From Mariprofundus ferrinatatus (GTDB lineage: Bacteria > Pseudomonadota > Zetaproteobacteria > Mariprofundales > Mariprofundaceae), in the NCBI RefSeq assembly GCF_002795825.1, contig NZ_CP018800.1, positions 248,001 through 312,000 on the forward strand: 64,000 bases of DNA, in the 5' to 3' direction. This document shows, one piece after another, positions 1 to 64,000 of this stretch. The notes beneath the pieces are model-generated. The model was not told the origin of the DNA and ran no database searches. It worked only from the letters and a program-made list of their open reading frames with translations. Position 1 is the stretch's first letter; each line of letters starts with the position of its first letter. Position numbers and translations under genes: made by a program.

Positions 1-849
1 GACACTTTTGGAGCGATGAGTGTCTGTGATCCCGAAACCGGCATGCATCACCTGTTCGCAGGCGTTCTGGCCAAGCAGCTGTTTGCCGCTGCGCCGACCG
101 TGAAAAGCGATGAGCAGTGGAGTGATTCACAGATCGCATCATTCCGGTCGCGCATCAAAACACATCACCATGAACTTGCTGCCGTGATCCTTGAACCGAT
201 TGTGCAGGGAGCCGGCGGTATGCGCTTTTACGCCCCTGAATTCCTGCGTCAGGTACGGGCACTCTGTGATGAGTACGGCGTGTTGCTGATTCTTGATGAG
301 ATTGCTACCGGCTTTGGCCGAACCGGAACCATGTTTGCCAGTGAACATGCGGGTATCGAGCCCGACATTATGTGTCTCGGCAAGGCGTTGACCGGTGGAT
401 ATTTGACGCTGGCGGCAACACTCTGCTCGAAAGCGGTATCTGACGGCATCCATGCAGAGGACGGGGAGGGGGGCTCCGGCGTGCTGATGCATGGTCCGAC
501 ATTTATGGCCAATCCGCTCGCCTGTGCCGTGGCGCTGGCCAGTATCGACATGCTGCTTGCGTCACCCTGGCAGCAGCGTGTACAGGCGATTGCCCGTCAG
601 CTGGAGCGGGAGCTTTCGCCCTGCCGTGATATGGATGCCGTAGCCGATGTGCGCGTAAAAGGGGCGATCGGTGTGATCGAGATGAGAGAGGCGGTTAATG
701 TCGCAGAGGTGCAGCGCCGGTTGATTGAACAGGGCGTCTGGCTGCGCCCGTTCGGCAAGCTGCTCTATACCATGCCGCCCTATGTGATCTCATCCGCACA
801 GTTAAGCCGTGTCACGAATGCGATGTGCTCGGTTTGTGCCGGGACCTGA
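1..849 (+). CDS. bioA: Adenosylmethionine-8-amino-7-oxononanoate aminotransferase, C-terminal part (5' end outside window)
   Basis: PLP-dependent aminotransferase that makes 7,8-diaminopelargonate in biotin synthesis, using S-adenosylmethionine as amino donor. The reading frame is already open at base 1 (DTFGAMSV), so the start lies upstream. Family landmarks seen in order are EPIVQGAGG, the [14 protein letters not shown] segment with the cofactor aspartate, [10 protein letters not shown] with the Schiff-base lysine, [11 protein letters not shown], and the end segment [15 protein letters not shown]. These follow the E. coli BioA pattern closely over the whole visible length and distinguish it from other class III aminotransferases. 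The stop codon overlaps the probable ATG of the following radical SAM gene, so the two are probably co-transcribed and translationally coupled. Confidence 0.96.
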
Positions 850-1694
850 TGGGTAACAAATTAAATACACATAATCATGATCGGGATGCGGCAGGCATGA
901 CCTATGTCTACCCGGTGGTGTCACGCCGGGCAGGCGGTGTATCGGTTGGCATCAATCTCAATCCGAACAACGCCTGCAACTGGCACTGTGCTTATTGCCA
1001 GGTGCCTGAACTTACACGCGGTGTGGCGCCTGAGATTGACCTTGAACAGTTACGTTCAGAACTGCACAGCATGCTGGATGCGATCTGTAACGGGGAGTTC
1101 ATGACCCGGCGTGTTGCTGAAGATAGCCGCAGGCTCTGCGATATCGCCATATCGGGGAATGGTGAGCCGACCAGTTGCAGGGAATTTGATCGGGTGGTCG
1201 AGGTGATTGTTGAGCTGATGCAACAGTTTGATCTCCATATTCCGCTGCGTTTGATCAGTAACGGCTCCTACGTACACAAGGCTCATGTGCAGCGAGGCCT
1301 GAAGTTGATGGCCGCGCACCAGGGTGAGGTCTGGATCAAGGTTGATGCCGTAAATGAGGAGGCGATCAGGCGGATCAATGGAGTCAAACTCGATGGTGAG
1401 CGTTTGCGTCAGCAGGTGGAGACGGTGGCGAGAATATGCCCGAGCTGGATTCAGACCTGCCTGATGGCCTGGGATAATCAGCCACCTGCAGAGGCGGAGA
1501 TTGTTCAATATGTTGAGTTTATTTCAGCCCTGAAAAGGGATGCTGTGCCGCTTCGGGGGGTGCTGCTCTACGGGCTTGCTCGTCCATCCATGCAGCAGGA
1601 GGCAGGGCACCTGCAGCCCCTGGATGCCGGCTGGATGAAGCTGATGGCCGGAAGAATTGAAGCATGCGGTCTTAAGGTCTCCCTCTCCCTCTGA
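849..1694 (+). CDS. Radical SAM protein coupled to bioA
   Basis: A protein of about 281 residues with a CX3CX2C cluster motif (CNWHCAYC, residues 43-50 from this start), the signature of radical S-adenosylmethionine enzymes that bind a 4Fe-4S cluster. Further radical-SAM-like segments are ISGNGEPTSC (the GGE-like SAM motif region) and LRLISNGS. The start was set at the ATG of 849, which overlaps the bioA stop codon (TGATG); an in-frame ATG at 825 would add eight residues inside bioA. The substrate is not recognisable. Its position directly after bioA might suggest a link to biotin metabolism, but it lacks obvious resemblance to BioB, so that is only context. Confidence 0.85.
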   Translation: MGNKLNTHNHDRDAAGMTYVYPVVSRRAGGVSVGINLNPNNACNWHCAYCQVPELTRGVAPEIDLEQLRSELHSMLDAICNGEFMTRRVAEDSRRLCDIAISGNGEPTSCREFDRVVEVIVELMQQFDLHIPLRLISNGSYVHKAHVQRGLKLMAAHQGEVWIKVDAVNEEAIRRINGVKLDGERLRQQVETVARICPSWIQTCLMAWDNQPPAEAEIVQYVEFISALKRDAVPLRGVLLYGLARPSMQQEAGHLQPLDAGWMKLMAGRIEACGLKVSLSL

Positions 1695-1713
1695 AGCCGC
1701 GGAGTATGATGGC

Positions 1714-2403
1714 CTAAAATTCGTCCAGTCGATCTTCGAGTGCATCAACATCGACGCGCATTTTTCCACGCCCTTCACCCTGAACCAGAACACCATCCTT
1801 CTTGAGCTGGCTGATTGCACGTGAAATGGTTTCGCGGCTGGTGGAGAGCTGATCAGCGAGAAGCTGGTGGGTCGGCAAAACAGTGGAGTACCACCCATCA
1901 TCATCAGCCTGGCTGAAACGCTGGCAGTGTTCGGTGAGGTAAGCGTAAAGCCGGTGTGGAACATCCATGCTGCTGATGCGCTCAAGTACGCGGCTGGTGC
2001 GGCGCAGGCGAATGGCCAGTTCTTTAAGGATCTTCAAGGTGATGGCGGGCTGTTCCAGCAGTAGCGGCGACAGGTCACGCCTGCGGATATGAGCCAGCTT
2101 GGCATCGCTCATGGTTGTGACAGTGGCTGAGCGCGGCTCTGCGTCAAGCAGGGAGAGCTCTCCGAAGAACGAACCCTTACCGAGCAGTGCAAGTACAACT
2201 TCGCGCCCATCGGCCGAATAGGTTGAGACCTTCACCTCGCCATTAAGGATCACATACATGGAGTCGCCAATATCGAACTCCTGAAACACGATGTTTTTCT
2301 TGCGCATCTCAATACTCTTGGCGAGCGCTGCAACCGCTTTGAGTTCGCCCTCATTGAGTTCGGCAAACAGTGGCACTTTTTTGAGCATATCAATCATTTC
2401 CAT
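1714..2403 (-). CDS. Crp/Fnr family transcriptional regulator
   Basis: A regulator of about 229 residues: an N-terminal cyclic-nucleotide-binding-type beta barrel (PLFAELNEGELK through GELSLLDAEPRSATV) and a C-terminal winged helix with recognition segment STSRETISRAISQLKKDG. The N-terminal cysteine ligands of FNR are absent, so an oxygen-sensing Fe-S cluster is unlikely; the effector cannot be read from the sequence. The start at 2403 is preferred because a GGAGA lies just upstream; an ATG at 2415 is possible. The start lies inside the end of the DUF190 gene, so the two form one transcription unit. Confidence 0.9.
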   Translation of the reverse strand: MEMIDMLKKVPLFAELNEGELKAVAALAKSIEMRKKNIVFQEFDIGDSMYVILNGEVKVSTYSADGREVVLALLGKGSFFGELSLLDAEPRSATVTTMSDAKLAHIRRRDLSPLLLEQPAITLKILKELAIRLRRTSRVLERISSMDVPHRLYAYLTEHCQRFSQADDDGWYSTVLPTHQLLADQLSTSRETISRAISQLKKDGVLVQGEGRGKMRVDVDALEDRLDEF

Positions 2404-2722
2404 CGTCGTCTCCATAGCGCATCAGTGATACCGGCCAGGTTGCCACCATGCACTGCCCCAGGTGTGATTTCATTTGTTCCAGTGCACTGTTAATCGCATC
2501 CGTCGTATCAATAGCTTCCACCAGAATTGGCAGGTCACTGGAAAGTGAGAGAAAAGATGCGGAGTGAACACCGTGTCCACCCAAGCCTTCAATGCCGCGA
2601 AGCACGGAAACCCCGCGCAGGCCCGAATCACGGCACAGTTCGAGAATGGCCTCGGTAGCTGGTCTGCCATCGATTCTGTCAGATTCTGTTAGGTAGATGC
2701 GCAGGCACGAGCCTTCAGTCAC
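2390..2722 (-). CDS. DUF190 family (PII-like) protein
   Basis: A small protein of 110 residues matching the DUF190 family: LRIYLTESDRIDGRPATEAIL, then GLRGVSVLRGIEGLGGHG and a C-terminal LGQCMVATWPVSLMRY. The family adopts a PII-like ferredoxin fold and is thought to bind small ligands, but no ligand is evident here. It begins with GTG at 2722, seven bases after a GGAGG. Its 3' end overlaps the Crp/Fnr gene by about 14 bases, which suggests translational coupling and a shared regulatory role. It is divergent from the GAF-GGDEF gene, with a 200-base gap that probably holds both promoters. Confidence 0.88.
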   Translation of the reverse strand: MTEGSCLRIYLTESDRIDGRPATEAILELCRDSGLRGVSVLRGIEGLGGHGVHSASFLSLSSDLPILVEAIDTTDAINSALEQMKSHLGQCMVATWPVSLMRYGDDDGND

Positions 2723-2922
2723 GTGGTAGCCTCCTCTTCCGCCAAGCAGTCTGTAACATGTGATCTCAGGTTACAAGAGGGATCTGGGCCGGTTCCGGGC
2801 AGGATGGATCCCCACTGGCCTCAGCTAACATCAGGAAGTTCGCATAATGACCGGTTGCTTGATATATTCCTTGGTATGTTAACAGTCTGGCGTTGCTTCT
2901 TGATAAAAAGGGTAAGATATCC

Positions 2923-4410
2923 GTGATTGATAAGTGGTCTAAGAGATTCAGCATCGAAGATAAAGGACTGAAGCTTCAGTTCCGGATTTTTTCACTATTG
3001 CTGCTCCTTGGCCCCGTGATGGTCTTTTCTTATATCCTCACCGATCTGGCTACGCTGACCGACCTTCTTCAGGCCAAATATATTGTCCCTTACCTCCTGT
3101 CGCTGATTATCGTGCTGAGTGTTCTGGCGTTACTGCAAACCATGTTCTCCCACCTCTCCAGAATCTCTCTGGCGATGCAACAGGGTTCGGAGCAACAGCT
3201 GATTGAATTGACCCGTGTTCAGGGTGCCAACGAGTTACGGGGTATTGTGGATAGTTTCGGGGTGCTCCTGAAACAGTATCAGGAGGCGAGCGGCGCACTT
3301 GAGCGCCGGGCCGTTGAGTTGCTGCTGATCAAGGAGCTGGCAGAAGAGGCGAGTGCAAACCTTGACCTGAAAACGCTGCTCAACTCCTTGCTCGATAAGG
3401 TGATGCAGATAAACAGGGCAAAAATTGGTTCGGTATTTCTCGTTGATGAGAGTGGAGAGAGATTGAAGGTGGTAAGCTCCAGGGGTGTTGGTCGAGAGGA
3501 AATTGATGGAATCTCGATAGCAGTGAAGGACTCCCTCGCATCACTTGTTCTGGACGGTCGGGAAGGGGAACTTCTGGTCGAGAATATCGAAACAGATAGC
3601 CGTGTCAGGAAAAAGAATGATCCGAAATACGGCTCGCCCTCATTTCTGCTGCTACCGGTTCGTGCCGGCGAGAAAATCATCGCAGTCATCAATCTGGCGC
3701 ATAAGAGTAATGGCGAAATGTTCAGGCAGGAGGATGTCGATCTTGCCACTATTATGATTCAGGAGGTCGGGTTTGCACTTGAGAATGCCCGTATCCACAC
3801 CGAAATCAAAGATCATGCCAGACGCCTTGAGCAGCAAACCGCTGCCCTGCAGGAGGAGATCCACCGCCGCATGATTGCAGAAAAAGAGCTTGAGAAACTT
3901 GCTCACAAAGACACGCTAACCGGCCTTGCCAACCGTCATATGTTTATCGACCGGATTGAAGTGGCTGTTGCAATGGCACATCGACATCAGGCCAAGCTGG
4001 CTGTGATGTTTGTGGATCTGGACATGTTCAAGGCCATCAATGACACACTGGGCCATGCCGCTGGTGACGAAGTATTGTGCGAAGTTTCCAGGCGCATGCA
4101 GGCATGCTTGCGGGAAACGGATCTGATTGCCCGTTATGGCGGTGATGAATTTACCGTGATTCTCACGGAAGTGAGCGATAGCGAGGGCATCAACAATGTT
4201 GCCAGCAAGATTATTCATACACTGCAACAACCGATCGAAGTCAAAGGGGAGACGCGTTCTGTCGGCTGCAGTATCGGCATTGCCATCTATCCGGATGACG
4301 CCGAGGATTATGAAAGCCTGATTAGGCATGCGGACAAGGCGATGTACATTTCCAAGCGGGTTGCGGGAAGCAGCTTCCATTATTACGCGACAGTCGCCAG
4401 TCGCATCTGA
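2923..4410 (+). CDS. Membrane GAF-GGDEF diguanylate cyclase
   Basis: Predicted inner-membrane enzyme that makes cyclic di-GMP. Two hydrophobic helices near the N terminus (IFSLLLLLGPVMVFSYIL and IVPYLLSLIIVLSVLALL) are followed by a linker, a GAF sensor domain (roughly residues 130-290), a short coiled coil and a GGDEF domain. The active-site motif is intact (RYGGDEF, around residue 405). An RETD lies five residues before it, matching the RXXD inhibitory site that binds product. No EAL or HD-GYP domain follows. Start chosen as GTG at 2923 because AAGGGTAAG sits just upstream; TTG at 2893 is in frame. The GAF ligand is unknown. Confidence 0.92.
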   Translation: MIDKWSKRFSIEDKGLKLQFRIFSLLLLLGPVMVFSYILTDLATLTDLLQAKYIVPYLLSLIIVLSVLALLQTMFSHLSRISLAMQQGSEQQLIELTRVQGANELRGIVDSFGVLLKQYQEASGALERRAVELLLIKELAEEASANLDLKTLLNSLLDKVMQINRAKIGSVFLVDESGERLKVVSSRGVGREEIDGISIAVKDSLASLVLDGREGELLVENIETDSRVRKKNDPKYGSPSFLLLPVRAGEKIIAVINLAHKSNGEMFRQEDVDLATIMIQEVGFALENARIHTEIKDHARRLEQQTAALQEEIHRRMIAEKELEKLAHKDTLTGLANRHMFIDRIEVAVAMAHRHQAKLAVMFVDLDMFKAINDTLGHAAGDEVLCEVSRRMQACLRETDLIARYGGDEFTVILTEVSDSEGINNVASKIIHTLQQPIEVKGETRSVGCSIGIAIYPDDAEDYESLIRHADKAMYISKRVAGSSFHYYATVASRI

Positions 4411-4460
4411 ATTTGCTGTACGGGCCGTGCCGGAGAGGGGTTTCCTGCCTGTTTAGAGGC

Positions 4461-4637
4461 CTATGCCCTGTATTTATAGATAGCGGTTGCAGTGCGGTGT
4501 TCGTACGTCCCTAAGACCATATCGGTTAAAGCCTCATCAACCTCATCAGGCTTCAGGTCCGATTCCAGTACCCGAACCATCTCTTCGCTGCTGATGATCT
4601 TTTCTTCCAGTGTTTTCTTTTCGACTCTGATGAACAT
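4461..4637 (-). CDS. Small hypothetical protein, 58 residues
   Basis: A short charged protein starting MFIRVEKKTLEEKIISS. GGGAG stands a few bases before the ATG at 4637, and the composition (many Glu, Lys and Asp, no low-complexity run) looks like real coding sequence. No family recognised. It lies downstream of rnr on the same strand, after a stem-loop at 4717-4744, so it could be reached by read-through or have its own promoter. The frame stays open upstream to 4751, but that extension runs through the stem-loop and is not believed. Confidence 0.5.
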   Translation of the reverse strand: MFIRVEKKTLEEKIISSEEMVRVLESDLKPDEVDEALTDMVLGTYEHRTATAIYKYRA

Positions 4638-4716
4638 GAGGCTCCCGTACGGATGTGAAGTCTTACCGGTAGGTGATTGAGGTGAGAAACGCCTCGCACT
4701 GTCGCGCAAGTGCAGC

Positions 4717-4744
4717 AGCTGGCTCCGGTTCACCGGAGCCAGCT
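4717..4744 (-). terminator. Stem-loop after rnr
   Basis: A perfect inverted repeat, CTGGCTCCGG then a four-base loop then CCGGAGCCAG, starts eight bases after the rnr stop codon. No T run follows on the minus strand, so it may act as an mRNA 3' stabiliser or a weak terminator rather than a classical intrinsic terminator. Confidence 0.55.
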
Positions 4745-4751
4745 GTTGCAA

Positions 4752-6848
4752 TCAGGCTATGCTTACATTGATCACACCGCGCACCGGATCAACCGAATCG
4801 ATAACTACCTCAAGCTGGTCGCCAAGGTGGTAAGAGGCGCCGCCGCTGCGGGCAACAAGCCGATGGCCTGTCTCATCAAGTATAAACGAACCCGGAAGGT
4901 CGTCCACGGCCAGCGAGCCCTCGGCCATGGTCGGCTCAAGTTCGAAGAAGATGCGGCGACTGGTCAGTCCTGCGATACGCGCCGGCATGCGCTTGCCGAC
5001 ATCCTTTTGGTGGAAAAGGGCGGCCAGCATCGCCTGCGTATCCCACTCGGCCCGCTGCTGTTTGCGCTCCTGCGTCGAAGTCTGCGTGCCAATAGCGGCC
5101 AGTGTACTCTTGTGCTGAACCTTGTTGGGGTCGATGCCGCTGATAAGTGCTTTCAGGCGGCGATGTATGATCAGGTCGGCATAGCGGCGGATTGGGCTGG
5201 TAAAATGGGTATAGGATTTATAAGCCAGTCCGAAGTGCCCCTGATTCTCCGGTGTATACTCCGCCCTCTGCAGGGAGCGCAGTACCAGCCTGTGCAGAAC
5301 ATGGGCAAACGGTTTGCCTTCTGACTGCTCCAGTACCCGTTGCACACTGCCCGGACGCACGTTTGCATCTTCAGCTTTGGCTTTGGGTAAATTGACGAAC
5401 AGGCCGAACGGGCCGAGAAACTCGTTCAGGGTTTCAATCGCCTGCCGCTCCGGTGGCGCATGTACGCGGTAGAGCAGGGCACATTCACGCGCCTCCATGA
5501 ATTCGGCAACGGCGGTGTTGGCGGCCAGCATCATCTCCTCGATCAGGCGGTGGGCGCTGTTGCGCGGGCTCTCGCATATATCGGTGACGGTGTTGTTCTC
5601 CAGTGTTGCACGCAACTCCGGCATATCAAGATCAAGTGCACCGCGCTGTTCCCGTTTTTTCTCCAGCTTGTGGAACAGGCGGGTGGCATCATCAAGCATA
5701 TTGCGAGCGGCTTCACTTTCGATGGCTGTGATATCCCGATCCTCGATCCAGCGGGCTGCCTGCGTGTAGGTGAGGCGTGCCTGAGAATGAATCACTGATT
5801 CATAAACATGGATGGAGTGACGCTTGCCATTGGCATCAAAGCGCATGCGTACTGTCATCGCCAGTCGAGCCACATGCGGATTTAGCGAGCAGAGTCCGTT
5901 GGAGAGCTTCTCAGGAAGCATCGGGATGACCCGGTCGGGGAAGTAGAAAGAGTTGCTGCGCTCCAGTGCTTCAATGTCCAGGGCTGATTGCGGCTGCACA
6001 TACTGGGCAACATCGGCAATCGCCACCCACGCCTCAAAGCCTTCACCGCGGGGCAGTACACAGATCGCATCATCGAAGTCGCGGGCATCTTCGCCATCAA
6101 TGGTAACAAAAGGAAGCTGCCTGAGATCCTTGCGCCCCTTGATCGCATTCTCATCGACCGTGTCGGAAAAACGGTTTGCCTCCGCTAACACGGCAGGCGG
6201 GAATGTTTCGGAGAGCTGTTGCTCGGCCACGATCAGGTCGATCAGTGCGGAAGGCGAGAGGTTGTCGCCAAGTATCTCCAGTACTTTGCCGCGCAGGTGT
6301 CCGGGGCCGCGGGTGATCTTAATGCGTACCCAGTTGCCCTCGGTGGCGCCGTTCGCGTCGCCTCGGGTAATCAGGATAGTCTGCGGCATTTTTCGAGAGC
6401 GGGGTTGTACGATGCCGACACCGCCCTGAATGACAAACTGGCCTACCAGTATGGTTGGGGCGTGCTCGACAATGCGAACCACTTCAGCCGATTCGCGTCC
6501 GCGGCTTTGCACCGGGCGGACTTCTACGATATCGCCGTGCATAAGGTCACGCATCTGCTCATGTGGCAGGAAGAGCCCTTTCTCACGCCCCTCCACATCG
6601 ACAAAACCAAAGCCATCCGGATGTGCGGATACTTTGCCTGTATAGGTCTGCTGTTCATTGCGAGAAGGTTTTCTGTCGCCCCGAACTTTGTGGCCACGGT
6701 GCGAAGCGCCCTGACGTGGCGGTTTCCTTCCGCTGCGCCTCTCATCACTGCTGCAGCGATCCTCGCTGCGCTGTTCACTGTCTCTGCGTCGGGCAGGTTT
6801 TTCCGGCCATTTGAATTTTCCGGCAGGTTTACTTTTCTTTCTTGACAC
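4752..6848 (-). CDS. rnr: Ribonuclease R
   Basis: Processive 3'-5' exoribonuclease of the RNB family that degrades structured RNA and matures stable RNAs. About 698 residues: a Lys/Arg-rich N-terminal tail, cold-shock-like domains (GKVSAHPDGFGFV), the RNB catalytic domain with DGEDARDFDDAI carrying the metal-binding aspartates, and a C-terminal S1-like domain. The start is GTG at 6848 with GGAG seven bases upstream; an in-frame ATG at 6896 lacks that support. The start codon region overlaps the promoter of the divergent tRNA-Leu gene. Its basic N-terminal extension is long and low-complexity, as in other RNase R proteins. RNase II is less likely given the length and the tail. Confidence 0.95.
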   Translation of the reverse strand: MSRKKSKPAGKFKWPEKPARRRDSEQRSEDRCSSDERRSGRKPPRQGASHRGHKVRGDRKPSRNEQQTYTGKVSAHPDGFGFVDVEGREKGLFLPHEQMRDLMHGDIVEVRPVQSRGRESAEVVRIVEHAPTILVGQFVIQGGVGIVQPRSRKMPQTILITRGDANGATEGNWVRIKITRGPGHLRGKVLEILGDNLSPSALIDLIVAEQQLSETFPPAVLAEANRFSDTVDENAIKGRKDLRQLPFVTIDGEDARDFDDAICVLPRGEGFEAWVAIADVAQYVQPQSALDIEALERSNSFYFPDRVIPMLPEKLSNGLCSLNPHVARLAMTVRMRFDANGKRHSIHVYESVIHSQARLTYTQAARWIEDRDITAIESEAARNMLDDATRLFHKLEKKREQRGALDLDMPELRATLENNTVTDICESPRNSAHRLIEEMMLAANTAVAEFMEARECALLYRVHAPPERQAIETLNEFLGPFGLFVNLPKAKAEDANVRPGSVQRVLEQSEGKPFAHVLHRLVLRSLQRAEYTPENQGHFGLAYKSYTHFTSPIRRYADLIIHRRLKALISGIDPNKVQHKSTLAAIGTQTSTQERKQQRAEWDTQAMLAALFHQKDVGKRMPARIAGLTSRRIFFELEPTMAEGSLAVDDLPGSFILDETGHRLVARSGGASYHLGDQLEVVIDSVDPVRGVINVSIA

Positions 6849-6869
6849 TATGTTGCTCCATCCTATGAT
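6842..6869 (+). promoter_or_regulatory. Sigma-70-type promoter for tRNA-Leu
   Basis: TTGACA at 6842-6847 and TATGAT at 6864-6869 are separated by 16 bases, a near-consensus promoter. It is followed by a GC-rich stretch (GCGCGCC), as in stringently controlled stable-RNA promoters. The tRNA begins about 38 bases after the -10. The -35 box overlaps the GTG start of rnr on the other strand. Confidence 0.75.
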
Positions 6870-6907
6870 TGCGCGCCTCTCGCAGCCGTGCTGCAAGAGG
6901 TCTATAT

Positions 6908-6994
<87 letters not shown>

Positions 6995-7037
6995 TCAAAG
7001 CCCTGATTGAATGATATTCAACCGGGCGCATTAATCA

Positions 7038-7071
7038 GAGCCTGCAGATTCGTCTGCGGGCTCTTTTTTTT
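7038..7071 (+). terminator. Intrinsic terminator after tRNA-Leu
   Basis: GAGCCTGCAGA, TTCG loop, TCTGCGGGCTC, followed by a run of eight T. A strong rho-independent terminator 44 bases after the tRNA. Confidence 0.92.
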
Positions 7072-7298
7072 CAAGCACCAATCTATAAAGCTGCAGCAAA
7101 TCACCCTGGTGAGGGCAGTTTATTCCTGTTGCGGCATGAATGATCTATCTTTTAAATCTTTGGGGGGTTTAACAGATAGGAAAATCCCGTTGCTCTGAAG
7201 CGGGCCTGATGTTGCCTTTTTCCTCGACGCGGCGAACGCTAACAGATGAAAGGGGCAATAGCGATGACGGCCTGTACCGATGCGATTAGGGTGTGGCT

Positions 7299-8198
7299 AT
7301 GGCGGTCAATGATTTGCAAAGTGAGGAGAAGATTACCGGTCTGCTGCAGCGGCTGGCGATGCTTCGTGGCTGGTCTTCGAAAACAACCCAGTCGTACCGT
7401 TCGGATCTGTTGCATGCCGAGGCTTTTTTCCAGCAGGCGAAATCTTCGCTTAGTGAGGCAGGGCAGCAGCAGGTGCTCGACTACCTTGCCTCTCTTTCGC
7501 GTGCCGGCCTGAAGGAGAGCACCATCCAGCGCCGCCGCAGTGCACTCTCCACCTGGTTCAGCTACCTGCAGGATCAGGGCTTCAGGGAGGATCACCCTGC
7601 CAGACACCTGCCAAAACTGCGCAAGAGCCGCCCCCTTCCAAAACTGATCAGTGAGCAGAGCGTGGAGGCGCTGATCAATGCGCCCGATGCGCACACGACC
7701 ACCGGGCTGCGCGACCGCACCATGCTAGAGGTTCTCTATGCCACGGGACTACGGGTCAGTGAGTTGGTGGAGCTTCGCCTCTCTCATGTCGATCTCGCGG
7801 CCGGGCTCGTACGGGTGATCGGCAAGGGTGACAAGGAGCGGCTGGTGCCTTTTGGCGCCGAAGCGGCGAACTGGTTGCAGGCGTGGCTTGCCGTGCGTCC
7901 GAGGGAGCCATCCTCTCCCTTTCTGTTTGCCGGCCGCGCCGGCCGCCCGATGACCAGACAGAACTTCTGGTTGCGTATCAAACAGTATGCCGTGCAGGCC
8001 GGCATCTCACCGCTGCCATCGCCGCATACGCTGCGACACGCATTTGCCACCCACCTGCTCAATCACGGTGCAGATCTGCGTGCAGTTCAGATGCTGCTCG
8101 GACATGCGCATGTGACAACGACGGAGATCTATACGCATGTAACGCGCGCGCGCCTGCACGATGTCGTCAATCGCAGTCATCCGCTCGGCAGGGGTTGA
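7299..8198 (+). CDS. xerD: Site-specific tyrosine recombinase XerD
   Basis: Tyrosine recombinase of 299 residues that resolves chromosome dimers at dif with XerC. It has the SAM-like N-terminal core-binding domain and the catalytic set: Arg in TGLRVSEL, Lys in GKGDKER, HTLRHAF (His-x-x-Arg), LGHAH and the nucleophile Tyr in EIYTHV. HAFATHLLNHGADLRAVQMLLGH follows XerD more closely than XerC. ATG at 7299 is preferred for the AGGG eight bases upstream; GTG at 7293 is possible. It stands alone between the tRNA-Leu terminator and citrate synthase with no att-like repeat or cargo, so it is a housekeeping recombinase rather than a phage or integron integrase. Confidence 0.93.
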   Translation: MAVNDLQSEEKITGLLQRLAMLRGWSSKTTQSYRSDLLHAEAFFQQAKSSLSEAGQQQVLDYLASLSRAGLKESTIQRRRSALSTWFSYLQDQGFREDHPARHLPKLRKSRPLPKLISEQSVEALINAPDAHTTTGLRDRTMLEVLYATGLRVSELVELRLSHVDLAAGLVRVIGKGDKERLVPFGAEAANWLQAWLAVRPREPSSPFLFAGRAGRPMTRQNFWLRIKQYAVQAGISPLPSPHTLRHAFATHLLNHGADLRAVQMLLGHAHVTTTEIYTHVTRARLHDVVNRSHPLGRG

Positions 8199-8312
8199 GT
8201 TGAGGGAAAATGAGGGCGGGAAATTGTCGGAAAGTTTTGCTATGGTTACCCCTCTTTTTTTGGCGATGTAGAGAATCATCCCGATTATTTCATCATTGGA
8301 GTGGATTACGTG

Positions 8313-9485
8313 ATGGCAGATAGTGATGCAACTGAAGAGTCGATAGCCTGTTTTTCTCCCGGCCTTGCCGGTATTCCGGTGGCCGAATCGGCTGTTTCAT
8401 ATGTTGATGGCAAGCTGGGGCACCTTGAGTATCGCGGTATCGATATCGAACAGCTGGCTGAGAGATCATCATTTGAGGAGACCTCCTACCTGCTGCTCTA
8501 CGGTAAGCTGCCGACTGCCAATGAGCTGGCCGCGTTCGATGCGGAACTGCGCCACCACCGACGCATCAAGTTCCGCATTCGCGACATGATGAAATGTTTC
8601 CCCGAATCGGCACATCCGATGGACTCCCTGCAGGCCACAGTCGCCGCACTGGGTATGTTCTACCCGTTTCCGAAATCGCTGGAAGGGGAGCTGGGTCCGA
8701 AGACCGTGCATCAGGTCTGCGTTAACCTTATTGCCAAGTTGCCGACACTGGTGGCAGCGCATGCACGCATGCGTCATGGCGATGACCCTATTGCACCTCG
8801 CGATGACCTTTCCCATGCGGCCAATTTCTACTACATGCTGACAGGCGAAAAGCCTTACCCGCTGACCGAACGCATTCTTGATGTGGCTTTTATTGTACAT
8901 GCCGAACATGAGATGAATGCCAGTACCTTCTCAACGCTGGTGACTGCCTCTACCCATGCCGATCCCTACACCTCGATCAGTGCAGCCATCGGCTCGCTCT
9001 CGGGCCCGCTGCACGGCGGTGCCAACGAGGATGTACTGCATATGCTCAACGAGATCGGTTCGGTTGAAAATGTCGAGGCCTACCTCAATGGCAAGCTTGA
9101 GCGCAAAGAGAAGATTGCTGGTCTTGGCCACCGTGTTTACAAGACCCGCGATCCGCGTGCCACGCTGCTGGTCAAGCTCTACAAACAGCTGACCGATAAA
9201 ATCGGTGTCGATACCGATTACCAGATTGCCCGTCAGGTGGAGAGACTCTCCGAGAGCACGCTGGGCGCCAAGGGCGTCTGCCCGAATGTTGATTTCTATT
9301 CCGGCATTGTATATCGCAAGCTGGGCATTCCGACCGACATCTTCACGCCGATCTTTGCTATCGCCCGTGTCTCCGGCTGGCTGGCGCACTGGAAGGAGCA
9401 GCTCGGCAACGGCCGCATCTACCGGCCCTCGCAGATCTATACCGGCAAGCGCGATCAGAGCTATATCCCGCTCGAGGATCGGTAA
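8313..9485 (+). CDS. gltA: Citrate synthase
   Basis: Condenses oxaloacetate and acetyl-CoA in the first step of the TCA cycle. About 391 residues, with catalytic segments GPLHGGANEDVL and GLGHRVYKTRDPR (the two active-site histidines) and NVDFYSG (the aspartate). A 2-methylcitrate synthase is a possible alternative because both share these motifs, but no prp genes are nearby. GTG at 8310 and ATG at 8313 both suit the GGAG at 8298; a further in-frame GTG is at 8301. The next gene follows 37 bases on. Confidence 0.92.
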   Translation: MADSDATEESIACFSPGLAGIPVAESAVSYVDGKLGHLEYRGIDIEQLAERSSFEETSYLLLYGKLPTANELAAFDAELRHHRRIKFRIRDMMKCFPESAHPMDSLQATVAALGMFYPFPKSLEGELGPKTVHQVCVNLIAKLPTLVAAHARMRHGDDPIAPRDDLSHAANFYYMLTGEKPYPLTERILDVAFIVHAEHEMNASTFSTLVTASTHADPYTSISAAIGSLSGPLHGGANEDVLHMLNEIGSVENVEAYLNGKLERKEKIAGLGHRVYKTRDPRATLLVKLYKQLTDKIGVDTDYQIARQVERLSESTLGAKGVCPNVDFYSGIVYRKLGIPTDIFTPIFAIARVSGWLAHWKEQLGNGRIYRPSQIYTGKRDQSYIPLEDR

Positions 9486-9510
9486 GCTGGCTGGCATGAA
9501 TTTTCTGGCC

Positions 9511-9525
9511 TATAATTAGCATATG
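9511..9525 (+). promoter_or_regulatory. Possible promoter giving a leaderless or near-leaderless transcript
   Basis: A consensus -10 hexamer TATAAT at 9511-9516 ends six bases before the ATG at 9523, and no Shine-Dalgarno sequence lies between them. The -35 match is poor. If this box is used, transcription would begin at about the start codon. Confidence 0.35.
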
Positions 9526-10980
9526 CCCCGTATCCTTGTAGCTGATGACAATGTTGAATGGCTATCCTCGCTCGAGGAGCTTTTCTCATCTGAAGGTTTT
9601 GAGGTCGATGCTGTAAAAAACGGTATCGAGGCGCTTGATGCCGCCAAAAAAAATCCGCCGGATGTTATCTTTACCGATCTGCTGATGCCTGAAATGGATG
9701 GCTTTACGCTCTGTAATAAGCTGAAGGCAAGGCCTGAAACCAAAGATGTTCCGGTCATCTTCTGCAGTGGTTATTTCCATGAAAAGGATCAGAAGAAGCT
9801 GGAGCAGGCGCTGGGTGTTGCCCACTTTATCCGCAAGCCTGTCGAGTTTGATACGATAATCAAACTCGTCGAAAAGGTGCTGAGTGATGGCAAGGCGCTT
9901 CATGTGGAGCCTGCCGTGGCGGCGGAAGCGCACCCTGATCTGCAGGGAATCTACAACACCACCATGCTGGATAAGCTTACCGGCATGGTCGATATGCTGC
10001 ATAAGGAGCGCCAGACCTATAAAGACCTTCTGCTGCGTTTTAACTCGCTGACCGATTCCGCATCGGACGCCATTATTATTACCAATGACAGTGATGAGAT
10101 CTGCTACTGGAACCGCGCAGCGGAGGGCTACTTTCAATACAGCCAGGATGAGGTGCTTAAAGAATCGCTTTCGATCATTATTCCTGATCAGATGCGTCTG
10201 CTTGATGAGAAGGGGTTGCTGGGCTTACTGAGCTCCAGCGAGGTCACTGAGAGCGGGGGCTTTTTCGAAATGGTGGCGCACCGCAAAGACGGGTCGTTTT
10301 TTCCTGCCGAGCTCTCCCACTCAACCTGGCAGGAGGGGGAGTCCACCTTCCACAGCATTATCATTCGCGATGTCACTCAGCGCAAAGGGCTGGAGAATCA
10401 GCTGCGCAAGAACCTTGAAGGGTTTATCGGGGCGGTGGCGAAGTTTGTTGAAGCGCGCGACCCCTATACTGCCGGCCACCAGCGTAAGGTGGGTGAGCTG
10501 GCCGTTGCCATTGCCCAGAATCTCGGGCTGGATGAGCACACAATCGAGGGTATCCATTTCGGCGGCATGATTCACGATATCGGCAAGATTTCTGTGCCTG
10601 CTGAGATACTCTCCAAGCCATCCAGGCTTACGAATGCAGAGTACGAAATCATTAAGTCACATCCATCGATCGGATACGATATTTTGAAGGATATCGAATT
10701 TCCGTGGCCGGTTGCAGATATCGTGAACCAGCACCATGAGCGACAGGACGGTAGTGGTTACCCGCAGGGCTTGAGCGGTGACGAGATTGCCTTAGAAGCG
10801 AAGATCGTTTCGGTAGCCGATGTGGTGGATGCGATCACCTCACACCGTCCCTACAGGCCGTCGCTGGGGCTTGATGAGGCTCTGGAAGAGATTCGCAAGA
10901 ACAGGGGCACCCTCTACGACCCCGTGGTTGTCGATGCCTGCCTTGAGGTTGTACCACACTTCGATTTCACCCGTAAATAA
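9523..10980 (+). CDS. Response regulator with REC, PAS and HD-GYP domains
   Basis: A 485-residue signalling protein. The N-terminal receiver domain has the phosphoacceptor aspartate in FTDLLMPEMDGF. A PAS domain follows at about residues 165-290 (SASDAIIITNDSDEICYWN). The C-terminal HD-GYP phosphodiesterase domain is complete, with HDIGK and HHERQDGSGYP, and is predicted to hydrolyse cyclic di-GMP. No histidine kinase gene is adjacent. The gene follows citrate synthase by 37 bases and may be partly co-transcribed with it. Its HD-GYP domain is closely similar to the broken PAS-HD-GYP gene at 37939-38921, indicating paralogy. Confidence 0.93.
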   Translation: MPRILVADDNVEWLSSLEELFSSEGFEVDAVKNGIEALDAAKKNPPDVIFTDLLMPEMDGFTLCNKLKARPETKDVPVIFCSGYFHEKDQKKLEQALGVAHFIRKPVEFDTIIKLVEKVLSDGKALHVEPAVAAEAHPDLQGIYNTTMLDKLTGMVDMLHKERQTYKDLLLRFNSLTDSASDAIIITNDSDEICYWNRAAEGYFQYSQDEVLKESLSIIIPDQMRLLDEKGLLGLLSSSEVTESGGFFEMVAHRKDGSFFPAELSHSTWQEGESTFHSIIIRDVTQRKGLENQLRKNLEGFIGAVAKFVEARDPYTAGHQRKVGELAVAIAQNLGLDEHTIEGIHFGGMIHDIGKISVPAEILSKPSRLTNAEYEIIKSHPSIGYDILKDIEFPWPVADIVNQHHERQDGSGYPQGLSGDEIALEAKIVSVADVVDAITSHRPYRPSLGLDEALEEIRKNRGTLYDPVVVDACLEVVPHFDFTRK

Positions 10981-10990
10981 CAGGCCGTTT

Positions 10991-11929
10991 TCAGATGGCG
11001 GCAGGTATCTCCGCCTTGCGTTTGTGCAGCCAGCTTGTCATGCCGGCTGCTGTGACAATACACCAGACAGCAAAAAGCGCCCCCGGCAGCGCTGTTTCCG
11101 GTTCAAAATGTTTCAAAGCCAGCGCCACACCGAGGCCTGCATTCTGCATGCCGATCTCAATACTTAGCGTGATGCGATAGCTGCGTTCAAACCTGAAGAG
11201 TCTGCCGGCAAGCCACCCGAGCAGGTAGCCCAGTCCGTTGAGCAGCACCACCAGCGCAATCACGATGAGCGGTGTTTCACCAATGCGCTCGTGATTCCCC
11301 GCCACGGCATAACCGCAGATAATGATAATGGCAATGGATGCGATGCCGGGGGCAATAACCTCAGCCTGCCTGATCCTGCTGCCGAGCCGGGTGCGCAGCA
11401 TCATGCCGAGCCCCAGCGGCAGCACGACCGTAAGCAGGATCGTCTGCATCATCGGCCAGAAGGGTATCTCCATGTAGGCGCTGCCGAGAATCTCGACAAG
11501 TGTAGGTGTCAGCAGCGGTGAGAGCGTGGTGGCGACCATGGTCATGGCAATCGAGAATGCGACTGCACCGCCGGCGAGATAGGTGATCACGTTGCTGGCC
11601 ATCGCCCCCGGTGCGCAGCCTACAATGATAAAACCGAGGGCCATGGCGGGCGTTGCGCCCTGCCAGACTGCAATCGCGGCGGCGACAAAGCCGAGTGTCG
11701 GCATAATCAGGAACTGGGTGGTTACGCCAAGTGCGATGGTTGCAGGCCTGGTGATGGCCGCTCGCGCCTCTTCAGGCTTAAGCACTACTCCGAGCGCAAA
11801 CATCGTGGCTGCAAAGCACCAGAGAAAAACATCCTTGAAAATCAGGAATGCAGGAGGGTAGAGGTAGGCGATCAGTGCAAAGATGAGCGTAAAGAGCGCC
11901 ATCTTTTCAGAGAGTGCTCTCCAGAGCAT
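10991..11929 (-). CDS. Bile acid:sodium symporter (BASS) family transporter
   Basis: Inner-membrane transporter of about 312 residues with roughly nine or ten hydrophobic segments. Family hallmarks are FALGVVLKPEE near the N terminus, FIIVGCAPGAMASNVITYLAGG in the core, and EIGMQNAGLGVALALKHF near the end. The substrate in bacteria is often an organic anion or sulfur compound and is not defined here. It begins four bases after the metF stop codon, in a dcd-metF-transporter operon. The first in-frame codon at 11932 is TTG; ATG at 11929 is preferred. It ends ten bases from the convergent HD-GYP gene, with no clear terminator in that gap. Confidence 0.88.
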   Translation of the reverse strand: MLWRALSEKMALFTLIFALIAYLYPPAFLIFKDVFLWCFAATMFALGVVLKPEEARAAITRPATIALGVTTQFLIMPTLGFVAAAIAVWQGATPAMALGFIIVGCAPGAMASNVITYLAGGAVAFSIAMTMVATTLSPLLTPTLVEILGSAYMEIPFWPMMQTILLTVVLPLGLGMMLRTRLGSRIRQAEVIAPGIASIAIIIICGYAVAGNHERIGETPLIVIALVVLLNGLGYLLGWLAGRLFRFERSYRITLSIEIGMQNAGLGVALALKHFEPETALPGALFAVWCIVTAAGMTSWLHKRKAEIPAAI

Positions 11930-11934
11930 CAACG

Positions 11935-12810
11935 TTACAGATATCCCCGGATACGCTCGTGAATGGCGATGCTCGCTGCCGACTTGTTCAGGGTATAGAT
12001 ATGCAGTCCCGGCGCTCCGTTCTCAAGCAGTTCGGCGCACTGTTTAACGGCAAGCTCAATGCCAAGCCCGGCAACTGCATCAGGATTGTCACTGATCGGG
12101 CTCATCTGTTCATGCAGCCAGGCAGGAATGGTTGCTCCGCACATCGATGAGAAGCGCACAATCTGATCAAAATTGCCGATCGGCATGATGCCCGGAATGA
12201 TCGGCATGGTGATGCCGGCAGCATCACAACTATCACGGAAGCGGAAGAAGGCCTCGTTATCGAAGAAATACTGCGTGATGGCGCAATCCGCACCGTTGTC
12301 CTGCTTCATCTTCAGGTAGCGGATGTCATCACGAACACCCCCCTTCGATTCGGGATGCCCCTCGGGATAGGTGGCGCAGGCGATGGAGAAGTCGCCCTGT
12401 TCTCTCAAAAATGCGATCAGGTCGGTGGCGTGGGAAAAACCTCCGGCTACCGCCTCGAATCTGTCCATGCCTTCGGGTGCATCGCCACGCAGCGCCAGAA
12501 TGTTCTGGATGCCGGCAGCCTGGTAATCCGCGAGCAGTTCGCCCAGCTGCTCTTTGGTTGCACCCACACATGTCAGGTGCGCAACGGGCGAGAGGCCGGT
12601 CTCATCCTTGATGCGGGTAACGATCCCCTTGGTGCGGTCCTGTGTGGTGCCGCCTGCACCGTAAGTCACCGAGACATAGGCCGGGTTGACCGCCTGCAGT
12701 TCACGCAGGCAGTTCCAGAGATTCTCTTCGCCCTTGTCGGTCTTGGGCGGGAAAAATTCGCAGGAGAAGAGGGGCTTGTTGGCCGAGCTGAGTATTTCAG
12801 AAAGTTTCAT
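11935..12810 (-). CDS. metF: 5,10-methylenetetrahydrofolate reductase
   Basis: FAD-dependent enzyme that reduces methylene-THF to 5-methyl-THF for methionine synthesis. 291 residues, the bacterial MetF length without the eukaryotic regulatory domain. Typical segments are SCEFFPPKT at the N terminus, VSVTYGAGG, HLTCVG, LALRGD and ITQYFFDN. AAGGATCAGC precedes the ATG. It lies eight bases after dcd and just before the BASS-family transporter, so the three are likely one transcript. No SAM riboswitch or other leader structure is evident upstream. Confidence 0.96.
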   Translation of the reverse strand: MKLSEILSSANKPLFSCEFFPPKTDKGEENLWNCLRELQAVNPAYVSVTYGAGGTTQDRTKGIVTRIKDETGLSPVAHLTCVGATKEQLGELLADYQAAGIQNILALRGDAPEGMDRFEAVAGGFSHATDLIAFLREQGDFSIACATYPEGHPESKGGVRDDIRYLKMKQDNGADCAITQYFFDNEAFFRFRDSCDAAGITMPIIPGIMPIGNFDQIVRFSSMCGATIPAWLHEQMSPISDNPDAVAGLGIELAVKQCAELLENGAPGLHIYTLNKSAASIAIHERIRGYL

Positions 12811-12818
12811 GCTGATCC

Positions 12819-13388
12819 TTACAGGCGCGGAACGGTGACGCCGGTCTGGCCCTGGTATTTGCCTGACTTGTCCTTGTACGAGGTCTCACACTCTTCATCC
12901 GATTCCAGGAAGAGAAACTGGGCTACCCCCTCACCGGCATAAATCTTGGCTGGCAGCGGCGTGGTGTTGGAGAACTCGAGCGTTACATGCCCCTCCCACT
13001 CGGGCTCCAGCGGCGTGACGTTGACGATAATGCCGCAACGGGCATAGGTCGATTTGCCGAGGCAGATGGTCAGTACCGAGCGCGGAATACGCATGTACTC
13101 CATGGTGCGAGCCAGTGCGAATGAGTTGGGCGGGATGATGCAGACGTCGGATTTCACATCGACAAAGCTGTTGGCATCGAAGTCTTTCGGGTCGACGATG
13201 GCAGAGTTGATGTTGGTGAAGATCTTGAATTCGTCAGAGCAGCGCACGTCGTAACCGTAGGAGGAGAGGCCATAGGAGACCATGCCAACACCGTCCTCGC
13301 GCTTTTTGACCTGACCGTCGACAAACGGCTCGATCATGCCGTGTTCCTGCGCCATACGGCGAATCCACTTATCCGATTTGATGGACAT
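12819..13388 (-). CDS. dcd: dCTP deaminase
   Basis: Converts dCTP to dUTP for dTMP supply. About 189 residues in the trimeric dUTPase-like fold, with [11 protein letters not shown] at the N terminus, [22 protein letters not shown], the catalytic-site stretch [17 protein letters not shown] and a C-terminal [24 protein letters not shown] directly precedes the ATG at 13388; a further in-frame start at 13400 is disfavoured. First gene of a minus-strand operon with metF, divergent from leuC. Confidence 0.95.
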
Positions 13389-13531
13389 TGTTCCTCCCAC
13401 TCAGTTGATACGAGCCGGCAGACTACCTGCGGGGAGAAAAAAGAAAAAGGCTGTTGCCGCGCCTGCTTGTCGCCGCATGGTTTTTATCTGTTGCTGTCGC
13501 TACAATGCGCCACCTGATCGAGGAGTATGAA

Positions 13532-14935
13532 ATGGCACAGACCTTATTCGACAAAGTTTGGCAGCAGCATGTGGTGAAGCAGAATGATGACGGCTCCACA
13601 CTGCTCTACATCGACCGCCACCTGGTGCATGAAGTGACCAGCCCGCAGGCATTTGAGGGCCTGCGCATTGCCGGGCGCAAGCCCTGGAAGGTGAGTGCTT
13701 CCGTGGCGACCCCTGATCACAATGTGCCGACCACAGACCGCAGCAACGGTATTGAAGATGCTGTTTCGCGTGCTCAGGTGGAGGCGCTGGATGCCAACTG
13801 TGAAGAGTTCGGCATCACAGAGTTCGGTATGAACGATATTCGTCAGGGTGTTGTGCATGTGATGGGTCCCGAGCAGGGGTTGATCCTGCCAGGCATGACT
13901 GTGGTTTGTGGTGATTCGCATACCTCCACGCACGGCGCTTTCGGCTCCATTGCGATGGGCATCGGCACATCTGAGGTGGAGCATGTGCTGGCCACCCAGT
14001 GTCTGATCCAGAAGAAGCCGAAGGTGATGCGCATCAATGTCGAGGGTGATCTGCACGCCGGCATTACAGGCAAGGATATAGCGCTCTATATCATTGAACA
14101 GATCGGCACTGCAGGCGGAACAGGTTATGCGCTGGAGTTTGCAGGCCCGGCTATCCGTTCTCTCTCCATGGAGGGGCGCATGAGCCTCTGCAACATGGCG
14201 ATTGAGGCGGGTGCACGCTGCGGCATGGTGGCTGTGGATGATACCACGATCGATTATGTGAAGGGGCGCCCTTACGCGCCAAAGGGAGATGAGTGGGTCA
14301 GGGCCGAGGCGATGTGGCGCGAACTCTACTCTGATGATGATGCCGATTTTGAAGCTGAGCTGGCGTTTTCAGCCTCCGACATAGCGCCGCAGGTAAGCTG
14401 GGGTACCAGCCCTGAAATGGTGCTGCCGGTTACTGGAAGTATCCCGTACCCGGATGATGCAAGAGATGAGGTGCAGAAAGCGGGCTGGACCAGGGCGCTT
14501 GAATACATGGGTCTTACTGCCGGCACCCCGATCGAAGAGATAACCATCGACAAGGTGTTTATCGGTTCCTGCACCAACGGTCGTATTGAAGATTTCCGCG
14601 CTGCGGCTGCTGTCGTGAAGGGCAGGAAGGTGGCGGCTAATGTAAAGCTGGCGCTGGCCGTTCCGGGCTCCGGGCTGGTGAAACAGCAGGCTGAGGCTGA
14701 GGGGCTGGATGCGATCTTCCGCGAGGCAGGGTTCGAATGGCGCGAGCCCGGATGTTCAATGTGTCTGGCGATGAACGCCGACCGTCTGGAGCCGGAAGAG
14801 CGTTGCGCCTCCACCTCCAACCGCAACTTTGAAGGGCGTCAGGGCATGGGCGGACGAACCCATCTGGTCAGCCCGGCCATGGCGGCAGCGGCAGGTATTG
14901 CCGGCCACTTCGTCGATATTCGCGACTGGTCATAA
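13532..14935 (+). CDS. leuC: 3-isopropylmalate dehydratase large subunit
   Basis: Aconitase-family 4Fe-4S enzyme isomerising 2- to 3-isopropylmalate in leucine synthesis, working with LeuD. About 467 residues. Cluster ligands are visible in GSCTNGR and [17 protein letters not shown] and NRNFEGRQG are further family signatures. The start is at 13532, after AGGAG at 13521; the frame is open upstream to 13454 but without a ribosome site. leuD follows after 12 bases. No leuB or leuA lies in the window. Confidence 0.97.
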
Positions 14936-14947
14936 AAGGAGATCACC

Positions 14948-15583
14948 ATGCAGGCATTTACTACACTGAACGGACTGGTGGCGCCGATGGATCGGGCCAA
15001 TGTCGATACCGACGCGATTATTCCCAAGCAGTTTCTGAAGAGCATCAAACGTACAGGATACGGCCCGTTTCTGTTTGACGAGTGGCGTTATGAGGATCGT
15101 GGCGAACCGGAGATGGATTGCACCCATCGCCCCAAGCGTGCCGGTTTCGTGCTCAACCAGCCACGCTATCAGGGGGCGCAGGTGCTGTTGGCGCGTGAGA
15201 ATTTCGGTTGCGGCTCATCACGCGAACATGCGCCGTGGGCGATCCTCGATTACGGGTTCACCTGTGTGATCGCTCCAAGCTTTGCCGATATCTTCTACAA
15301 CAACTGCTTCAAGAACGGCATCCTGCCGATTGTGTTGAGTGATGCGATCGTCGACCAGCTGTTCAAAGAGACCTATGGCTCAGAAGGGTATGCCCTGACT
15401 ATCGATTTGCAGGCGCAGACGGTAACCACCCCATCCGGGGAGAGTTTTAGCTTTGAGGTTGATGCCTTCCGCAAGCACTGCCTCCTCAACGGATTGGATG
15501 ATATCGGACTGACGCTCACGAATGCGGACGATATCCGCAGCTATGAGGCCAGACGTAAAGCTGAGGCTCCCTGGCTCTTTTGA
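14948..15583 (+). CDS. leuD: 3-isopropylmalate dehydratase small subunit
   Basis: Swivelling-domain partner of LeuC, 211 residues. It has the characteristic [16 protein letters not shown] near the N terminus, [20 protein letters not shown] for substrate binding, and [29 protein letters not shown] precedes the ATG, and the gene follows leuC closely. A stem-loop terminator lies downstream at 15607. Confidence 0.97.
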
Positions 15584-15606
15584 TCAGTATCGGTTGAATG
15601 GATCAG

Positions 15607-15645
15607 CAGAACGCCCGGAGGCATTGCCCCGGGCGTTCTGGTTTC
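15607..15645 (+). terminator. Stem-loop after leuD
   Basis: CAGAACGCCCGG and CCGGGCGTTCTG form a 12-base-pair stem around a ten-base loop, followed by GTTTC. The stem is strong but the T tract is short. Confidence 0.65.
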
Positions 15646-15708
15646 TGTCGAACCGTTTTCTATCTCCGTTCCCGCCACTATGCTTGCATCGTGGACAAGG
15701 GGTAAGTC

Positions 15709-16011
15709 ATGGATCGTTTGCATTACCGGATCACGGCAGCGTTGTGGCTCTATCAGGGCAAGGCGGCCTGGCATTTTCTGACACTGCCGAAGGCCGAGTC
15801 GGACGAAATCCGCTTCTTCAGTCGTGACAAGCGAAGTGCCTGGGGCTCGCTTCGTGTGACAGCCACGATCGGCGACACAACCTGGAACACCTCACTGTTT
15901 CCCGACTCGAAGCTGGGTGCCTATGTGCTGCCGGTGAAGGCGGAGGTGCGCAGACGAGAAAACATCGGGGCTGGCGATATGGTGACTGTCGCGCTGGAGA
16001 TCGCTGTTTAG
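15709..16011 (+). CDS. DUF1905 domain protein
   Basis: A 100-residue protein resembling the DUF1905 family of small beta-barrel proteins. It has an aromatic-rich N-terminal segment (ALWLYQGKAAWHFLTLP), FFSRDKRSAWGSLRV, then SLFPDSKLGAYVLPVKAEVRR and a final VTVALEI. Family members are uncharacterised; no catalytic residues are known to me. AAGGGGTAAG lies just before the ATG. It sits alone between the leuD terminator and the convergent RDD gene. Confidence 0.8.
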   Translation: MDRLHYRITAALWLYQGKAAWHFLTLPKAESDEIRFFSRDKRSAWGSLRVTATIGDTTWNTSLFPDSKLGAYVLPVKAEVRRRENIGAGDMVTVALEIAV

Positions 16012-16044
16012 CAGCAGGGTGGCTGCATCTTCCGCAACTGAGGA

Positions 16045-16560
16045 TTATTTCAGCTTAAGCCTGTAGACGCCGCTGCCGGAGAGCAGGTCATGCAGGGCGA
16101 GATGGTCTCTGCCCAGCGTCATCACCAGCAGGCTCATGGCCGGAATGGAGGCGGCGAGGAAGAAGAGGAAGTGACCGGTATCCTTGGTGGCGATGTACCA
16201 GAGGGTCATGGCCAGCGCGAGCCAGGTGATGATCAATCCCGCGAAACGAACCGATGCGGTAAACCAGCTGAGCGGATCGCCGCTCTCCAGCATGGCAAGC
16301 CTAAGCTTCCACGGGCGCATGCCAGTAGTTGCCCCGCCCTTGACCCAGAAGCCGACAAAGTAGGCGTAGGTGACGCTCAGAAAGAGCAGTCCCTGTAGCC
16401 ATTTCGGAGGGGTCAATCCGAACAGTTCGACACTGACGGTGATCGGTATGCCGACCAGCAGCATGGTGACGCCAAAGAGGATCGTAAGGTCGTAACCACT
16501 GGCGAGCATGCGGACAATAATGCCTGCCCTTACTCCCTGATCGCGTCTGTTTTCACCCAT
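16045..16560 (-). CDS. RDD family membrane protein
   Basis: A 171-residue inner-membrane protein with about four hydrophobic segments and the RDD-family arrangement: charged MLASGYDLTILFG early, GMRPWKLRLAMLESGDPLSW in the middle and GRDHLALHDLLSGSGVYRL at the end. Function in the family is poorly known; some members act in ion or osmotic homeostasis. It overlaps the end of the zinc permease gene by eight bases, placing it last in the znuA-znuC-znuB operon, which suggests a connection to metal transport. Confidence 0.82.
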   Translation of the reverse strand: MGENRRDQGVRAGIIVRMLASGYDLTILFGVTMLLVGIPITVSVELFGLTPPKWLQGLLFLSVTYAYFVGFWVKGGATTGMRPWKLRLAMLESGDPLSWFTASVRFAGLIITWLALAMTLWYIATKDTGHFLFFLAASIPAMSLLVMTLGRDHLALHDLLSGSGVYRLKLK

Positions 16561-17398
16561 GACTTCTCCCGCTCCGTTCTGCCTTGTTCAATCCCTCTTT
16601 GATGGCCCAGCTGATTACAAAGAAGCCGCATAGTGCCAGCACAACCGATGCGCCGGAAGGCCATTCGTATGCATAGGACCATATCAGGCCGAGCAGTGTC
16701 CCGGTCACTGAAAAAGAGAGTGACAATACCCAGAGGCTGGCAAGAGAGTGTCCCCACAGCCATGCACAGGCTGCAGGCAGCACCAGCAGGCCCGCCGTTA
16801 ATACAATGCCCGCAAGCTTAACGCAGAGGATAACAGTGAGGCCAACGAGGCCGTAGAGCAGCAGGCGCAGCCCTGAAACCGGAAGGCCTGAGGCCTCGGC
16901 TGTAACCGCATCGAATGCAATACTCCACCAGGCGCGGGCGGCCAGAATAAGCACGGCAAGAATCAGTCCGCTCAGGAAATAGAGCCAGAGGCGATCAGCC
17001 TCCGAAATGGTCAGGATATTGCCGAATAGCAGGCCGAAGAGGTCAATGCGGCTTTGTGTGGCGGTAGAGATCAGCACGATGCCGAGCGCCATGGAGCCTG
17101 CGAAAAGGATTCCTGTACCGGCATCTTCAGAGATTCCTTTGCGCTGAGGCATCAGTGCCAGCAGCAATGCGACGAGCACGGCAAAGGCGGTGGCTGTCGG
17201 CAGAAGTGGCAGTGATAGCGTAACCGCAATGCCAAGGCCGGCCAGTGAGGCGTGTGAAATCCCGACTGTCAGGAACGAGAGGCGGTGCGCCATCACCATC
17301 ACCGACATCGATGCGGTGACGATCGCGATCAGCAGTGCCGGGAGCAGGCTTTCGCGCATGACCGGGCTGGCGAGGAAGTCGCTGAATGTTTCAATCAT
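16553..17398 (-). CDS. znuB: Zinc/manganese-type ABC transporter permease
   Basis: ABC-3 family membrane component of a metal importer, about 281 residues with some eight hydrophobic helices. ISHASLAGLGIAV and GILFAGSMALGIVLIS match ZnuB-type permeases. The start MIETFSDFLASP at 17398 is preferred because it overlaps the ATPase gene end by eight bases; the frame continues upstream inside the ATPase gene without meaning. It works with the ATPase and binding protein encoded just upstream. Confidence 0.9.
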   Translation of the reverse strand: MIETFSDFLASPVMRESLLPALLIAIVTASMSVMVMAHRLSFLTVGISHASLAGLGIAVTLSLPLLPTATAFAVLVALLLALMPQRKGISEDAGTGILFAGSMALGIVLISTATQSRIDLFGLLFGNILTISEADRLWLYFLSGLILAVLILAARAWWSIAFDAVTAEASGLPVSGLRLLLYGLVGLTVILCVKLAGIVLTAGLLVLPAACAWLWGHSLASLWVLSLSFSVTGTLLGLIWSYAYEWPSGASVVLALCGFFVISWAIKEGLNKAERSGRSHG

Positions 17399-18173
17399 GA
17401 TGATGTCCGGGGGCACAGCCGATGCATGAGGCATCGTGGGCGACGATCTGGATATGATCCCCATACATGTCGCGCCAGACGCTCTCAGGGATATTTTCCC
17501 CGTGCATGGCATGGTGATGGATCTGCCTGTTCAGGCAGGCGACCGAATCGACATGGCTGCTGATTGCTGCGATATCATGTTCTACCATGATCGTGCTCAT
17601 GCCGGTGTCATCACATAGCTTACGTAGCAACTGGAACAGTTTCTCCTGTCGCACGGTATCCAGCGCTGCTGATGGCTCATCGAGCAGAAGGAGTTTCGGC
17701 TTGCGAACCAGGGCGCGGGCGAGGCGCACGCGCTGGCGCTGGCCACCGGACAGCTGGCGAAAATCGGAGCCGGACAGCTGCTCCATGTCGACCAGAGAGA
17801 GCGCCTCGCTGATGGCAGAGGCTGAGATGCCTCCCTGCCACGGTTTGGCATACCCGGGCAGCCCCATGGCAACAACATCACGAACGCGCATGGGAAGTCG
17901 CGGCTGGTGGTCATGTAGCTGATGCAGGAACCCAACCTGCTGCAGAAGGCGGCGTCGGTTTGATCGGTTCAGGCGCTCGTCCAGCAGCTCTACCTCGCCT
18001 TCATCGGCCTGAATCAGGCCGGCAACAAGGTTGATCAGGGTGCTTTTTCCCGCACCGTTGGGGCCGACAATACCCAGGAAGTGGCCAGCTTCGAGCGTCA
18101 GGTTGATGTTCTCCAGAAACGGTTTGCTGACGGGGCCGAAACGGATATTGGTGAGGCGCAGTACAGCAGTCAT
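17391..18173 (-). CDS. znuC: Zinc/manganese-type ABC transporter ATPase
   Basis: A 260-residue ATPase that powers metal import. Walker A is GPNGAGKST, the ABC signature is LSGGQRQRVRLARAL, Walker B is LLLLDEPSAALD and the switch histidine is in VEHDIA. The C terminus carries many His and Cys (HHAMHGEN, CIGCAPGHHHD), which could bind metal. It overlaps znuA by four bases (ATGA) and znuB by eight, so the operon is translationally coupled. Confidence 0.92.
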   Translation of the reverse strand: MTAVLRLTNIRFGPVSKPFLENINLTLEAGHFLGIVGPNGAGKSTLINLVAGLIQADEGEVELLDERLNRSNRRRLLQQVGFLHQLHDHQPRLPMRVRDVVAMGLPGYAKPWQGGISASAISEALSLVDMEQLSGSDFRQLSGGQRQRVRLARALVRKPKLLLLDEPSAALDTVRQEKLFQLLRKLCDDTGMSTIMVEHDIAAISSHVDSVACLNRQIHHHAMHGENIPESVWRDMYGDHIQIVAHDASCIGCAPGHHHD

Positions 18174-18988
18174 GGTTGCAGTGCACCGTTAAGGCTGTTC
18201 AGGTTTGCTTCCATGAACTGATCCCATGATGAGCCGCAGTCACCCAGTGCGTTCAGGGTCGCCATGCGGGTGTTGTTGCCGGATTTTGCAGCAAGCCAAT
18301 CCAGGGCGCGATTGATATGGGCTGCATCCTGAAGCAGCAGCGCATCGGGGTGGTCGGCCAGTGTCTGCAGCGCTTCATCGAGCGCATGCGGGCCGTGTTC
18401 ATGACCGTGATGGCCGCTCTCCAGTACCGCCAGTACAGGCACATTGAGCTCATCCATCAGTCGCTTCCACGCCGGATGTTGCATGACTACGCCGGAGTTG
18501 TGCAGGGGTGCCAGCGCTTTTCGCCATGCCTGTTCCAGTGTCTCTGTTGCGCGGATGGCTGCCGCAAGGCGGCCCTCGATGGATCTGCTGTTGGTCGGAT
18601 TCAGCGCGATCAGCGCTTTGGCGAGATGGGGCAGAGCTTCCCGGACAGCGGCAGGCGAAAGCCAGCCGTGGTCGCGAGCAGGCCAGAGATCGAGCGTGTT
18701 GTTGTGCAGGGGTGGTAGCGGCCAGCCGCCATCGTCATATGAGGCGCGTACAAGCAGATCGGCCTGCTGTAACAGCTCGATCTTGCGCGGTTGCAGCTGA
18801 AAGTGGTGCGGATCTGCAGCAGCAGGCAGCAGGCATGTTACCTCTACCGTTGCGTCCAGCATTTTCACGATGCCGGCCAGAGGCGGAAGGGTGACCGCAA
18901 TTGTGGTAGCCGCAGCCGAAAATGGCGCTGCCAATATCAGAAATAAAAGTACTGCCATTCGTCTGGACAGATGATTGCTTCTCCACAT
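18170..18988 (-). CDS. znuA: Periplasmic metal-binding protein of the ABC importer
   Basis: Cluster A-I substrate-binding protein, about 272 residues. A signal peptide (MAVLLFLILAAPFSAAA) starts the protein, then IAVTLPPLAGIV. Candidate metal ligands are in ADPHHFQLQP, in MQHPAW, and in a His-rich loop (GHHGHEHGPH). Zinc is the likely substrate; manganese is not excluded. ATG at 18988 is chosen because it gives a standard signal peptide. No clear Zur box was found in the 105-base gap to the divergent gene. Confidence 0.85.
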   Translation of the reverse strand: MWRSNHLSRRMAVLLFLILAAPFSAAATTIAVTLPPLAGIVKMLDATVEVTCLLPAAADPHHFQLQPRKIELLQQADLLVRASYDDGGWPLPPLHNNTLDLWPARDHGWLSPAAVREALPHLAKALIALNPTNSRSIEGRLAAAIRATETLEQAWRKALAPLHNSGVVMQHPAWKRLMDELNVPVLAVLESGHHGHEHGPHALDEALQTLADHPDALLLQDAAHINRALDWLAAKSGNNTRMATLNALGDCGSSWDQFMEANLNSLNGALQP

Positions 18989-19093
18989 GGGGGCGATGCT
19001 AACAGGTTGCCGGAAAAGTCCATCCCTGGATTTTCCTGCCGCCAAATGCAAACCCTTGATTAACCATGAAGATCAAGTGAAACTGCCAACCAT

Positions 19094-21316
19094 ATGATTT
19101 CTCCCGACTATTTTGACTCCCGCTGGAGTTGGTACCGCCCCGTTCTGAACCGACAGGAGCAACCGAGAAACCTGTGCACTGTAGAGGTGCGCAGGCTGCC
19201 GATCCGGTTCACCACTTCTAAGGGCGGCGAATATATTCCGTTTGCTGTTCAGGCAGATGTCGATAAGGCGTTAACGGTGTCCCTGCGCAGGCTGCAGGAT
19301 TATGCCATCCGTTACATGGTTAAGGGTGAAAAGGTCTCCGCACATACATTGCCGCAGATGAACGATCGGGTGCGGGCCATGGTGAGCTACCTGCGCAAAC
19401 AGAATCCGCACCTTTCGCGCGATATGCTGCACCACTGGTGTGCCGAATCGCAGGGGGCAGCAGCGCTGCTTAATATTTGTGAGGTGTTGTGGGAACAGGG
19501 GTGGAAGCAGGATCAGGCTGATTCGGCGCCATGGGTGCCTGCTGTCAATGTACTGCTGCTCAGGCTGATCAGAACGGCTATTGCCAAGCTCTCCGGCGAG
19601 GAGAGTGCAACCGTCAATCATGTCATGCTTTGTGTCGTTGGTGGCCTCTACAACTGGGCATTGCAGGGGTTTCTCAAGCGCTACCTTGAGGGTGTCGTAG
19701 AGATTGCCCGTATTCCCAATTGTGAGGCAATGGTGCTGCCGGTGACTCCGATGGTGTTTATGCATCATCAGCCTGATTCAACACTGCTGGCGGACGATAG
19801 CCGAATTATTCGCGCCTATGGCCTTGAGCCCGAGATCGTCCCGCAGATGCGTTATCTGATCGGCAAAGTGGGGAACAGCAATGAGGGGGGGATGCTTGCC
19901 CTGCTGGCCAAGGACAGGATGGGGGCGCATCTGTTGCGCCGTAGCTGGGCAAGGCTGTCGCTCTGGAAGCTGGCCTTGAAGACCGGATATGGGGGCTGGA
20001 TGCGCTGGGTGCTGGATGCCAAGCGGCTGGATCAGCTTCTGGCCGGGCAGGTAAGGCTGGACTCAATGGCGATGGAAAACCTGCATGCCAATAGTGATGA
20101 GGCTATAGCCGTTTGGCTGCAAGCACAGATGCAGGGGGGAAGGAGTGCAAAAGCTGCGGGAGAGCCGTGGCTGCAGGATAAAATCACACTGGTTGCTTTC
20201 AGGGTATTTGATGAGGATGTTCGGGTTGAGATTGCCCGCCGTGAAGCTGAATGCTGCTGGCTCGATCGCAAAAGTGAAATGGGTACCTCAGGCCGACTGC
20301 AAACCGGGCTTGTCGGCATCAGTGAGCTGCGTGGCCAGGGTGGCTTGCGCGGTGGTCGCGATTCCGAAAGTGAAAAGCGCCTTGAGCAGGCCTGGCTGGA
20401 CGGCGAACTGGTTCTGGTGCAGTCCGATGCCGGCAAGATGCTGCACAGCGGCAAGTCCATGGCGCTGCACCATGGCTGCATGCGGGTGGAGTGGTCAGAT
20501 TATCTGGCTCATATCTATACGCTGAGCGTTTCCGATGCCGCACAGTTTCTAAGTGACCGTTTTCTGCCGGCAATTTTCGAGGCCGTGGAATCCAGGGGGA
20601 ACCTTTTTCTCGATGCATGCTCCGGTTCGGGGTGCATGCTGCGCGGTTCAGTAGTCGAACTCACCGAGGCGGCACTCTTCCTGCGAGAGCGTTTTCGGCA
20701 GCTCTATCTGGAGGTGACCGGACAGCAGGATGGCAAGGCTGAGGTGTTGAACATTCCTCCAGTGTCAATGTGCATGGATTTGACCGGCGAGTGGATATTC
20801 GGTGAGCGTCAGCATGCTAAGATGGGCGAGCATCGCATCGCCTTTTCTCTGGCGGTGTCGCAGGTGGATGCCGGCATTTCCCGTGATACAGGTATAGCAC
20901 GAATGATCAATGCGGGCGTCAGGGAGATGGGTAAAAAATCGCTTGGTAGCGTTAACGTTGAGAAGTTTTATATCAGCAGCGACGAGGCGGTACAGGTTAT
21001 CCATAATGCAGGTATTGCACTTACCGCATCTGCACTCAAAGAGTTGACGAAAATGCTGGCTGGAAGTGCGCATATCCATGAATATCGCCGTTCCGTCATG
21101 CAGGTCAGAGGCGTGCTTGACGACTACCGGCTTCCTCCGGCAGGGCTTGAAATGGTTGTTATTCGCCGTCATGGCGAAGAAGGCAAATGCCCCTGGTTGC
21201 TGGTGAAGGTCGGTAAGCCGAATCTTGCCGGCGTCGATGTCGAGGTATACGAGCTTCTCGATGAATATTCTGATGCCGCGCAAAATATCGTCGCGCTTGG
21301 CCTGAAGAGCTGGTGA
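19094..21316 (+). CDS. Unrecognised 740-residue protein with a possible degenerate cyclase-like domain
   Basis: A large soluble protein with no family I recognise. No signal peptide or convincing membrane segment is visible. The central part (about 270-345) is Trp- and Leu-rich and helical (RRSWARLSLWKLALKTGYGGW). Residues about 465-655 recall class III nucleotide cyclases: a helix FLSDRFLPAIFEAVESRG, then NLFLDACSGSGCML where cyclases have a G-D-G turn, a helix LTEAALFLRERFRQLY, and VSMCMDLTGEWIFGE. The catalytic aspartates are not evident, so it would be inactive if the resemblance holds. It ends with a GTGA overlap with tilS, suggesting co-expression. Composition resembles its neighbours, so recent transfer is not indicated. 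Confidence 0.75.
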   Translation: MISPDYFDSRWSWYRPVLNRQEQPRNLCTVEVRRLPIRFTTSKGGEYIPFAVQADVDKALTVSLRRLQDYAIRYMVKGEKVSAHTLPQMNDRVRAMVSYLRKQNPHLSRDMLHHWCAESQGAAALLNICEVLWEQGWKQDQADSAPWVPAVNVLLLRLIRTAIAKLSGEESATVNHVMLCVVGGLYNWALQGFLKRYLEGVVEIARIPNCEAMVLPVTPMVFMHHQPDSTLLADDSRIIRAYGLEPEIVPQMRYLIGKVGNSNEGGMLALLAKDRMGAHLLRRSWARLSLWKLALKTGYGGWMRWVLDAKRLDQLLAGQVRLDSMAMENLHANSDEAIAVWLQAQMQGGRSAKAAGEPWLQDKITLVAFRVFDEDVRVEIARREAECCWLDRKSEMGTSGRLQTGLVGISELRGQGGLRGGRDSESEKRLEQAWLDGELVLVQSDAGKMLHSGKSMALHHGCMRVEWSDYLAHIYTLSVSDAAQFLSDRFLPAIFEAVESRGNLFLDACSGSGCMLRGSVVELTEAALFLRERFRQLYLEVTGQQDGKAEVLNIPPVSMCMDLTGEWIFGERQHAKMGEHRIAFSLAVSQVDAGISRDTGIARMINAGVREMGKKSLGSVNVEKFYISSDEAVQVIHNAGIALTASALKELTKMLAGSAHIHEYRRSVMQVRGVLDDYRLPPAGLEMVVIRRHGEEGKCPWLLVKVGKPNLAGVDVEVYELLDEYSDAAQNIVALGLKSW

Positions 21317-22320
21317 AGGTGAAGTTCGGGAGCGCTGCCCGCTTTGCCGGTTGGCTAAATCATGCGGCGGTTCCGGAACTGCCGCATGAGATTGCAGTCG
21401 GCTGGTCAGGAGGGGCCGACTCGACAGCGTTGCTGCTGGCTCTGAAAGAGGCCGGGCATGCCGTTTCTGCCTGGCATGTGGATCACGGCTGGCGGGAATC
21501 TTCCCGGCAGGAGTGTGAAATGCTTGCAGAGAGAGCAAACAGCTGGGGTATTGCGTTTTATAGTTCCCGCCTGGATGCCGCTGATGAATCGAACCGCGAG
21601 GCAGTGGCCCGACGTGGCAGATTTGACCGTTTCCTCTCATGGAGCAGGGAGCTCGGCATCTCGACACTCTGTCTTGCGCATCAGCTTGATGATCAGGCAG
21701 AAACGGTCTGTATGCGCCTGTTGCAGGGGGCGGGGGCGGGTGGCTGTCGCGGCATGCGGCGGGAGCGGAACTATTACGGACTGAGAGTTGTAAGGCCTCT
21801 GCTGCATGTTCCGGGTATCGAGTTGCGCACTGTTTTAAGAGAGGCGGGCGTGGAGTGGTTTGAGGATCCAAGCAACGAAGACCTGTCAATCTGGAGGAAT
21901 CGTATCCGGCAGCGGCTGTTCCCTCAGATCGCGGAGAGCGGCATTAAGCCGGATCAGCTGTTTATGCGCTGGCAGCGGCAGGCGGAAAGGCTGGCCATAC
22001 AGCTTGATAAGGGTGCCGACGCAGTGCTGAATGGTGGCAGCTCCGGCATGGACGTTAGAAGAGGTAGAGAGGTTATTCTGCCATGGCGGCAGTGGAGCGA
22101 CTGCCTGCCGGCGGTTCGTGCCAGAGTGCTGCAGCGAATGATGTCGTCACTGCTTGGTGAGGGTGTCACGCCCGGGCGCAGGCACATTGTCATGGTGGAG
22201 CAGTGGACGTTGCGCGACGGGCGCGGAGGGCTCGATCTCTCCGGTTGCAGGCTGCAACGAAGGCAGGGGGGGTTGCATCTGCTGCCGGCAACGTCAGTTT
22301 GTGCCGGCAACTTGAGGTGA
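21313..22320 (+). CDS. tilS: tRNA(Ile)-lysidine synthase
   Basis: Modifies the wobble cytidine of tRNA-Ile(CAU) to lysidine so that it reads AUA. 335 residues, with the PP-loop SGGADSTALLLAL at about residue 31, HVDHGWR, the AHQLDDQAETVCMRLLQGAG segment and EDPSNED followed by NRIRQRLFP. The start is GTG at 21313, overlapping the stop of the preceding gene by four bases. In many genomes tilS precedes ftsH, as here. The C-terminal domain is short compared with E. coli TilS. Confidence 0.94.
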   Translation: MKVKFGSAARFAGWLNHAAVPELPHEIAVGWSGGADSTALLLALKEAGHAVSAWHVDHGWRESSRQECEMLAERANSWGIAFYSSRLDAADESNREAVARRGRFDRFLSWSRELGISTLCLAHQLDDQAETVCMRLLQGAGAGGCRGMRRERNYYGLRVVRPLLHVPGIELRTVLREAGVEWFEDPSNEDLSIWRNRIRQRLFPQIAESGIKPDQLFMRWQRQAERLAIQLDKGADAVLNGGSSGMDVRRGREVILPWRQWSDCLPAVRARVLQRMMSSLLGEGVTPGRRHIVMVEQWTLRDGRGGLDLSGCRLQRRQGGLHLLPATSVCAGNLR

Positions 22321-22356
22321 TGCGACCTCAATGTTTTGAGGGAGTTGTCATTAGGG

Positions 22357-22390
22357 GGTTGAATCCCGATGGCAATAACCCCACATATAT
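22357..22390 (+). promoter_or_regulatory. Sigma-32-like (heat-shock) promoter upstream of ftsH
   Basis: GTTGAAT at 22358-22364, a 14-base spacer, then CCCCACAT at 22379-22386. This resembles the heat-shock consensus CTTGAA with N11-15 and CCCCATNT. FtsH is a heat-shock protease in E. coli. The same bases also form GGGGTT/AACCCC inverted arms, so a hairpin is an alternative reading. Confidence 0.5.
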
Positions 22391-22408
22391 TATGAAATGC
22401 TAATTTTT

Positions 22409-22476
22409 AATCTTCTTTTCATGCAGGGTGGCGACGCTTGCATGAAATCTTTTGAAGATTATCCCGAATCAGGGAT
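22409..22476 (+). promoter_or_regulatory. Structured 5' leader of ftsH (two stem-loops)
   Basis: The arms AATCTTC (22409-22415) and GAAGATT (22454-22460) enclose a nine-base-pair stem TTTCATGCA (22417-22425) with TGCATGAAA (22439-22447). A second hairpin, ATCCC (22461-22465) with GGGAT (22472-22476), ends six bases before the ribosome site AAGGATAGG of ftsH. Such folding could control translation or stability; no known riboswitch family is recognised. Confidence 0.55.
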
Positions 22477-22492
22477 AAAAAGGATAGGTTGA

Positions 22493-24427
22493 ATGAGTAA
22501 GAATCTAATACTGTGGCTGGTAATCGGTGTCACGATGATGAGCCTGTTTAATATGTTCTCGGCACCTATGTCGCGGGCAGACAAGATGGCCTACTCCACC
22601 TTTATTGAGAAGGTGGATGGCGGCATGGTGGAGTCGGCAACAATCAAGGAAAACCAGGTGATCGGCCAGTACCGCGACACCTCTGGCGAAATAAAAAACT
22701 ATGACGTTAACATTCCTGCCAATGATGCCTCGCTTTCCCAGCGCCTGATTGATCAGCATGTCGTTGTAAATGTAAAAGAGAAGGATGAGGTGCCATTCAT
22801 TCTGTCGGTGCTGATCTCTTGGTTCCCTATGCTTCTGCTGATTGCTGTCTGGGTATTCTTCATGCGCCAGATGCAGGGCGGTGGCAAAGGCGGAGCGATG
22901 GGCTTCGGTAAGAGCAAGGCCAAGCTGCTCAACGAGCACACTGCGCGCGTCACTTTTGAAGATGTCGCAGGTTGTGATGAGGCAAAGCAGGAGGTGACCG
23001 AGGTAATCGAGTTCCTGCGTGATCCCTCGAAGTTCACCCGCCTGGGCGGCAAGATTCCCAAAGGCATGCTTCTGGTAGGCCCTCCTGGCACCGGCAAGAC
23101 ACTGCTGGCGCGAGCCATTGCAGGTGAAGCGGAAGTGCCCTTTTTCTCGATCTCCGGTTCCGACTTCGTGGAGATGTTTGTCGGTGTCGGCGCATCCCGT
23201 GTACGTGATATGTTCGAGCAGGCGAAGAAGCATGCGCCCTGCATCATCTTTGTGGATGAGATCGATGCCATGGGTCGCCATCGCGGAGCCGGCATCGGCG
23301 GCGGCAATGACGAGCGTGAGCAGACACTGAACCAGATGCTGGTTGAGATGGATGGTTTCGAGTCTAATGAAGGGGTTATCCTGGTGGCCGCCACCAACCG
23401 CCCTGATGTTCTGGATCCGGCGCTGCTACGCCCTGGCCGTTTTGACCGTCAGGTTGTGGTGCCGCGTCCGGATCTGCTCGGCCGCGATCAGATTCTCAAG
23501 GTGCATATGCGCAAGGTGCCATTGGCATCCGATGTGGATACCAAGGAGCTGGCACGTGGAACGCCTGGCTTCTCGGGAGCTGACCTGGCCAACCTGGTCA
23601 ATGAGGCGGCACTCAATGCTGCCCGTTATGATCGAGACAAGGTGACCCGTGCCGATTTCGAAACAGCCAAAGACAAGGTGATGATGGGTACCGAGCGCCG
23701 CTCTATGCTGATCTCCGATGATCAGAAAGAGACTACAGCCTACCATGAGGCGGGCCATACGCTGGTCGCCAAGTACCTGAAGAATGCCGATCCGGTACAC
23801 AAGGTGAGCATTATTCCGCGTGGTCAGGCACTCGGCATTACCATGCAGATGCCGGAAGAGGATCGCTTTAATCACGACAAGGAGTACCTGCGTGATCAGA
23901 TCTCCATCATGATGGGCGGTCGCCTTGGCGAAGAGCTGGTGCTTGGGCAGATGACCACCGGCGCATCCAACGATTTCGAGCGTGCAACGCAGCTGGCCCG
24001 TAATATGGTGACCCAGTGGGGCATGTCCGATGAGATGGGGCCGATGGTTTACGGAGAGCGTGAGCATGAGCCGTTCCTTGGTCGTGAAATCACCCGTCAG
24101 ACCAATATCTCGGAAGAGACGGCGCGCAAGATCGATATCGTCGTGCGCCAGCTGATCGAGGAAAATTATGATCGTGCCAAGAAGATTCTGGAGGATCACA
24201 TGGATCAGCTGCATCTTCTGGCCAAGGCGCTGATCAAGTATGAGACACTGGATACCACTGATATCGACCGTGTGATGGAGGGCAAGGAGCCTGTTCTGGT
24301 GAGCGGTTCGGAGAAGCCGGCAGGCAAGGGCAAAACGCCGCCGGAAGAGCCGACTGCCAAGGTGGATATCGGTGAATCCGGTAAAGAGAACAAGCCGTCC
24401 GATGGCGAGGCGGGACAGGCGAGCTGA
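22493..24427 (+). CDS. ftsH: ATP-dependent zinc metalloprotease FtsH
   Basis: Membrane-anchored AAA+ protease for quality control of membrane and regulatory proteins. 644 residues: two transmembrane helices (near residues 5-20 and 100-125) around a short periplasmic domain, an AAA domain with Walker A GPPGTGKT at about residue 195, IIFVDEIDA, the second region of homology with [22 protein letters not shown], and the zinc site HEAGH at about residue 416. The tail is Lys/Glu/Gly-rich. AAGGATAGG precedes the start. folP overlaps its stop codon (TGATG), as in E. coli ftsH-folP-glmM. Confidence 0.97.
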
Positions 24428-25251
24428 TGAAGTCGCGCTGGCATCGTCCGGCCAATGGTGATGCGTGGATAATGGGGGTGCTTAATTGCACCCCCGATTC
24501 GTTTTCGGACGGCGGCAGTTATATCGATGTCGACAGGGCTGTGGCACATGGATTGGCCATGCACGGCTCCGGAGCGGCCATCATCGATGTCGGCGGTGAA
24601 TCAACCAGGCCGGGATCAGAACCCATTTCGGTTGATGAGGAGCTAAAGCGCGTGATTCCCGTGATTCACGGGCTTGTGGCAGCAGGATACAAGGTTTCCG
24701 TGGATAGCATGAAAGCGGAGGTGATGCGGCAGGCAGTTGATGCCGGCGCAACGCTGGTCAATGATGTCTCAGCATTGACCCATGACCCTGAAAGTCTTGG
24801 TGTAGTCGCGGATACTGGTGTCGATGTCTGTCTGATGCATATGCAGGGCATGCCTTCAACGATGCAACATAAGCCTGAATATGGCGCTGTCGTGGATGAG
24901 GTTTGCGATTATCTTGAGCAGCGGATGAATGCCTGCCTGCGAGCCGGCATCAGGCAATCATCAATTTTGATTGATCCCGGTATCGGTTTCGGCAAGCGAC
25001 TTGAAGATAACCTTGCCCTGATCAGGGCGACAGGTCTCTTTAAACAGCGTTTTGGTGTGCCACTGCTGCTTGGCCTGTCGCGCAAATCCTTTATCGGTCA
25101 GCTGACGGGGGCTCCTGTCGAGGACCGGGAAATTGAGACGGCGGTTGCAGGTGCTATTGGTATCTCGCTGGGCGCTGATATACTGCGAGTACATGACGTT
25201 GCGCTGCAGTCCAGGGCAATTCGGGTCGCATCAGCACTCTCTGCAAGGTGA
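24427..25251 (+). CDS. folP: Dihydropteroate synthase
   Basis: Joins p-aminobenzoate to the pterin pyrophosphate in folate synthesis; the target of sulfonamides. 274 residues in a TIM barrel. Signature motifs are GVLNCTPDSFSDGG, DVGGESTRPGSEP, SVDSMKAEV, LVNDVSAL, ILIDPGIGFGK and LLLGLSRKSFIG. The ATG overlaps the ftsH stop codon. It is followed by cdaA after 64 bases. Confidence 0.96.
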   Translation: MKSRWHRPANGDAWIMGVLNCTPDSFSDGGSYIDVDRAVAHGLAMHGSGAAIIDVGGESTRPGSEPISVDEELKRVIPVIHGLVAAGYKVSVDSMKAEVMRQAVDAGATLVNDVSALTHDPESLGVVADTGVDVCLMHMQGMPSTMQHKPEYGAVVDEVCDYLEQRMNACLRAGIRQSSILIDPGIGFGKRLEDNLALIRATGLFKQRFGVPLLLGLSRKSFIGQLTGAPVEDREIETAVAGAIGISLGADILRVHDVALQSRAIRVASALSAR

Positions 25252-25315
25252 TTGCTTGTAAGTCGTGTCGGTGCAACTATTGTGGGTATGATGGGAGTGA
25301 CGGGTAATCGAACTT

Positions 25316-26104
25316 ATGGCTAACTGGCAATTCGGACTCGTAGATGTGCTGGATATTTCAGTGGTTGCCATCGTTGTCTATTTCTTTCTGAGCCTGATTC
25401 GAGGCACGCGCGCCGTTCAGATGCTGATCGGTGTTGCGGTTGTGGTTGTCACCTACCAGCTGGCCCGCACTTTCGGGCTGTTTACGGTCGAATGGATGTT
25501 CGGCCACTTTTTCTCCGCTTTTATGGTGATTCTTGTGGTTCTCTTCCAGCAGGAGATACGTCGTGCCCTGATGCGCGTGGCGGCAAACCCTCTCTCATTT
25601 ACGGGTTCTGCAACGGATGAATCGATTGATTCGCTGGTGGAATCTGCATTTTCGCTGGTTCATCGCGGCTGGGGAGGATTGATCGTGATTGAACGGGAGA
25701 CAGGGTTGCGCCACCTGTTTGAGTCGGGCGTGGAGATGGATGCGCCGCTCAGGCCGGACATCATTCAGGCACTCTTCTGTCCTGATGCCCCGATGCATGA
25801 TGGGGCGGTCATTATGCGCAGGGATGGTAACGGTGGCCGCATTGTTGCCGCTCGTGTGCTGCTTCCTCTTGCTCAGGCCAATGCTGTCCCCGGCGACTTT
25901 GGCACCCGTCACAGGGCTGCAGTCGGGCTTTCTGAAGAGACCGATGCATTGATTGTCGTGGTGTCCGAAGAGAGAGGAGAGGTGCACCTGGTTGAAGGGG
26001 GGCAGATGGGTGCGCCCATGACAAGCATGGAGCTTCGCGAAGCTCTGGGGCAGCTCGCGGTATCATCTGCAAAACCGGCCAAAGGTCCGGCAGGCAATTT
26101 CTGA
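25316..26104 (+). CDS. cdaA: Membrane diadenylate cyclase
   Basis: Makes cyclic di-AMP from two ATP. 262 residues: three N-terminal hydrophobic helices (VVAIVVYFFLSLI, MLIGVAVVVVTYQLA, FFSAFMVILVVLF) followed by a DAC domain with the two conserved motifs, DGAV (about residue 161) and GTRHRAAVGLSE (about residue 195). The intact DGA and RHR motifs predict activity. cdaR and glmM follow with overlapping codons, the arrangement described for Gram-positive c-di-AMP operons. No strong ribosome site is seen, so the start could be slightly different. Confidence 0.93.
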   Translation: MANWQFGLVDVLDISVVAIVVYFFLSLIRGTRAVQMLIGVAVVVVTYQLARTFGLFTVEWMFGHFFSAFMVILVVLFQQEIRRALMRVAANPLSFTGSATDESIDSLVESAFSLVHRGWGGLIVIERETGLRHLFESGVEMDAPLRPDIIQALFCPDAPMHDGAVIMRRDGNGGRIVAARVLLPLAQANAVPGDFGTRHRAAVGLSEETDALIVVVSEERGEVHLVEGGQMGAPMTSMELREALGQLAVSSAKPAKGPAGNF

Positions 26105-26799
26105 TGGACGGTCTCTTCGGTTTTCTGCGTAGCTACAAGCTCCATCTGTGGGCGATTGTTATCGCGATTGCGCTCTGGTTGCAGGTACATGGGCAGGGTG
26201 AAGGCTCTGTGAGTCTGGAGGTTCCCCTTCAGGTAGAGGGGCTGCCTGCGGATATGATGATTGTGAATGATCTGCCGGATCATGTGCGTGTGACCGTGAA
26301 GGGGCTGCAGAGCCGGTTGAAGGATGTTCGCCAGCAGGCGCTGACAATTCCGCTGGATGCTTCGGATATCACAACTCCGGGTGTGGTGGCGAGGTCGCTG
26401 CAGCTGAAAGAGGTCTCGGTGCCGGCCGGATTGCGCATCGAGAAGGCCCAGCCTGATCGTGTTGAGTTGCAGGTGGATAGGATTACGACCCGCTCGATAC
26501 CGTTGCATGCTCACTTTGAATTGCCGGAAGGGTGGCAGGTTCGCTTTGTCTCTATTGAACCTCTTGAGGTTGAGTTGGCGGGACCGGAGGTTTGGCTGGA
26601 GAGCCTGACCAAGGTTGAGACCACACCGATCAGGTTAGAACTGAAGAACGGGCTGTTTAACGTGAAGACGGGTGTAGAGAGTCCCTCCGGAAAGGCGATT
26701 CGGCTTGTCGACAGCAAAATTGAGATCAAGGTGAAGGGGGAGCTGCTGCAGAAGGCTGCTCCCGAAATCCCCAAGAGCATTACAGGAGAGATGAAATGA
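26104..26799 (+). CDS. cdaR: YbbR-domain protein, CdaA regulator
   Basis: A 231-residue protein with one N-terminal membrane anchor (LHLWAIVIAIALWLQVHG) and beta-rich YbbR-type repeats (VPLQVEGLPADMMIVNDLPDHVRV and IPLHAHFELPEGWQVRFVSIEPLEVELAGPE). In Firmicutes CdaR binds and modulates CdaA at the membrane. The ATG overlaps the cdaA stop codon and the gene end overlaps glmM, which supports a CdaA-CdaR-GlmM complex. Only about two YbbR repeats are visible, fewer than the usual three or four. Confidence 0.87.
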   Translation: MDGLFGFLRSYKLHLWAIVIAIALWLQVHGQGEGSVSLEVPLQVEGLPADMMIVNDLPDHVRVTVKGLQSRLKDVRQQALTIPLDASDITTPGVVARSLQLKEVSVPAGLRIEKAQPDRVELQVDRITTRSIPLHAHFELPEGWQVRFVSIEPLEVELAGPEVWLESLTKVETTPIRLELKNGLFNVKTGVESPSGKAIRLVDSKIEIKVKGELLQKAAPEIPKSITGEMK

Positions 26800-28139
26800 G
26801 GCGGCACTTTGGAACAGACGGAGTACGGGGTACTGTAAATCAGTCGCCTATGACAGCCGAGTTTGCCCTTGCACTTGGACGCGCAGCCGGTCATGTGCTG
26901 ACGCGTCACCTCGGTCATAAACCTCATATTCTGATTGGCAAGGATACGCGTCTTTCCGGCTACATGATTGAATCAGCACTCTGTGCGGGACTTACTGCTC
27001 AGGGCATGAATGTATTGCTGGTCGGACCTGTACCAACGCCTGCGGTTGCCTATCTTACCCGCAGTCTCAGGGCAGATGCAGGCGTGATGCTTTCGGCATC
27101 GCATAATCCGGCCGGTGACAACGGCATTAAATTTTTTGCCGCTGACGGCTTCAAGTTGCCCGATGATGTTGAGCTGGAGATCGAGGCGTGTCTGGATGCA
27201 CTGCCTCCACTGCCACCTGCGCTTGAGGTCGGCAAGGCGAGCCGCATTGACGATGCGCGCGGTCGCTATATCGAGTTTCTCAAGGCCTCGCTGCCCAAGG
27301 GGTTGCGTCTGGATGGGCTGAAGGTGGTGGTGGATTGTGCCAATGGTGCAGCATACGACGTTGGGCCGCGTATTCTCGAAGAGATGGGGTGCGATGTGAT
27401 TCCCATGCATGCCAGGCCTGATGGGTACAATATTAATCGTGAGTGCGGCTCGACCTATCCGGAACATATGGTGCACCGTGTCATTGAGTCCGGGGCTGAT
27501 ATCGGGCTGGCGCTGGATGGCGACGCAGATCGCCTGATTGCCTGTGACGGCCGGGGTCAGATCGTTGATGGTGACCGGGTCATTGCCATTCTGGCTGAGC
27601 ATGCCAACAATCACGGGCAGCTCAGTGGTGGGGCGGTGGTGACTACGCTGATGAGCAACATGGGGCTTGAACGCTATCTTGCCGGTATGGGGCTGAAGAT
27701 GTTCCGGGCTGCTGTCGGTGACCGCTATGTACTGGAGATGATGCGCGACAAGGGGTGTAATATCGGCGGGGAGCAGTCTGGGCACATGATTCTGCTTGAC
27801 CACAATACTACCGGTGATGGGCTGATGACGGCGCTGCAGCTTCTGACCGCCATGGCCGAGCAGCAGAAGCCGCTGTCGGAACTCGCTTCCGACATGGCGC
27901 TTTTCCCGCAAAAGCTATGGAATATCGTTATGCCGGAGCGCAAGGATGTGATGGCGGATGAGCGGGTGCAGAGCCTCGTTCGTGAAGCCGAAGCAAAACT
28001 GGATGGCGATGGGCGTATCAATGTGCGCATGTCTGGTACTGAGCCTAAGCTGCGAATTATGGTTGAGGCTGCCGATGAGGAGATGATGCTGGGCGTGGGC
28101 GAGTCCTTAACTGAGGCGATCAGAGAGTTGGTCTGCTGA
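26796..28139 (+). CDS. glmM: Phosphoglucosamine mutase
   Basis: Converts glucosamine-6-phosphate to glucosamine-1-phosphate for peptidoglycan and lipopolysaccharide precursors. 447 residues. It starts RRHFGTDGVRGTVN, carries the phosphoserine loop LSASHNPAGDNGIKFF (about residue 100), the metal-binding ALDGDADRLI and GGEQSGHMI, and the phosphate-binding RMSGTEPKLRIMVE. The ATG overlaps the cdaR stop. GlmM is reported to bind and restrain CdaA in Gram-positive bacteria, so co-expression here is notable. Confidence 0.96.
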   Translation: MRRHFGTDGVRGTVNQSPMTAEFALALGRAAGHVLTRHLGHKPHILIGKDTRLSGYMIESALCAGLTAQGMNVLLVGPVPTPAVAYLTRSLRADAGVMLSASHNPAGDNGIKFFAADGFKLPDDVELEIEACLDALPPLPPALEVGKASRIDDARGRYIEFLKASLPKGLRLDGLKVVVDCANGAAYDVGPRILEEMGCDVIPMHARPDGYNINRECGSTYPEHMVHRVIESGADIGLALDGDADRLIACDGRGQIVDGDRVIAILAEHANNHGQLSGGAVVTTLMSNMGLERYLAGMGLKMFRAAVGDRYVLEMMRDKGCNIGGEQSGHMILLDHNTTGDGLMTALQLLTAMAEQQKPLSELASDMALFPQKLWNIVMPERKDVMADERVQSLVREAEAKLDGDGRINVRMSGTEPKLRIMVEAADEEMMLGVGESLTEAIRELVC

Positions 28140-28168
28140 TTTAGCACCTCCAGAAACGACAATAGTCC

Positions 28169-28744
28169 TTAGGCGTGGCCGACCTGGTCTGAAAGCTGGC
28201 TGCGATTAATTCCCATGCAGCGGGCGCCGAAGGCCCAGCGCTGTTCCGGTGGCTCCTGAAATACAATGTGATGGGTGGCTGGCGCAATCAGCCAGTCGTT
28301 GTTGGAGAGCTCCTGTTCAAGCTGTCCTGCCCCCCAGCCGGCGTAGCCAAGGATAAGCAGGTAGTGTTCAGGACCTTCTCCCCGAGCAAGTTCTTCCAGC
28401 ACGTCACGGGATGAGGTCAGGTGCAGATCCTCTGATATCTGCATGGTGGAATCGTAGATGTGCCAGCTATCATGCAGCACGAAACCCCTGAACGCATCGA
28501 CCGGACCGCCCTCAAATACATGCGGCATACCGCTGTTCTGGCGCTCATCGTGGGTTTCATGCCGCTCGATGTCGAGATCTTCCAGTACATCATATATGGA
28601 AATTTTCTGTGGCCGGTTGATGATCAGTCCCATGCAGCCTTCACTGTCATGATGGCAGATCAGTACGACGGAATCGGCAAAGTTGGGGTCCTGCAGCGAG
28701 GGGGTGGCGAGCAGCAGCTGGCCGGTGAGTTCACTGATCTGCAT
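28169..28744 (-). CDS. YqgE/AlgH family protein
   Basis: About 191 residues of the UPF0301 (YqgE/AlgH) family: LTGQLLLATPSLQDPNFADSV, ICHHDSEGCMGLIINRP, VFEGGPVD, YLLILGYAGWGAGQLEQEL and WLIAPATHHIVFQ. Its biochemical role is unknown; AlgH was originally linked to alginate regulation. The start at 28744 follows AGGAGG with five-base spacing. Last gene of the minus-strand cluster ending in pdxA, convergent with glmM across a 29-base gap. Confidence 0.92.
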   Translation of the reverse strand: MQISELTGQLLLATPSLQDPNFADSVVLICHHDSEGCMGLIINRPQKISIYDVLEDLDIERHETHDERQNSGMPHVFEGGPVDAFRGFVLHDSWHIYDSTMQISEDLHLTSSRDVLEELARGEGPEHYLLILGYAGWGAGQLEQELSNNDWLIAPATHHIVFQEPPEQRWAFGARCMGINRSQLSDQVGHA

Positions 28745-28760
28745 CTCCACCTCCTTGTGG

Positions 28761-29789
28761 TTATATGTTGCCTGCCATCCGTCTGGCCATACTCATTGCC
28801 GCGAGCAGGCTGGATGAAGATACGTTCTCGCTGCCGACCAGGTCAAGTGCAGTGCCGTGATCAACACTGGTACGGATGAACGGCAGGCCAAGTGTGACAT
28901 TGACTGAATCACCAAAGCATAGTGCCTTGATCGGGATCAGTGCCTGATCATGATAACAGCAGATAATGGCATCGAAATGTTTCCGGTTGCCGGCAGAGAA
29001 GAGGGTGTCGGCAGGTAGTGGCCCGGATAGATTGATCCCTTCAGCAGCCGCCTGAGCCGCTGCAGGGGCGAGAATCTCAATCTCCTCACGGCCGAAGTGT
29101 CCCTGTTCACCGGCATGCGGATTCAGTCCGCAAAGCCCCAGCCTTGGCTCCGGAATTGCGAATCGCTGCTGCAGATCCCTGTGAACGATACGAATGCAGT
29201 CAAGCGTTGCCTCTGTAGATAGTGCTCGTGGCACATCGCTGAGCGCCATATGGGTTGTCAGCAGTGCGACTCGCAATTGATCCGATGCAAGCATCATCAC
29301 AAAATCAACCGCAGGCCTGTCGCAGGAACTGTCGCTCCTTGAGAGGTGGGCCAAGAACTCGGTGTGGCCGGGGAACTGAAACCCTTCCGATTTTAAAATC
29401 GCTTTTTCAATAGGTCCGGTAACAAGTGCGGAAGCCTCTGATTGCAGGCAGGCAAGGGTGGCTGATTCGATGCAGTGAATAACCGCTCCGGCGGTTGCAG
29501 CCGCTGGAGTGCCGGCAGTGACCGGACCATCAGGAATATCCCCGAGCGGATTCCAGCAGTGCAGGACGTCACCTTCCCGCTCGGCTCTGCAGGCATCATC
29601 CAGGCTTGCAAACTCCCTGATCACCAGAGAAACGTTGAGCAATGATGCCCGCTCTTCAAGCCATCGTTTAGGGGCTGCAATGAGACAGTCCCGGAATGTT
29701 TCAGGTTTTGTTGAGAAGGCGCGGATAATGCAGTCCGGCCCGATGCCTGCCGGTTCTCCGACAGTGATAAGATACGGTTTTATCGGCAT
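28761..29789 (-). CDS. pdxA: 4-hydroxythreonine-4-phosphate dehydrogenase
   Basis: NAD-dependent oxidation step in pyridoxal phosphate synthesis. 342 residues with TVGEPAGIGPDCI at the N terminus, GPIEKAILKSEG, PGHTEFLA (a metal-ligand histidine), LLTTHMALSDV, GLNPHAGE and CYHDQALIPIKAL (another histidine ligand). GGAGAA precedes the ATG. It lies downstream of surA in the same orientation, the order seen in E. coli (lptD-surA-pdxA), with a 166-base gap. Confidence 0.95.
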   Translation of the reverse strand: MPIKPYLITVGEPAGIGPDCIIRAFSTKPETFRDCLIAAPKRWLEERASLLNVSLVIREFASLDDACRAEREGDVLHCWNPLGDIPDGPVTAGTPAAATAGAVIHCIESATLACLQSEASALVTGPIEKAILKSEGFQFPGHTEFLAHLSRSDSSCDRPAVDFVMMLASDQLRVALLTTHMALSDVPRALSTEATLDCIRIVHRDLQQRFAIPEPRLGLCGLNPHAGEQGHFGREEIEILAPAAAQAAAEGINLSGPLPADTLFSAGNRKHFDAIICCYHDQALIPIKALCFGDSVNVTLGLPFIRTSVDHGTALDLVGSENVSSSSLLAAMSMARRMAGNI

Positions 29790-29955
29790 TTCTCCGGCCT
29801 GACTCCTTGCTGTTTATTGCCTGACAGTGGCAGTTTTGACGCTCAGGCGAAATTTAATACTTATTCTGGTCCAGGGCTTGAGCGTAGCCTGTACAGGAAC
29901 CAATTGATTGGCTGTGGATCGCCTCACTCCTATTGGAGTGAAATGTTGCACAATA

Positions 29956-31266
29956 TTATTGCGTATCAGTACATTCCCTGATTTCGATGGTGGCCTTTGA
30001 TTTCAGGCTCGCAATCCAGCGCGGCAGGCGTTCCTGCATCTCAACATTGGTCAAGATCTCGGTGATATTGTCGCGGTGCGCTTCGAGCGAGTGCGGATCC
30101 ACATGCCTTTTGGCAACGGTGCGGATAATGTGCAGGCCGAAACTTGACTCTACGACACCGCTGGTGCCCCCTGCTTCAAGTGCGAAAGCGGCAGTTTCAA
30201 ACTCGGGAACCATCATGCCGCGCCGGAACCAGCCAAGGTCGCCACCTTTGCCGGAGCTGGGGCCCTGAGAAATCTCCTTCGCCCTTTCTGCAAACTCCTC
30301 ATCTGAGGCATTTTTCATGTCGGAAGCAATTCTCTCGGCGCGATCGAATATTTTTGCGCGGGTTTTATCGTCACTGAATGAGGGGATCTGCAGAAGAATG
30401 TGCCTGGCATGTACCTCATCATAGCTCTCACCGGAAATGGCCGGCTCTTTCCAGCGCTCCTGAACCGCCTTGAGAATATGAAAACCGGAAGGGGATCTGA
30501 TCGGTTGTGTAATGGCGCCGACTGGAAGCTCAAGAACAGGAGAAAAGCGCTGCGCAATTCCACTCTCCATAAACCAGCCCATGATGCCGTCCTGACCAGC
30601 CTCCTGGGATGCCGAGAAGAGAGCGGCAATCTTCCCGAAAGGTTTTCCGGCAGAGAGTTGTGCATGAATTTCTATGGCCCTGTTTCGAACTTCGGCAAGC
30701 TCAGCGGGTGTGGGTTCACTTGGCAGTGGCAGGAAAATCTGGGCCACCTGCACCTCCCGGCGTGGCACGGGCTTGGCAAAATATTTGCGGTGATACTCTT
30801 TCAATGCCTCTTCACTGATGCTGACATTGCTGCGCACAGCAATATTGATCAGTTTGCCGGTCAGTATCTGATCCCGAAGTTCCTCTTGATAAGTTTCAAA
30901 ATCGACCCCCTGCAGTGCCAGGGCCTCCTTAAGCTGGCCGGGGGCCAGATTGTTGGCCTGTTCGACGTTTTGTACTGCCTGGGCAACTTCATCGCTGCCA
31001 ACTGAAAGCTCAAGCCTGGCGGCCTCCTGCAGCTGGAGGGCCTTGGTGATTTTGTTATCGAGAATGCGCTTGAAGATTTCAGACCGGGGCATCTGCTGGT
31101 CAACACCATTGGCCTTCATCTGTCTGAGCATATTGTCGGCTTCGGACTCAATCTGATAGCAGGAGATGGCTTCGTTATTGATCAGCGCAGCAATTGCATC
31201 AAAGGTTTCCGCCTTGGCAGCCGAAAATGTCATCAGCATCGCTGTCAGCAAAAGGGTGAAACGCAT
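29956..31266 (-). CDS. surA: Periplasmic chaperone/peptidyl-prolyl isomerase SurA
   Basis: Chaperone for outer-membrane proteins, 436 residues. A signal peptide (MRFTLLLTAMLMTFSAAKA) is followed by the SurA N-terminal domain and two parvulin domains, the first at about residues 165-275 (EVQVAQIFLPLPSE to SGFHILKAVQERW) and the second at about 290-395 (EVHARHILLQIP to SFGLHIIRTVAKR). GGAGGTTCC precedes the ATG. It follows lptD, whose product is a known SurA client in E. coli. Confidence 0.93.
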   Translation of the reverse strand: MRFTLLLTAMLMTFSAAKAETFDAIAALINNEAISCYQIESEADNMLRQMKANGVDQQMPRSEIFKRILDNKITKALQLQEAARLELSVGSDEVAQAVQNVEQANNLAPGQLKEALALQGVDFETYQEELRDQILTGKLINIAVRSNVSISEEALKEYHRKYFAKPVPRREVQVAQIFLPLPSEPTPAELAEVRNRAIEIHAQLSAGKPFGKIAALFSASQEAGQDGIMGWFMESGIAQRFSPVLELPVGAITQPIRSPSGFHILKAVQERWKEPAISGESYDEVHARHILLQIPSFSDDKTRAKIFDRAERIASDMKNASDEEFAERAKEISQGPSSGKGGDLGWFRRGMMVPEFETAAFALEAGGTSGVVESSFGLHIIRTVAKRHVDPHSLEAHRDNITEILTNVEMQERLPRWIASLKSKATIEIRECTDTQ

Positions 31267-31379
31267 GGAACCTCCACAGAGTTCTGAAATCGGCTCTAAC
31301 CAGCGGAAAACAGGGCCGAACTGTCCGGTAAATGAGTTGATAAAGCTTTACACCCAGCAGGGAGAGAAAAGTAAAACCG

Positions 31380-33473
31380 TCACGAACCGACGCTACCGAG
31401 TCCTTTAAATTCAAGCAAGATACGGAAGCCGAAGTTGGCCGTATTGGTTGTGCCGGTGCGGCGGTTGGTGCGGAAGCCCTCTACGCCCAGGAGCCAGCAG
31501 GGATGGCGGTATTTTAGTTCGAGAGAAGCCTGTTGGGATAGCTTTAAAAGCGTGTCGTATTGCCAGCTGCCTCCGACATGCCATCGATTGCTGATACTGA
31601 GGTTGCCGGAGGCAGTAATCAGCTGATTTCTTCTGGCATATCTGGCGTCGGTATAACGGTATGCGATATTCACGTAGTCATCTCTGGATGAGTGATAGCC
31701 GGCCGAAGCAGAGCCGGTCGCCCAGTAGCGATCAGCAGGGTTATACTGACCATTGGCGGAAACATGGAATCCCTCAAGCGGGTTCAGATCGAAACCAGCC
31801 AGCAGGTTGGAGAATGGCCGCGTTGCCGATGCCTGCAGGGCGGGATCAACACTTGTTCGCTGCAGGTCATATGCCACCCCGCCACGCATGGTCAGCAAAT
31901 TGAGGGCACTTTTTCCGATATCATTTTTATGCTGTAGCCTGCTCTCCACAACCATGCTGATTCGGTTGCTGCGCTCGATACGATCATAGCCTACAAAGCG
32001 GTTGCCGGAGAGCAGTGTATTCCAGCTCAGCCTGCCGAAGCCCGAATCGAAGTTGGGCAGTGTAGTCTGATCCGGAGCGTCAATATAATCATATCGGATA
32101 ATTGGCGAGATTGTGTGGCGCCATGTCTGGCTGTCGCTGATGCGCTCGAAATCGCTGCGCAGCTCAAGGCTGGCTTCTGCTGTCGAGCGGGTAGGCAGCC
32201 GGTTAGGTACATTGGTCTGCTGTAGCCAGTAACGGGTATGATGGCTGCCCAGCTGAAGGTTGGCAGAGACGCCTCCACCTGCAAGTTGCCAGGGCAGCTC
32301 GATGTAGGGATGCAGATCAAGGCGCCAGCCGTCAACGCCGCTCTTGCGATCGAAGCGGGTGGTCTGCTGGTCGAAGTGGAGCTGCAGATTCGGATTCAGC
32401 TCCCACTGCATGCGACTCTCAGCCCTGGGAAGGATCTGCAGTGTGGAGCCGTTGTTGGCTAGCAGCAGATCCTGCTGGTATCGTGTTTGCAGTAGCCAGT
32501 TGCCGGAAAAGTCGTTGTCGCCAAACCCCTGTGCAAGCGTGGCATGACTGGTCAGATAACGGGCAGAGATGTTTTCCCCGGTAGCATAGTCGGCCAGGTA
32601 ATCGCGGTCGCTGACATAGTTGCCATCCGCATCAAAAGCGAAGCCTGCAGGCAGGTTCCAGTGAATCTCGCCATTGTAGTGGTAACGATCCTTGTTCACT
32701 TCGCTGTCGTTGATGAATGAACCGTGCAGCTGTTCATGGCCGAGCCCGGAAATATGCCTCCACTCGACGTCACCCATGACCCCGCGTGCACTCATCCAGT
32801 GCGGTTTCAAGGTCATGTCCCAGCTGGGATCAGTGGCCAGGTAGAGAGGAACAGCCACCTCGGTACCGCGACGTTTGCCAGAGGCGATATGCGGCATCAG
32901 CAGCCCGGACTTGCGGCGCAGCGGCTGCTGCCACCACGGCGTATAGAATACCGGAACCTCCCATATCTGGAAGCTGCCATTGTGGGTGGTAAGGCTGCCA
33001 TCTTCCTGATCCAGCAGCGCCCTCTCAGCGGCAATTCGCCATGACTCCTGATCGATCGGACAGGATGAGTAGGTCAGCTCTTCGGCCTCAAAACGCTGGT
33101 CATCAATTCGTCTGACACGTTCAGCAACCAGCCGCTCACCTCCCGGCAGTATGATGGTCGCCCTGGTGAGGTTGCCTGTCTTGCTGCCGGTCTGAAGCAC
33201 GGCATCCTCAGCCTGGATCGTAGCCTGTGGCGATTCGATCACGACATGGCCGCGGGCCTCGAGAATACGCTGGTCAGTACGGTAGAACACCTCATCGGCC
33301 TGAAGTGTTTCGTTATCCCTTTTGATGATCACATTGCCCTTGGCAATAATGACGCCATCGGCTGTCCGGGATATCTCATCGGCGCTGATATCGACAGGTG
33401 CAGCCAGCAGCCTGCCGGCAGGCAACAGCAGCAACAGGGCGGCAACAATACATATCAGGCGGTTGGGCAGCAT
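31380..33473 (-). CDS. lptD: LPS-assembly outer-membrane protein LptD
   Basis: Inserts lipopolysaccharide into the outer leaflet together with LptE. About 697 residues: signal peptide (MLPNRLICIVAALLLLLPAG), an LptA-like N-terminal domain (DISADEISRTADGVIIAKGNV and HVVIESPQATIQAEDAVL), then the beta-barrel region. It ends in aromatic-rich strands. The mature chain has only two cysteines, in YSSCPID and RHPCWLL, against four in E. coli. ATG at 33473 is chosen for the signal peptide; a TTG 48 bases upstream is also in frame. It is shorter than the E. coli protein (784). Confidence 0.92.
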   Translation of the reverse strand: MLPNRLICIVAALLLLLPAGRLLAAPVDISADEISRTADGVIIAKGNVIIKRDNETLQADEVFYRTDQRILEARGHVVIESPQATIQAEDAVLQTGSKTGNLTRATIILPGGERLVAERVRRIDDQRFEAEELTYSSCPIDQESWRIAAERALLDQEDGSLTTHNGSFQIWEVPVFYTPWWQQPLRRKSGLLMPHIASGKRRGTEVAVPLYLATDPSWDMTLKPHWMSARGVMGDVEWRHISGLGHEQLHGSFINDSEVNKDRYHYNGEIHWNLPAGFAFDADGNYVSDRDYLADYATGENISARYLTSHATLAQGFGDNDFSGNWLLQTRYQQDLLLANNGSTLQILPRAESRMQWELNPNLQLHFDQQTTRFDRKSGVDGWRLDLHPYIELPWQLAGGGVSANLQLGSHHTRYWLQQTNVPNRLPTRSTAEASLELRSDFERISDSQTWRHTISPIIRYDYIDAPDQTTLPNFDSGFGRLSWNTLLSGNRFVGYDRIERSNRISMVVESRLQHKNDIGKSALNLLTMRGGVAYDLQRTSVDPALQASATRPFSNLLAGFDLNPLEGFHVSANGQYNPADRYWATGSASAGYHSSRDDYVNIAYRYTDARYARRNQLITASGNLSISNRWHVGGSWQYDTLLKLSQQASLELKYRHPCWLLGVEGFRTNRRTGTTNTANFGFRILLEFKGLGSVGS

Positions 33474-33554
33474 GGGCAGGCAGGCTATCCGACTATTTCT
33501 ACCCGTCCACTCTGTAGTCAACGGTGCGATGGCGGGGCAGTGATGCCTGCGAGG

Positions 33555-34259
33555 TCAGGCCGGCTTGACGGCGAAGCCGAGGTAGTTGACCGAGAGGTCG
33601 TCCGAAAGAGAGAAGTGGTCGGAGAGCATGGCGTAGCTCATCCCCTTCAGGTCCCTGATCTCAAGGTCTGCACTGCGCAGTGCAACATTCATCTCGGAAG
33701 GTTTGATGAACTTGGCATATTCGTGGGTACCTTTCGGCAACCAGCCGAGAATGTATTCAGCCCCGAGGATCGCCTTGATGTAGGAGACAGGGTTGCGGTT
33801 CAGTGTTGCAAAGAAGAAGTGCCCCCCCGGTTTGATCATGGCGGCACAGGCTGCCACTGTGCGCGGCACATCCGGCACATGCTCCAGCACCTCGAGGCAG
33901 GTGACCGCATCGTAAAATCCGGCATGGCTCTCAGCCCAGGTTTCAGCATCGCACTCTTCGTACTGCACCGGGACGCCGGATTTCTCGCTGTGCAGGCGCG
34001 CTACACCCAACCCTTTTGGGGAGCGGTCGATGCCGGTTACACTGGCGCCGCGTGACGCCATCCCTTCAGCCAGAAGGCCACCGCCACAGCCGACATCGAG
34101 TACCGTTTTGCCGGCGAGTTTTACCTCGCGGTCAATGTAATCGAGCCTGAGCGGATTGATTTTGTGCAGCGGCTTGAACTTGCCGGCGGGATCCCACCAC
34201 TCCTCGGCCATCGCCTCGAACTTGGCAATTTCATCGCTGTCAAAGTGCTGTGTCTGCAT
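33555..34259 (-). CDS. ubiG: Ubiquinone biosynthesis O-methyltransferase UbiG
   Basis: SAM-dependent O-methyltransferase acting twice in ubiquinone synthesis. About 234 residues. The N-terminal HFDSDEIAKFEAMAEEWWDP and PLHKINPLRLDYI are diagnostic of UbiG; the SAM site is VLDVGCGGGLLAEGMA, then CLEVLEHVPD. The start MQTQHFDSDE at 34259 matches the family. Upstream in-frame codons run into the divergent permease region and are rejected. It is the first gene of the minus-strand run that continues to lptD. Confidence 0.95.
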   Translation of the reverse strand: MQTQHFDSDEIAKFEAMAEEWWDPAGKFKPLHKINPLRLDYIDREVKLAGKTVLDVGCGGGLLAEGMASRGASVTGIDRSPKGLGVARLHSEKSGVPVQYEECDAETWAESHAGFYDAVTCLEVLEHVPDVPRTVAACAAMIKPGGHFFFATLNRNPVSYIKAILGAEYILGWLPKGTHEYAKFIKPSEMNVALRSADLEIRDLKGMSYAMLSDHFSLSDDLSVNYLGFAVKPA

Positions 34260-34353
34260 AGGCTGCAGGCTGTCTTTTGAGACGGGCGAAGGCAAGGCCA
34301 GATCGCATGCCTCAGAGGCTGGCCACGCCATAAATCCGGGGTAGGCTGGCCGT

Positions 34354-35277
34354 ATGTTCGGACAGATTATGGTTACCCGCCTGCTGCAGGCCATCCCCAC
34401 GCTTATCGGCGTGGCCACGCTTGTCTTTTTCCTGCTGCATCTGGTGCCGGGCGATCCGGTTGATGCACTGCTGGGTGAATCCGCCATGGCCGCCGACCGT
34501 GAGGCACTCAGGCAGGCTCTGGGGCTGGATCAGCCGATTCTCGTGCAATATGGCGGATACCTTTCAGGCCTTGCCTCGGGCGACTGGGGCATGTCGCTGG
34601 TCGATCAGCGACCCGTACTGGCGTTGATCATCGAACGGCTTCCGGCCACCGCCCAGCTTGCAGGCGTCAGCCTTCTGCTTGCCGTGATGCTGGCACTGCC
34701 GCTCGGTTACTGGGCGGCACGCCATGCCGGCAAAAAAGAGGATGTGGCGGCGATGGGGTTTTCGCTGCTCGGCGTGTCGATCCCCAACTTCTGGCTCGGC
34801 CCGATGCTGATGCTCTTCTTCGCGGTGTTTCTCGGCTGGCTGCCGGTCTCCGGCATGGATCAGCCCGGTTCAATCGTGTTGCCTGCCATTACCCTCGGCA
34901 CGGCACTGGCTGCCGTGTTGTCGCGCATGGCCCGCTCCTCATGGCTTGAGGCGATGAGCATGGATGCCACGCGCACGGCTCGCGCCTTCGGCGTTTCCGA
35001 GCAGAAGATCTGGTGGACGCATGCAGCGCGTCTTGCCGCCATTCCGGTAATCACCATGTTTGCCCTGCAGCTGGGAGCGGTTCTGGGCGGCGCAGTGATT
35101 ACCGAAACCGTGTTCGACTGGCCCGGGCTGGGGCTCTTGACCATCGAGGCGATCCAGCGCCGCGATTATCCGCTGGTGCAGGGGTGTGTGCTGATGATTG
35201 CCGCCTTCTATGTGCTGGCCAACCTGCTGGCCGACCTGCTCGGCCTCTGGCTCGATCCGAGGCAGCGTCATGGATAA
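34354..35277 (+). CDS. Oligopeptide/dipeptide-type ABC transporter permease (DppB/OppB-like)
   Basis: A 307-residue permease with six predicted helices. Family features are LVPGDPVDALLGESA after the first helix, DWGMSLVDQRPV, IPNFWLGPMLMLFFA, the EAA-type cytoplasmic loop EAMSMDATRTARAFGVSEQKIWW, and ITETVFDWPGLGLL near the end. It pairs with the next gene, which overlaps it by eight bases. No substrate-binding protein or ATPase gene is adjacent, so the substrate and energy source are not indicated. Confidence 0.92.
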   Translation: MFGQIMVTRLLQAIPTLIGVATLVFFLLHLVPGDPVDALLGESAMAADREALRQALGLDQPILVQYGGYLSGLASGDWGMSLVDQRPVLALIIERLPATAQLAGVSLLLAVMLALPLGYWAARHAGKKEDVAAMGFSLLGVSIPNFWLGPMLMLFFAVFLGWLPVSGMDQPGSIVLPAITLGTALAAVLSRMARSSWLEAMSMDATRTARAFGVSEQKIWWTHAARLAAIPVITMFALQLGAVLGGAVITETVFDWPGLGLLTIEAIQRRDYPLVQGCVLMIAAFYVLANLLADLLGLWLDPRQRHG

Positions 35278-36076
35278 CGCTGCAGTGAGGCTGGCGGGGA
35301 TATGCCTCGCTTTTCCGCTGCTGGTTCTGCTTGCGGCTTTGGTAACCGGGCTGGATGGCCATGCTGTCGATCTTGATGCGGTATTGAACGGTATGAGTGG
35401 CCCTCACCTGCTCGGCACCGATGCGCTCGGGCGCGATGTGTTGGCGCGATTGTCGGAGGGGCTGCAGCTCTCGCTGATGGTGGGGGTGCTGGTGGTGCTG
35501 TTTGGCGGGCTGGTCGGAGTCTCGGTCGGGATGGTTGCTGGCTGGATGGGTGGCTGGGTTGATGCCGTGCTGATGCGCGTTGCCGATATCGTGCTCTCCT
35601 TTCCCGGCATCCTGCTGGCCATTGCACTGGCTGCGATGCTCGGCCCCGGTATTGATAACCTGGTCATGGCGCTGGTGGTGGTCGGGTGGGTCGGTTTTGC
35701 CCGCCTCGCACGCGCGCAGGTGCTCTCTTTTAAATCCGTTCCGTTTGTCGAGGCAGCCATCGCCAACGGCAGCGGGGTCGTTTACATCGCCATTCGGCAC
35801 CTGCTGCCGAATATTGCGGCTCCGCTTCTGGTTGAGGCGAGTTTCGGCCTGGCTGCCGTGATTATCGGCGAGGCTGGGCTTTCGTTCCTCGGGGTCGGCG
35901 TGCAGCCGCCCGATGCCTCGCTCGGCACCATGATCCGAGAGGGCACAAGCCTGATGCTGGTATCCCCCGGGTTGGTGATCTGGCCGGGCCTTGTGCTCTT
36001 TGCACTGGTAATGGCGGTGAATCTTCTCGGTGATGCCCTGCGCGATAAACTGGATGTGCGCATGGAGCTCAGGTGA
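35270..36076 (+). CDS. Oligopeptide/dipeptide-type ABC transporter permease (DppC/OppC-like)
   Basis: About 268 residues with the OppC hallmark HLLGTDALGRDVLARLSEGLQLSL after the first helix and the loop RLARAQVLSFKSVPFVEAAIANGSG, then HLLPNIAAPLLVEASFGLA and AGLSFLGVGVQPPDASLGTMI. The start at 35270 lies inside the end of the previous gene (eight-base overlap). It is followed after 33 bases by a small membrane protein with a strong ribosome site. Confidence 0.92.
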   Translation: MDNAAVRLAGICLAFPLLVLLAALVTGLDGHAVDLDAVLNGMSGPHLLGTDALGRDVLARLSEGLQLSLMVGVLVVLFGGLVGVSVGMVAGWMGGWVDAVLMRVADIVLSFPGILLAIALAAMLGPGIDNLVMALVVVGWVGFARLARAQVLSFKSVPFVEAAIANGSGVVYIAIRHLLPNIAAPLLVEASFGLAAVIIGEAGLSFLGVGVQPPDASLGTMIREGTSLMLVSPGLVIWPGLVLFALVMAVNLLGDALRDKLDVRMELR

Positions 36077-36109
36077 TAACGTTGACCGGGCAGGGGTGCT
36101 GGAGGACAT

Positions 36110-36301
36110 ATGCAGTTGGCTGATTATTTTATTACGGCAGTTTTCATTATCCTCGGCCTTACAGGCCTGGCCGTTGCCTATGAATCGTTCAAAAAAGCCT
36201 CACCCACAAAGAAGGTGATCTGGCTGGCCGTTGTTCTGGCTGCTGTCACCGGCGCAGTTCTTGTTTTCAGTTATCCCGAACTCCTCCGCAAGACAGGGTG
36301 A
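36110..36301 (+). CDS. Small membrane protein, 63 residues
   Basis: A short protein with two hydrophobic helices (FITAVFIILGLTGLAVAY and KVIWLAVVLAAVTGAVLVF) joined by a basic loop (ESFKKASPTKK). GGAGGACAT directly before the ATG is one of the best ribosome sites in the window, supporting real translation. No family recognised. It follows the two permease genes and might be a small accessory subunit, but nothing in the sequence proves this. Confidence 0.72.
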   Translation: MQLADYFITAVFIILGLTGLAVAYESFKKASPTKKVIWLAVVLAAVTGAVLVFSYPELLRKTG

Positions 36302-36446
36302 TCAGTTTATCTGCCCAGTCCGGACAAATCTGGGTACCACTGGATTGAGGCTATCGCTCTAGCATTCTGAACGTCTTTGATCGGCCAGAATCGGTTGTTC
36401 AACAATGAACATTCACTTGTGCTTCGAGAAGTTTTAAAGTCAATAT

Positions 36447-37181
36447 TTAATCACGCATACCAGCATTTTGTTCAAACCGATATAAGTGTTCATTAAGTAT
36501 ATCTACATGAGCTTTTTTCCCAAATGCCTTGCAGACAATTATGTGGCTAATAAAACCTCTATACACATAATTCCAGAGATCATCAGCATGTGCTTCCATC
36601 ATTGGAGTGCCTAACATTCCACTTGTATGAAAATGGGGTGGATTGCCTCCATACATATCCATGATGTGAGGAGAAGCGCCATGCACGTACCCTGAATATG
36701 CCTTGCTTAAGGTTCTTACTGCCTCTTGATGGGTAGTATCTCCATCAATTCTTGCTAGATAAGCTTGAATCTTTTTTCTTGGAATCATTGGTCGTTTTTG
36801 TCTAGATCCCATCATGGTCCCTGACTCATCAATCTCTTCTTCCCAGAACGCATCTAGGAAGCGCTCATGAAGCTCTGTAATAGAGTCATTTGTCACCGCG
36901 TATACTAGGAAATCAATGTCTTCATTAGTTTCATCAATTGCGCGCTGAAGTGCTGCTTGCTCTTGAACAAAACCATGATTTAATAATAAGAGAGCAGCCC
37001 TTACCAGACTTTGCACTCGAGCGAGTTTTTGAATTATGGCTTGGTATATATCTTTATCTTTGTACCTATAGGCAAAACCAAATGAAAGCTGAACAAACTG
37101 AGGCGCGCTTGGCATTGAACTCTCCAAGTCTTGAAACGTAGAATCCATTAGTTCGAGCATTTGTTCGATGTCTGTTTTCAT
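36447..37181 (-). CDS. AT-rich hypothetical protein
   Basis: About 244 residues, no family recognised with confidence. Mostly helical, with a stretch (ARVQSLVRAALLLLNHGFVQ) reminiscent of helical HEPN/DUF5677-like proteins, and a His-rich segment near residues 170-190 (YVHGASPHIMDMYGG, PPHFHTSGM). No signal peptide or membrane segment. The start MKTDIEQM at 37181 is chosen; a codon at 37193 is also possible. The base composition (about 40% GC) is clearly lower than in the flanking genes, suggesting acquisition from elsewhere. Flanks on both sides are short AT-rich non-coding stretches. Confidence 0.75.
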   Translation of the reverse strand: MKTDIEQMLELMDSTFQDLESSMPSAPQFVQLSFGFAYRYKDKDIYQAIIQKLARVQSLVRAALLLLNHGFVQEQAALQRAIDETNEDIDFLVYAVTNDSITELHERFLDAFWEEEIDESGTMMGSRQKRPMIPRKKIQAYLARIDGDTTHQEAVRTLSKAYSGYVHGASPHIMDMYGGNPPHFHTSGMLGTPMMEAHADDLWNYVYRGFISHIIVCKAFGKKAHVDILNEHLYRFEQNAGMRD

Positions 37182-37406
37182 AGAGAAAGCCAAGCTAGCA
37201 TTATTTGAACGGCAGTTAGTACTATAAGAAGAAAAGCTACAAAAAACAGCCCTCTTTGCTGCTTAGCTGAGGATCAATGAGATCATAATTCGAGGGCATA
37301 ATACATTAACTCCCAATGTCTAGAGTTGGCCGCATCTTGCCGGTCGCCACAGGCGATAGTCGGCCATGAACGGCCCTTCGCTGGACAAATGTGAAATGCA
37401 AATTGG

Positions 37407-37907
37407 TCAGTTTCCGTGGCTTGATTTCATTATGTCTGCCTCTAATTCTTCTGCTGCTGCTGCTGCAGATACTGCCACATCAGCTACCGCTTCCGCCGCT
37501 GAATCTGCCACGGCCTTAACCGCCAGGGCGGAGTTTGTTTGAGCCTCTAGCGCAACATGTGCAGCTTCTGCGATATGCGCTTTTAACGCTTCTGCAACAT
37601 CTTTAAATAATTTCACCTTGTCCAATAACACGCGGCCGCGCTCCTCAGCCTTATCTTGTGCGAGGGTGGCTGCAATCTCTACAATTTGGGCAGCCAATTC
37701 GGTTGCATCTGAAGCTTTTTTAGCAGCCTCTTTCACCCGCTCTGCTGTTTGTTTTGCAGCTTGCTCCGCTTGCTTAGCATGGTTATGAATCAAGGCTATA
37801 GCGTCCGTATAGCGCTGGCTCGTGATGCGATAACCTTCACGAAGGTTCATAATTTCCTGATGCATTTCTACTAGCCTTAGCTGTAATGCTTCTGTTTCCT
37901 TGTCCAT
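37407..37907 (-). CDS. Alanine-rich coiled-coil protein B
   Basis: About 166 residues, nearly all predicted helix with heptad-like spacing and many Ala, Glu and Lys. The N-terminal 40 residues (EIMNLREGYRITSQRYTDAIAL) match those of the upstream protein at 38938-39429, so the two are paralogues. No signal peptide or membrane helix. ATG at 37907 follows GGAGG by five bases. It lies 31 bases after the PAS-HD-GYP gene and ends the three-gene cluster. Function unknown; a coiled-coil partner or scaffold of the phosphodiesterase is a guess from context. Confidence 0.8.
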   Translation of the reverse strand: MDKETEALQLRLVEMHQEIMNLREGYRITSQRYTDAIALIHNHAKQAEQAAKQTAERVKEAAKKASDATELAAQIVEIAATLAQDKAEERGRVLLDKVKLFKDVAEALKAHIAEAAHVALEAQTNSALAVKAVADSAAEAVADVAVSAAAAAEELEADIMKSSHGN

Positions 37908-37938
37908 ACAAGCCTCCATACCGTTATTCGCCCATCAA

Positions 37939-38921
37939 TCAGGCAAAGGCAAACCTGTTTTGTGCAAAAAGCTTCAGGCAGGCATCAACCACATCGGCAT
38001 CGTAGCTTGTGCCCCGCCCCCTCTGGATTTCCTCCAATGCCCGGTCGATGCCCAAACTGGCGCGATAGGGTCGATGGCTCGACATCGCCTCGACCACGTC
38101 GGCCACCGCCACGATGCGGGCTTCCAGGCAAATCTGCTCGCCCTTCAACCCCTGCGGATAGCCGGAGCCATCCAGCCGCTCGTGATGCTGGTGGGCGATA
38201 TCCGCCACCGGCCAGGGGAACTCGATACCTTTCAGAATATTGAAGCCCTCATCCGAATGGGTCTTAACCAGACTGTATCAAGCTCGGTCAGATTCCCTGG
38301 CTTGCTCAAGATTTCGGCCGGCAGGTGAAGCTTGCCGATATCGTGAATGATTGCCCCCATTCGTACGCCTTCAATCACCTCCGCATCCAGCCCCAACTCC
38401 TGGGCAATGGCTCTGGCCAGTTTTGCTACGCGCAGCTGATGGCCGGCGGTATAAGGGTCTCTGGACTCAACCGCATTTGAAATGACCTGAATTGTTCCTA
38501 TAAGACCTTTCCTTATACGTATAAGAGACTCTTTAAGATGTTCACTGGCCTCATTTCTTTCCGTCAAATCACGAATAAAAGCAATGAAGATGGGTTCATC
38601 ATCACTCTCAGTGGGAACAATGGTCAGTTCCACTGGAACAATTGAACCATTCTTGTGCAACGCGTTAATTTCCACATGCTGGTTGAGAACTTTATGCTCG
38701 CCCGTCTCAAGGTAATGCTTAAGCCCTGCAGTATGTGCATCCCTAAGTTCAGGCGGGATAATGGTTTCAGTCAGATTTCTGCCAACTGCTTCATCATGAC
38801 TGAATCCAAACAGGCGCTCTGCTTTAGGATTCCAATCCAAAATCTTTCCCTGGATATCCATACTAACAAAAGCATTCCGGGCATTATCAATAATGGCACT
38901 CGTGTATTTGTTCGCCTTCAC
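37939..38921 (-). pseudogene. PAS-HD-GYP protein gene interrupted by a one-base deletion
   Basis: A PAS domain (about residues 1-125, NAFVSMDIQGKILDWNPKAE) precedes an HD-GYP domain that is split between two frames. The first frame carries ESRDPYTAGHQLRVAKLA, IIHDIGKLHLPAEILSKPGN and then runs to a stop. The second, from about 38280 down to 37939, carries SDEGFNILKGIEFPWPVADI, HHERLDGSGYP and SSHRPYRASLG. Inserting one base between 38277 and 38278 restores TELEYSLVKTH and one 327-residue protein with all HD-GYP motifs, so this is a fresh lesion or a sequencing error. The start is probably GTG at 38919-38921; it lies 16 bases after the upstream coiled-coil gene. Confidence 0.85.
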
Positions 38922-38937
38922 AATGATGTGTATCCCG

Positions 38938-39429
38938 TTATGACTGTTTATTCGCCCCACGGGCAGACTGGTTCGCCTCGTTGGCCAGCTTGACCGCTTC
39001 GGCAGCCGCTTCGACGGCAATCCGCGAAGATTCTGCCGCCTCTGCCGACAGCTTCTTGGCCAGTTCCTCAGCCTGGTGTGCCGCGGCGGTCGCCGCCGCT
39101 GATGCAGCAGCTGCAGCTGCAGCCGCAGCTTCCGCCGCAGCTTCCGCCGCCTGGGCAGCAGCATCCGCTGCCGCTTCTGCTGCCTCAACGACAGCATGGA
39201 CTGCCGCCTCTTTGGCGGCTATTGCAGCGCGAGCCGCTGCGTCCTTCGATTTAGTGGCAGCTATCGAGGCGCGCTTGGCAGCGACCGTTGCCTGGTTGGT
39301 CAGCTCTTTCAGAACAGCCAGTGAATCGGTATAGCGCGTGTTCACAATGACATAGCCTTCGCGCAGGTTTTTAACTTCCAGCTCAAGTTGCACCAGCCGG
39401 TCGTACACCTTTTGAATATCTTCGCTCAT
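38938..39429 (-). CDS. Alanine-rich coiled-coil protein A
   Basis: 163 residues. The N-terminal part (LELEVKNLREGYVIVNTRYTDSLAVL) matches the downstream protein B; the rest is a very Ala-rich helix (an almost unbroken run of Ala with Glu and Lys at intervals, about residues 50-150), typical of long rigid coiled coils or cytoplasmic stalks. No membrane helix or signal peptide. GGGAGATTGCT precedes the ATG at 39429. First gene of the cluster with the PAS-HD-GYP gene and protein B. No function can be assigned. Confidence 0.8.
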   Translation of the reverse strand: MSEDIQKVYDRLVQLELEVKNLREGYVIVNTRYTDSLAVLKELTNQATVAAKRASIAATKSKDAAARAAIAAKEAAVHAVVEAAEAAADAAAQAAEAAAEAAAAAAAAASAAATAAAHQAEELAKKLSAEAAESSRIAVEAAAEAVKLANEANQSARGANKQS

Positions 39430-39793
39430 AGCAATCTCCCGATTGGAGCCTGAGCCCCTTCATTCCCATAGTGGATATGTTGAATATAGTCCCTTTTGGG
39501 AAAAGATGAAACTGTTCTCCCTGATGGGAGAGAAAGTGGCTATGGAGGCGCTTGTTTAGGTATGGCACAATTTAATCAAATTGAACGAAGGGCCGGAGAT
39601 GGCCGGAATCCGCCACTCACAACGATTTATTTTTAGTCTCAACAGTATTCCTGAGCAGGGCTCGAACTAAGGGCCAGGTGAACACCTTGTTATACTAACG
39701 CGCCGGATTAGGGGATTTGCTCTTGTCGTGCAGTGATGAGACAGGTTGTATTGTGGTTATGCCAAGCGAGCGCTTACGGGGAGTCTATTTGAT
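39430..39793 (+). other. Non-coding gap with two small hairpins
   Basis: 364 bases between the divergent coiled-coil gene and nagZ. TCCC-TTTT-GGGA at about 39480-39491 and TTCTCCC-TGAT-GGGAGA at about 39514-39530 form two small hairpins in what would be the leader of the coiled-coil gene. An AT-rich stretch at 39550-39650 probably holds promoters. No gene or known RNA is recognised here. Confidence 0.5.
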
Positions 39794-40696
39794 ATGATGC
39801 ATAAACAGCTGATGATTGGGCTGGAGGGCACCCTGCTCACCGAGCAGGAGCGGGCGTGGCTGAAGCGGTGGCCGCCGCTGGGGGTGATCCTCTTCGCCCG
39901 CAACATCGAAAGTCCCGAACAGGTAACGGCGCTGCTGGATGATGTACGCAGCTGCACCGGAGCCGATACATGGGCTGCAATCGATGAGGAGGGGGGCAGG
40001 GTCAACCGCATTCCGTGGGCGCCATTCAACAGTCGCCGCCACCCCGCCGAATATGGCGAGCGCTATCTCACCGACCCAGAAGCGGCAAAGAGGGCGGTTT
40101 ACGAAGATAACCTTGTGGTCGGCAAGGCGCTGAAAGCGCTCGGCTTCACCCACAACTGCGCCCCCGACCTCGATCTTTTCCACGAAAGTGGTCACGCCAT
40201 TATCGGCAAGCGCGCCTATTCAGGGGATGTCGAAATAGTCACAGCCCTTGGTGAGGCGTGCATGCGGGGCCTAAGCGATGCCGGTATCGAGGGGGTGGGC
40301 AAACATTTCCCGGGTCACGGCCGCGCCAATGCCGACTCACATGTGGCGGTGCCCGAGGTGACGGCATCTCTGGACCTGCTGATTCGGGAGGCGCAGACAT
40401 TCGCACGCCTGATCGAAGCGGGTATGAAACACGTGATGAGCGCGCATGTGATCTGCTCCGAAGTGGAGAACCGGGTGGCGACACTTTCCCCCTTCTGGTT
40501 GCAGGAGGTGTTGCGCCAGCGCTTCGGATTCGATGGCAAAATCTGGAGCGATGACCTCTGCATGAAAGGGGTTGGCGAGGATGTGTTGCATGCGGCACGC
40601 GAGGCCAGAGAGGCGGGCTGCGATATCCTGCTGGTCTGCATGCCGGATGGCGTGGCCGATGTTTACAACAGTTTTGACATGGGAGAAGTGTCTTGA
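39794..40696 (+). CDS. nagZ: Beta-N-acetylhexosaminidase NagZ
   Basis: Glycoside hydrolase family 3 enzyme that removes GlcNAc from anhydromuropeptides in peptidoglycan recycling. 300 residues with AIDEEGGRVNRI, the diagnostic KHFPGHG loop carrying the catalytic histidine, then ANADSH, and the nucleophile aspartate in WSDDLCMKGV. The start at 39794 is ten bases after GGGGAG; the frame is open upstream to 39746 without support. It has the short, single-domain NagZ form. The next gene overlaps its stop codon. Confidence 0.93.
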   Translation: MMHKQLMIGLEGTLLTEQERAWLKRWPPLGVILFARNIESPEQVTALLDDVRSCTGADTWAAIDEEGGRVNRIPWAPFNSRRHPAEYGERYLTDPEAAKRAVYEDNLVVGKALKALGFTHNCAPDLDLFHESGHAIIGKRAYSGDVEIVTALGEACMRGLSDAGIEGVGKHFPGHGRANADSHVAVPEVTASLDLLIREAQTFARLIEAGMKHVMSAHVICSEVENRVATLSPFWLQEVLRQRFGFDGKIWSDDLCMKGVGEDVLHAAREAREAGCDILLVCMPDGVADVYNSFDMGEVS

Positions 40697-41907
40697 GAAG
40701 TGTCGTTGAGAACAGGCTCCTGTTTGCCATGCTGGCAGCCATTGTGGCTGGCGGCATCTCCGGATATGTCTGGGGCGAAGCGATGGAGTCGGTGGCCTGG
40801 CTTGGAGAGCTATTTCTCACCACGCTCAAAATGCTGATTATCCCGCTGGTGGCAGCAAGCATTATCACCGGCGTGGCAGGATTGGGTGATGTGAGAAAAC
40901 TCGGCCGCATGGGTGGCCTCTCGGTCGCCTACTATGCCGTTACCACGCTGATTGCAGTTTCCATCGGATTGATGATGGCCAACCTCTGGCAGCCGGGTGT
41001 TGGTGTAGATTTGACCGCAGGTGGCGAAGCGCCCGAGCCGAAGGCGGGGGATGTCGGTATCACCGACCTGATTCTCTCCTTGGTGCACCCCAATATCATC
41101 GATGCTGCCGCTAATCTCAAACTGTTGCCGGTGATCGTATTCTGCATGCTCTTTGCGGCGGGGCTCTCCACCCTAGGCGAGCGGGGGCAGCCTGTGCTCT
41201 CCTTCTTCGAAGGGGTGAACGAGGCGATGATGAAGATTGTCGAATGGGTGATGGTGTTTGCGCCGGTCGGCGTTTTTGCGCTGATCGCCTCCAAGCTCGG
41301 TTCGGCAGGCGGTGGCGAGGCATTTTTCGCCCAGCTGGCCGGGCTGGCCAAATATGCGGCGGCCGTGATCTCGGGGCTGCTCTCGCACATGGTGGTGCTC
41401 TCTGTGCTGCTTATGCTGCTGGCGCGCCGCGCCATCCTCGAATATCTGCGCCATATGGCAACGGCGCTGATGACCGCTTTCTCTACCGCCTCATCGAGTG
41501 CGACGCTGCCGCTTACCATGGAAGGGGTGAAAATGGCCGGTGTCGATAAAAAGGCGCGCCGTTTTGTGCTGCCGCTGGGGGCGACTATCAACATGGATGG
41601 TACCGCCCTCTATGAGGCGGTGGCGGTGCTCTTTATCGCCCAGGCCTACGGCATAGATCTTACCTTCGGTCAGCAGATGCTGGTGTTGTTAACGGCCACG
41701 ATGGCTGCGATCGGGGCTGCTGGCATACCCGAAGCGGGGCTGGTGACGATGGTGATCGTGCTTGAGGCTGTCGGGCTGCCGTTGGAGGGGATCGGCCTGA
41801 TTCTGGCCATTGACTGGTTCCTTGACCGCTGCCGGACCACGGTCAATGTATTCGGTGATTCGGTCGGTGCTGCAGTGATCGCCAACCTGATGCGTCCGAA
41901 AGGGTAG
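40693..41907 (+). CDS. Dicarboxylate/amino acid:cation symporter (DAACS family)
   Basis: Membrane symporter of 404 residues with eight helices and two re-entrant loops. Hallmarks are the serine-rich hairpin STASSSATLPLTMEGVK, then the NMDGTALYE motif that binds cation and substrate, AAGIPEAGLVTMVIVL and the final LDRCRTTVNVFGDSVGA. Glutamate, aspartate or C4-dicarboxylates are the usual substrates. The start is TTG at 40693, overlapping the nagZ stop by four bases, which suggests coupling. Confidence 0.92.
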   Translation: MRSVVENRLLFAMLAAIVAGGISGYVWGEAMESVAWLGELFLTTLKMLIIPLVAASIITGVAGLGDVRKLGRMGGLSVAYYAVTTLIAVSIGLMMANLWQPGVGVDLTAGGEAPEPKAGDVGITDLILSLVHPNIIDAAANLKLLPVIVFCMLFAAGLSTLGERGQPVLSFFEGVNEAMMKIVEWVMVFAPVGVFALIASKLGSAGGGEAFFAQLAGLAKYAAAVISGLLSHMVVLSVLLMLLARRAILEYLRHMATALMTAFSTASSSATLPLTMEGVKMAGVDKKARRFVLPLGATINMDGTALYEAVAVLFIAQAYGIDLTFGQQMLVLLTATMAAIGAAGIPEAGLVTMVIVLEAVGLPLEGIGLILAIDWFLDRCRTTVNVFGDSVGAAVIANLMRPKG

Positions 41908-42015
41908 CTAGAACCATCTTTTCGGAGATGTAATAAATAATTGCATGCCTGTTGCGCTGTCGCTATTGTTCGCCGCCCTAATGAAAAGGAAAGAAATAAA
42001 GAGGTAACAACGTTC

Positions 42016-42285
42016 ATGTCTTTGGCGCTGGAAGAAAAAAACACAATTATCGAGAAGTACCGTCGCAGCGAAGGCGATACAGGCTCCCCTGAAGTGCAGG
42101 TTGCTCTGCTGACTGCACGTATTAATCAGTTATCCGGTCACTTTAAAGACCATCATAAAGATCACCACTCCCGTCGCGGCCTGCTGAAAATGGTCGGCCA
42201 GCGTCGTAACCTGCTCGGCTACCTTAAGAATAAGGATTTCGGCCGTTATCGCACCCTGATCGAAAGTCTGGGACTGCGTCGCTAA
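42016..42285 (+). CDS. rpsO: 30S ribosomal protein S15
   Basis: Primary 16S rRNA-binding protein, 89 residues, the usual length. [47 protein letters not shown] and RRNLLGYLK are all typical. ATG at 42016 with GAGGT at 42001-42005 upstream. It is followed by a terminator-like hairpin and then pnp, the classical rpsO-pnp order. Confidence 0.98.
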
Positions 42286-42294
42286 GAAACATTG

Positions 42295-42322
42295 AGGCGG
42301 CCCCTTGTGGGCCGCCTTTTTT
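42295..42322 (+). terminator. Terminator-like hairpin between rpsO and pnp
   Basis: AGGCGGCCC and GGGCCGCCT form a stem with a CTTGT loop, followed by six T. In E. coli this interval holds a partial terminator and processing site; similar attenuation is likely here. Confidence 0.85.
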
Positions 42323-42376
42323 CTTTTTGTCGGTTCTATCCAAGCCAAGGGCATGTGCGATTAAAAGGAATATATA

Positions 42377-44482
42377 ATGTTTGATGTAAAGACTACCCAG
42401 GCCGAAGTTGGTGGCCGCACAATCTCATTTGAAACAGGGCGCGTGGCCCGTCAGGCCGGTGGTTCGGTTCTGGCTCAGGTCGGCGACGTTGTTGTTCACG
42501 TTGCTGCAACTGCTGCCAAACAGCCACTGCAGGGCGTGGATTTCATGCCACTGACTGTTCACTACCAGGAAAAAACATACGCAGCCGGCCGTTTTCTCGG
42601 CGGTTTCTTCAAGCGTGAAGGCCGTCCCTCAGAGAAGGAGACACTCACCTCCCGCCTGATCGACCGTCCGATCCGCCCGCTCTTCCCGAAAGGCTACTTT
42701 CATGAGACTCAGGTGATTGCGACTGTTGTTTCAGCCGATGAAAGCACCAACCCTGATATCATCGCGATTAACGGCGTTTCTGCTGCACTCTCCATTTCCG
42801 ATGTGCCATTTGCCGAGCCGATCGCCGCTTCCCGTGTTGGCCTGATCGATGGCGAGTTCGTACTGAACCCGACTTATGAGCAGATGGAAGAGTCCAAGCT
42901 GGACCTGATTGTTGCCGGTACACGCGATGCGGTACTGATGATCGAGTCTGAAGCGAAAGAGCTTTCTGAAGAGCAGATGATCGATGCGATCATCTTCGGT
43001 CAGGAGGGCTACCAGCCGGTTCTTGATGCGATCGAAGCGCTGGTGAAGGTTGCCGGTAAAGAGAAGCTTGTAGTTGAACTGGCAGGAAACGATGCGGTGA
43101 AGGAGGCTGTCAAAGCTGCATTTGAAGCCGATGTTCGTGATGCCTATGCAACCGTCGACAAATCTGCCCGCGCAGCCAAGATCGAAGCATTCCGTGCAGC
43201 CGCACAGACCCAGCTGGCAGGTACTGAAGAGAATCCGGGCCAGTTTACATCTAACGATGTGAGCTCTGCCATGAAGAACCTCGAGAAGGATGTGGTTCGC
43301 CGCTCCATTATCGATGGCAACCCGCGTATCGATGGCCGAAAAACCGATCAGGTTCGTGCCATTGACTGTCAGATTGGCGTACTGCCACGCACGCACGGCT
43401 CCGCCCTGTTTACACGTGGTGAAACCCAGGCACTGGTTACCATCACGCTTGGAACCGAGTCCGACATGCAGATGACCGAGTCGCTGGAAGGTGTGGCCAA
43501 GCAGCGTTTCATGCTGCACTACAACTTCCCGCCATACTCTGTGGGTGAAGCGCGTCGCTTCGGACCTCCGGGACGCCGCGAGATTGGCCACGGTCGCCTT
43601 GCCCGCCGTGGTATCGAAGCTGTACTGCCAGCCATGGATGATTTTGGTTATGCGATCCGTTCGGTTTCCGAGATTACCGAGTCCAACGGTTCATCTTCGA
43701 TGGCTTCTGTCTGCGGCACCTCGCTGGCGCTGATGGATGCGGGTGTTCCTACCAAGGCAGCTGTTGCAGGCGTGGCCATGGGCCTGATCCTCGAGAAGGA
43801 TGGTTATGCCGTTCTGACCGACATCCTCGGTGATGAAGATCATCTGGGCGATATGGACTTTAAGGTGGCCGGTACCCGCGATGGTGTTACCACGCTGCAG
43901 CTCGACATCAAGATCGGCGGCTTGACCCGTGAGATCATGCGTGAGGCTCTCGGTCAGGCACATGCAGGCCGTATGCACATCCTTGATGAGATGGCCAAGT
44001 GCATTGATGCACCGCGCGGTTCCATCGCCGACCATGCCCCTCGCATGATTACCATGAAGATCAATCCGGACAAGATTCGCGAAGTGATCGGTGCCGGCGG
44101 CAAGGTGATCCGTGGTATCGTTGAAGAGAGCGGTGCCAAGATTGATCTTGAAGATGACGGCACGATCAAGATCTTCGCGGTCACCGGTGAGGCCGGTGAA
44201 AAGGCGAAGAAGATGATCGAGGATATCGTGGCCGAGGTTGAGGTCGGTGCGATCTACACCGGCAAGGTTGTGAAGCTGATGGACTTCGGCGCATTCGTAC
44301 GCGTTGTCGGCGGAACTGACGGTCTGGTGCATATCTCACAGATTGCCAACCACCGTGTCGATAAGGTTGCCGATGAGCTTTCCGAAGGTCAGGAAGTGCG
44401 TGTGAAGGTACTGGATGTCGATCGAAACGGCCGTATCCGTCTCTCCATGAAGGCACTTCTCGACGACAACGCCGAGAGCTGA
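42377..44482 (+). CDS. pnp: Polyribonucleotide nucleotidyltransferase
   Basis: Phosphorolytic 3'-5' exoribonuclease and degradosome component. 701 residues: two RNase PH-like domains (RFLGGFFKREGRPSEKE in the first, HYNFPPYSVGEARRFGPPGRREIGHGRLA in the second), a KH domain (MKINPDKIREVIGAGGKVIR) and a C-terminal S1 domain (GKVVKLMDFGAFVRVVGGTDGLVH). AAAAGGAATATATA precedes the ATG. The following hairpin probably ends this transcript. Confidence 0.98.
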   Translation: MFDVKTTQAEVGGRTISFETGRVARQAGGSVLAQVGDVVVHVAATAAKQPLQGVDFMPLTVHYQEKTYAAGRFLGGFFKREGRPSEKETLTSRLIDRPIRPLFPKGYFHETQVIATVVSADESTNPDIIAINGVSAALSISDVPFAEPIAASRVGLIDGEFVLNPTYEQMEESKLDLIVAGTRDAVLMIESEAKELSEEQMIDAIIFGQEGYQPVLDAIEALVKVAGKEKLVVELAGNDAVKEAVKAAFEADVRDAYATVDKSARAAKIEAFRAAAQTQLAGTEENPGQFTSNDVSSAMKNLEKDVVRRSIIDGNPRIDGRKTDQVRAIDCQIGVLPRTHGSALFTRGETQALVTITLGTESDMQMTESLEGVAKQRFMLHYNFPPYSVGEARRFGPPGRREIGHGRLARRGIEAVLPAMDDFGYAIRSVSEITESNGSSSMASVCGTSLALMDAGVPTKAAVAGVAMGLILEKDGYAVLTDILGDEDHLGDMDFKVAGTRDGVTTLQLDIKIGGLTREIMREALGQAHAGRMHILDEMAKCIDAPRGSIADHAPRMITMKINPDKIREVIGAGGKVIRGIVEESGAKIDLEDDGTIKIFAVTGEAGEKAKKMIEDIVAEVEVGAIYTGKVVKLMDFGAFVRVVGGTDGLVHISQIANHRVDKVADELSEGQEVRVKVLDVDRNGRIRLSMKALLDDNAES

Positions 44483-44500
44483 TGCATCTGAGACAAACCG

Positions 44501-44535
44501 GAAAGAGGCGGGCTTTATGCCTGCCTCTTTCTATT
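44501..44535 (+). terminator. Terminator after pnp
   Basis: GAAAGAGGCGGGC and GCCTGCCTCTTTC form a long stem around a short AT loop, followed by TATTT. The T run is interrupted, so termination may be partial. Confidence 0.65.
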
Positions 44536-44558
44536 TAAGGATACAAAGATTGAATGCG

Positions 44559-45818
44559 ATGATGCAATCCGATTTTTACCATGAGACACAGGTAGCCGGT
44601 GGACCGCTTGTGTTAAGTCACCATATGCCTGCTGCCCAGAGTGTCGCACTCGGGATATTTATCGATGTCGGCAGTCGTGATGAACTGAAATCACAGGCTG
44701 GCATTACGCATGCGCTCGAGCATATGTTGTTCAAGGGCACGAAAGAGATGGATGTGCATCAGCTTGCCGAGAAACTTGATGAGCTGGGTGGCAATGCCAA
44801 TGCCTATACTTCACGGGAGCGCACCTGTTTCCATCTGCATGTGCTGCATGAGAAGTGGCGCGAGGCACTGGATATTCTGGTTGCCATGGTTCAGGAGCCG
44901 GCGCTGCCCGCAGAGGAGTGGCGGCGTGAACGCGAAGTCATCTATGCCGAGATGGCGATGGTCGATGATACTCCCGAGGAGTGGGTGACTGACCAGCATG
45001 TGGCAGCACTCTTTCCGGATGACTCCATCGGTCTGCCGGTGCTCGGTTCACATGATTCGCTGGCGTCACTCTCTGACGATGATCTCGCCGCATTTCTTAA
45101 CAGGTGGTACTGCCCGCCGCGTATGCTGATTACAGCAGCAGGAAATATTGCGCATCAGGATCTGGTCGACGCCGTAGCTGCAGCCGGTTGGCGGAAATCC
45201 GGCGGCACGGAAAGCAGGAAGAAACCTGCTGCAATGGCAACGGGTGTGCAGGCGCTGAAGCGGGATGGGGAGCAGGCACAGATCGTGGTTTCAGTGCCAG
45301 GCCTGGCAGCAGCGTCGGATGCAAGACCGGTAGCGTGGCTTGCCAATCAGGTGCTCGGCGGCGGCATGAGTTCCCGGCTGTTTCGTGAGGTGCGTGAGAA
45401 GCGCGGACTCGCCTACAGTGTCGGTTCGCACCTGAACTCGCTCAGCGATGTCGGCACATGGTCGCTGAGCTGCGGACTTGAGCCTGAACGTGCGCCTGAG
45501 TGCGTGTCGCTGCTTTCAAAGCTGCTGGCTGAATTTCCTGCCAGCATCACCTCACATGAGGTCGAGCGGGCCCGCAAGCAGCTTGAGGTGCAGTTGAGGA
45601 TGGGGCTGGATTCCGTCGAGGGGCAGATGCTCTATCTCGGCGGCCGGCTTGATGAGCCCCTGCTTTTCTCTCCCATACAGTGGCTGGAGAAGATCAGGGC
45701 AGTCGGGGTTGATGAGGTTTCCGGCTGGGCAGAAGAACATCTTGCCGCAGGCATGCTGTGGAGTGTTGCCGCACCGGGTAAGGCACTGACAAAAATTTGT
45801 GATAATATTGCGCCATGA
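44559..45818 (+). CDS. M16 family zinc peptidase
   Basis: An insulinase-like peptidase of about 419 residues. The inverted zinc motif HALEH (HXXEH) is followed by MLFKGTKEM, and the second glutamate ligand lies in [34 protein letters not shown] marks the C-terminal M16 domain. These features match processing-peptidase-like M16B proteins found next to pnp in many bacteria. A TTG at 44550 has a better-placed ribosome site (AAGGA), so the start is uncertain. The end overlaps cysE. Confidence 0.9.
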
Positions 45819-46555
45819 TGAGCGCAATCAGAGAAGATATCCGTACAGCATTCGACCGTGATCCCGCGACCCGATCCTCGTGGGAGGTGTTGACCTGCTA
45901 TCCCGGCCTGCATGCCATCTGGATGTATCGCCTGGCCCATGCGCTGTGGCGGCGCAATCTCTTCTGGCTGGGCCGCTTTGTTTCGCATATCGCACGTTTT
46001 CTGACCGGTATTGAGATTCATCCGGGAGCCACGATCGGCCGGCGTTTCTTTATCGATCACGGCATGGGTATTGTGATTGGAGAAACCACGGTAATCGGCG
46101 ACGATGTGACGCTTTACCATGGCGTGACACTGGGCGGCACAACCTGGGAGAAGACCAAGCGCCATCCAACGCTGTGTGATGGTGTGATTGTCGGCGCCGG
46201 CGCCAAGGTGCTCGGTGCCATTACCATCGGCCAGCAGTCGCGAATCGGCGCAAACTCCGTGGTATTCCGTGATGTGCCGGAGCATTCAACCGTGGTCGGC
46301 ATCCCGGGCACCGTCGTGGCGACTACCGAATCGCTGATCGAGGACGGTAAAATCAATCTTGATCACCATCTGCTGGCCAACCCGGTTGCCGAGGCGCTCG
46401 GCCATGTGCTGAAGATGATCGATGATGTGAACGCACGTATCGACACCTTCCATCCGGACGCCAAGGGGAATGAAGCGAAGGCATCCGATGACCTCGAGAA
46501 GGATCGTCTGAGCGAACAGGAGAAGCTGGAGCGTTTCCTCGGCGGCGGCATCTGA
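45815..46555 (+). CDS. cysE: Serine O-acetyltransferase
   Basis: Makes O-acetylserine, the cysteine precursor. 246 residues. A helical N-terminal part is followed by a left-handed beta helix of hexapeptide repeats ([36 protein letters not shown]) and the acetyl-CoA loop [18 protein letters not shown], ending with VVGIPGTVV. The ATG overlaps the M16 peptidase stop. A cysE-iscR-iscS order places cysteine supply beside its user. Confidence 0.95.
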
Positions 46556-46609
46556 TTTCAGAATCCGTCATCGCATCCTGACTTATCAGATAACATTCAT
46601 TTGCGTTTA

Positions 46610-46641
46610 ATACTTGACTAAAAGGGTCTGGTTTATAATAT
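46610..46641 (+). promoter_or_regulatory. iscR promoter with an IscR-like operator
   Basis: TTGACT at 46614-46619 and TATAAT at 46634-46639 (spacing 14) or TAATAT at 46636-46641 (spacing 16) form a promoter. The bases from 46610, ATACTTGACT, match the left half of the type 1 IscR site of E. coli; the right half (GGTCTGGTTTAT) is weaker. Autorepression by IscR is therefore likely. Confidence 0.6.
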
Positions 46642-46679
46642 CCGACACTTTTACGCGGGTATTGTATCTGGAGGTTTAT

Positions 46680-47177
46680 ATGCGATTAACAAGCAAAGGA
46701 CGTTATGCTGTATCGGCCATGGTCGATCTCAACAAGCAGCAGGCCGGGGGCCCTGTCACGCTGGCAGCCATTTCCGAGCGCCAGTTTATCTCCCTCTCCT
46801 ATCTTGAGCAGCTGTTCAGGCGTCTGCGTGAGTCAGGTCTGGTTCGTTCCGTGCGTGGCCCGGGTGGCGGTTACCTGCTTGCCAAAGATCCGGACGATAT
46901 TTCGATTGCCGACATTATCCGGGCCGTGAATGAACCGGTACGTACGACCATGTGCGAGAACGGCGTGCGCGGCTGCCATCGCGGTAACCGTTGCGACACC
47001 CACCAGCTCTGGGAGTCGCTCGGTCAGCATATCTACCGTTTTCTGGATGCGGTCAGCCTGGAACAGGTTTGCAGCGAAAATGTGCTGCTCGACAATGTGG
47101 AACTGGGCGACGTGCGCAACTATATTCCGCAGCCTGAAACGCATGAGACGAAGGTGAATATTGCATCGATATCTTGA
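46680..47177 (+). CDS. iscR: Rrf2 family Fe-S regulator IscR
   Basis: A 165-residue winged-helix regulator that senses Fe-S status through a 2Fe-2S cluster. MRLTSKGRYAVSAMVDL and ISLSYLEQLFRRLRESGLVRSVRGPGGGYLL match IscR. The ligand set is complete: Cys92, Cys99, Cys105 and His108 (CENGVRGCHRGNRCDTH), with one extra residue in the first spacing compared with E. coli. GGAGGTTTAT precedes the ATG at 46680. The 3' end overlaps the start of iscS by 17 bases. Confidence 0.95.
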   Translation: MRLTSKGRYAVSAMVDLNKQQAGGPVTLAAISERQFISLSYLEQLFRRLRESGLVRSVRGPGGGYLLAKDPDDISIADIIRAVNEPVRTTMCENGVRGCHRGNRCDTHQLWESLGQHIYRFLDAVSLEQVCSENVLLDNVELGDVRNYIPQPETHETKVNIASIS

Positions 47178-48297
47178 CTGTAATGCCACATATCCGCAGC
47201 TGCCGATAAGCCTGGAGGCGATGGTTCAGGCAGCAACCGCTGCGCCAGGAAACCCTTCCAGCCTGCACTGGGCAGGACGCGCCGCACGCCGCATCGTAGA
47301 TGATGCCAGGGACACTCTTGCCGCCTTTGTCGGCGCCGAGTTGGGTAGTGTCGTCTATACATCAGGTGGCACCGAGGCGAATAATATTGCCATTCACAGT
47401 GTACTCTCCACGGCGAATCCCGGGCGCATCGTTACGACCGCCATCGAACACCCTGCAATCCTTAACCCGTTGGAGACGTTTGTGGCAGCCAACCCGGAGT
47501 GGGAACTTGTGAAGCTCCGCCCGAACAGGGACGGCGTGGTTACGGCCGATAGCGTTGAGGCAGCTATCAATGACGAGACCCGCTTGCTTTGCATGATGTA
47601 TGCCAATAACGAGAGTGGTGCCCTGCAGCCGGTTGAAGAGGTGGCAGCTCTCTGCCGCAACAGATCCATACCGATGCTTGTCGATGCGGTTCAGATGCTC
47701 GGCAAGGGTAGGCTCAGGTTCAATGAGCTCGGTATCGACTTTATGAGTATCTCTGCACACAAAATCGGCGGCCCCAAAGGTGTGGGCGCCCTGCTGGTGC
47801 GCCGCGGCGTGAGGCTCAAAGAGCTGACGCCGGGCGGAGGTCAGGAGCGAGGACGTCGCTCCGGCACCGAGAATGTGCCGGCTATCGCAGGCTTTTCAGC
47901 AGCCCTCGGCCAGCTTGATTTCAGTGTATGCAGACCGGTACGCGACCTCTTCGAGGCCGAGCTGGTTGAAAAGTTGCCCTATGTCGAAGTGGTGTCGCAA
48001 TGCGCAGTGCGCACCCCCAATACCAGTCTGGTGATTCTGCCGGGGCTGGATGGTGAGACGCTATTGATGCAGCTGGATCTGGCCGGCTTTGCCGTAGCAT
48101 CCGGCTCGGCCTGCTCATCCGGCAAGCGCGAGCCTTCGCATGTGCTGCTGGGGATGGGGTACTCCGAGCTTAAGGCGAGAAGCTCACTGCGTGTCAGCTT
48201 TGCTCCCGACAGTAGCCGTGAAGATGCGCTGGCGCTGGTTGAAGCACTGGTTGGCGCTGATAAGCGGCTTAAAGGCATGGCAGGCATCACTGCCTGA
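47161..48297 (+). CDS. iscS: Cysteine desulfurase (IscS/NifS type)
   Basis: PLP enzyme that provides sulfur for Fe-S clusters. 378 residues. YLDCNATYP at the N terminus, TSGGTEANN, the pyridoxal lysine in SISAHKIGGPKG, GGGQERGRRSGTENVP and the catalytic cysteine in SACSSGKREPSH. The start is a TTG at 47161 within the iscR end, four nucleotides after an AAGGTG-like site. DCNATYP departs from the usual DNNATTP. No iscU follows. Confidence 0.92.
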   Translation: MHRYLDCNATYPQLPISLEAMVQAATAAPGNPSSLHWAGRAARRIVDDARDTLAAFVGAELGSVVYTSGGTEANNIAIHSVLSTANPGRIVTTAIEHPAILNPLETFVAANPEWELVKLRPNRDGVVTADSVEAAINDETRLLCMMYANNESGALQPVEEVAALCRNRSIPMLVDAVQMLGKGRLRFNELGIDFMSISAHKIGGPKGVGALLVRRGVRLKELTPGGGQERGRRSGTENVPAIAGFSAALGQLDFSVCRPVRDLFEAELVEKLPYVEVVSQCAVRTPNTSLVILPGLDGETLLMQLDLAGFAVASGSACSSGKREPSHVLLGMGYSELKARSSLRVSFAPDSSREDALALVEALVGADKRLKGMAGITA

Positions 48298-48326
48298 TGC
48301 TATTCACGTAAACAGAGGTGGGGAAA

Positions 48327-48650
48327 ATGGATATTGAACTGACGCAACCGGCTCAGGCCCGCATCCGCGAAATTGTTGCTGCTGCAGGAAAAGCGGGACT
48401 CAGGCTCTCTGTCAAAGAGGCTGGCTGTTCAGGTCTGGAATATGTTATGGATACGGTGGATGGCCCGGCTGCAGGGGATATTGAAGCGGCATTCGACGGC
48501 TTTACGCTCTATGTTGATGCTGAATCCTATACCAGGGCGCTTACCGGCCTCAGGCTCGACTTCCAGAAGGATATGCTCTCGTCGGCTTTTGTTTACAACA
48601 ACCCCAACCAGAAAGGGAGTTGTGGCTGCGGTGTATCTTTCTCTGTCTGA
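48327..48650 (+). CDS. IscA/HesB-type Fe-S carrier
   Basis: A-type carrier of 107 residues. The three conserved cysteines are visible: one in KEAGCSGLEYVM and two in GSCGCGVSF. GAGGTGGGG precedes the ATG at 48327. It follows iscS by 29 bases. iscU, hscA, hscB and fdx are not in the window. IscA, SufA and ErpA cannot be told apart from sequence alone. Confidence 0.9.
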   Translation: MDIELTQPAQARIREIVAAAGKAGLRLSVKEAGCSGLEYVMDTVDGPAAGDIEAAFDGFTLYVDAESYTRALTGLRLDFQKDMLSSAFVYNNPNQKGSCGCGVSFSV

Positions 48651-48724
48651 GAACAATCAAGAAATCGAATTGAATTAAATCGTTCGGCCTCATAGCCTGA
48701 GTGCCAAAGTTTCAGGGGGCAGCT

Positions 48725-49258
48725 ATGTCGAATGTACTACTTTCCATCTCAGGTCATGATCGTCCCGGCATTGTTCGTGATGTTGCCGAATCGATGCTGC
48801 ATCTGAAGGCCAATATCGAGGACTCTTCGATGACTGCCCTGCGCGGTCGCTTCACCATGATGATGATCGTCAAGCTTCCGGAAGATCGCAGTATCAGCGA
48901 ATTGAAGGCCTCGCTGGCGGAGCTTGAGCAGCGTACCCGCCTTACGGTCCAGTCACAGGTGATCAGCGATGAGGAGGCGTCAAGCCAGGCGCTGGAGCCG
49001 GATCATGTTATTACTGTTCACGGTGCCGATACTGTCGGAATCGTGCATGCGGTGACCAATGCGCTGGCCGCTTTGAATTTTTCGATCGTCGATGTCTCTA
49101 CGCGATCGAAGGCATCCGATGATGGCGACGTTTACCTGATGGTGCTTGAGGTGGTTGCCGGCAGCCAGTCAAAGGCACTGAAGTCGGCAATGAAAAACGT
49201 GGCAGGCGATCTCGATATCGATGTCGAAGTACACACCCTGGATGACGCCGTTCTCTGA
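48725..49258 (+). CDS. Tandem ACT-domain protein (GcvR-like)
   Basis: 177 residues, two ACT domains: LLSISGHDRPGIVRDVAESM at the start and ITVHGADTVGIVHAVTNALA at about residue 97. This matches glycine-cleavage repressor-like proteins and the related tandem ACT group. Amino-acid binding is likely; the target is not clear and no gcv genes are near. AGGGGGCAGCT precedes the ATG. Confidence 0.87.
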   Translation: MSNVLLSISGHDRPGIVRDVAESMLHLKANIEDSSMTALRGRFTMMMIVKLPEDRSISELKASLAELEQRTRLTVQSQVISDEEASSQALEPDHVITVHGADTVGIVHAVTNALAALNFSIVDVSTRSKASDDGDVYLMVLEVVAGSQSKALKSAMKNVAGDLDIDVEVHTLDDAVL

Positions 49259-49276
49259 TCGAAGCTTGCAGTAGCT

Positions 49277-49771
49277 GTGCAATTTGAAATCCTGAAACAT
49301 CCGGATGAACGGCTTCGGGCCATGTCCGGGATCGTCTCATCCTTTGATGATGCGCTGAAGGCTCTTTTCAAGAGGCTTGAGGTCACCATGCGGGCTGGTC
49401 CAGGCGGGGTTGGCATTGCAGCGCCGCAGGTGGGCATAAACCAGCGGCTGGTGGTGGTGGATTGCAGTGCAAGCCTGCGACCCTGTAAGCATCATGGCTT
49501 GCTCTATATGGCCAATCCACATATCGAATCCAGAGAGGGGGAGTCGCTGGGTCGTGAAGGCTGCCTCTCCGTACCCGACTGGGTTGGCATGGTGGAACGG
49601 GCAAAGCGCATCCGCATCAGCTACAACGATATTCACGGCAAACGGCAGACCCTGAATGCGACCGGATTTGAGGCACGGGTGATACAGCATGAGGTCGATC
49701 ACCTTGACGGTATCCTGTTTATCGACCGTGTTATCTCCAGCAAGAGCCTGATGAGAAGATTGGATGCCTGA
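49277..49771 (+). CDS. def: Peptide deformylase
   Basis: Removes the formyl group from nascent proteins. 164 residues. All three motifs are intact: GVGIAAPQVG, EGCLSVPD and QHEVDHLDG (metal-binding Cys and two His). The start is GTG at 49277, giving QFEILKHPDERL, a usual N terminus. It overlaps mutM by eight bases. Confidence 0.95.
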   Translation: MQFEILKHPDERLRAMSGIVSSFDDALKALFKRLEVTMRAGPGGVGIAAPQVGINQRLVVVDCSASLRPCKHHGLLYMANPHIESREGESLGREGCLSVPDWVGMVERAKRIRISYNDIHGKRQTLNATGFEARVIQHEVDHLDGILFIDRVISSKSLMRRLDA

Positions 49772-50579
49772 GCTGCCCGAAGTGGAAACGGTGCGATCCG
49801 GGCTTGCACCACTGCTGCAGAATCGACAAATCATAAGGGTCACCGCCTATCGAAAGAACCTTAGATATCCGCTGCCGGATCTGTCAGAACTGATCGGGCG
49901 GAAGATCATGGGCGTCGCCAGAAGGTCGAAATATCTGCTGTTTGAGGTTGAGGGTGGTAAAACAGTGGTGTGGCATCTCGGCATGACCGGTCAGTTTCAT
50001 CTGCTCTCCCAGGAGAGTGAAAAAGGGGCGCATGAACATGTGCGTCTTGATCTGGATGACGGCCAGAGCCTGCGCTACCGCGATGCGCGCCGATTCGGGT
50101 ATGCCGGGCTGCTCGACGCCGCGACACTTGATCGGCACCCGTGGTTTGCACGGCTTGGCCCTGAACCGCTCAGTGATTCGTTTAGCCGTGACTTTCTGGC
50201 GGCTTCCTGCAACGGCAGAAAAGCGCCGATCAAGGCTGTGATCATGGATGCGGCAACGGTGGTCGGAGTGGGAAACATCTATGCCGCTGAATCGCTGTTT
50301 CGCGCCGGCATCCATCCGGCCAGGGCGGCGGGACGGATTTCGGAAAAGAGACTTGCGTTACTTGCTGTGTCAATCAAACAGGTGTTGCTGGAGGCTATCG
50401 AGGCGGGTGGAAGCACCATTAGCGACTTCGTCAAAGCGGATGGTAAACCGGGATACTTCGCGCATCGTTTTCAGGTCTACGGCCGTGAAGGCGCCCCGTG
50501 TTTCAGGTGTGCAAACAGGGTTAAACGTATGGTGCAGGCGGGCCGAAGCAGCTTCTACTGTCCGGGCTGTCAGCACTGA
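49764..50579 (+). CDS. mutM: Formamidopyrimidine-DNA glycosylase
   Basis: Repairs 8-oxoguanine and other oxidised purines. 271 residues. Begins MPELPEVETVRSGL with the catalytic Pro2 and Glu3, has GMTGQFHLL, the H2TH segment VVGVGNIYAAESLFRAGIHP, and a C-terminal zinc finger (CFRCANRV with CPGC). It overlaps def; no further gene follows for about 220 bases. Confidence 0.96.
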   Translation: MPELPEVETVRSGLAPLLQNRQIIRVTAYRKNLRYPLPDLSELIGRKIMGVARRSKYLLFEVEGGKTVVWHLGMTGQFHLLSQESEKGAHEHVRLDLDDGQSLRYRDARRFGYAGLLDAATLDRHPWFARLGPEPLSDSFSRDFLAASCNGRKAPIKAVIMDAATVVGVGNIYAAESLFRAGIHPARAAGRISEKRLALLAVSIKQVLLEAIEAGGSTISDFVKADGKPGYFAHRFQVYGREGAPCFRCANRVKRMVQAGRSSFYCPGCQH

Positions 50580-50796
50580 TTCGCTTGATCACGTGAAAAA
50601 GGTCCGCCGCACGGTTAAGATGCGCCGACTGTTTACAGGGAGTGAAAAACTTCATTCGTGAAGGTTTTTACTACGCAGTGGCAAGATATGATTGTGCCGC
50701 TGCATACAAAATCATGCGGAATACCGCCTGATTTTAGCAGGCCTTCCATGGCCTGCGAGGCTCACTGAACATATTCAGTCTGGGCGCATTTACAGG

Positions 50797-52521
50797 ATGG
50801 CAACCGGAGGCAAGGTGAAACAGGCATTGGAACAGGCTCTGCAGCAGGCTCTGCAGCAACTGCTCAAGGATATCGAAGGGGCAGAGATGCCGGATGTGCA
50901 GCTGACGCGTCCGAAGATGAAAGAGCATGGTGACTACGCCGCCAATGTGGCGATGCCGCTGGCGCGCCTGCTCAAGAGAAGCCCGCAACAGATTGCCGCC
51001 TCGATTCTTGAACTGGTGCAGTGGCCGGATGCCGTTGAGGGGGCCGACATTGCAGGTCCCGGCTTTATCAATATACGCCTTAAAAAGGCAAGCGAGGCGG
51101 GCATCCTGAAAACCATTCTCTCTGCCGGCGACAATTACGGCCGCGTAGAGCTGGACGAGCACTCTGAGAAGGTGAATCTCGAATTTGTATCCGCCAATCC
51201 GACAGGTCCGATGCATGTCGGTCATGCCCGAGGTGCGGTGGTCGGTGATGTCTTAGGTCGCCTGCTTGCAGTCTGCGGGCGCGATGTGCACCGCGAATAC
51301 TATATCAATGATGCCGGCGCCCAGATCGGAGTGCTGGCCGAATCGGTCTGGCTGCGCATGCGTGAACTGCAGGGCGAAACAGTTGAGTTTCCCGAATCGG
51401 CCTATCCCGGCGATTATGTGATTGATATTGCCCGTGGCCTGCTGGAGAAGTTCGAGTACCGCGAACTGGCGACGATGGATGCGGATAAACGGTTGCAAAT
51501 GATCGGCATGGATGCTGTGGCTGCCAATATGGATATGATCCGCGACGATCTGGCGGCTCTGAATATCTCTTTCGACCTCTACTTCTCCGAGAGTAATCTG
51601 CATCAATCCGGTCGTGTACTGGAACTGATCGAGAAGCTGAAAGCCGATGGCATTGTCTATCCGGGAACGCTGCCGCCACCGAAAGGTAAGGAGGTCGAGG
51701 ATTATACACCGGTCGAACAACTGCTCTTCCGCACCACCGATTTCGGTGATGATGTCGACCGCCCATTGGCCAAGCAGGATGGTACACCGACCTATTTCGC
51801 AGCCGATATCGCCTACCATGTCGACAAGTTTAAGCGCGGTTATGGTCGCATGATTGATGTGTGGGGCGCTGATCACGGTGGTTATGTTACCCGCGTGCAG
51901 GCAGCCATGAAGGCATTGACCGGACTGGAAGCGCAGCCCGATGTGCTGCTAGTGCAGATGGTGAACCTGACCCGCGATGGTAAACCTGTGCGCATGTCCA
52001 AACGCGCCGGAACCTTTGTAACCCTGCGCGAGGTGGTGGACGAGGTGGGTGCAGATGCAGTCCGTTTCAACTTCATGACCCGTCGTGTGGAGAGTCAGCT
52101 CGATTTCGACCTTGAAGTCGCCAAGAAGAAGAATGATGAGAACCCGGTCTATTATGTGCAGTACGCCTACGCCCGTATCTGCGCGATCCTGCGCAAAGCG
52201 GAGGAGGAGGGGGTCACTGTTCCGGCTGTGGAGGAGGTGGATCTCTCCCTGCTTACCTCCCATGAAGAGCAGAGGCTGATTTCACATATGCTCGGCTATC
52301 CTGATCTGTTGATGAAGGCAGCCGACAAGCTTGAGGCGTATCGTGTGGCCACCTACACCATGCGTCTGGCGGCCGATTTCCACAGCTTCTACCACAAACA
52401 CCGCGTGGTAACCGAGGATGCTGAACTGACTGCTGCGCGACTGTTGCTTGCCAGGGGGGTTGCACAGGTGATCCGAAATGCACTGGCCGTTCTCGGCGTT
52501 TCCGCACCGGAGCGCATGTAA
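50797..52521 (+). CDS. argS: Arginyl-tRNA synthetase
   Basis: Class I synthetase of about 574 residues. It has the N-terminal Add-1 domain, the HIGH-type motif HVGHARG at about residue 139, EYYINDAGAQI, and a degenerate KMSKS motif RMSKRAGTFV. The C-terminal anticodon-binding domain contains TYTMRLAADFHSFYHKHRV. The start is uncertain: ATG at 50797 has no ribosome site, while GTG at 50815 follows GGAGG closely. The SPOR-domain gene follows 32 bases downstream. Confidence 0.95.
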   Translation: MATGGKVKQALEQALQQALQQLLKDIEGAEMPDVQLTRPKMKEHGDYAANVAMPLARLLKRSPQQIAASILELVQWPDAVEGADIAGPGFINIRLKKASEAGILKTILSAGDNYGRVELDEHSEKVNLEFVSANPTGPMHVGHARGAVVGDVLGRLLAVCGRDVHREYYINDAGAQIGVLAESVWLRMRELQGETVEFPESAYPGDYVIDIARGLLEKFEYRELATMDADKRLQMIGMDAVAANMDMIRDDLAALNISFDLYFSESNLHQSGRVLELIEKLKADGIVYPGTLPPPKGKEVEDYTPVEQLLFRTTDFGDDVDRPLAKQDGTPTYFAADIAYHVDKFKRGYGRMIDVWGADHGGYVTRVQAAMKALTGLEAQPDVLLVQMVNLTRDGKPVRMSKRAGTFVTLREVVDEVGADAVRFNFMTRRVESQLDFDLEVAKKKNDENPVYYVQYAYARICAILRKAEEEGVTVPAVEEVDLSLLTSHEEQRLISHMLGYPDLLMKAADKLEAYRVATYTMRLAADFHSFYHKHRVVTEDAELTAARLLLARGVAQVIRNALAVLGVSAPERM

Positions 52522-52553
52522 TTGATGCTACCTCTTAGCCTGAGAGGGCAGAT

Positions 52554-53273
52554 ATGACACGCGATTATGCCAAAGTGCAGGCCTCATCCCGCGCCAAGGG
52601 GAAGAAAGAGAGCAACTCGGCCCTCCCGGTTCTGGCGATCATTGTTATTGCAGGGCTATGCTTCGGGGCTGGTTTCTGGCTGGGCGGAAACCAGCTGAAG
52701 CTGCCTGCTACAACAGACAAGGTATCCAAGGCGGAACTCAGTCGGGTGGAAGCGGAGCTGGAGAAGCGAGATGCTGAAGCCGCTCTGTTGCAGGCAAAGA
52801 TCGATGAGCTTGAAGATCAGGTCGGGCAGTGGAAGAGCAAGGCCGGAGCCGGTGCCCACACCAAGGTGGGTGAATTACAGTTTTACAAGGAGCTGCCGAA
52901 GCAGTCGGTCATGCCGGCGCCGGTCGCAGAGTCCGCGCCTGCACCGGCCAGAGCGATGGACAGGTCTCTTGAAGTGGATGCTCCGAAACAGGTTTCGGCT
53001 GAGCAGCCTGTAGTGGCTGCAAATCAACCTGTGACCGGTGGTTATCGCATCCAGCTCGGCTCCTTCAAGTCCAACAGTGATGCCATGAAGCTGCAGGCCA
53101 AGTTGATGAAGGGTGGATTCTCGGCATTTGTTTATACCGTCAACCTTGCTGAACGCGGTCAATGGTTCCGGGTCTATGCCGGGCCCTATGCCGACAAGGA
53201 AAAGGCGAGAGATGTGATTCGCGATATCGAAGGCAAGATGAAGATAAGAGGACTGCTGGTCAGCGATGGATGA
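52554..53273 (+). CDS. SPOR-domain membrane protein
   Basis: 239 residues. A basic N terminus is followed by one membrane helix (VLAIIVIAGLCFGAGFWLGG), a coiled coil (AELSRVEAELEKRDAEAALLQ), a Pro/Ala-rich linker and a C-terminal SPOR domain (GGYRIQLGSFKSNSDAMKL to MKIRGLLV). SPOR domains bind denuded septal glycan strands, so a role at the division site is expected, similar to FtsN. The gene often follows argS, as here. The next gene overlaps its end by eight bases. Confidence 0.9.
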   Translation: MTRDYAKVQASSRAKGKKESNSALPVLAIIVIAGLCFGAGFWLGGNQLKLPATTDKVSKAELSRVEAELEKRDAEAALLQAKIDELEDQVGQWKSKAGAGAHTKVGELQFYKELPKQSVMPAPVAESAPAPARAMDRSLEVDAPKQVSAEQPVVAANQPVTGGYRIQLGSFKSNSDAMKLQAKLMKGGFSAFVYTVNLAERGQWFRVYAGPYADKEKARDVIRDIEGKMKIRGLLVSDG

Positions 53274-54243
53274 GCGCGCCCGGCAGCGGGAAGCATGGCT
53301 CGCATCGGTACTTGGTGACAATGCGATTGCACCACTGGCCGGTGATGCTTCGTTTCGGCGCTATTTCAGGGTAAACTGCAAAGGCATTGATTATGTGCTG
53401 ATGGATGCGCCGCCCCAGCATGAGGATGTGAAGCCTTTTCTTGCTGTGCTCGCCTGGTTCAATGCGACTGGAATCCGCGTTTCCAGGCTGTTTGCCGAAA
53501 GCGTAACGCAGGGGTTCCTGCTGCTGGAGGATTTCGGTGATGAAACCTGGGCCAGCTATCGCGCTTCCGGAAATGACCTGAATGCGCTGTTTGAAGATGC
53601 GCTCTACCAGCTGCATCTGCTGCAGGGATCCGATCCGGGCATGGTTTTGCCGCGCTTTGATATGGCGCGAATGCGGCGCGAATGCGATCTCTATCTCGAC
53701 TGGTATCTGCCGAAGGTGGCTGGCGTTGAGCCGACCGCTGCGGAGCGTGAACAGTTCCACGCTAGTCTTGCGGCAACGCTTGAGACACTGACCGAAATCC
53801 CGGTCGTGCCTGTGCATCTTGATTATCATAGTCGAAACCTGATGCTGCCTGAGGGGAAATTGCCGCTCGGTATGATTGATTATCAGGATGCCGTAATGGG
53901 CCCTGTCACCTATGATCTGGCCTCGCTTCTCTACGACTGCTACCAGGATTATCCGGAACAGGAACGGCTGTTATGGAGTGAAAAGTTTTTCGGCAACCTG
54001 CCTCCACATTTGGCAGCGGCATTCGGCGGTTTTGATGACTGGCACCACAAACTGCGGCTCACTGCACTGCAGCGGCATATCAAGGCGATCGGCATTTTCG
54101 GGCGTCTTGCATATCGCGACGGCAAACTTCAGTTTCTGGATGAAATTCCGTTGACCCGCAAACACCTGCAAGATGAGATGGCTGCACTTGGCATGGCTCG
54201 GGAGCGTTTTCCACTGCTCTATATAGCACCTTCAAACCACTGA
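53266..54243 (+). CDS. Aminoglycoside-phosphotransferase-fold kinase, AmgK-like
   Basis: 325 residues of the APH kinase fold. GDASFRRYFRV, LLLEDFGDETW, the catalytic loop PVHLDYHSRNLML and the metal-binding IDYQDAVMGPVTYDLASLLYDCY match AmgK, which phosphorylates N-acetylmuramate and GlcNAc in a peptidoglycan-recycling route. No murU gene is adjacent. The start overlaps the SPOR gene. A terminator follows at 54286. Confidence 0.85.
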   Translation: MDERARQREAWLASVLGDNAIAPLAGDASFRRYFRVNCKGIDYVLMDAPPQHEDVKPFLAVLAWFNATGIRVSRLFAESVTQGFLLLEDFGDETWASYRASGNDLNALFEDALYQLHLLQGSDPGMVLPRFDMARMRRECDLYLDWYLPKVAGVEPTAAEREQFHASLAATLETLTEIPVVPVHLDYHSRNLMLPEGKLPLGMIDYQDAVMGPVTYDLASLLYDCYQDYPEQERLLWSEKFFGNLPPHLAAAFGGFDDWHHKLRLTALQRHIKAIGIFGRLAYRDGKLQFLDEIPLTRKHLQDEMAALGMARERFPLLYIAPSNH

Positions 54244-54285
54244 ACTTGTTTCTGTAGCCTCTTCGCGTAGGGTCCCGCCCCATCT

Positions 54286-54309
54286 GGCGCCTCGGCGCCG
54301 CTTTTTTTT
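54286..54309 (+). terminator. Terminator after the amgK-like gene
   Basis: GGCGC, a CTCG loop and GCGCC, then GC and a run of eight T. Short but GC-rich stem; placed just before the ribosome site of the FKBP gene. Confidence 0.8.
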
Positions 54310-54321
54310 GAGGAGAAAAAC

Positions 54322-54801
54322 ATGCAGATCAGTAACCATAAAGTCGTTTCGTTTCACTATACCCTGACCAATGATTCCGGAGATGTGATCGATTCATCCA
54401 GTGGCGGCGAGCCGCTGGTATATCTTCATGGTGAGCAGAATATTATTCCCGGCCTTGAGAATGCACTGGATGGCAAATCAATTGGCGATTCCCTGCAGGT
54501 TACCATTGAGGCTGCTGACGGATACGGTGAGTACAATCCTGCACTGACCCAGGTTGTACCTAGCGAGATGTTCCAGGGCGTCGATAACATCGAGGTCGGC
54601 ATGCAGTTCCAGGCCGAGACATCTGAAGGTGTCCAGGTGATCCGTGTCGCCGAGGTTGATGGCGATAATGTAACCATTGACGGCAACCACCCGCTGGCCG
54701 GTGAGCGCCTGCACTTTGATGTCACTGTTGAAGAGATTCGTGAGTCCACCGATGAAGAGCGCGAGCATGGCCATGTTCACGCCGAAGGTGGCTGCTGCTA
54801 A
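54322..54801 (+). CDS. FKBP-type peptidyl-prolyl isomerase, SlyD-like
   Basis: 159 residues. VVSFHYTLTNDSGDVIDSS and PLVYLHGEQNIIPGLENALDGKSIGD form the FKBP core, with an inserted flap domain (LTQVVPSEMFQGVDNIEVGMQF) as in SlyD. The C-terminal tail HGHVHAEGGCC is His/Cys-rich but far shorter than in E. coli SlyD; metal binding is plausible. AGGAGAAAAAC precedes the ATG. Cytoplasmic, since no signal peptide is seen. Confidence 0.92.
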   Translation: MQISNHKVVSFHYTLTNDSGDVIDSSSGGEPLVYLHGEQNIIPGLENALDGKSIGDSLQVTIEAADGYGEYNPALTQVVPSEMFQGVDNIEVGMQFQAETSEGVQVIRVAEVDGDNVTIDGNHPLAGERLHFDVTVEEIRESTDEEREHGHVHAEGGCC

Positions 54802-54829
54802 CCCCCGGTTTCAGGCACTGGAGAGATTG

Positions 54830-54857
54830 AAAGGGTCGCCCGAACGGGCGGCCCTTT
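54830..54857 (+). terminator. Terminator after the SlyD-like gene
   Basis: AAAGGGTCGCCCG and CGGGCGGCCCTTT form an almost perfect stem around two bases, followed by TGC. The T tract is short. Confidence 0.7.
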
Positions 54858-54967
54858 TGCATTTCAAAGGGGAGGAAAATATGCGCTATTCGTTCGAATA
54901 TGTGCCGTGCTACTGTCGCCCCACTACATAAAAGAGTTGCTGATTATTAACTCTCCGGGGGATATAA

Positions 54968-55174
54968 ATGAAAAAGCTAATCATGATGTTTGCATTTCTT
55001 ATGGCTGCAGCGTTTGCTGTAGTGCCGGCCTCTTACGCAGGTGACCACGGCCATGACTCAGGCCATGCGGCAGAGAAGGCGTCCGACCACGGCTCTGACC
55101 ACGGCGATGCCAAAGAAGAGAAAGAAGAGAAGAAAGATCACGATGATGGTCATGGCGAGAAAGGCGACCACTAA
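54968..55174 (+). CDS. Small exported His/Asp/Glu-rich peptide
   Basis: 68 residues: a signal peptide (MKKLIMMFAFLMAAAFAVVPASYA) and a mature part of about 44 residues that is almost entirely His, Asp, Glu, Lys and Gly (for example GDHGHDSGHAAEKASDHGSD). Predicted to be unstructured and to bind metal ions in the periplasm. It has a strong ribosome site (GGGGGATATAA) and its own terminator. No family recognised. Confidence 0.78.
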   Translation: MKKLIMMFAFLMAAAFAVVPASYAGDHGHDSGHAAEKASDHGSDHGDAKEEKEEKKDHDDGHGEKGDH

Positions 55175-55193
55175 GATATAACGCTCAAACGCT

Positions 55194-55222
55194 AAGCCCG
55201 GCCTCGTGCCGGGCTTTTTTTA
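55194..55222 (+). terminator. Terminator after the His-rich peptide gene
   Basis: AAGCCCGGC, CTCGT loop, GCCGGGCTT and seven T: a strong intrinsic terminator. Confidence 0.93.
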
Positions 55223-55261
55223 TTTCCGTACTGGAATCAGGCTGTCTGGAGTGGCCTCAGA

Positions 55262-55870
55262 CTAATGCAGCGGCTCAAAAGAGACGCTGTCGATCAGGGA
55301 GATGGCCTTGCTTTCAATGTCGCTGTTTCGGTTTTGTGCATAGTAACGCTGCGAGTAGTCGACACTGACCGCCGCACTGCGGTTCTCCGGGTGCCTGCAA
55401 ACCAGCGCATAGATCTCGAGAATCATGAATCCATCCGTGGCACTTCTTTTCACCGCACCATGATCTTCCGTCACGATGTGGGAGAATGCACACCTTTCCC
55501 CTTTGTGAGGGCGCAGCACCGTATCATGTGTAGTAACCTTGAAGCGATCGGGGTCGGTTATATCGGTATCCTGCGCCTGCCCCGCTTTGACTGCCCTGAT
55601 GAAATCTTCGTCTGAGTCAAAGTTTTTGAAATTAAATACCATGCCCTGAATGGCGTGGGTTTCATCGGTGCTCTTTCCCTGCCTGGCCAGAGCGACCCTG
55701 TAAGGAACCTGTCCGATAATGTACCAGCCTGTTTCAGCAAGGGGCGTAAAGGAGAAGCCCTTCTGAACCAGTGGCTTGGGAGGAACGCCCACCTCCGGCA
55801 GGTTCGGTTTTTTCGGCCCGCAACCGATCAGCAGCAATCCTGCCACCATGAACAACATGATCTTCCCCAT
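55262..55870 (-). CDS. Hypothetical lipoprotein
   Basis: About 202 residues with a lipoprotein signal (MGKIMLFMVAGLLLIGC, lipobox LLIGC). The mature part is hydrophilic, with conserved-looking stretches GWYIIGQVPYRVALARQG and DGFMILEIYALVCRHPENRSAAVSVDYSQRYY (paraphrased positions 55320-55430). No family recognised. GGAGGCGAT precedes the ATG at 55870. It is downstream of, but about 85 bases from, the prmC end, on the same strand. Confidence 0.78.
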   Translation of the reverse strand: MGKIMLFMVAGLLLIGCGPKKPNLPEVGVPPKPLVQKGFSFTPLAETGWYIIGQVPYRVALARQGKSTDETHAIQGMVFNFKNFDSDEDFIRAVKAGQAQDTDITDPDRFKVTTHDTVLRPHKGERCAFSHIVTEDHGAVKRSATDGFMILEIYALVCRHPENRSAAVSVDYSQRYYAQNRNSDIESKAISLIDSVSFEPLH

Positions 55871-55954
55871 ATCGCCTCCAATCTGATAGTGCTGAGTATA
55901 GAACAAAAATCCGGGTTTCCCACTCAGCTATGGTTCGATGTGTGGCTTGCAGAA

Positions 55955-56791
55955 TTACTTCGTTTGGAAAATGCCGCCGCGAAGATGGCCAGCGAGATCG
56001 AATATCTCTTTTTTCAGCAGCAGGGGGGAAGGTGTTTCCGGCAGGCCGCAGCTGCCGGTTTCAACAATGATATGGCCGTCGGGCTTCAGCCGTGTTGATC
56101 CGCCGGCCAGGATGGTGGCCAGAAATTTCAGGCCATCCCTCTCATCGGTGAGCGCACCGCGCGGCTCATGCGAAAGCTCCGCTTCAAGGCCATCCATCTC
56201 ATGATATGCCACGTAAGGGGGGTTGGAGATGATGGCGTCAAATGGGCCGTCATGGTTATCCAGTGCCTGTAGCATATCGCCGTGGCGGAAAGTGATGCGA
56301 TCTGCAACATCAAGTCGTTCGGCATTGGATTTGGCTACTTCTAATGCGGCTATAGAGATGTCAGTGGCCACAATTTGTGAGGCCGGATATTCGCATGCGA
56401 GGGTCACTGCAATGCAACCGGAGCCGGTGCCGATATCGCAGAACGTGTAACTGTCATGTTGATCCGGAAAGCGCTCCAGCACCGCCTCGATCAGATGTTC
56501 GGTTTCCGGTCGTGGAATCAGTACATCCGGCGTGACCCGGAACAGACGTGACCAGAACTCCTTTTCTCCGGTGATATAGGCAAGCGGTTCGCGTGATGCG
56601 CGACGGGCGACGAGAGCCCTGAAGGGTTGTTCAATCTCTTTCGGGGCCTCATCCAGTGCGCGGATAATCAGATCGGTGCGGGAGAGCCCCGAGATGTGCA
56701 TCAGGAGAAGCTCTGCATCGAGCCTCGCAGAGTCGCAGCCCGCCTGCTGCAAATCATTAAATGCTTCGCGAAGCAGGTCGCGGATGATCAT
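55955..56791 (-). CDS. prmC: Release-factor glutamine methyltransferase
   Basis: Methylates the GGQ glutamine of RF1 and RF2. 278 residues. PRPETEHLIEAVLE, the SAM site FCDIGTGSGCIAVTLA and the substrate-binding NPPYV are all present. Its ATG directly follows the prfA stop codon (TGAATG), so the enzyme is made together with its substrate. Confidence 0.95.
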   Translation of the reverse strand: MIIRDLLREAFNDLQQAGCDSARLDAELLLMHISGLSRTDLIIRALDEAPKEIEQPFRALVARRASREPLAYITGEKEFWSRLFRVTPDVLIPRPETEHLIEAVLERFPDQHDSYTFCDIGTGSGCIAVTLACEYPASQIVATDISIAALEVAKSNAERLDVADRITFRHGDMLQALDNHDGPFDAIISNPPYVAYHEMDGLEAELSHEPRGALTDERDGLKFLATILAGGSTRLKPDGHIIVETGSCGLPETPSPLLLKKEIFDLAGHLRGGIFQTK

Positions 56792-57865
56792 TCAGGTGTT
56801 CTGCGCTGCGAGCAGCTCCGCCTGATGGTAGGTGAGCAGCGAGTCGATCAATTCGCCCATGTCGCCGCCCAGAATCTGTTCCAGCTTGTAGAGGGTAAGG
56901 TTGATGCGGTGGTCAGTGATTCTTCCCTGCGGGAAATTGTAGGTGCGGATGCGCTCGGAGCGGTCGCCCGAACCGACCATGCCTTTGCGAGCCTCGGCCC
57001 TTTCACTGTCTGCCTCCGACTGTTCTTTATCAAAAAGCCTTGCCTGCAGCACCTTCATCGCCTGCGCCTTGTTCTTGTGCTGGCTGGACTGGTCCTGGCA
57101 GGTGACCACGATGCCGGTCGGTTCATGGGTGATGCGAACAGCCGACTCGGTTTTATTCACATGCTGGCCGCCGGCGCCGGAGGCGCGATAGACGTCGATG
57201 CGGATATCTTCGGGGCGGATATTTACCTCCACCTCTTCGGCAACCGGCAGAATCGCTACCGTGCAGGCCGAGGTATGGATGCGGCCACCCGACTCCGTCT
57301 CCGGAACGCGCTGCACGCGGTGCACGCCGGACTCGAATTTGAAGCGGGAGAATACGCCGTCGCCGGTTACCTGTGCGACGATCTCCTTGTATCCGCCGAT
57401 GCCGGTATCGCTGGCGGACAGAATCTCCACCTTGAACCCCTGCGTTTCGGCATAACGGCTGTACATGCGAAACAGATCGGCAGCAAACAGGGCTGCCTCA
57501 TCACCACCCGTGCCAGCCCGAATTTCGAGGATAATATCCCGGGCATCATTCGGGTCCTTCGGGAGAAGCAGGATGTTGAGCTTCTCATTGCTCTCTCGCA
57601 TCGCCGTTTTCAGTTCCGGAATCTCTGCCTCGGCCAGCTCTTTCAGCTCTGCATCGCAATCGCTGTCTGCGATCATCTCCTGATTATCACGCAGCTGCTG
57701 CTCAAGTTTCAGGTAGTGTTCCACCTCGTCGGCAACAGGTCCGATTTCGGCATACTCCCGGGATAACTTGATAAATCGCTGGTTGTCGGAGGTTACATCG
57801 GGGTCGGAGAGCAGGATGGCGATCTCTTCGCGGCGGCGAAGGATATTATCCAGACGACTGTTCAT
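56792..57865 (-). CDS. prfA: Peptide chain release factor 1
   Basis: Terminates translation at UAA and UAG. About 357 residues. The codon-recognition region includes the PXT-type motif near [15 protein letters not shown], and the GGQ motif is in [16 protein letters not shown] (about residue 232). The start [15 protein letters not shown] at 57865 lies inside the end of hemA (20-base overlap), giving the conserved hemA-prfA-prmC order. Confidence 0.97.
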
Positions 57866-59162
57866 TTTTCCCCTTTGTATGGAGCAGCGTGGGTGATGTG
57901 GATTCGAGGTCAAACAGCCGCTTGGCGGCACCCATCAGGAGGTCGCCCTCGATATCATCAGGAAGGCTCTTCAGTGTCTGCAGCGTTGGATGCATATAAC
58001 GCTTCATCAGTGCCTTGCTGAAACGCTCCACGGCATCAATCTGTGCATCATCGAAATCTTTCAGATAACGAAGTGCTTTTTCCATCTCTTCCTGGCGGCG
58101 CAGCTCCATCTGCTGCTGAATGGTGCGGATCAGCGGTACGGACTCAAGTGATTTGAGCCATGAGAGGAAAGTGATCGCCTCTTCTTCGATGATTTCACGG
58201 GCCAGCTCCGCCTCCTGCTGGCGGTGCTCGACATTGCCCTGTACCACCTGCTGCAGGTCGTCGATATCGTAGAGATAGGCACCATCTATGTCGCCGATAC
58301 GCGGATCGATATCGCGTGGAACGGCGATATCAACCAGGAACATCGGGCGGCCTCTGCGCTTCTTCATGGCAGTTTTCACGGTTTCGGGCAACAGCACGAA
58401 GGTGCTGGCGCCGGTGCTTGAAAGAACGATATCGGCGGCATCGAGGTAGTCGGGAAGCTGGTCGAGAGTGAGGGCATGCCCTTCAAACTCCATGGCCAGA
58501 TTCTGAGCGCGCTCCAGGGTGCGGTTGGCAACCAGGATATCGGAGCAGCCGTTACCGCGCAGATGGCGGGCGGCAAGCTCGGCCATCTCTCCGGCACCCA
58601 TCAGCAGCACGGTCTTGCCGGCAAGGTCTCCAAAGATATGTCGGGCAAGCTCGACGGCGCAGGAGGAGATGTTCACCGCCTGTTTGCCGATGCCGGTTTC
58701 ACTGCGAGCCCGCTTGGCGGCTGCGAAGGTGGACTGATATAATCTGTGCAGCACATGGCCCGCTGTTGCGGATGTCAGGGCGTGTTCGTAGGAGTTTTTA
58801 ACCTGTCCGAGGATCTGCGGTTCTCCAAGCACAAGCGAATCGAGCCCTGAAGCCACACAGAACAGGTGACGGATCGCCTCATCGGTTGTGTAGGAGTAGA
58901 GGTGCTCGCACACCTGTTCCATGCCCATCTGTGCCTTCTCGGCAAACCACTCATGTACGGCGGCAATGGCCGCATCAGGATCGTGAGTGACCACGGTCAT
59001 CTCAACGCGATTGCAGGTGGAGAGCAGGGCTGCTTCGCGGATGGCGGGGTGTTTGATGCGCTGCTGAAGAATTTCAGCAATGTCAGATTCCTGAACGGCA
59101 AGGCGCTCCCGCAGCTCCACGGGGGCAGTTTTATGGTTCAGTCCGATATGACAGATGCGCAT
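57846..59162 (-). CDS. hemA: Glutamyl-tRNA reductase
   Basis: First committed step of tetrapyrrole synthesis in the C5 pathway. 438 residues. [16 protein letters not shown] at the N terminus, the catalytic cysteine in LSTCNRVE (about residue 50), [10 protein letters not shown], the NADPH site [15 protein letters not shown] and the C-terminal dimerisation helix. It heads hemA-prfA-prmC and is preceded by the JAB-like gene with 11 bases between. Confidence 0.97.
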
Positions 59163-59173
59163 GGGTCGAAAGC

Positions 59174-59623
59174 CTAACGGTTTGCGGAAACCGGGTACAG
59201 ACCACTGTCTTCAAGCATCTCAAGCGATCGCGTCTTGGTCAGCGCCAGATCCGAATAGAGTGTGGCATCGATCCGGCCATGCTGGCCCAGATCCAGTATC
59301 AGGCAGTAGTGCGGTGCAATGCCGTACTGCGATTCACAAAATTTCGCGAGCTTCTCAATCTGTATCCGATCCGGCTGTTGGCCCGGATGAACCGAGAGGT
59401 AGATGCCGGTTAAAGGGTGCCCGGCAAGCATGGGGTGTGGCATATCCACATTACCAATGTTGACAAAATTCGTGACAGGAATCGCCGTATCTATCATATT
59501 GCCGCCGCCTGCAAGCAAACCGCTGCAAGGTTTTGGGTCTGAAATCAACGCTTCATGCAGCAGGTTTTGCATACAGTGGCGCTGAATATAGATCTCTTGT
59601 CCGGGAGAAGTCTCAGGATTCAT
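59174..59623 (-). CDS. Hypothetical protein resembling a degenerate JAB/MPN domain
   Basis: 149 residues. Segments HEALISDPKPCSGLLAGGGN and PVTNF recall the start of JAB/Mov34 (MPN) domains, and YLSVHPGQQPDR recalls the HXHX...D zinc motif, but the second His is replaced, so the metal site looks incomplete. No other family recognised. The start has no strong ribosome site. It probably shares a transcript with hemA. Confidence 0.65.
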   Translation of the reverse strand: MNPETSPGQEIYIQRHCMQNLLHEALISDPKPCSGLLAGGGNMIDTAIPVTNFVNIGNVDMPHPMLAGHPLTGIYLSVHPGQQPDRIQIEKLAKFCESQYGIAPHYCLILDLGQHGRIDATLYSDLALTKTRSLEMLEDSGLYPVSANR

Positions 59624-59725
59624 CGGACAAGCATAAAAACTTCGCGCTTACAGTCAATTACGAGTAAATGGTAATGATTGTACTGCACGGATTTGGGTCG
59701 TGATTCATAAAGGCATGGAGGCTTT

Positions 59726-60655
59726 TTGGTAAAGCTTAAACAATCTTCGAACGGTCGCATTTTCGGTCTTGTGGTCAGCCGAAATATAGGCATCGCTGCA
59801 GTGGCTGTGCTATCTGCCGCATTCCTGTTCGGTGGTTGGGGTGTTTATTCGCTTTCCGAAGCAAGGCAGTTGTCTGTTGCACTCAAGCAGACCCAGGTGG
59901 CTCTTGATTATGCTCAGATGAACAAGATGCGTGAGCTAAACGAGTTGCAGCAGAGGCTCGATAGTGACCAGCAGAAGATGGCACTCTATGCCCGCACCCT
60001 GGGCCAGATGCAGGCCCGAATCTCCCGCCTCGATCAGCTGGGCAGTAAACTTGTTGATGTGGCATCACTTGATCGCACACAGTTTGATTTCGGATTGAAG
60101 CCGGCCTTCGGAGGTCCACGCGAAGTGAAGGTGGATGTGGCCAATGTCGAATCAGGTCTGTTTGAGACCATGCAGCAGCTCGATGGACGCCTGCAGCAAC
60201 TGGGAACGCAGCTCACAGCAGTTGATTTTATGCTTGAGGCAAAGGGCGATGCCAAGAGCGCACGTCCACATGCATGGCCGACCGAGGGTGGCTGGATCAG
60301 CTCCCGATTCGGGCCTCGAATTGACCCCTTTGACGGTAGTAAGTCAGAGCATAAAGGTGTCGATATCGCCAACCGCTTCGGTGCACCGGTACTGGCAGCC
60401 AGCCGCGGCGTGGTTGTTTTTGCAGGCAGGATGCCGGATTATGGCTATGTCGTTGATATCGAACATGGCCACGGCTACAAAACGCGTTACGCGCACATGG
60501 GCAGCATGGCGGTCAACATCGGTGATATCGTCAAGCACAATCAGCTGATCGGCCGCGTAGGCTCAACCGGCCACTCCACCGGTCCACACCTTCATTATGA
60601 GGTCAGCCGCAACGGAAAGCTGATCAATCCGCGATCCTTCCTTCCGCGCGGTTAA
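59726..60655 (+). CDS. M23 family peptidoglycan endopeptidase
   Basis: 309 residues. One N-terminal membrane helix (IGIAAVAVLSAAFLFGGWGVY), a coiled coil (about residues 55-100) and a C-terminal LytM/M23 domain. Zinc ligands are visible in HKGVDIANRF (HXXXD) and HLHYEVS (HXH). Predicted to cut peptidoglycan cross-links from the inner membrane; the complete ligand set argues for an active enzyme. The start is a TTG at 59726 after GGAGG, and the spacing is short. Confidence 0.92.
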   Translation: MVKLKQSSNGRIFGLVVSRNIGIAAVAVLSAAFLFGGWGVYSLSEARQLSVALKQTQVALDYAQMNKMRELNELQQRLDSDQQKMALYARTLGQMQARISRLDQLGSKLVDVASLDRTQFDFGLKPAFGGPREVKVDVANVESGLFETMQQLDGRLQQLGTQLTAVDFMLEAKGDAKSARPHAWPTEGGWISSRFGPRIDPFDGSKSEHKGVDIANRFGAPVLAASRGVVVFAGRMPDYGYVVDIEHGHGYKTRYAHMGSMAVNIGDIVKHNQLIGRVGSTGHSTGPHLHYEVSRNGKLINPRSFLPRG

Positions 60656-60674
60656 TTCCCGGAATATTCATTAT

Positions 60675-60700
60675 AAAAGCGGCCATCGGCCGCTTTTTTT
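60675..60700 (+). terminator. Terminator after the M23 peptidase gene
   Basis: AAAAGCGGCC, ATC loop, GGCCGCTTTT and further T. Strong intrinsic terminator. Confidence 0.93.
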
Positions 60701-60794
60701 GGTTGTCAAAACGACTTGTAGCCCGCACTCAGCAAACACAACGAATGTCCGTTTCCGGCCGGAAGCGGCCTGTGGCTATGTTCCGAGGTGAATA

Positions 60795-60824
60795 AATAAA
60801 GGCGACCAACCGGTCGCCTTTATT
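60795..60824 (-). terminator. Terminator after maeB
   Basis: AATAAAGGCGACC and GGTCGCCTTTATT form a perfect stem around AACC, 19 bases after the maeB stop. The flanks give T runs in both directions, so it can serve either strand. Confidence 0.8.
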
Positions 60825-60842
60825 GTTTGGGTAGTTAGCCTG

Positions 60843-63113
60843 TTACTTGGTCGAGGCTTCGCGGGCAGCGGCGATTGCGGCCATGTGAACGATATCGTCA
60901 ACCGATGCGCCAGTGTGCAGTACATGTGCCTGATAGGGGAGCCCCAGCAGGATCGGTCCGATGGCCGTGCCGCCACCGAGCTCACGCATCAGCTTGTAGG
61001 AGATGTTACCCGCCTGCATGGTAGGGAAGATCAGAACATTGGCCGGCTCCTTCAGCTTGCTGAACGGGTACTCCTTGAGAATCGCATCGTTCACAGCCGT
61101 ATCGGCCTGCATCTCGCCATCGACAATCAGCTCGGGACAACGCTCATGCAGAATGCGGGTCGCTTCGGCCACCTTTGCCGTTTCAGGATGTTCGGCACTG
61201 CCGAAGTTGGAGAAGGAGAGCATGGCGACTCGCGCATCACACCCAAGCGATTGGGCCGTTTCTGCGGCAAGTTCGGCCAGTCGTGCCAGCTCCTCAGCAT
61301 TCATCTCAACATTGACGGTGCAGTCAGCCATGAAGTAAGCACCGTTCTCCATGATCATAATATACATACCGTAAACATGGTGATGGTGACCGCCGGTATC
61401 ATGTCCAAGCACCTTTAGCAGGGGACGCAGCACTGTTGGATAGTGGGCGGTACGACCGGAGAGCATACCGTCGGCAAAGCCCTGGCGCACCAGCATGGAG
61501 CCGAAGATATTGATATCACCGCGCAGCGTCTTGGCGGCATCATCACGCAGAACGCCATGACGTTTACGGTCAAAATAGTAGGCGTCGGCAAGACTGTCGA
61601 AGCGCGAGTCCTCTTCATAAGGGTCGATTACCTCAATGCCCTCAAGGTCAAGCTGCTCATGCTTGCATAGCCGGTCCATCTGCTCCTTGCGGCCGATCAG
61701 GATCGGTGTGGCAATGCCTATCTCCTTCATTTCAATGGCAGCGCGTACAATGGTTTCATCCTCACCTTCCGGCAGAACCAGCCTGACCGGATTGGCTCTG
61801 GCCTTGTCCATGATCATACGCATGAACAGCCGTGATGAATCGATGCGTCCGGCCAGATCATGGGAGTAGGCGTCAGCATCGGTAAGCGGTTTGCGAGCCA
61901 CGCCGGTTTCGGTGGCGGCTTTGGCAACGGCTACCGGAACCACCTCGATCAGGCGTGGATCAAATGGTTTCGGAAGGATGTATTCGGGGCCGAAACGCAG
62001 CTCCCTGATCCCGTAGGCCTTGAGGACCGAGGCGGGAACATCCTCGCGGGCCAGTTCAGCCAGCGCATATACGGCCGCGAGTTTCATCTCCTCATTGAAG
62101 GTTGTGGCACGGGCATCGAGTGCGCCGCGGAAGAGGAACGGAAAGCCGAGCACATTGTTTACCTGGTTCGGATGGTCGGAGCGGCCGGTAGCCATGATCA
62201 GGTCCTTGCGGGTATGCATGGCCAGTTCATAGTCGATTTCAGGTTCCGGATTGGCCATGGCAAACACGATCGGGTTGTTGGCCATGGATAACAGCATCTC
62301 GGGCGACACCATGTTGCCCTGCGAAAGGCCGATAAAGGCATCGGCACCATGCATCGCCTCTTCAAGTGTCCGCTCACTGCGATCAGATGCAAAGTATGCC
62401 TTGTGCGGCGGCATATCTTCATCGCGGTCTCTGGTGATCACCCCTTTGCGGTCGAGGAAGAGGATGTTTTCGCGTTTTGCGCCCAGCTGTTCGATCAGTT
62501 TCATGCAGGCGAAACCGGCAGCACCAGCACCGAGGCAGACGATCTTCACCTCCTCGATCTTTTTCTTCTGCAGGATCAGGGCGTTGATAAAGGCGGCGGC
62601 GGTAATCACAGCTGTACCATGCTGATCGTCATGCAGTACAGGAATGTTCATCCGCTTCTTCAACTCCTCTTCAATAATAAAGCACTCAGGTGCCTTGATA
62701 TCCTCGAGGTTGATGCCACCGAAGGTGGGCTCCATGCGTTCTACTGTCTCGACAAATTTCATCGGGTCTGTTTCTGCCAGTTCAATGTCGAAGACATCGA
62801 TGTCTGCGAAGCGTTTGAAGAGGACGCCCTTGCCCTCCATCACAGGTTTTCCGGCCAGTGCGCCGATATTGCCCAGACCAAGCACGGCGGTACCGTTGCT
62901 GATTACGGCGACAAGGTTGGCACGGGAGGTGTATTCGTCGGCCAGCTCAGGGTTGTCGGCAATTGCTAGGCAGGGTTCGGCCACGCCCGGGCTGTAGGCG
63001 AGAGCCAGATCACGCTGGGTCAGGCACGGTTTGGTCGGCCTGATGCTGATCTTTCCAGGGGTCGGCGAGCGATGATACTCCAGCGCTTCTCTTTTCATCG
63101 CTTCTTTTGGCAT
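60843..63113 (-). CDS. maeB: NADP-dependent malic enzyme with phosphotransacetylase-like domain
   Basis: Oxidative decarboxylation of malate to pyruvate, 756 residues. The N-terminal malic-enzyme domain has [60 protein letters not shown] and the NADP site [14 protein letters not shown]. The C-terminal half (from about residue 440) is a PTA-like domain with [17 protein letters not shown], usual for MaeB and not catalytic. AGGAG precedes the ATG at 63113; the longer in-frame reading toward 63359 overlaps panE and is rejected. Confidence 0.96.
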
Positions 63114-63188
63114 GGTGGGCTCCTGTGGTGTAATCTCATCGCGGAGCGCAATCATAGCGCCGGAAGAGGCCGTGGTCATGGAGGGAGT

Positions 63189-64000
63189 TTGAGAGTTGTC
63201 TTTGCCGGATCGGGTGCGGTGGGGAGCCACTATGGCAGCCGCATGCAACAGGCCGGAAACGAAATTATCTACCTGGCTCGCGGAGCGCACCTGGAGGCGC
63301 TTCAGAAGTACGGGCTGCTGCATGAGTCGGAGGGGAGGAGGCTGAGCCTGAAGGTGCATGCGGGCTGCGCTCCTGATCTGGCTGCAGGGGCGGATGTGGT
63401 TGTTTTCAGCAGCAAGATGACCGGGCTTGAGGATCTGATTGAAACCGTCAAAGGGTCAATCACTCCGGACAGCCTGCTGGTGACGCTGCAGAACGGTATT
63501 GAGGCGCCTGATTGGGTTGCGAAAGCATTTCCCGATAATGCTGTCGCTGCCGGCAGCGCATTTATCGGGGCGCGCCTTGAGGCTCCGGGCCATGTGATCC
63601 ATTCGGCTGCAGGTGGTATCAGGCTTGGTTTGTGGCAATGCGGGGCGGGGGAGCATCAGCTCTGCGGACTTGTCGAACAATTGCAGGCTGGCCATGTACC
63701 GGCCCGAATCGATGACGATCCTGCCGCCATGCTGTGGCGGAAACTGCTCTGGAATACCGGTTTTAACGCGATAACAGCCATTTCCCGGCGATTCGCCAGA
63801 GAGATGTGTGAGTCTGAAGAGTTGCTGGCAATCGTGCAGGCTGCAATGCGGGAAACCGTTGCCGTAGCGCTGGCCGAAGGGATTGATATAGGCGAGCAGG
63901 ATATCCTAAGGCATATCGATGCGACGCTCATGATGGGGCCGGTAAAAACAAGCATGTGGCAGGATATTGAGGCAGGGCATCTGACTGAGGTCGACTATCT
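63189..64000 (+). CDS. panE: 2-dehydropantoate 2-reductase, N-terminal part (runs off window end)
   Basis: Ketopantoate reductase of pantothenate synthesis; 270 codons are visible and the frame is open at base 64000. VVFAGSGAVGSHYGSRM is the NADP site, TLQNGIEAP and MLWRKLLWNTGFNAITA carry the catalytic Asn and Lys regions, and TSMWQDIEAGHLTEVDY is the family signature near the C terminus. The start is probably TTG at 63189, just after GGAGGGAG; no ATG suits it. Divergent from maeB. ApbA/PanE-family proteins of other function are not excluded. Confidence 0.9.
   Translation, partial: MRVVFAGSGAVGSHYGSRMQQAGNEIIYLARGAHLEALQKYGLLHESEGRRLSLKVHAGCAPDLAAGADVVVFSSKMTGLEDLIETVKGSITPDSLLVTLQNGIEAPDWVAKAFPDNAVAAGSAFIGARLEAPGHVIHSAAGGIRLGLWQCGAGEHQLCGLVEQLQAGHVPARIDDDPAAMLWRKLLWNTGFNAITAISRRFAREMCESEELLAIVQAAMRETVAVALAEGIDIGEQDILRHIDATLMMGPVKTSMWQDIEAGHLTEVDY

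Follow-up and report, generated by a model that had tools for sequence, protein, structure and literature searches.

What controls ftsH in Mariprofundus ferrinatatus, and does that control lie in the DNA upstream of the gene or in the RNA transcribed from it? The window that we analyzed is a stretch of 64,000 nucleotides (G000:C1:248001-312000, G000 being the M. ferrinatatus genome itself) on a single contig of a genome of 2.3 Mb. It contains the genes tilS, ftsH, folP, cdaA, and ybbR in this order, the last three on the same strand as ftsH, and the tilS stop codon at 22320 leaves 172 bases upstream of ftsH (Table 1). The closest named relatives of the FtsH protein are Mariprofundaceae and Ghiorsea records. 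An earlier note had read this interval as a structured leader with a heat-shock-like promoter, in which stem-loops might make FtsH responsive to temperature or to a protein. All of its elements, that is, GTTGAAT-N14-CCCCACAT and both pairs of stem arms, were found in place; the last stem, reported to end about 6 bases before the ribosome site, lies 3 bases from the Shine-Dalgarno (SD) sequence. Our preferred and probable reading is that control is exerted at the DNA level, by two promoters, P1 and P2, arranged in series upstream of ftsH. The motifs, their conservation, spacing, and association with genes were computed; the binding of polymerase and activator, the start sites, and the inducing signal are what we infer from them. 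A terminator-like stem (22312-22331) spans the tilS stop codon, and our scan placed it not above chance expectation. Directly 5' of tilS is a 740-aa reading frame (19094-21316) without a Pfam match at E ≤0.001 or an NCBIfam match at E ≤1.

Table 1. Features of the ftsH upstream region, in window coordinates
Feature	Position	Strand	Remarks
P1 -35, GTTGAAT (sigma-32 type)	22358..22364	+	Identical in G046, G053, and G054 (alignment); pattern statistics
P1 -10, CCCCACAT (sigma-32 type)	22379..22386	+	N14 from the -35; predicted start site ~22392
P2 tandem activator box: TTAAT (22407-22411), N6, TTCAT (22418-22422)	22407..22422	+	Box in 48/68 class ftsH upstreams; precedes other genes too
Outer arms AATCTTC (22409-22415) / GAAGATT (22454-22460)	22409..22460	+	M. 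ferrinatatus genome only; broken in G046, G053, and G054
Inner inverted repeat TTTCATGCA (22417-22425) / TGCATGAAA (22439-22447)	22417..22447	+	8-9 pairs kept in three near relatives, 5' arm almost unchanged
P2 -10, GACGCT (xAYxxT)	22433..22438	+	10 bases past the box; spacing kept in relatives; predicted start ~22445
Small hairpin ATCCC (22461-22465), N6, GGGAT (22472-22476)	22461..22476	+	Just 5' of the SD; unit repeated ~2.6 times in G046
Shine-Dalgarno AAGGATAGG	22480..22488	+	Coordinates from sequence
ftsH, 644 aa	22493..24427	+	TIGR01241, 890 bits (cut-off 600); first gene behind P1 and P2; ATG at 22493

The upstream element, P1, combines a TTGAA -35 with a C-rich -10 at a spacing of 13-16 bases, the arrangement expected of sigma-32 promoters. 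In the M. ferrinatatus genome, the pattern TTGAA-N13..16-CCCYAYNT gave four matches versus two in the reversed control, and three of the four lay directly 5' of ftsH, htpX, and htpG, the fourth being elsewhere. Applied to the 23 genomes of the genus, a stricter pattern matched 28 times, against 2 matches in the reversed control; 13 of these sites lay before htpX (8), ftsH (3), hsp20 (1), or clpB (1). All 28 had loci: 26 were annotated by script, which assigned a gene to 18, and the remaining two (L267 and L268) were read separately. The identities of the heat-shock genes were checked with HMMs for L268, L305, L307, L321, and L313, and were taken from N-terminal sequence or position for the others. 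The M. ferrinatatus genome also encodes a sigma-32 family protein (NF005143, 283 bits, cut-off 241), which scored below the cut-off of TIGR02392 (281.9 versus 323.1). The heat-shock-like promoter of the earlier note is supported by the genus-wide counts and by this sigma factor; the other half of its reading, RNA control through the large stems, is not supported by the analysis described below.

P1 is narrowly distributed at ftsH. In an alignment of G000, G046, G053, and G054, GTTGAATC and CCCYA were retained amid diverging flanks; the end of the -10 deviates in G046, and the ftsH site of that genome fails the strict pattern. Only 3 of the 23 genomes of the genus carry the strict pattern at ftsH. 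We found P1 at this gene in no genomes other than those of M. ferrinatatus and its closest relatives; a similar site, CTTGAAA-N14-CCCTATAG, lies upstream of ftsH in G044, a genome of another genus. In Pseudomonas aeruginosa, RpoH is reported to induce ftsH, htpG, and htpX, along with folP and glmM of the ftsH operon (PMC9866376). Compared with that regulon, the TTGAA -35 is shared, and the pattern described above precedes the first three of these genes in M. ferrinatatus as well; however, the -10 here is longer and C-rich (CCCYAYAT versus CnATnT or ccATcT), and the pattern stands at ftsH of few genomes of the genus (PMC9866376). As judged from sequence, P1 is well supported as a heat-shock promoter, and of a kind already known.

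The downstream element, P2, reads in full TTmAT-N6-TTCAT, then 10 or 11 bases, then xAYxxT. We scored TTmAT-N6-TTmAT in 68 ftsH upstreams of Zetaproteobacteria (69 minus L158, which has no upstream bases; L181 of G064, which is not an ortholog, was excluded). Of the 68, 48 scored 8.7 or more, a level that 2.1% of shuffles attained, and 39 scored at least 9.7, which 0 of 1360 shuffles did; these class-wide counts are not independent events, because the genomes of one class are related. The 48 box-bearing upstreams span 14 of 18 genera; in the genus to which the M. ferrinatatus genome belongs, all 22 usable upstreams, its own included, carry the box. The box was absent from the other 20, among them all 13 of genus g6. 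At a spacing of 10 or 11 bases, xAYxxT followed the box in 37 of the 48 (3.1 expected), and no upstream had it only at 9, 12, or 13. Outside the class, the box with its -10 was found in 0 of 76 scored ftsH upstreams (79 were scored, and 3 from the class were set aside). Among the papers listed in our literature searches, none concerned promoters or regulators of Zetaproteobacteria, and no paper of the collection searched contained the box in its written form. P2 looks like a class-wide activator promoter, apparently undescribed so far, and it looks ancestral to the class.

The -10 of P2 in the M. ferrinatatus genome, GACGCT, is poor. Direct repeats with an 11-base period, 10-11 bases 5' of a -10, are the layout of OmpR/PhoB-type activation, and the two pentamers of P2 show this period, with the second at this distance from the -10. 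Elsewhere in the window, a second repeat, TTCAT-N6-TTAAT at 46596-46611, has no -10.

The box also precedes other genes. In the M. ferrinatatus genome, the full P2 pattern gave five matches versus one in the reversed control, at ftsH, an EF-hand protein gene, a YceI-like protein gene, a small secreted protein gene, and one probable chance match (L186, judged so by its position). The reading frame next downstream of the small secreted protein gene resembles an efflux protein by eye. We also rejected a reading by eye of L184 as a Spy-like protein, for which Pfam gave EF hands. Among related loci, the box was retained with a score of 10 upstream of 7 of the 14 YceI loci examined (L217-L230; L231 and L232 were omitted), and with a score of at least 8.7 upstream of 5 of the 11 EF-hand loci examined (L187-L197; weaker matches were omitted). 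Across the genus, the full pattern gave 39 matches versus 3 in the reversed control. The 30 of the 39 that had loci were annotated, and 7 of the 30 were without a gene by the rule of the script; targets named by HMM among the 30 include a DEAD-box helicase, NhaA, and an outer-membrane efflux protein. Such a spread of one box over unrelated genes looks like a regulon.

The P2 box contains most of the 5' arms of the large hairpin, and the same bases have invited a different reading, in which hairpins in the leader keep the ribosome site covered and are opened by heat or by a protein. The hairpin itself is no accident of composition: its nested 9+7 bp inverted repeat was the sole one of its layout in the window and arose in 0 of 20 first-order Markov simulations, in agreement with the view in the earlier note that such long arms are unlikely by chance. 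Single 9-bp inverted repeats are common in the window (28 versus a simulated mean of 6.8). The large hairpin in this genome is thus more than chance, which does not by itself speak to its function. In favor of a switch, the leader RNA folds better than most shuffles (z = -2.3; 4 of 200 shuffles fold as well), and the SD is mostly paired in the predicted structure (~0.23 unpaired). RNA thermometers such as ROSE and fourU are likewise hairpins in the leaders of heat-shock genes; here, however, the leader matched no Rfam family, and the predicted SD exposure of the P1 transcript was flat between 10 and 50 °C (0.25 to 0.27), with values of 0.24 at 10 °C and 0.38 at 50 °C for the P2 transcript. Nor was there excess SD occlusion among 48 relatives, whose mean exposure was 0.44 versus 0.43 for shuffled leaders, with 22 of the 48 below their own shuffled mean. 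Covariation, whose absence the earlier note had named as evidence against its reading, was not observed either: the nearest relatives have lost the outer stem, and the inner stem across G000, G046, G053, and G054 shows one G-U change, one lost pair, and no compensating changes, the constancy of its 5' arm being due to the class-wide DNA box to which that arm belongs. Transcripts from P1 could fold the large hairpin, whereas those from P2 could not, because their predicted start (~22445) falls inside the 3' arm. The flat predicted exposure, the broken outer stem, and relatives with no excess occlusion led us to reject an RNA thermometer, and we regard control by heat- or protein-opened hairpins as very improbable. 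The simplest account of the large hairpin is that it results from promoter sequence, and the case illustrates how the box of a promoter can pass for one arm of an RNA hairpin.

It is conceivable, if rather doubtful, that the small hairpin just before the SD is a real leader element affecting translation or mRNA stability while both promoters act as proposed. A stem occupies the same place in six genomes (G000, G046, G053, G054, G057, and G049) with its arms altered on both sides (ATCCC/GGGAT, GCCCGT/ACGGGC, and CCCGTT/GACGGG); the G057 and G049 arms were compared by eye, as the automatic alignment does not superpose them. Among G000, G046, G053, and G054, the arms are fixed and the loops variable, and the unit is repeated in G046 and present in two copies in G053 and G054. 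Yet most relatives are without the stem: only 6 of 24 close upstreams examined reached p 0.05 against shuffles, two of them (L087 and L104) with a stem elsewhere, and the six named genomes ranged from p 0.00 to 0.14. Within a sub-clade, this hairpin may adjust translation or the stability of the mRNA. In G046, the ATCCC..GGGAT hairpin of the ftsH leader (L083, 3460-3547) sits in tandem 34-base units, whose copy number varies among near relatives. A remaining alternative is that the heat-shock promoter alone matters, the tandem box being vestigial or acting in the RNA, for example as an anti-SD; UUUAAUCUUCUUU is indeed able to pair with the SD region in the M. ferrinatatus genome. By eye, however, the extended SD complementarity occurs only in G000 and G046 and is absent from G053 and G054, and the box stands upstream of unrelated genes with a -10 at a fixed distance. 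We judge this alternative improbable.

We return to two promoters in series as the preferred reading, under which P1 (22358-22386) would be read by RNA polymerase carrying the sigma-32 heat-shock factor, with transcription starting at ~22392. P2 (22407-22438) would be a promoter of the sigma-70 type without a good -35. Its two pentamers, TTAAT and TTCAT, are 11 bases apart and would flank the -35 position; a putative response regulator with a winged-helix fold, of the OmpR/PhoB type, would occupy them head-to-tail and recruit polymerase to the weak GACGCT, with a start at ~22445. FtsH could then answer to misfolded protein via P1 and, via P2, to an envelope or ion stress common to a small regulon.

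Which regulator might occupy the box? The M. ferrinatatus genome encodes four PF00486 regulators, namely a heavy-metal type (L233), a PhoB-like (L234), an RppA/PmrA-like (L235), and a CpxR-like (L236) protein. Upstream of the genes for these proteins, no box is convincing, which leaves none of the four tied to the P2 box. The regulator of the box need not be among them. L236 and L233 remain candidates despite the lack of a convincing box before their own genes; the near-universal L233-type regulator is present also in genomes without the ftsH box. PhoB is unlikely. The Pho box that it recognizes, TGTCA-N6-TGTCA, shares with P2 the direct repeats, the 11-base period, and the position before a -10, but PhoB here most likely uses TGTCA-N6-TGTCA and not TTCAT, because Pho-box sequences adjoin porin-like genes by phoBR elsewhere in the genome. 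These canonical repeats lie in L274 (G000:C1:655000-672000), next to porin-like reading frames and phoBR, and probably mark the Pho regulon.

Similar in layout is the BqsR operator of P. aeruginosa, given in PMC4682146 as TTAAG-N6-TTAAG, with the downstream pentamer on the -35 region at the bqs promoter. Both operators have two pentamers 6 bases apart and an 11-base period, but the pentamer here is TTmAT/TTCAT, not the TTAAG of BqsR (PMC4682146). Several box-bearing genomes are, moreover, without a close copy of the nearest RppA/PmrA-like regulator, L235, which is unlikely as the universal factor of the box because G053, G054, G049, and G050 keep the box with only ~45% matches to it.

On balance, we lean toward the view that a stress regulon not described before is common to the Zetaproteobacteria, with TTmAT-N6-TTCAT-N10/11-xAYxxT as its mark and one two-component system of the OmpR/PhoB family in charge. 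The regulon would join the FtsH protease with a DEAD-box RNA helicase, NhaA, YceI, EF-hand, and efflux proteins, FtsH in one clade being also under a separate heat-shock promoter. If this is true, the turnover of membrane proteins in iron oxidizers would be linked to a signal concerning the envelope, cations, or metals. With an operator that is short, class-wide, and clear in its targets, both the regulator and its signal are directly testable in cultivable iron oxidizers. Downstream of ftsH-folP, the window also holds a gene for a CdaA-like diadenylate cyclase (25316-26104; 179.6 bits versus a model cut-off of 188.8), followed by ybbR.
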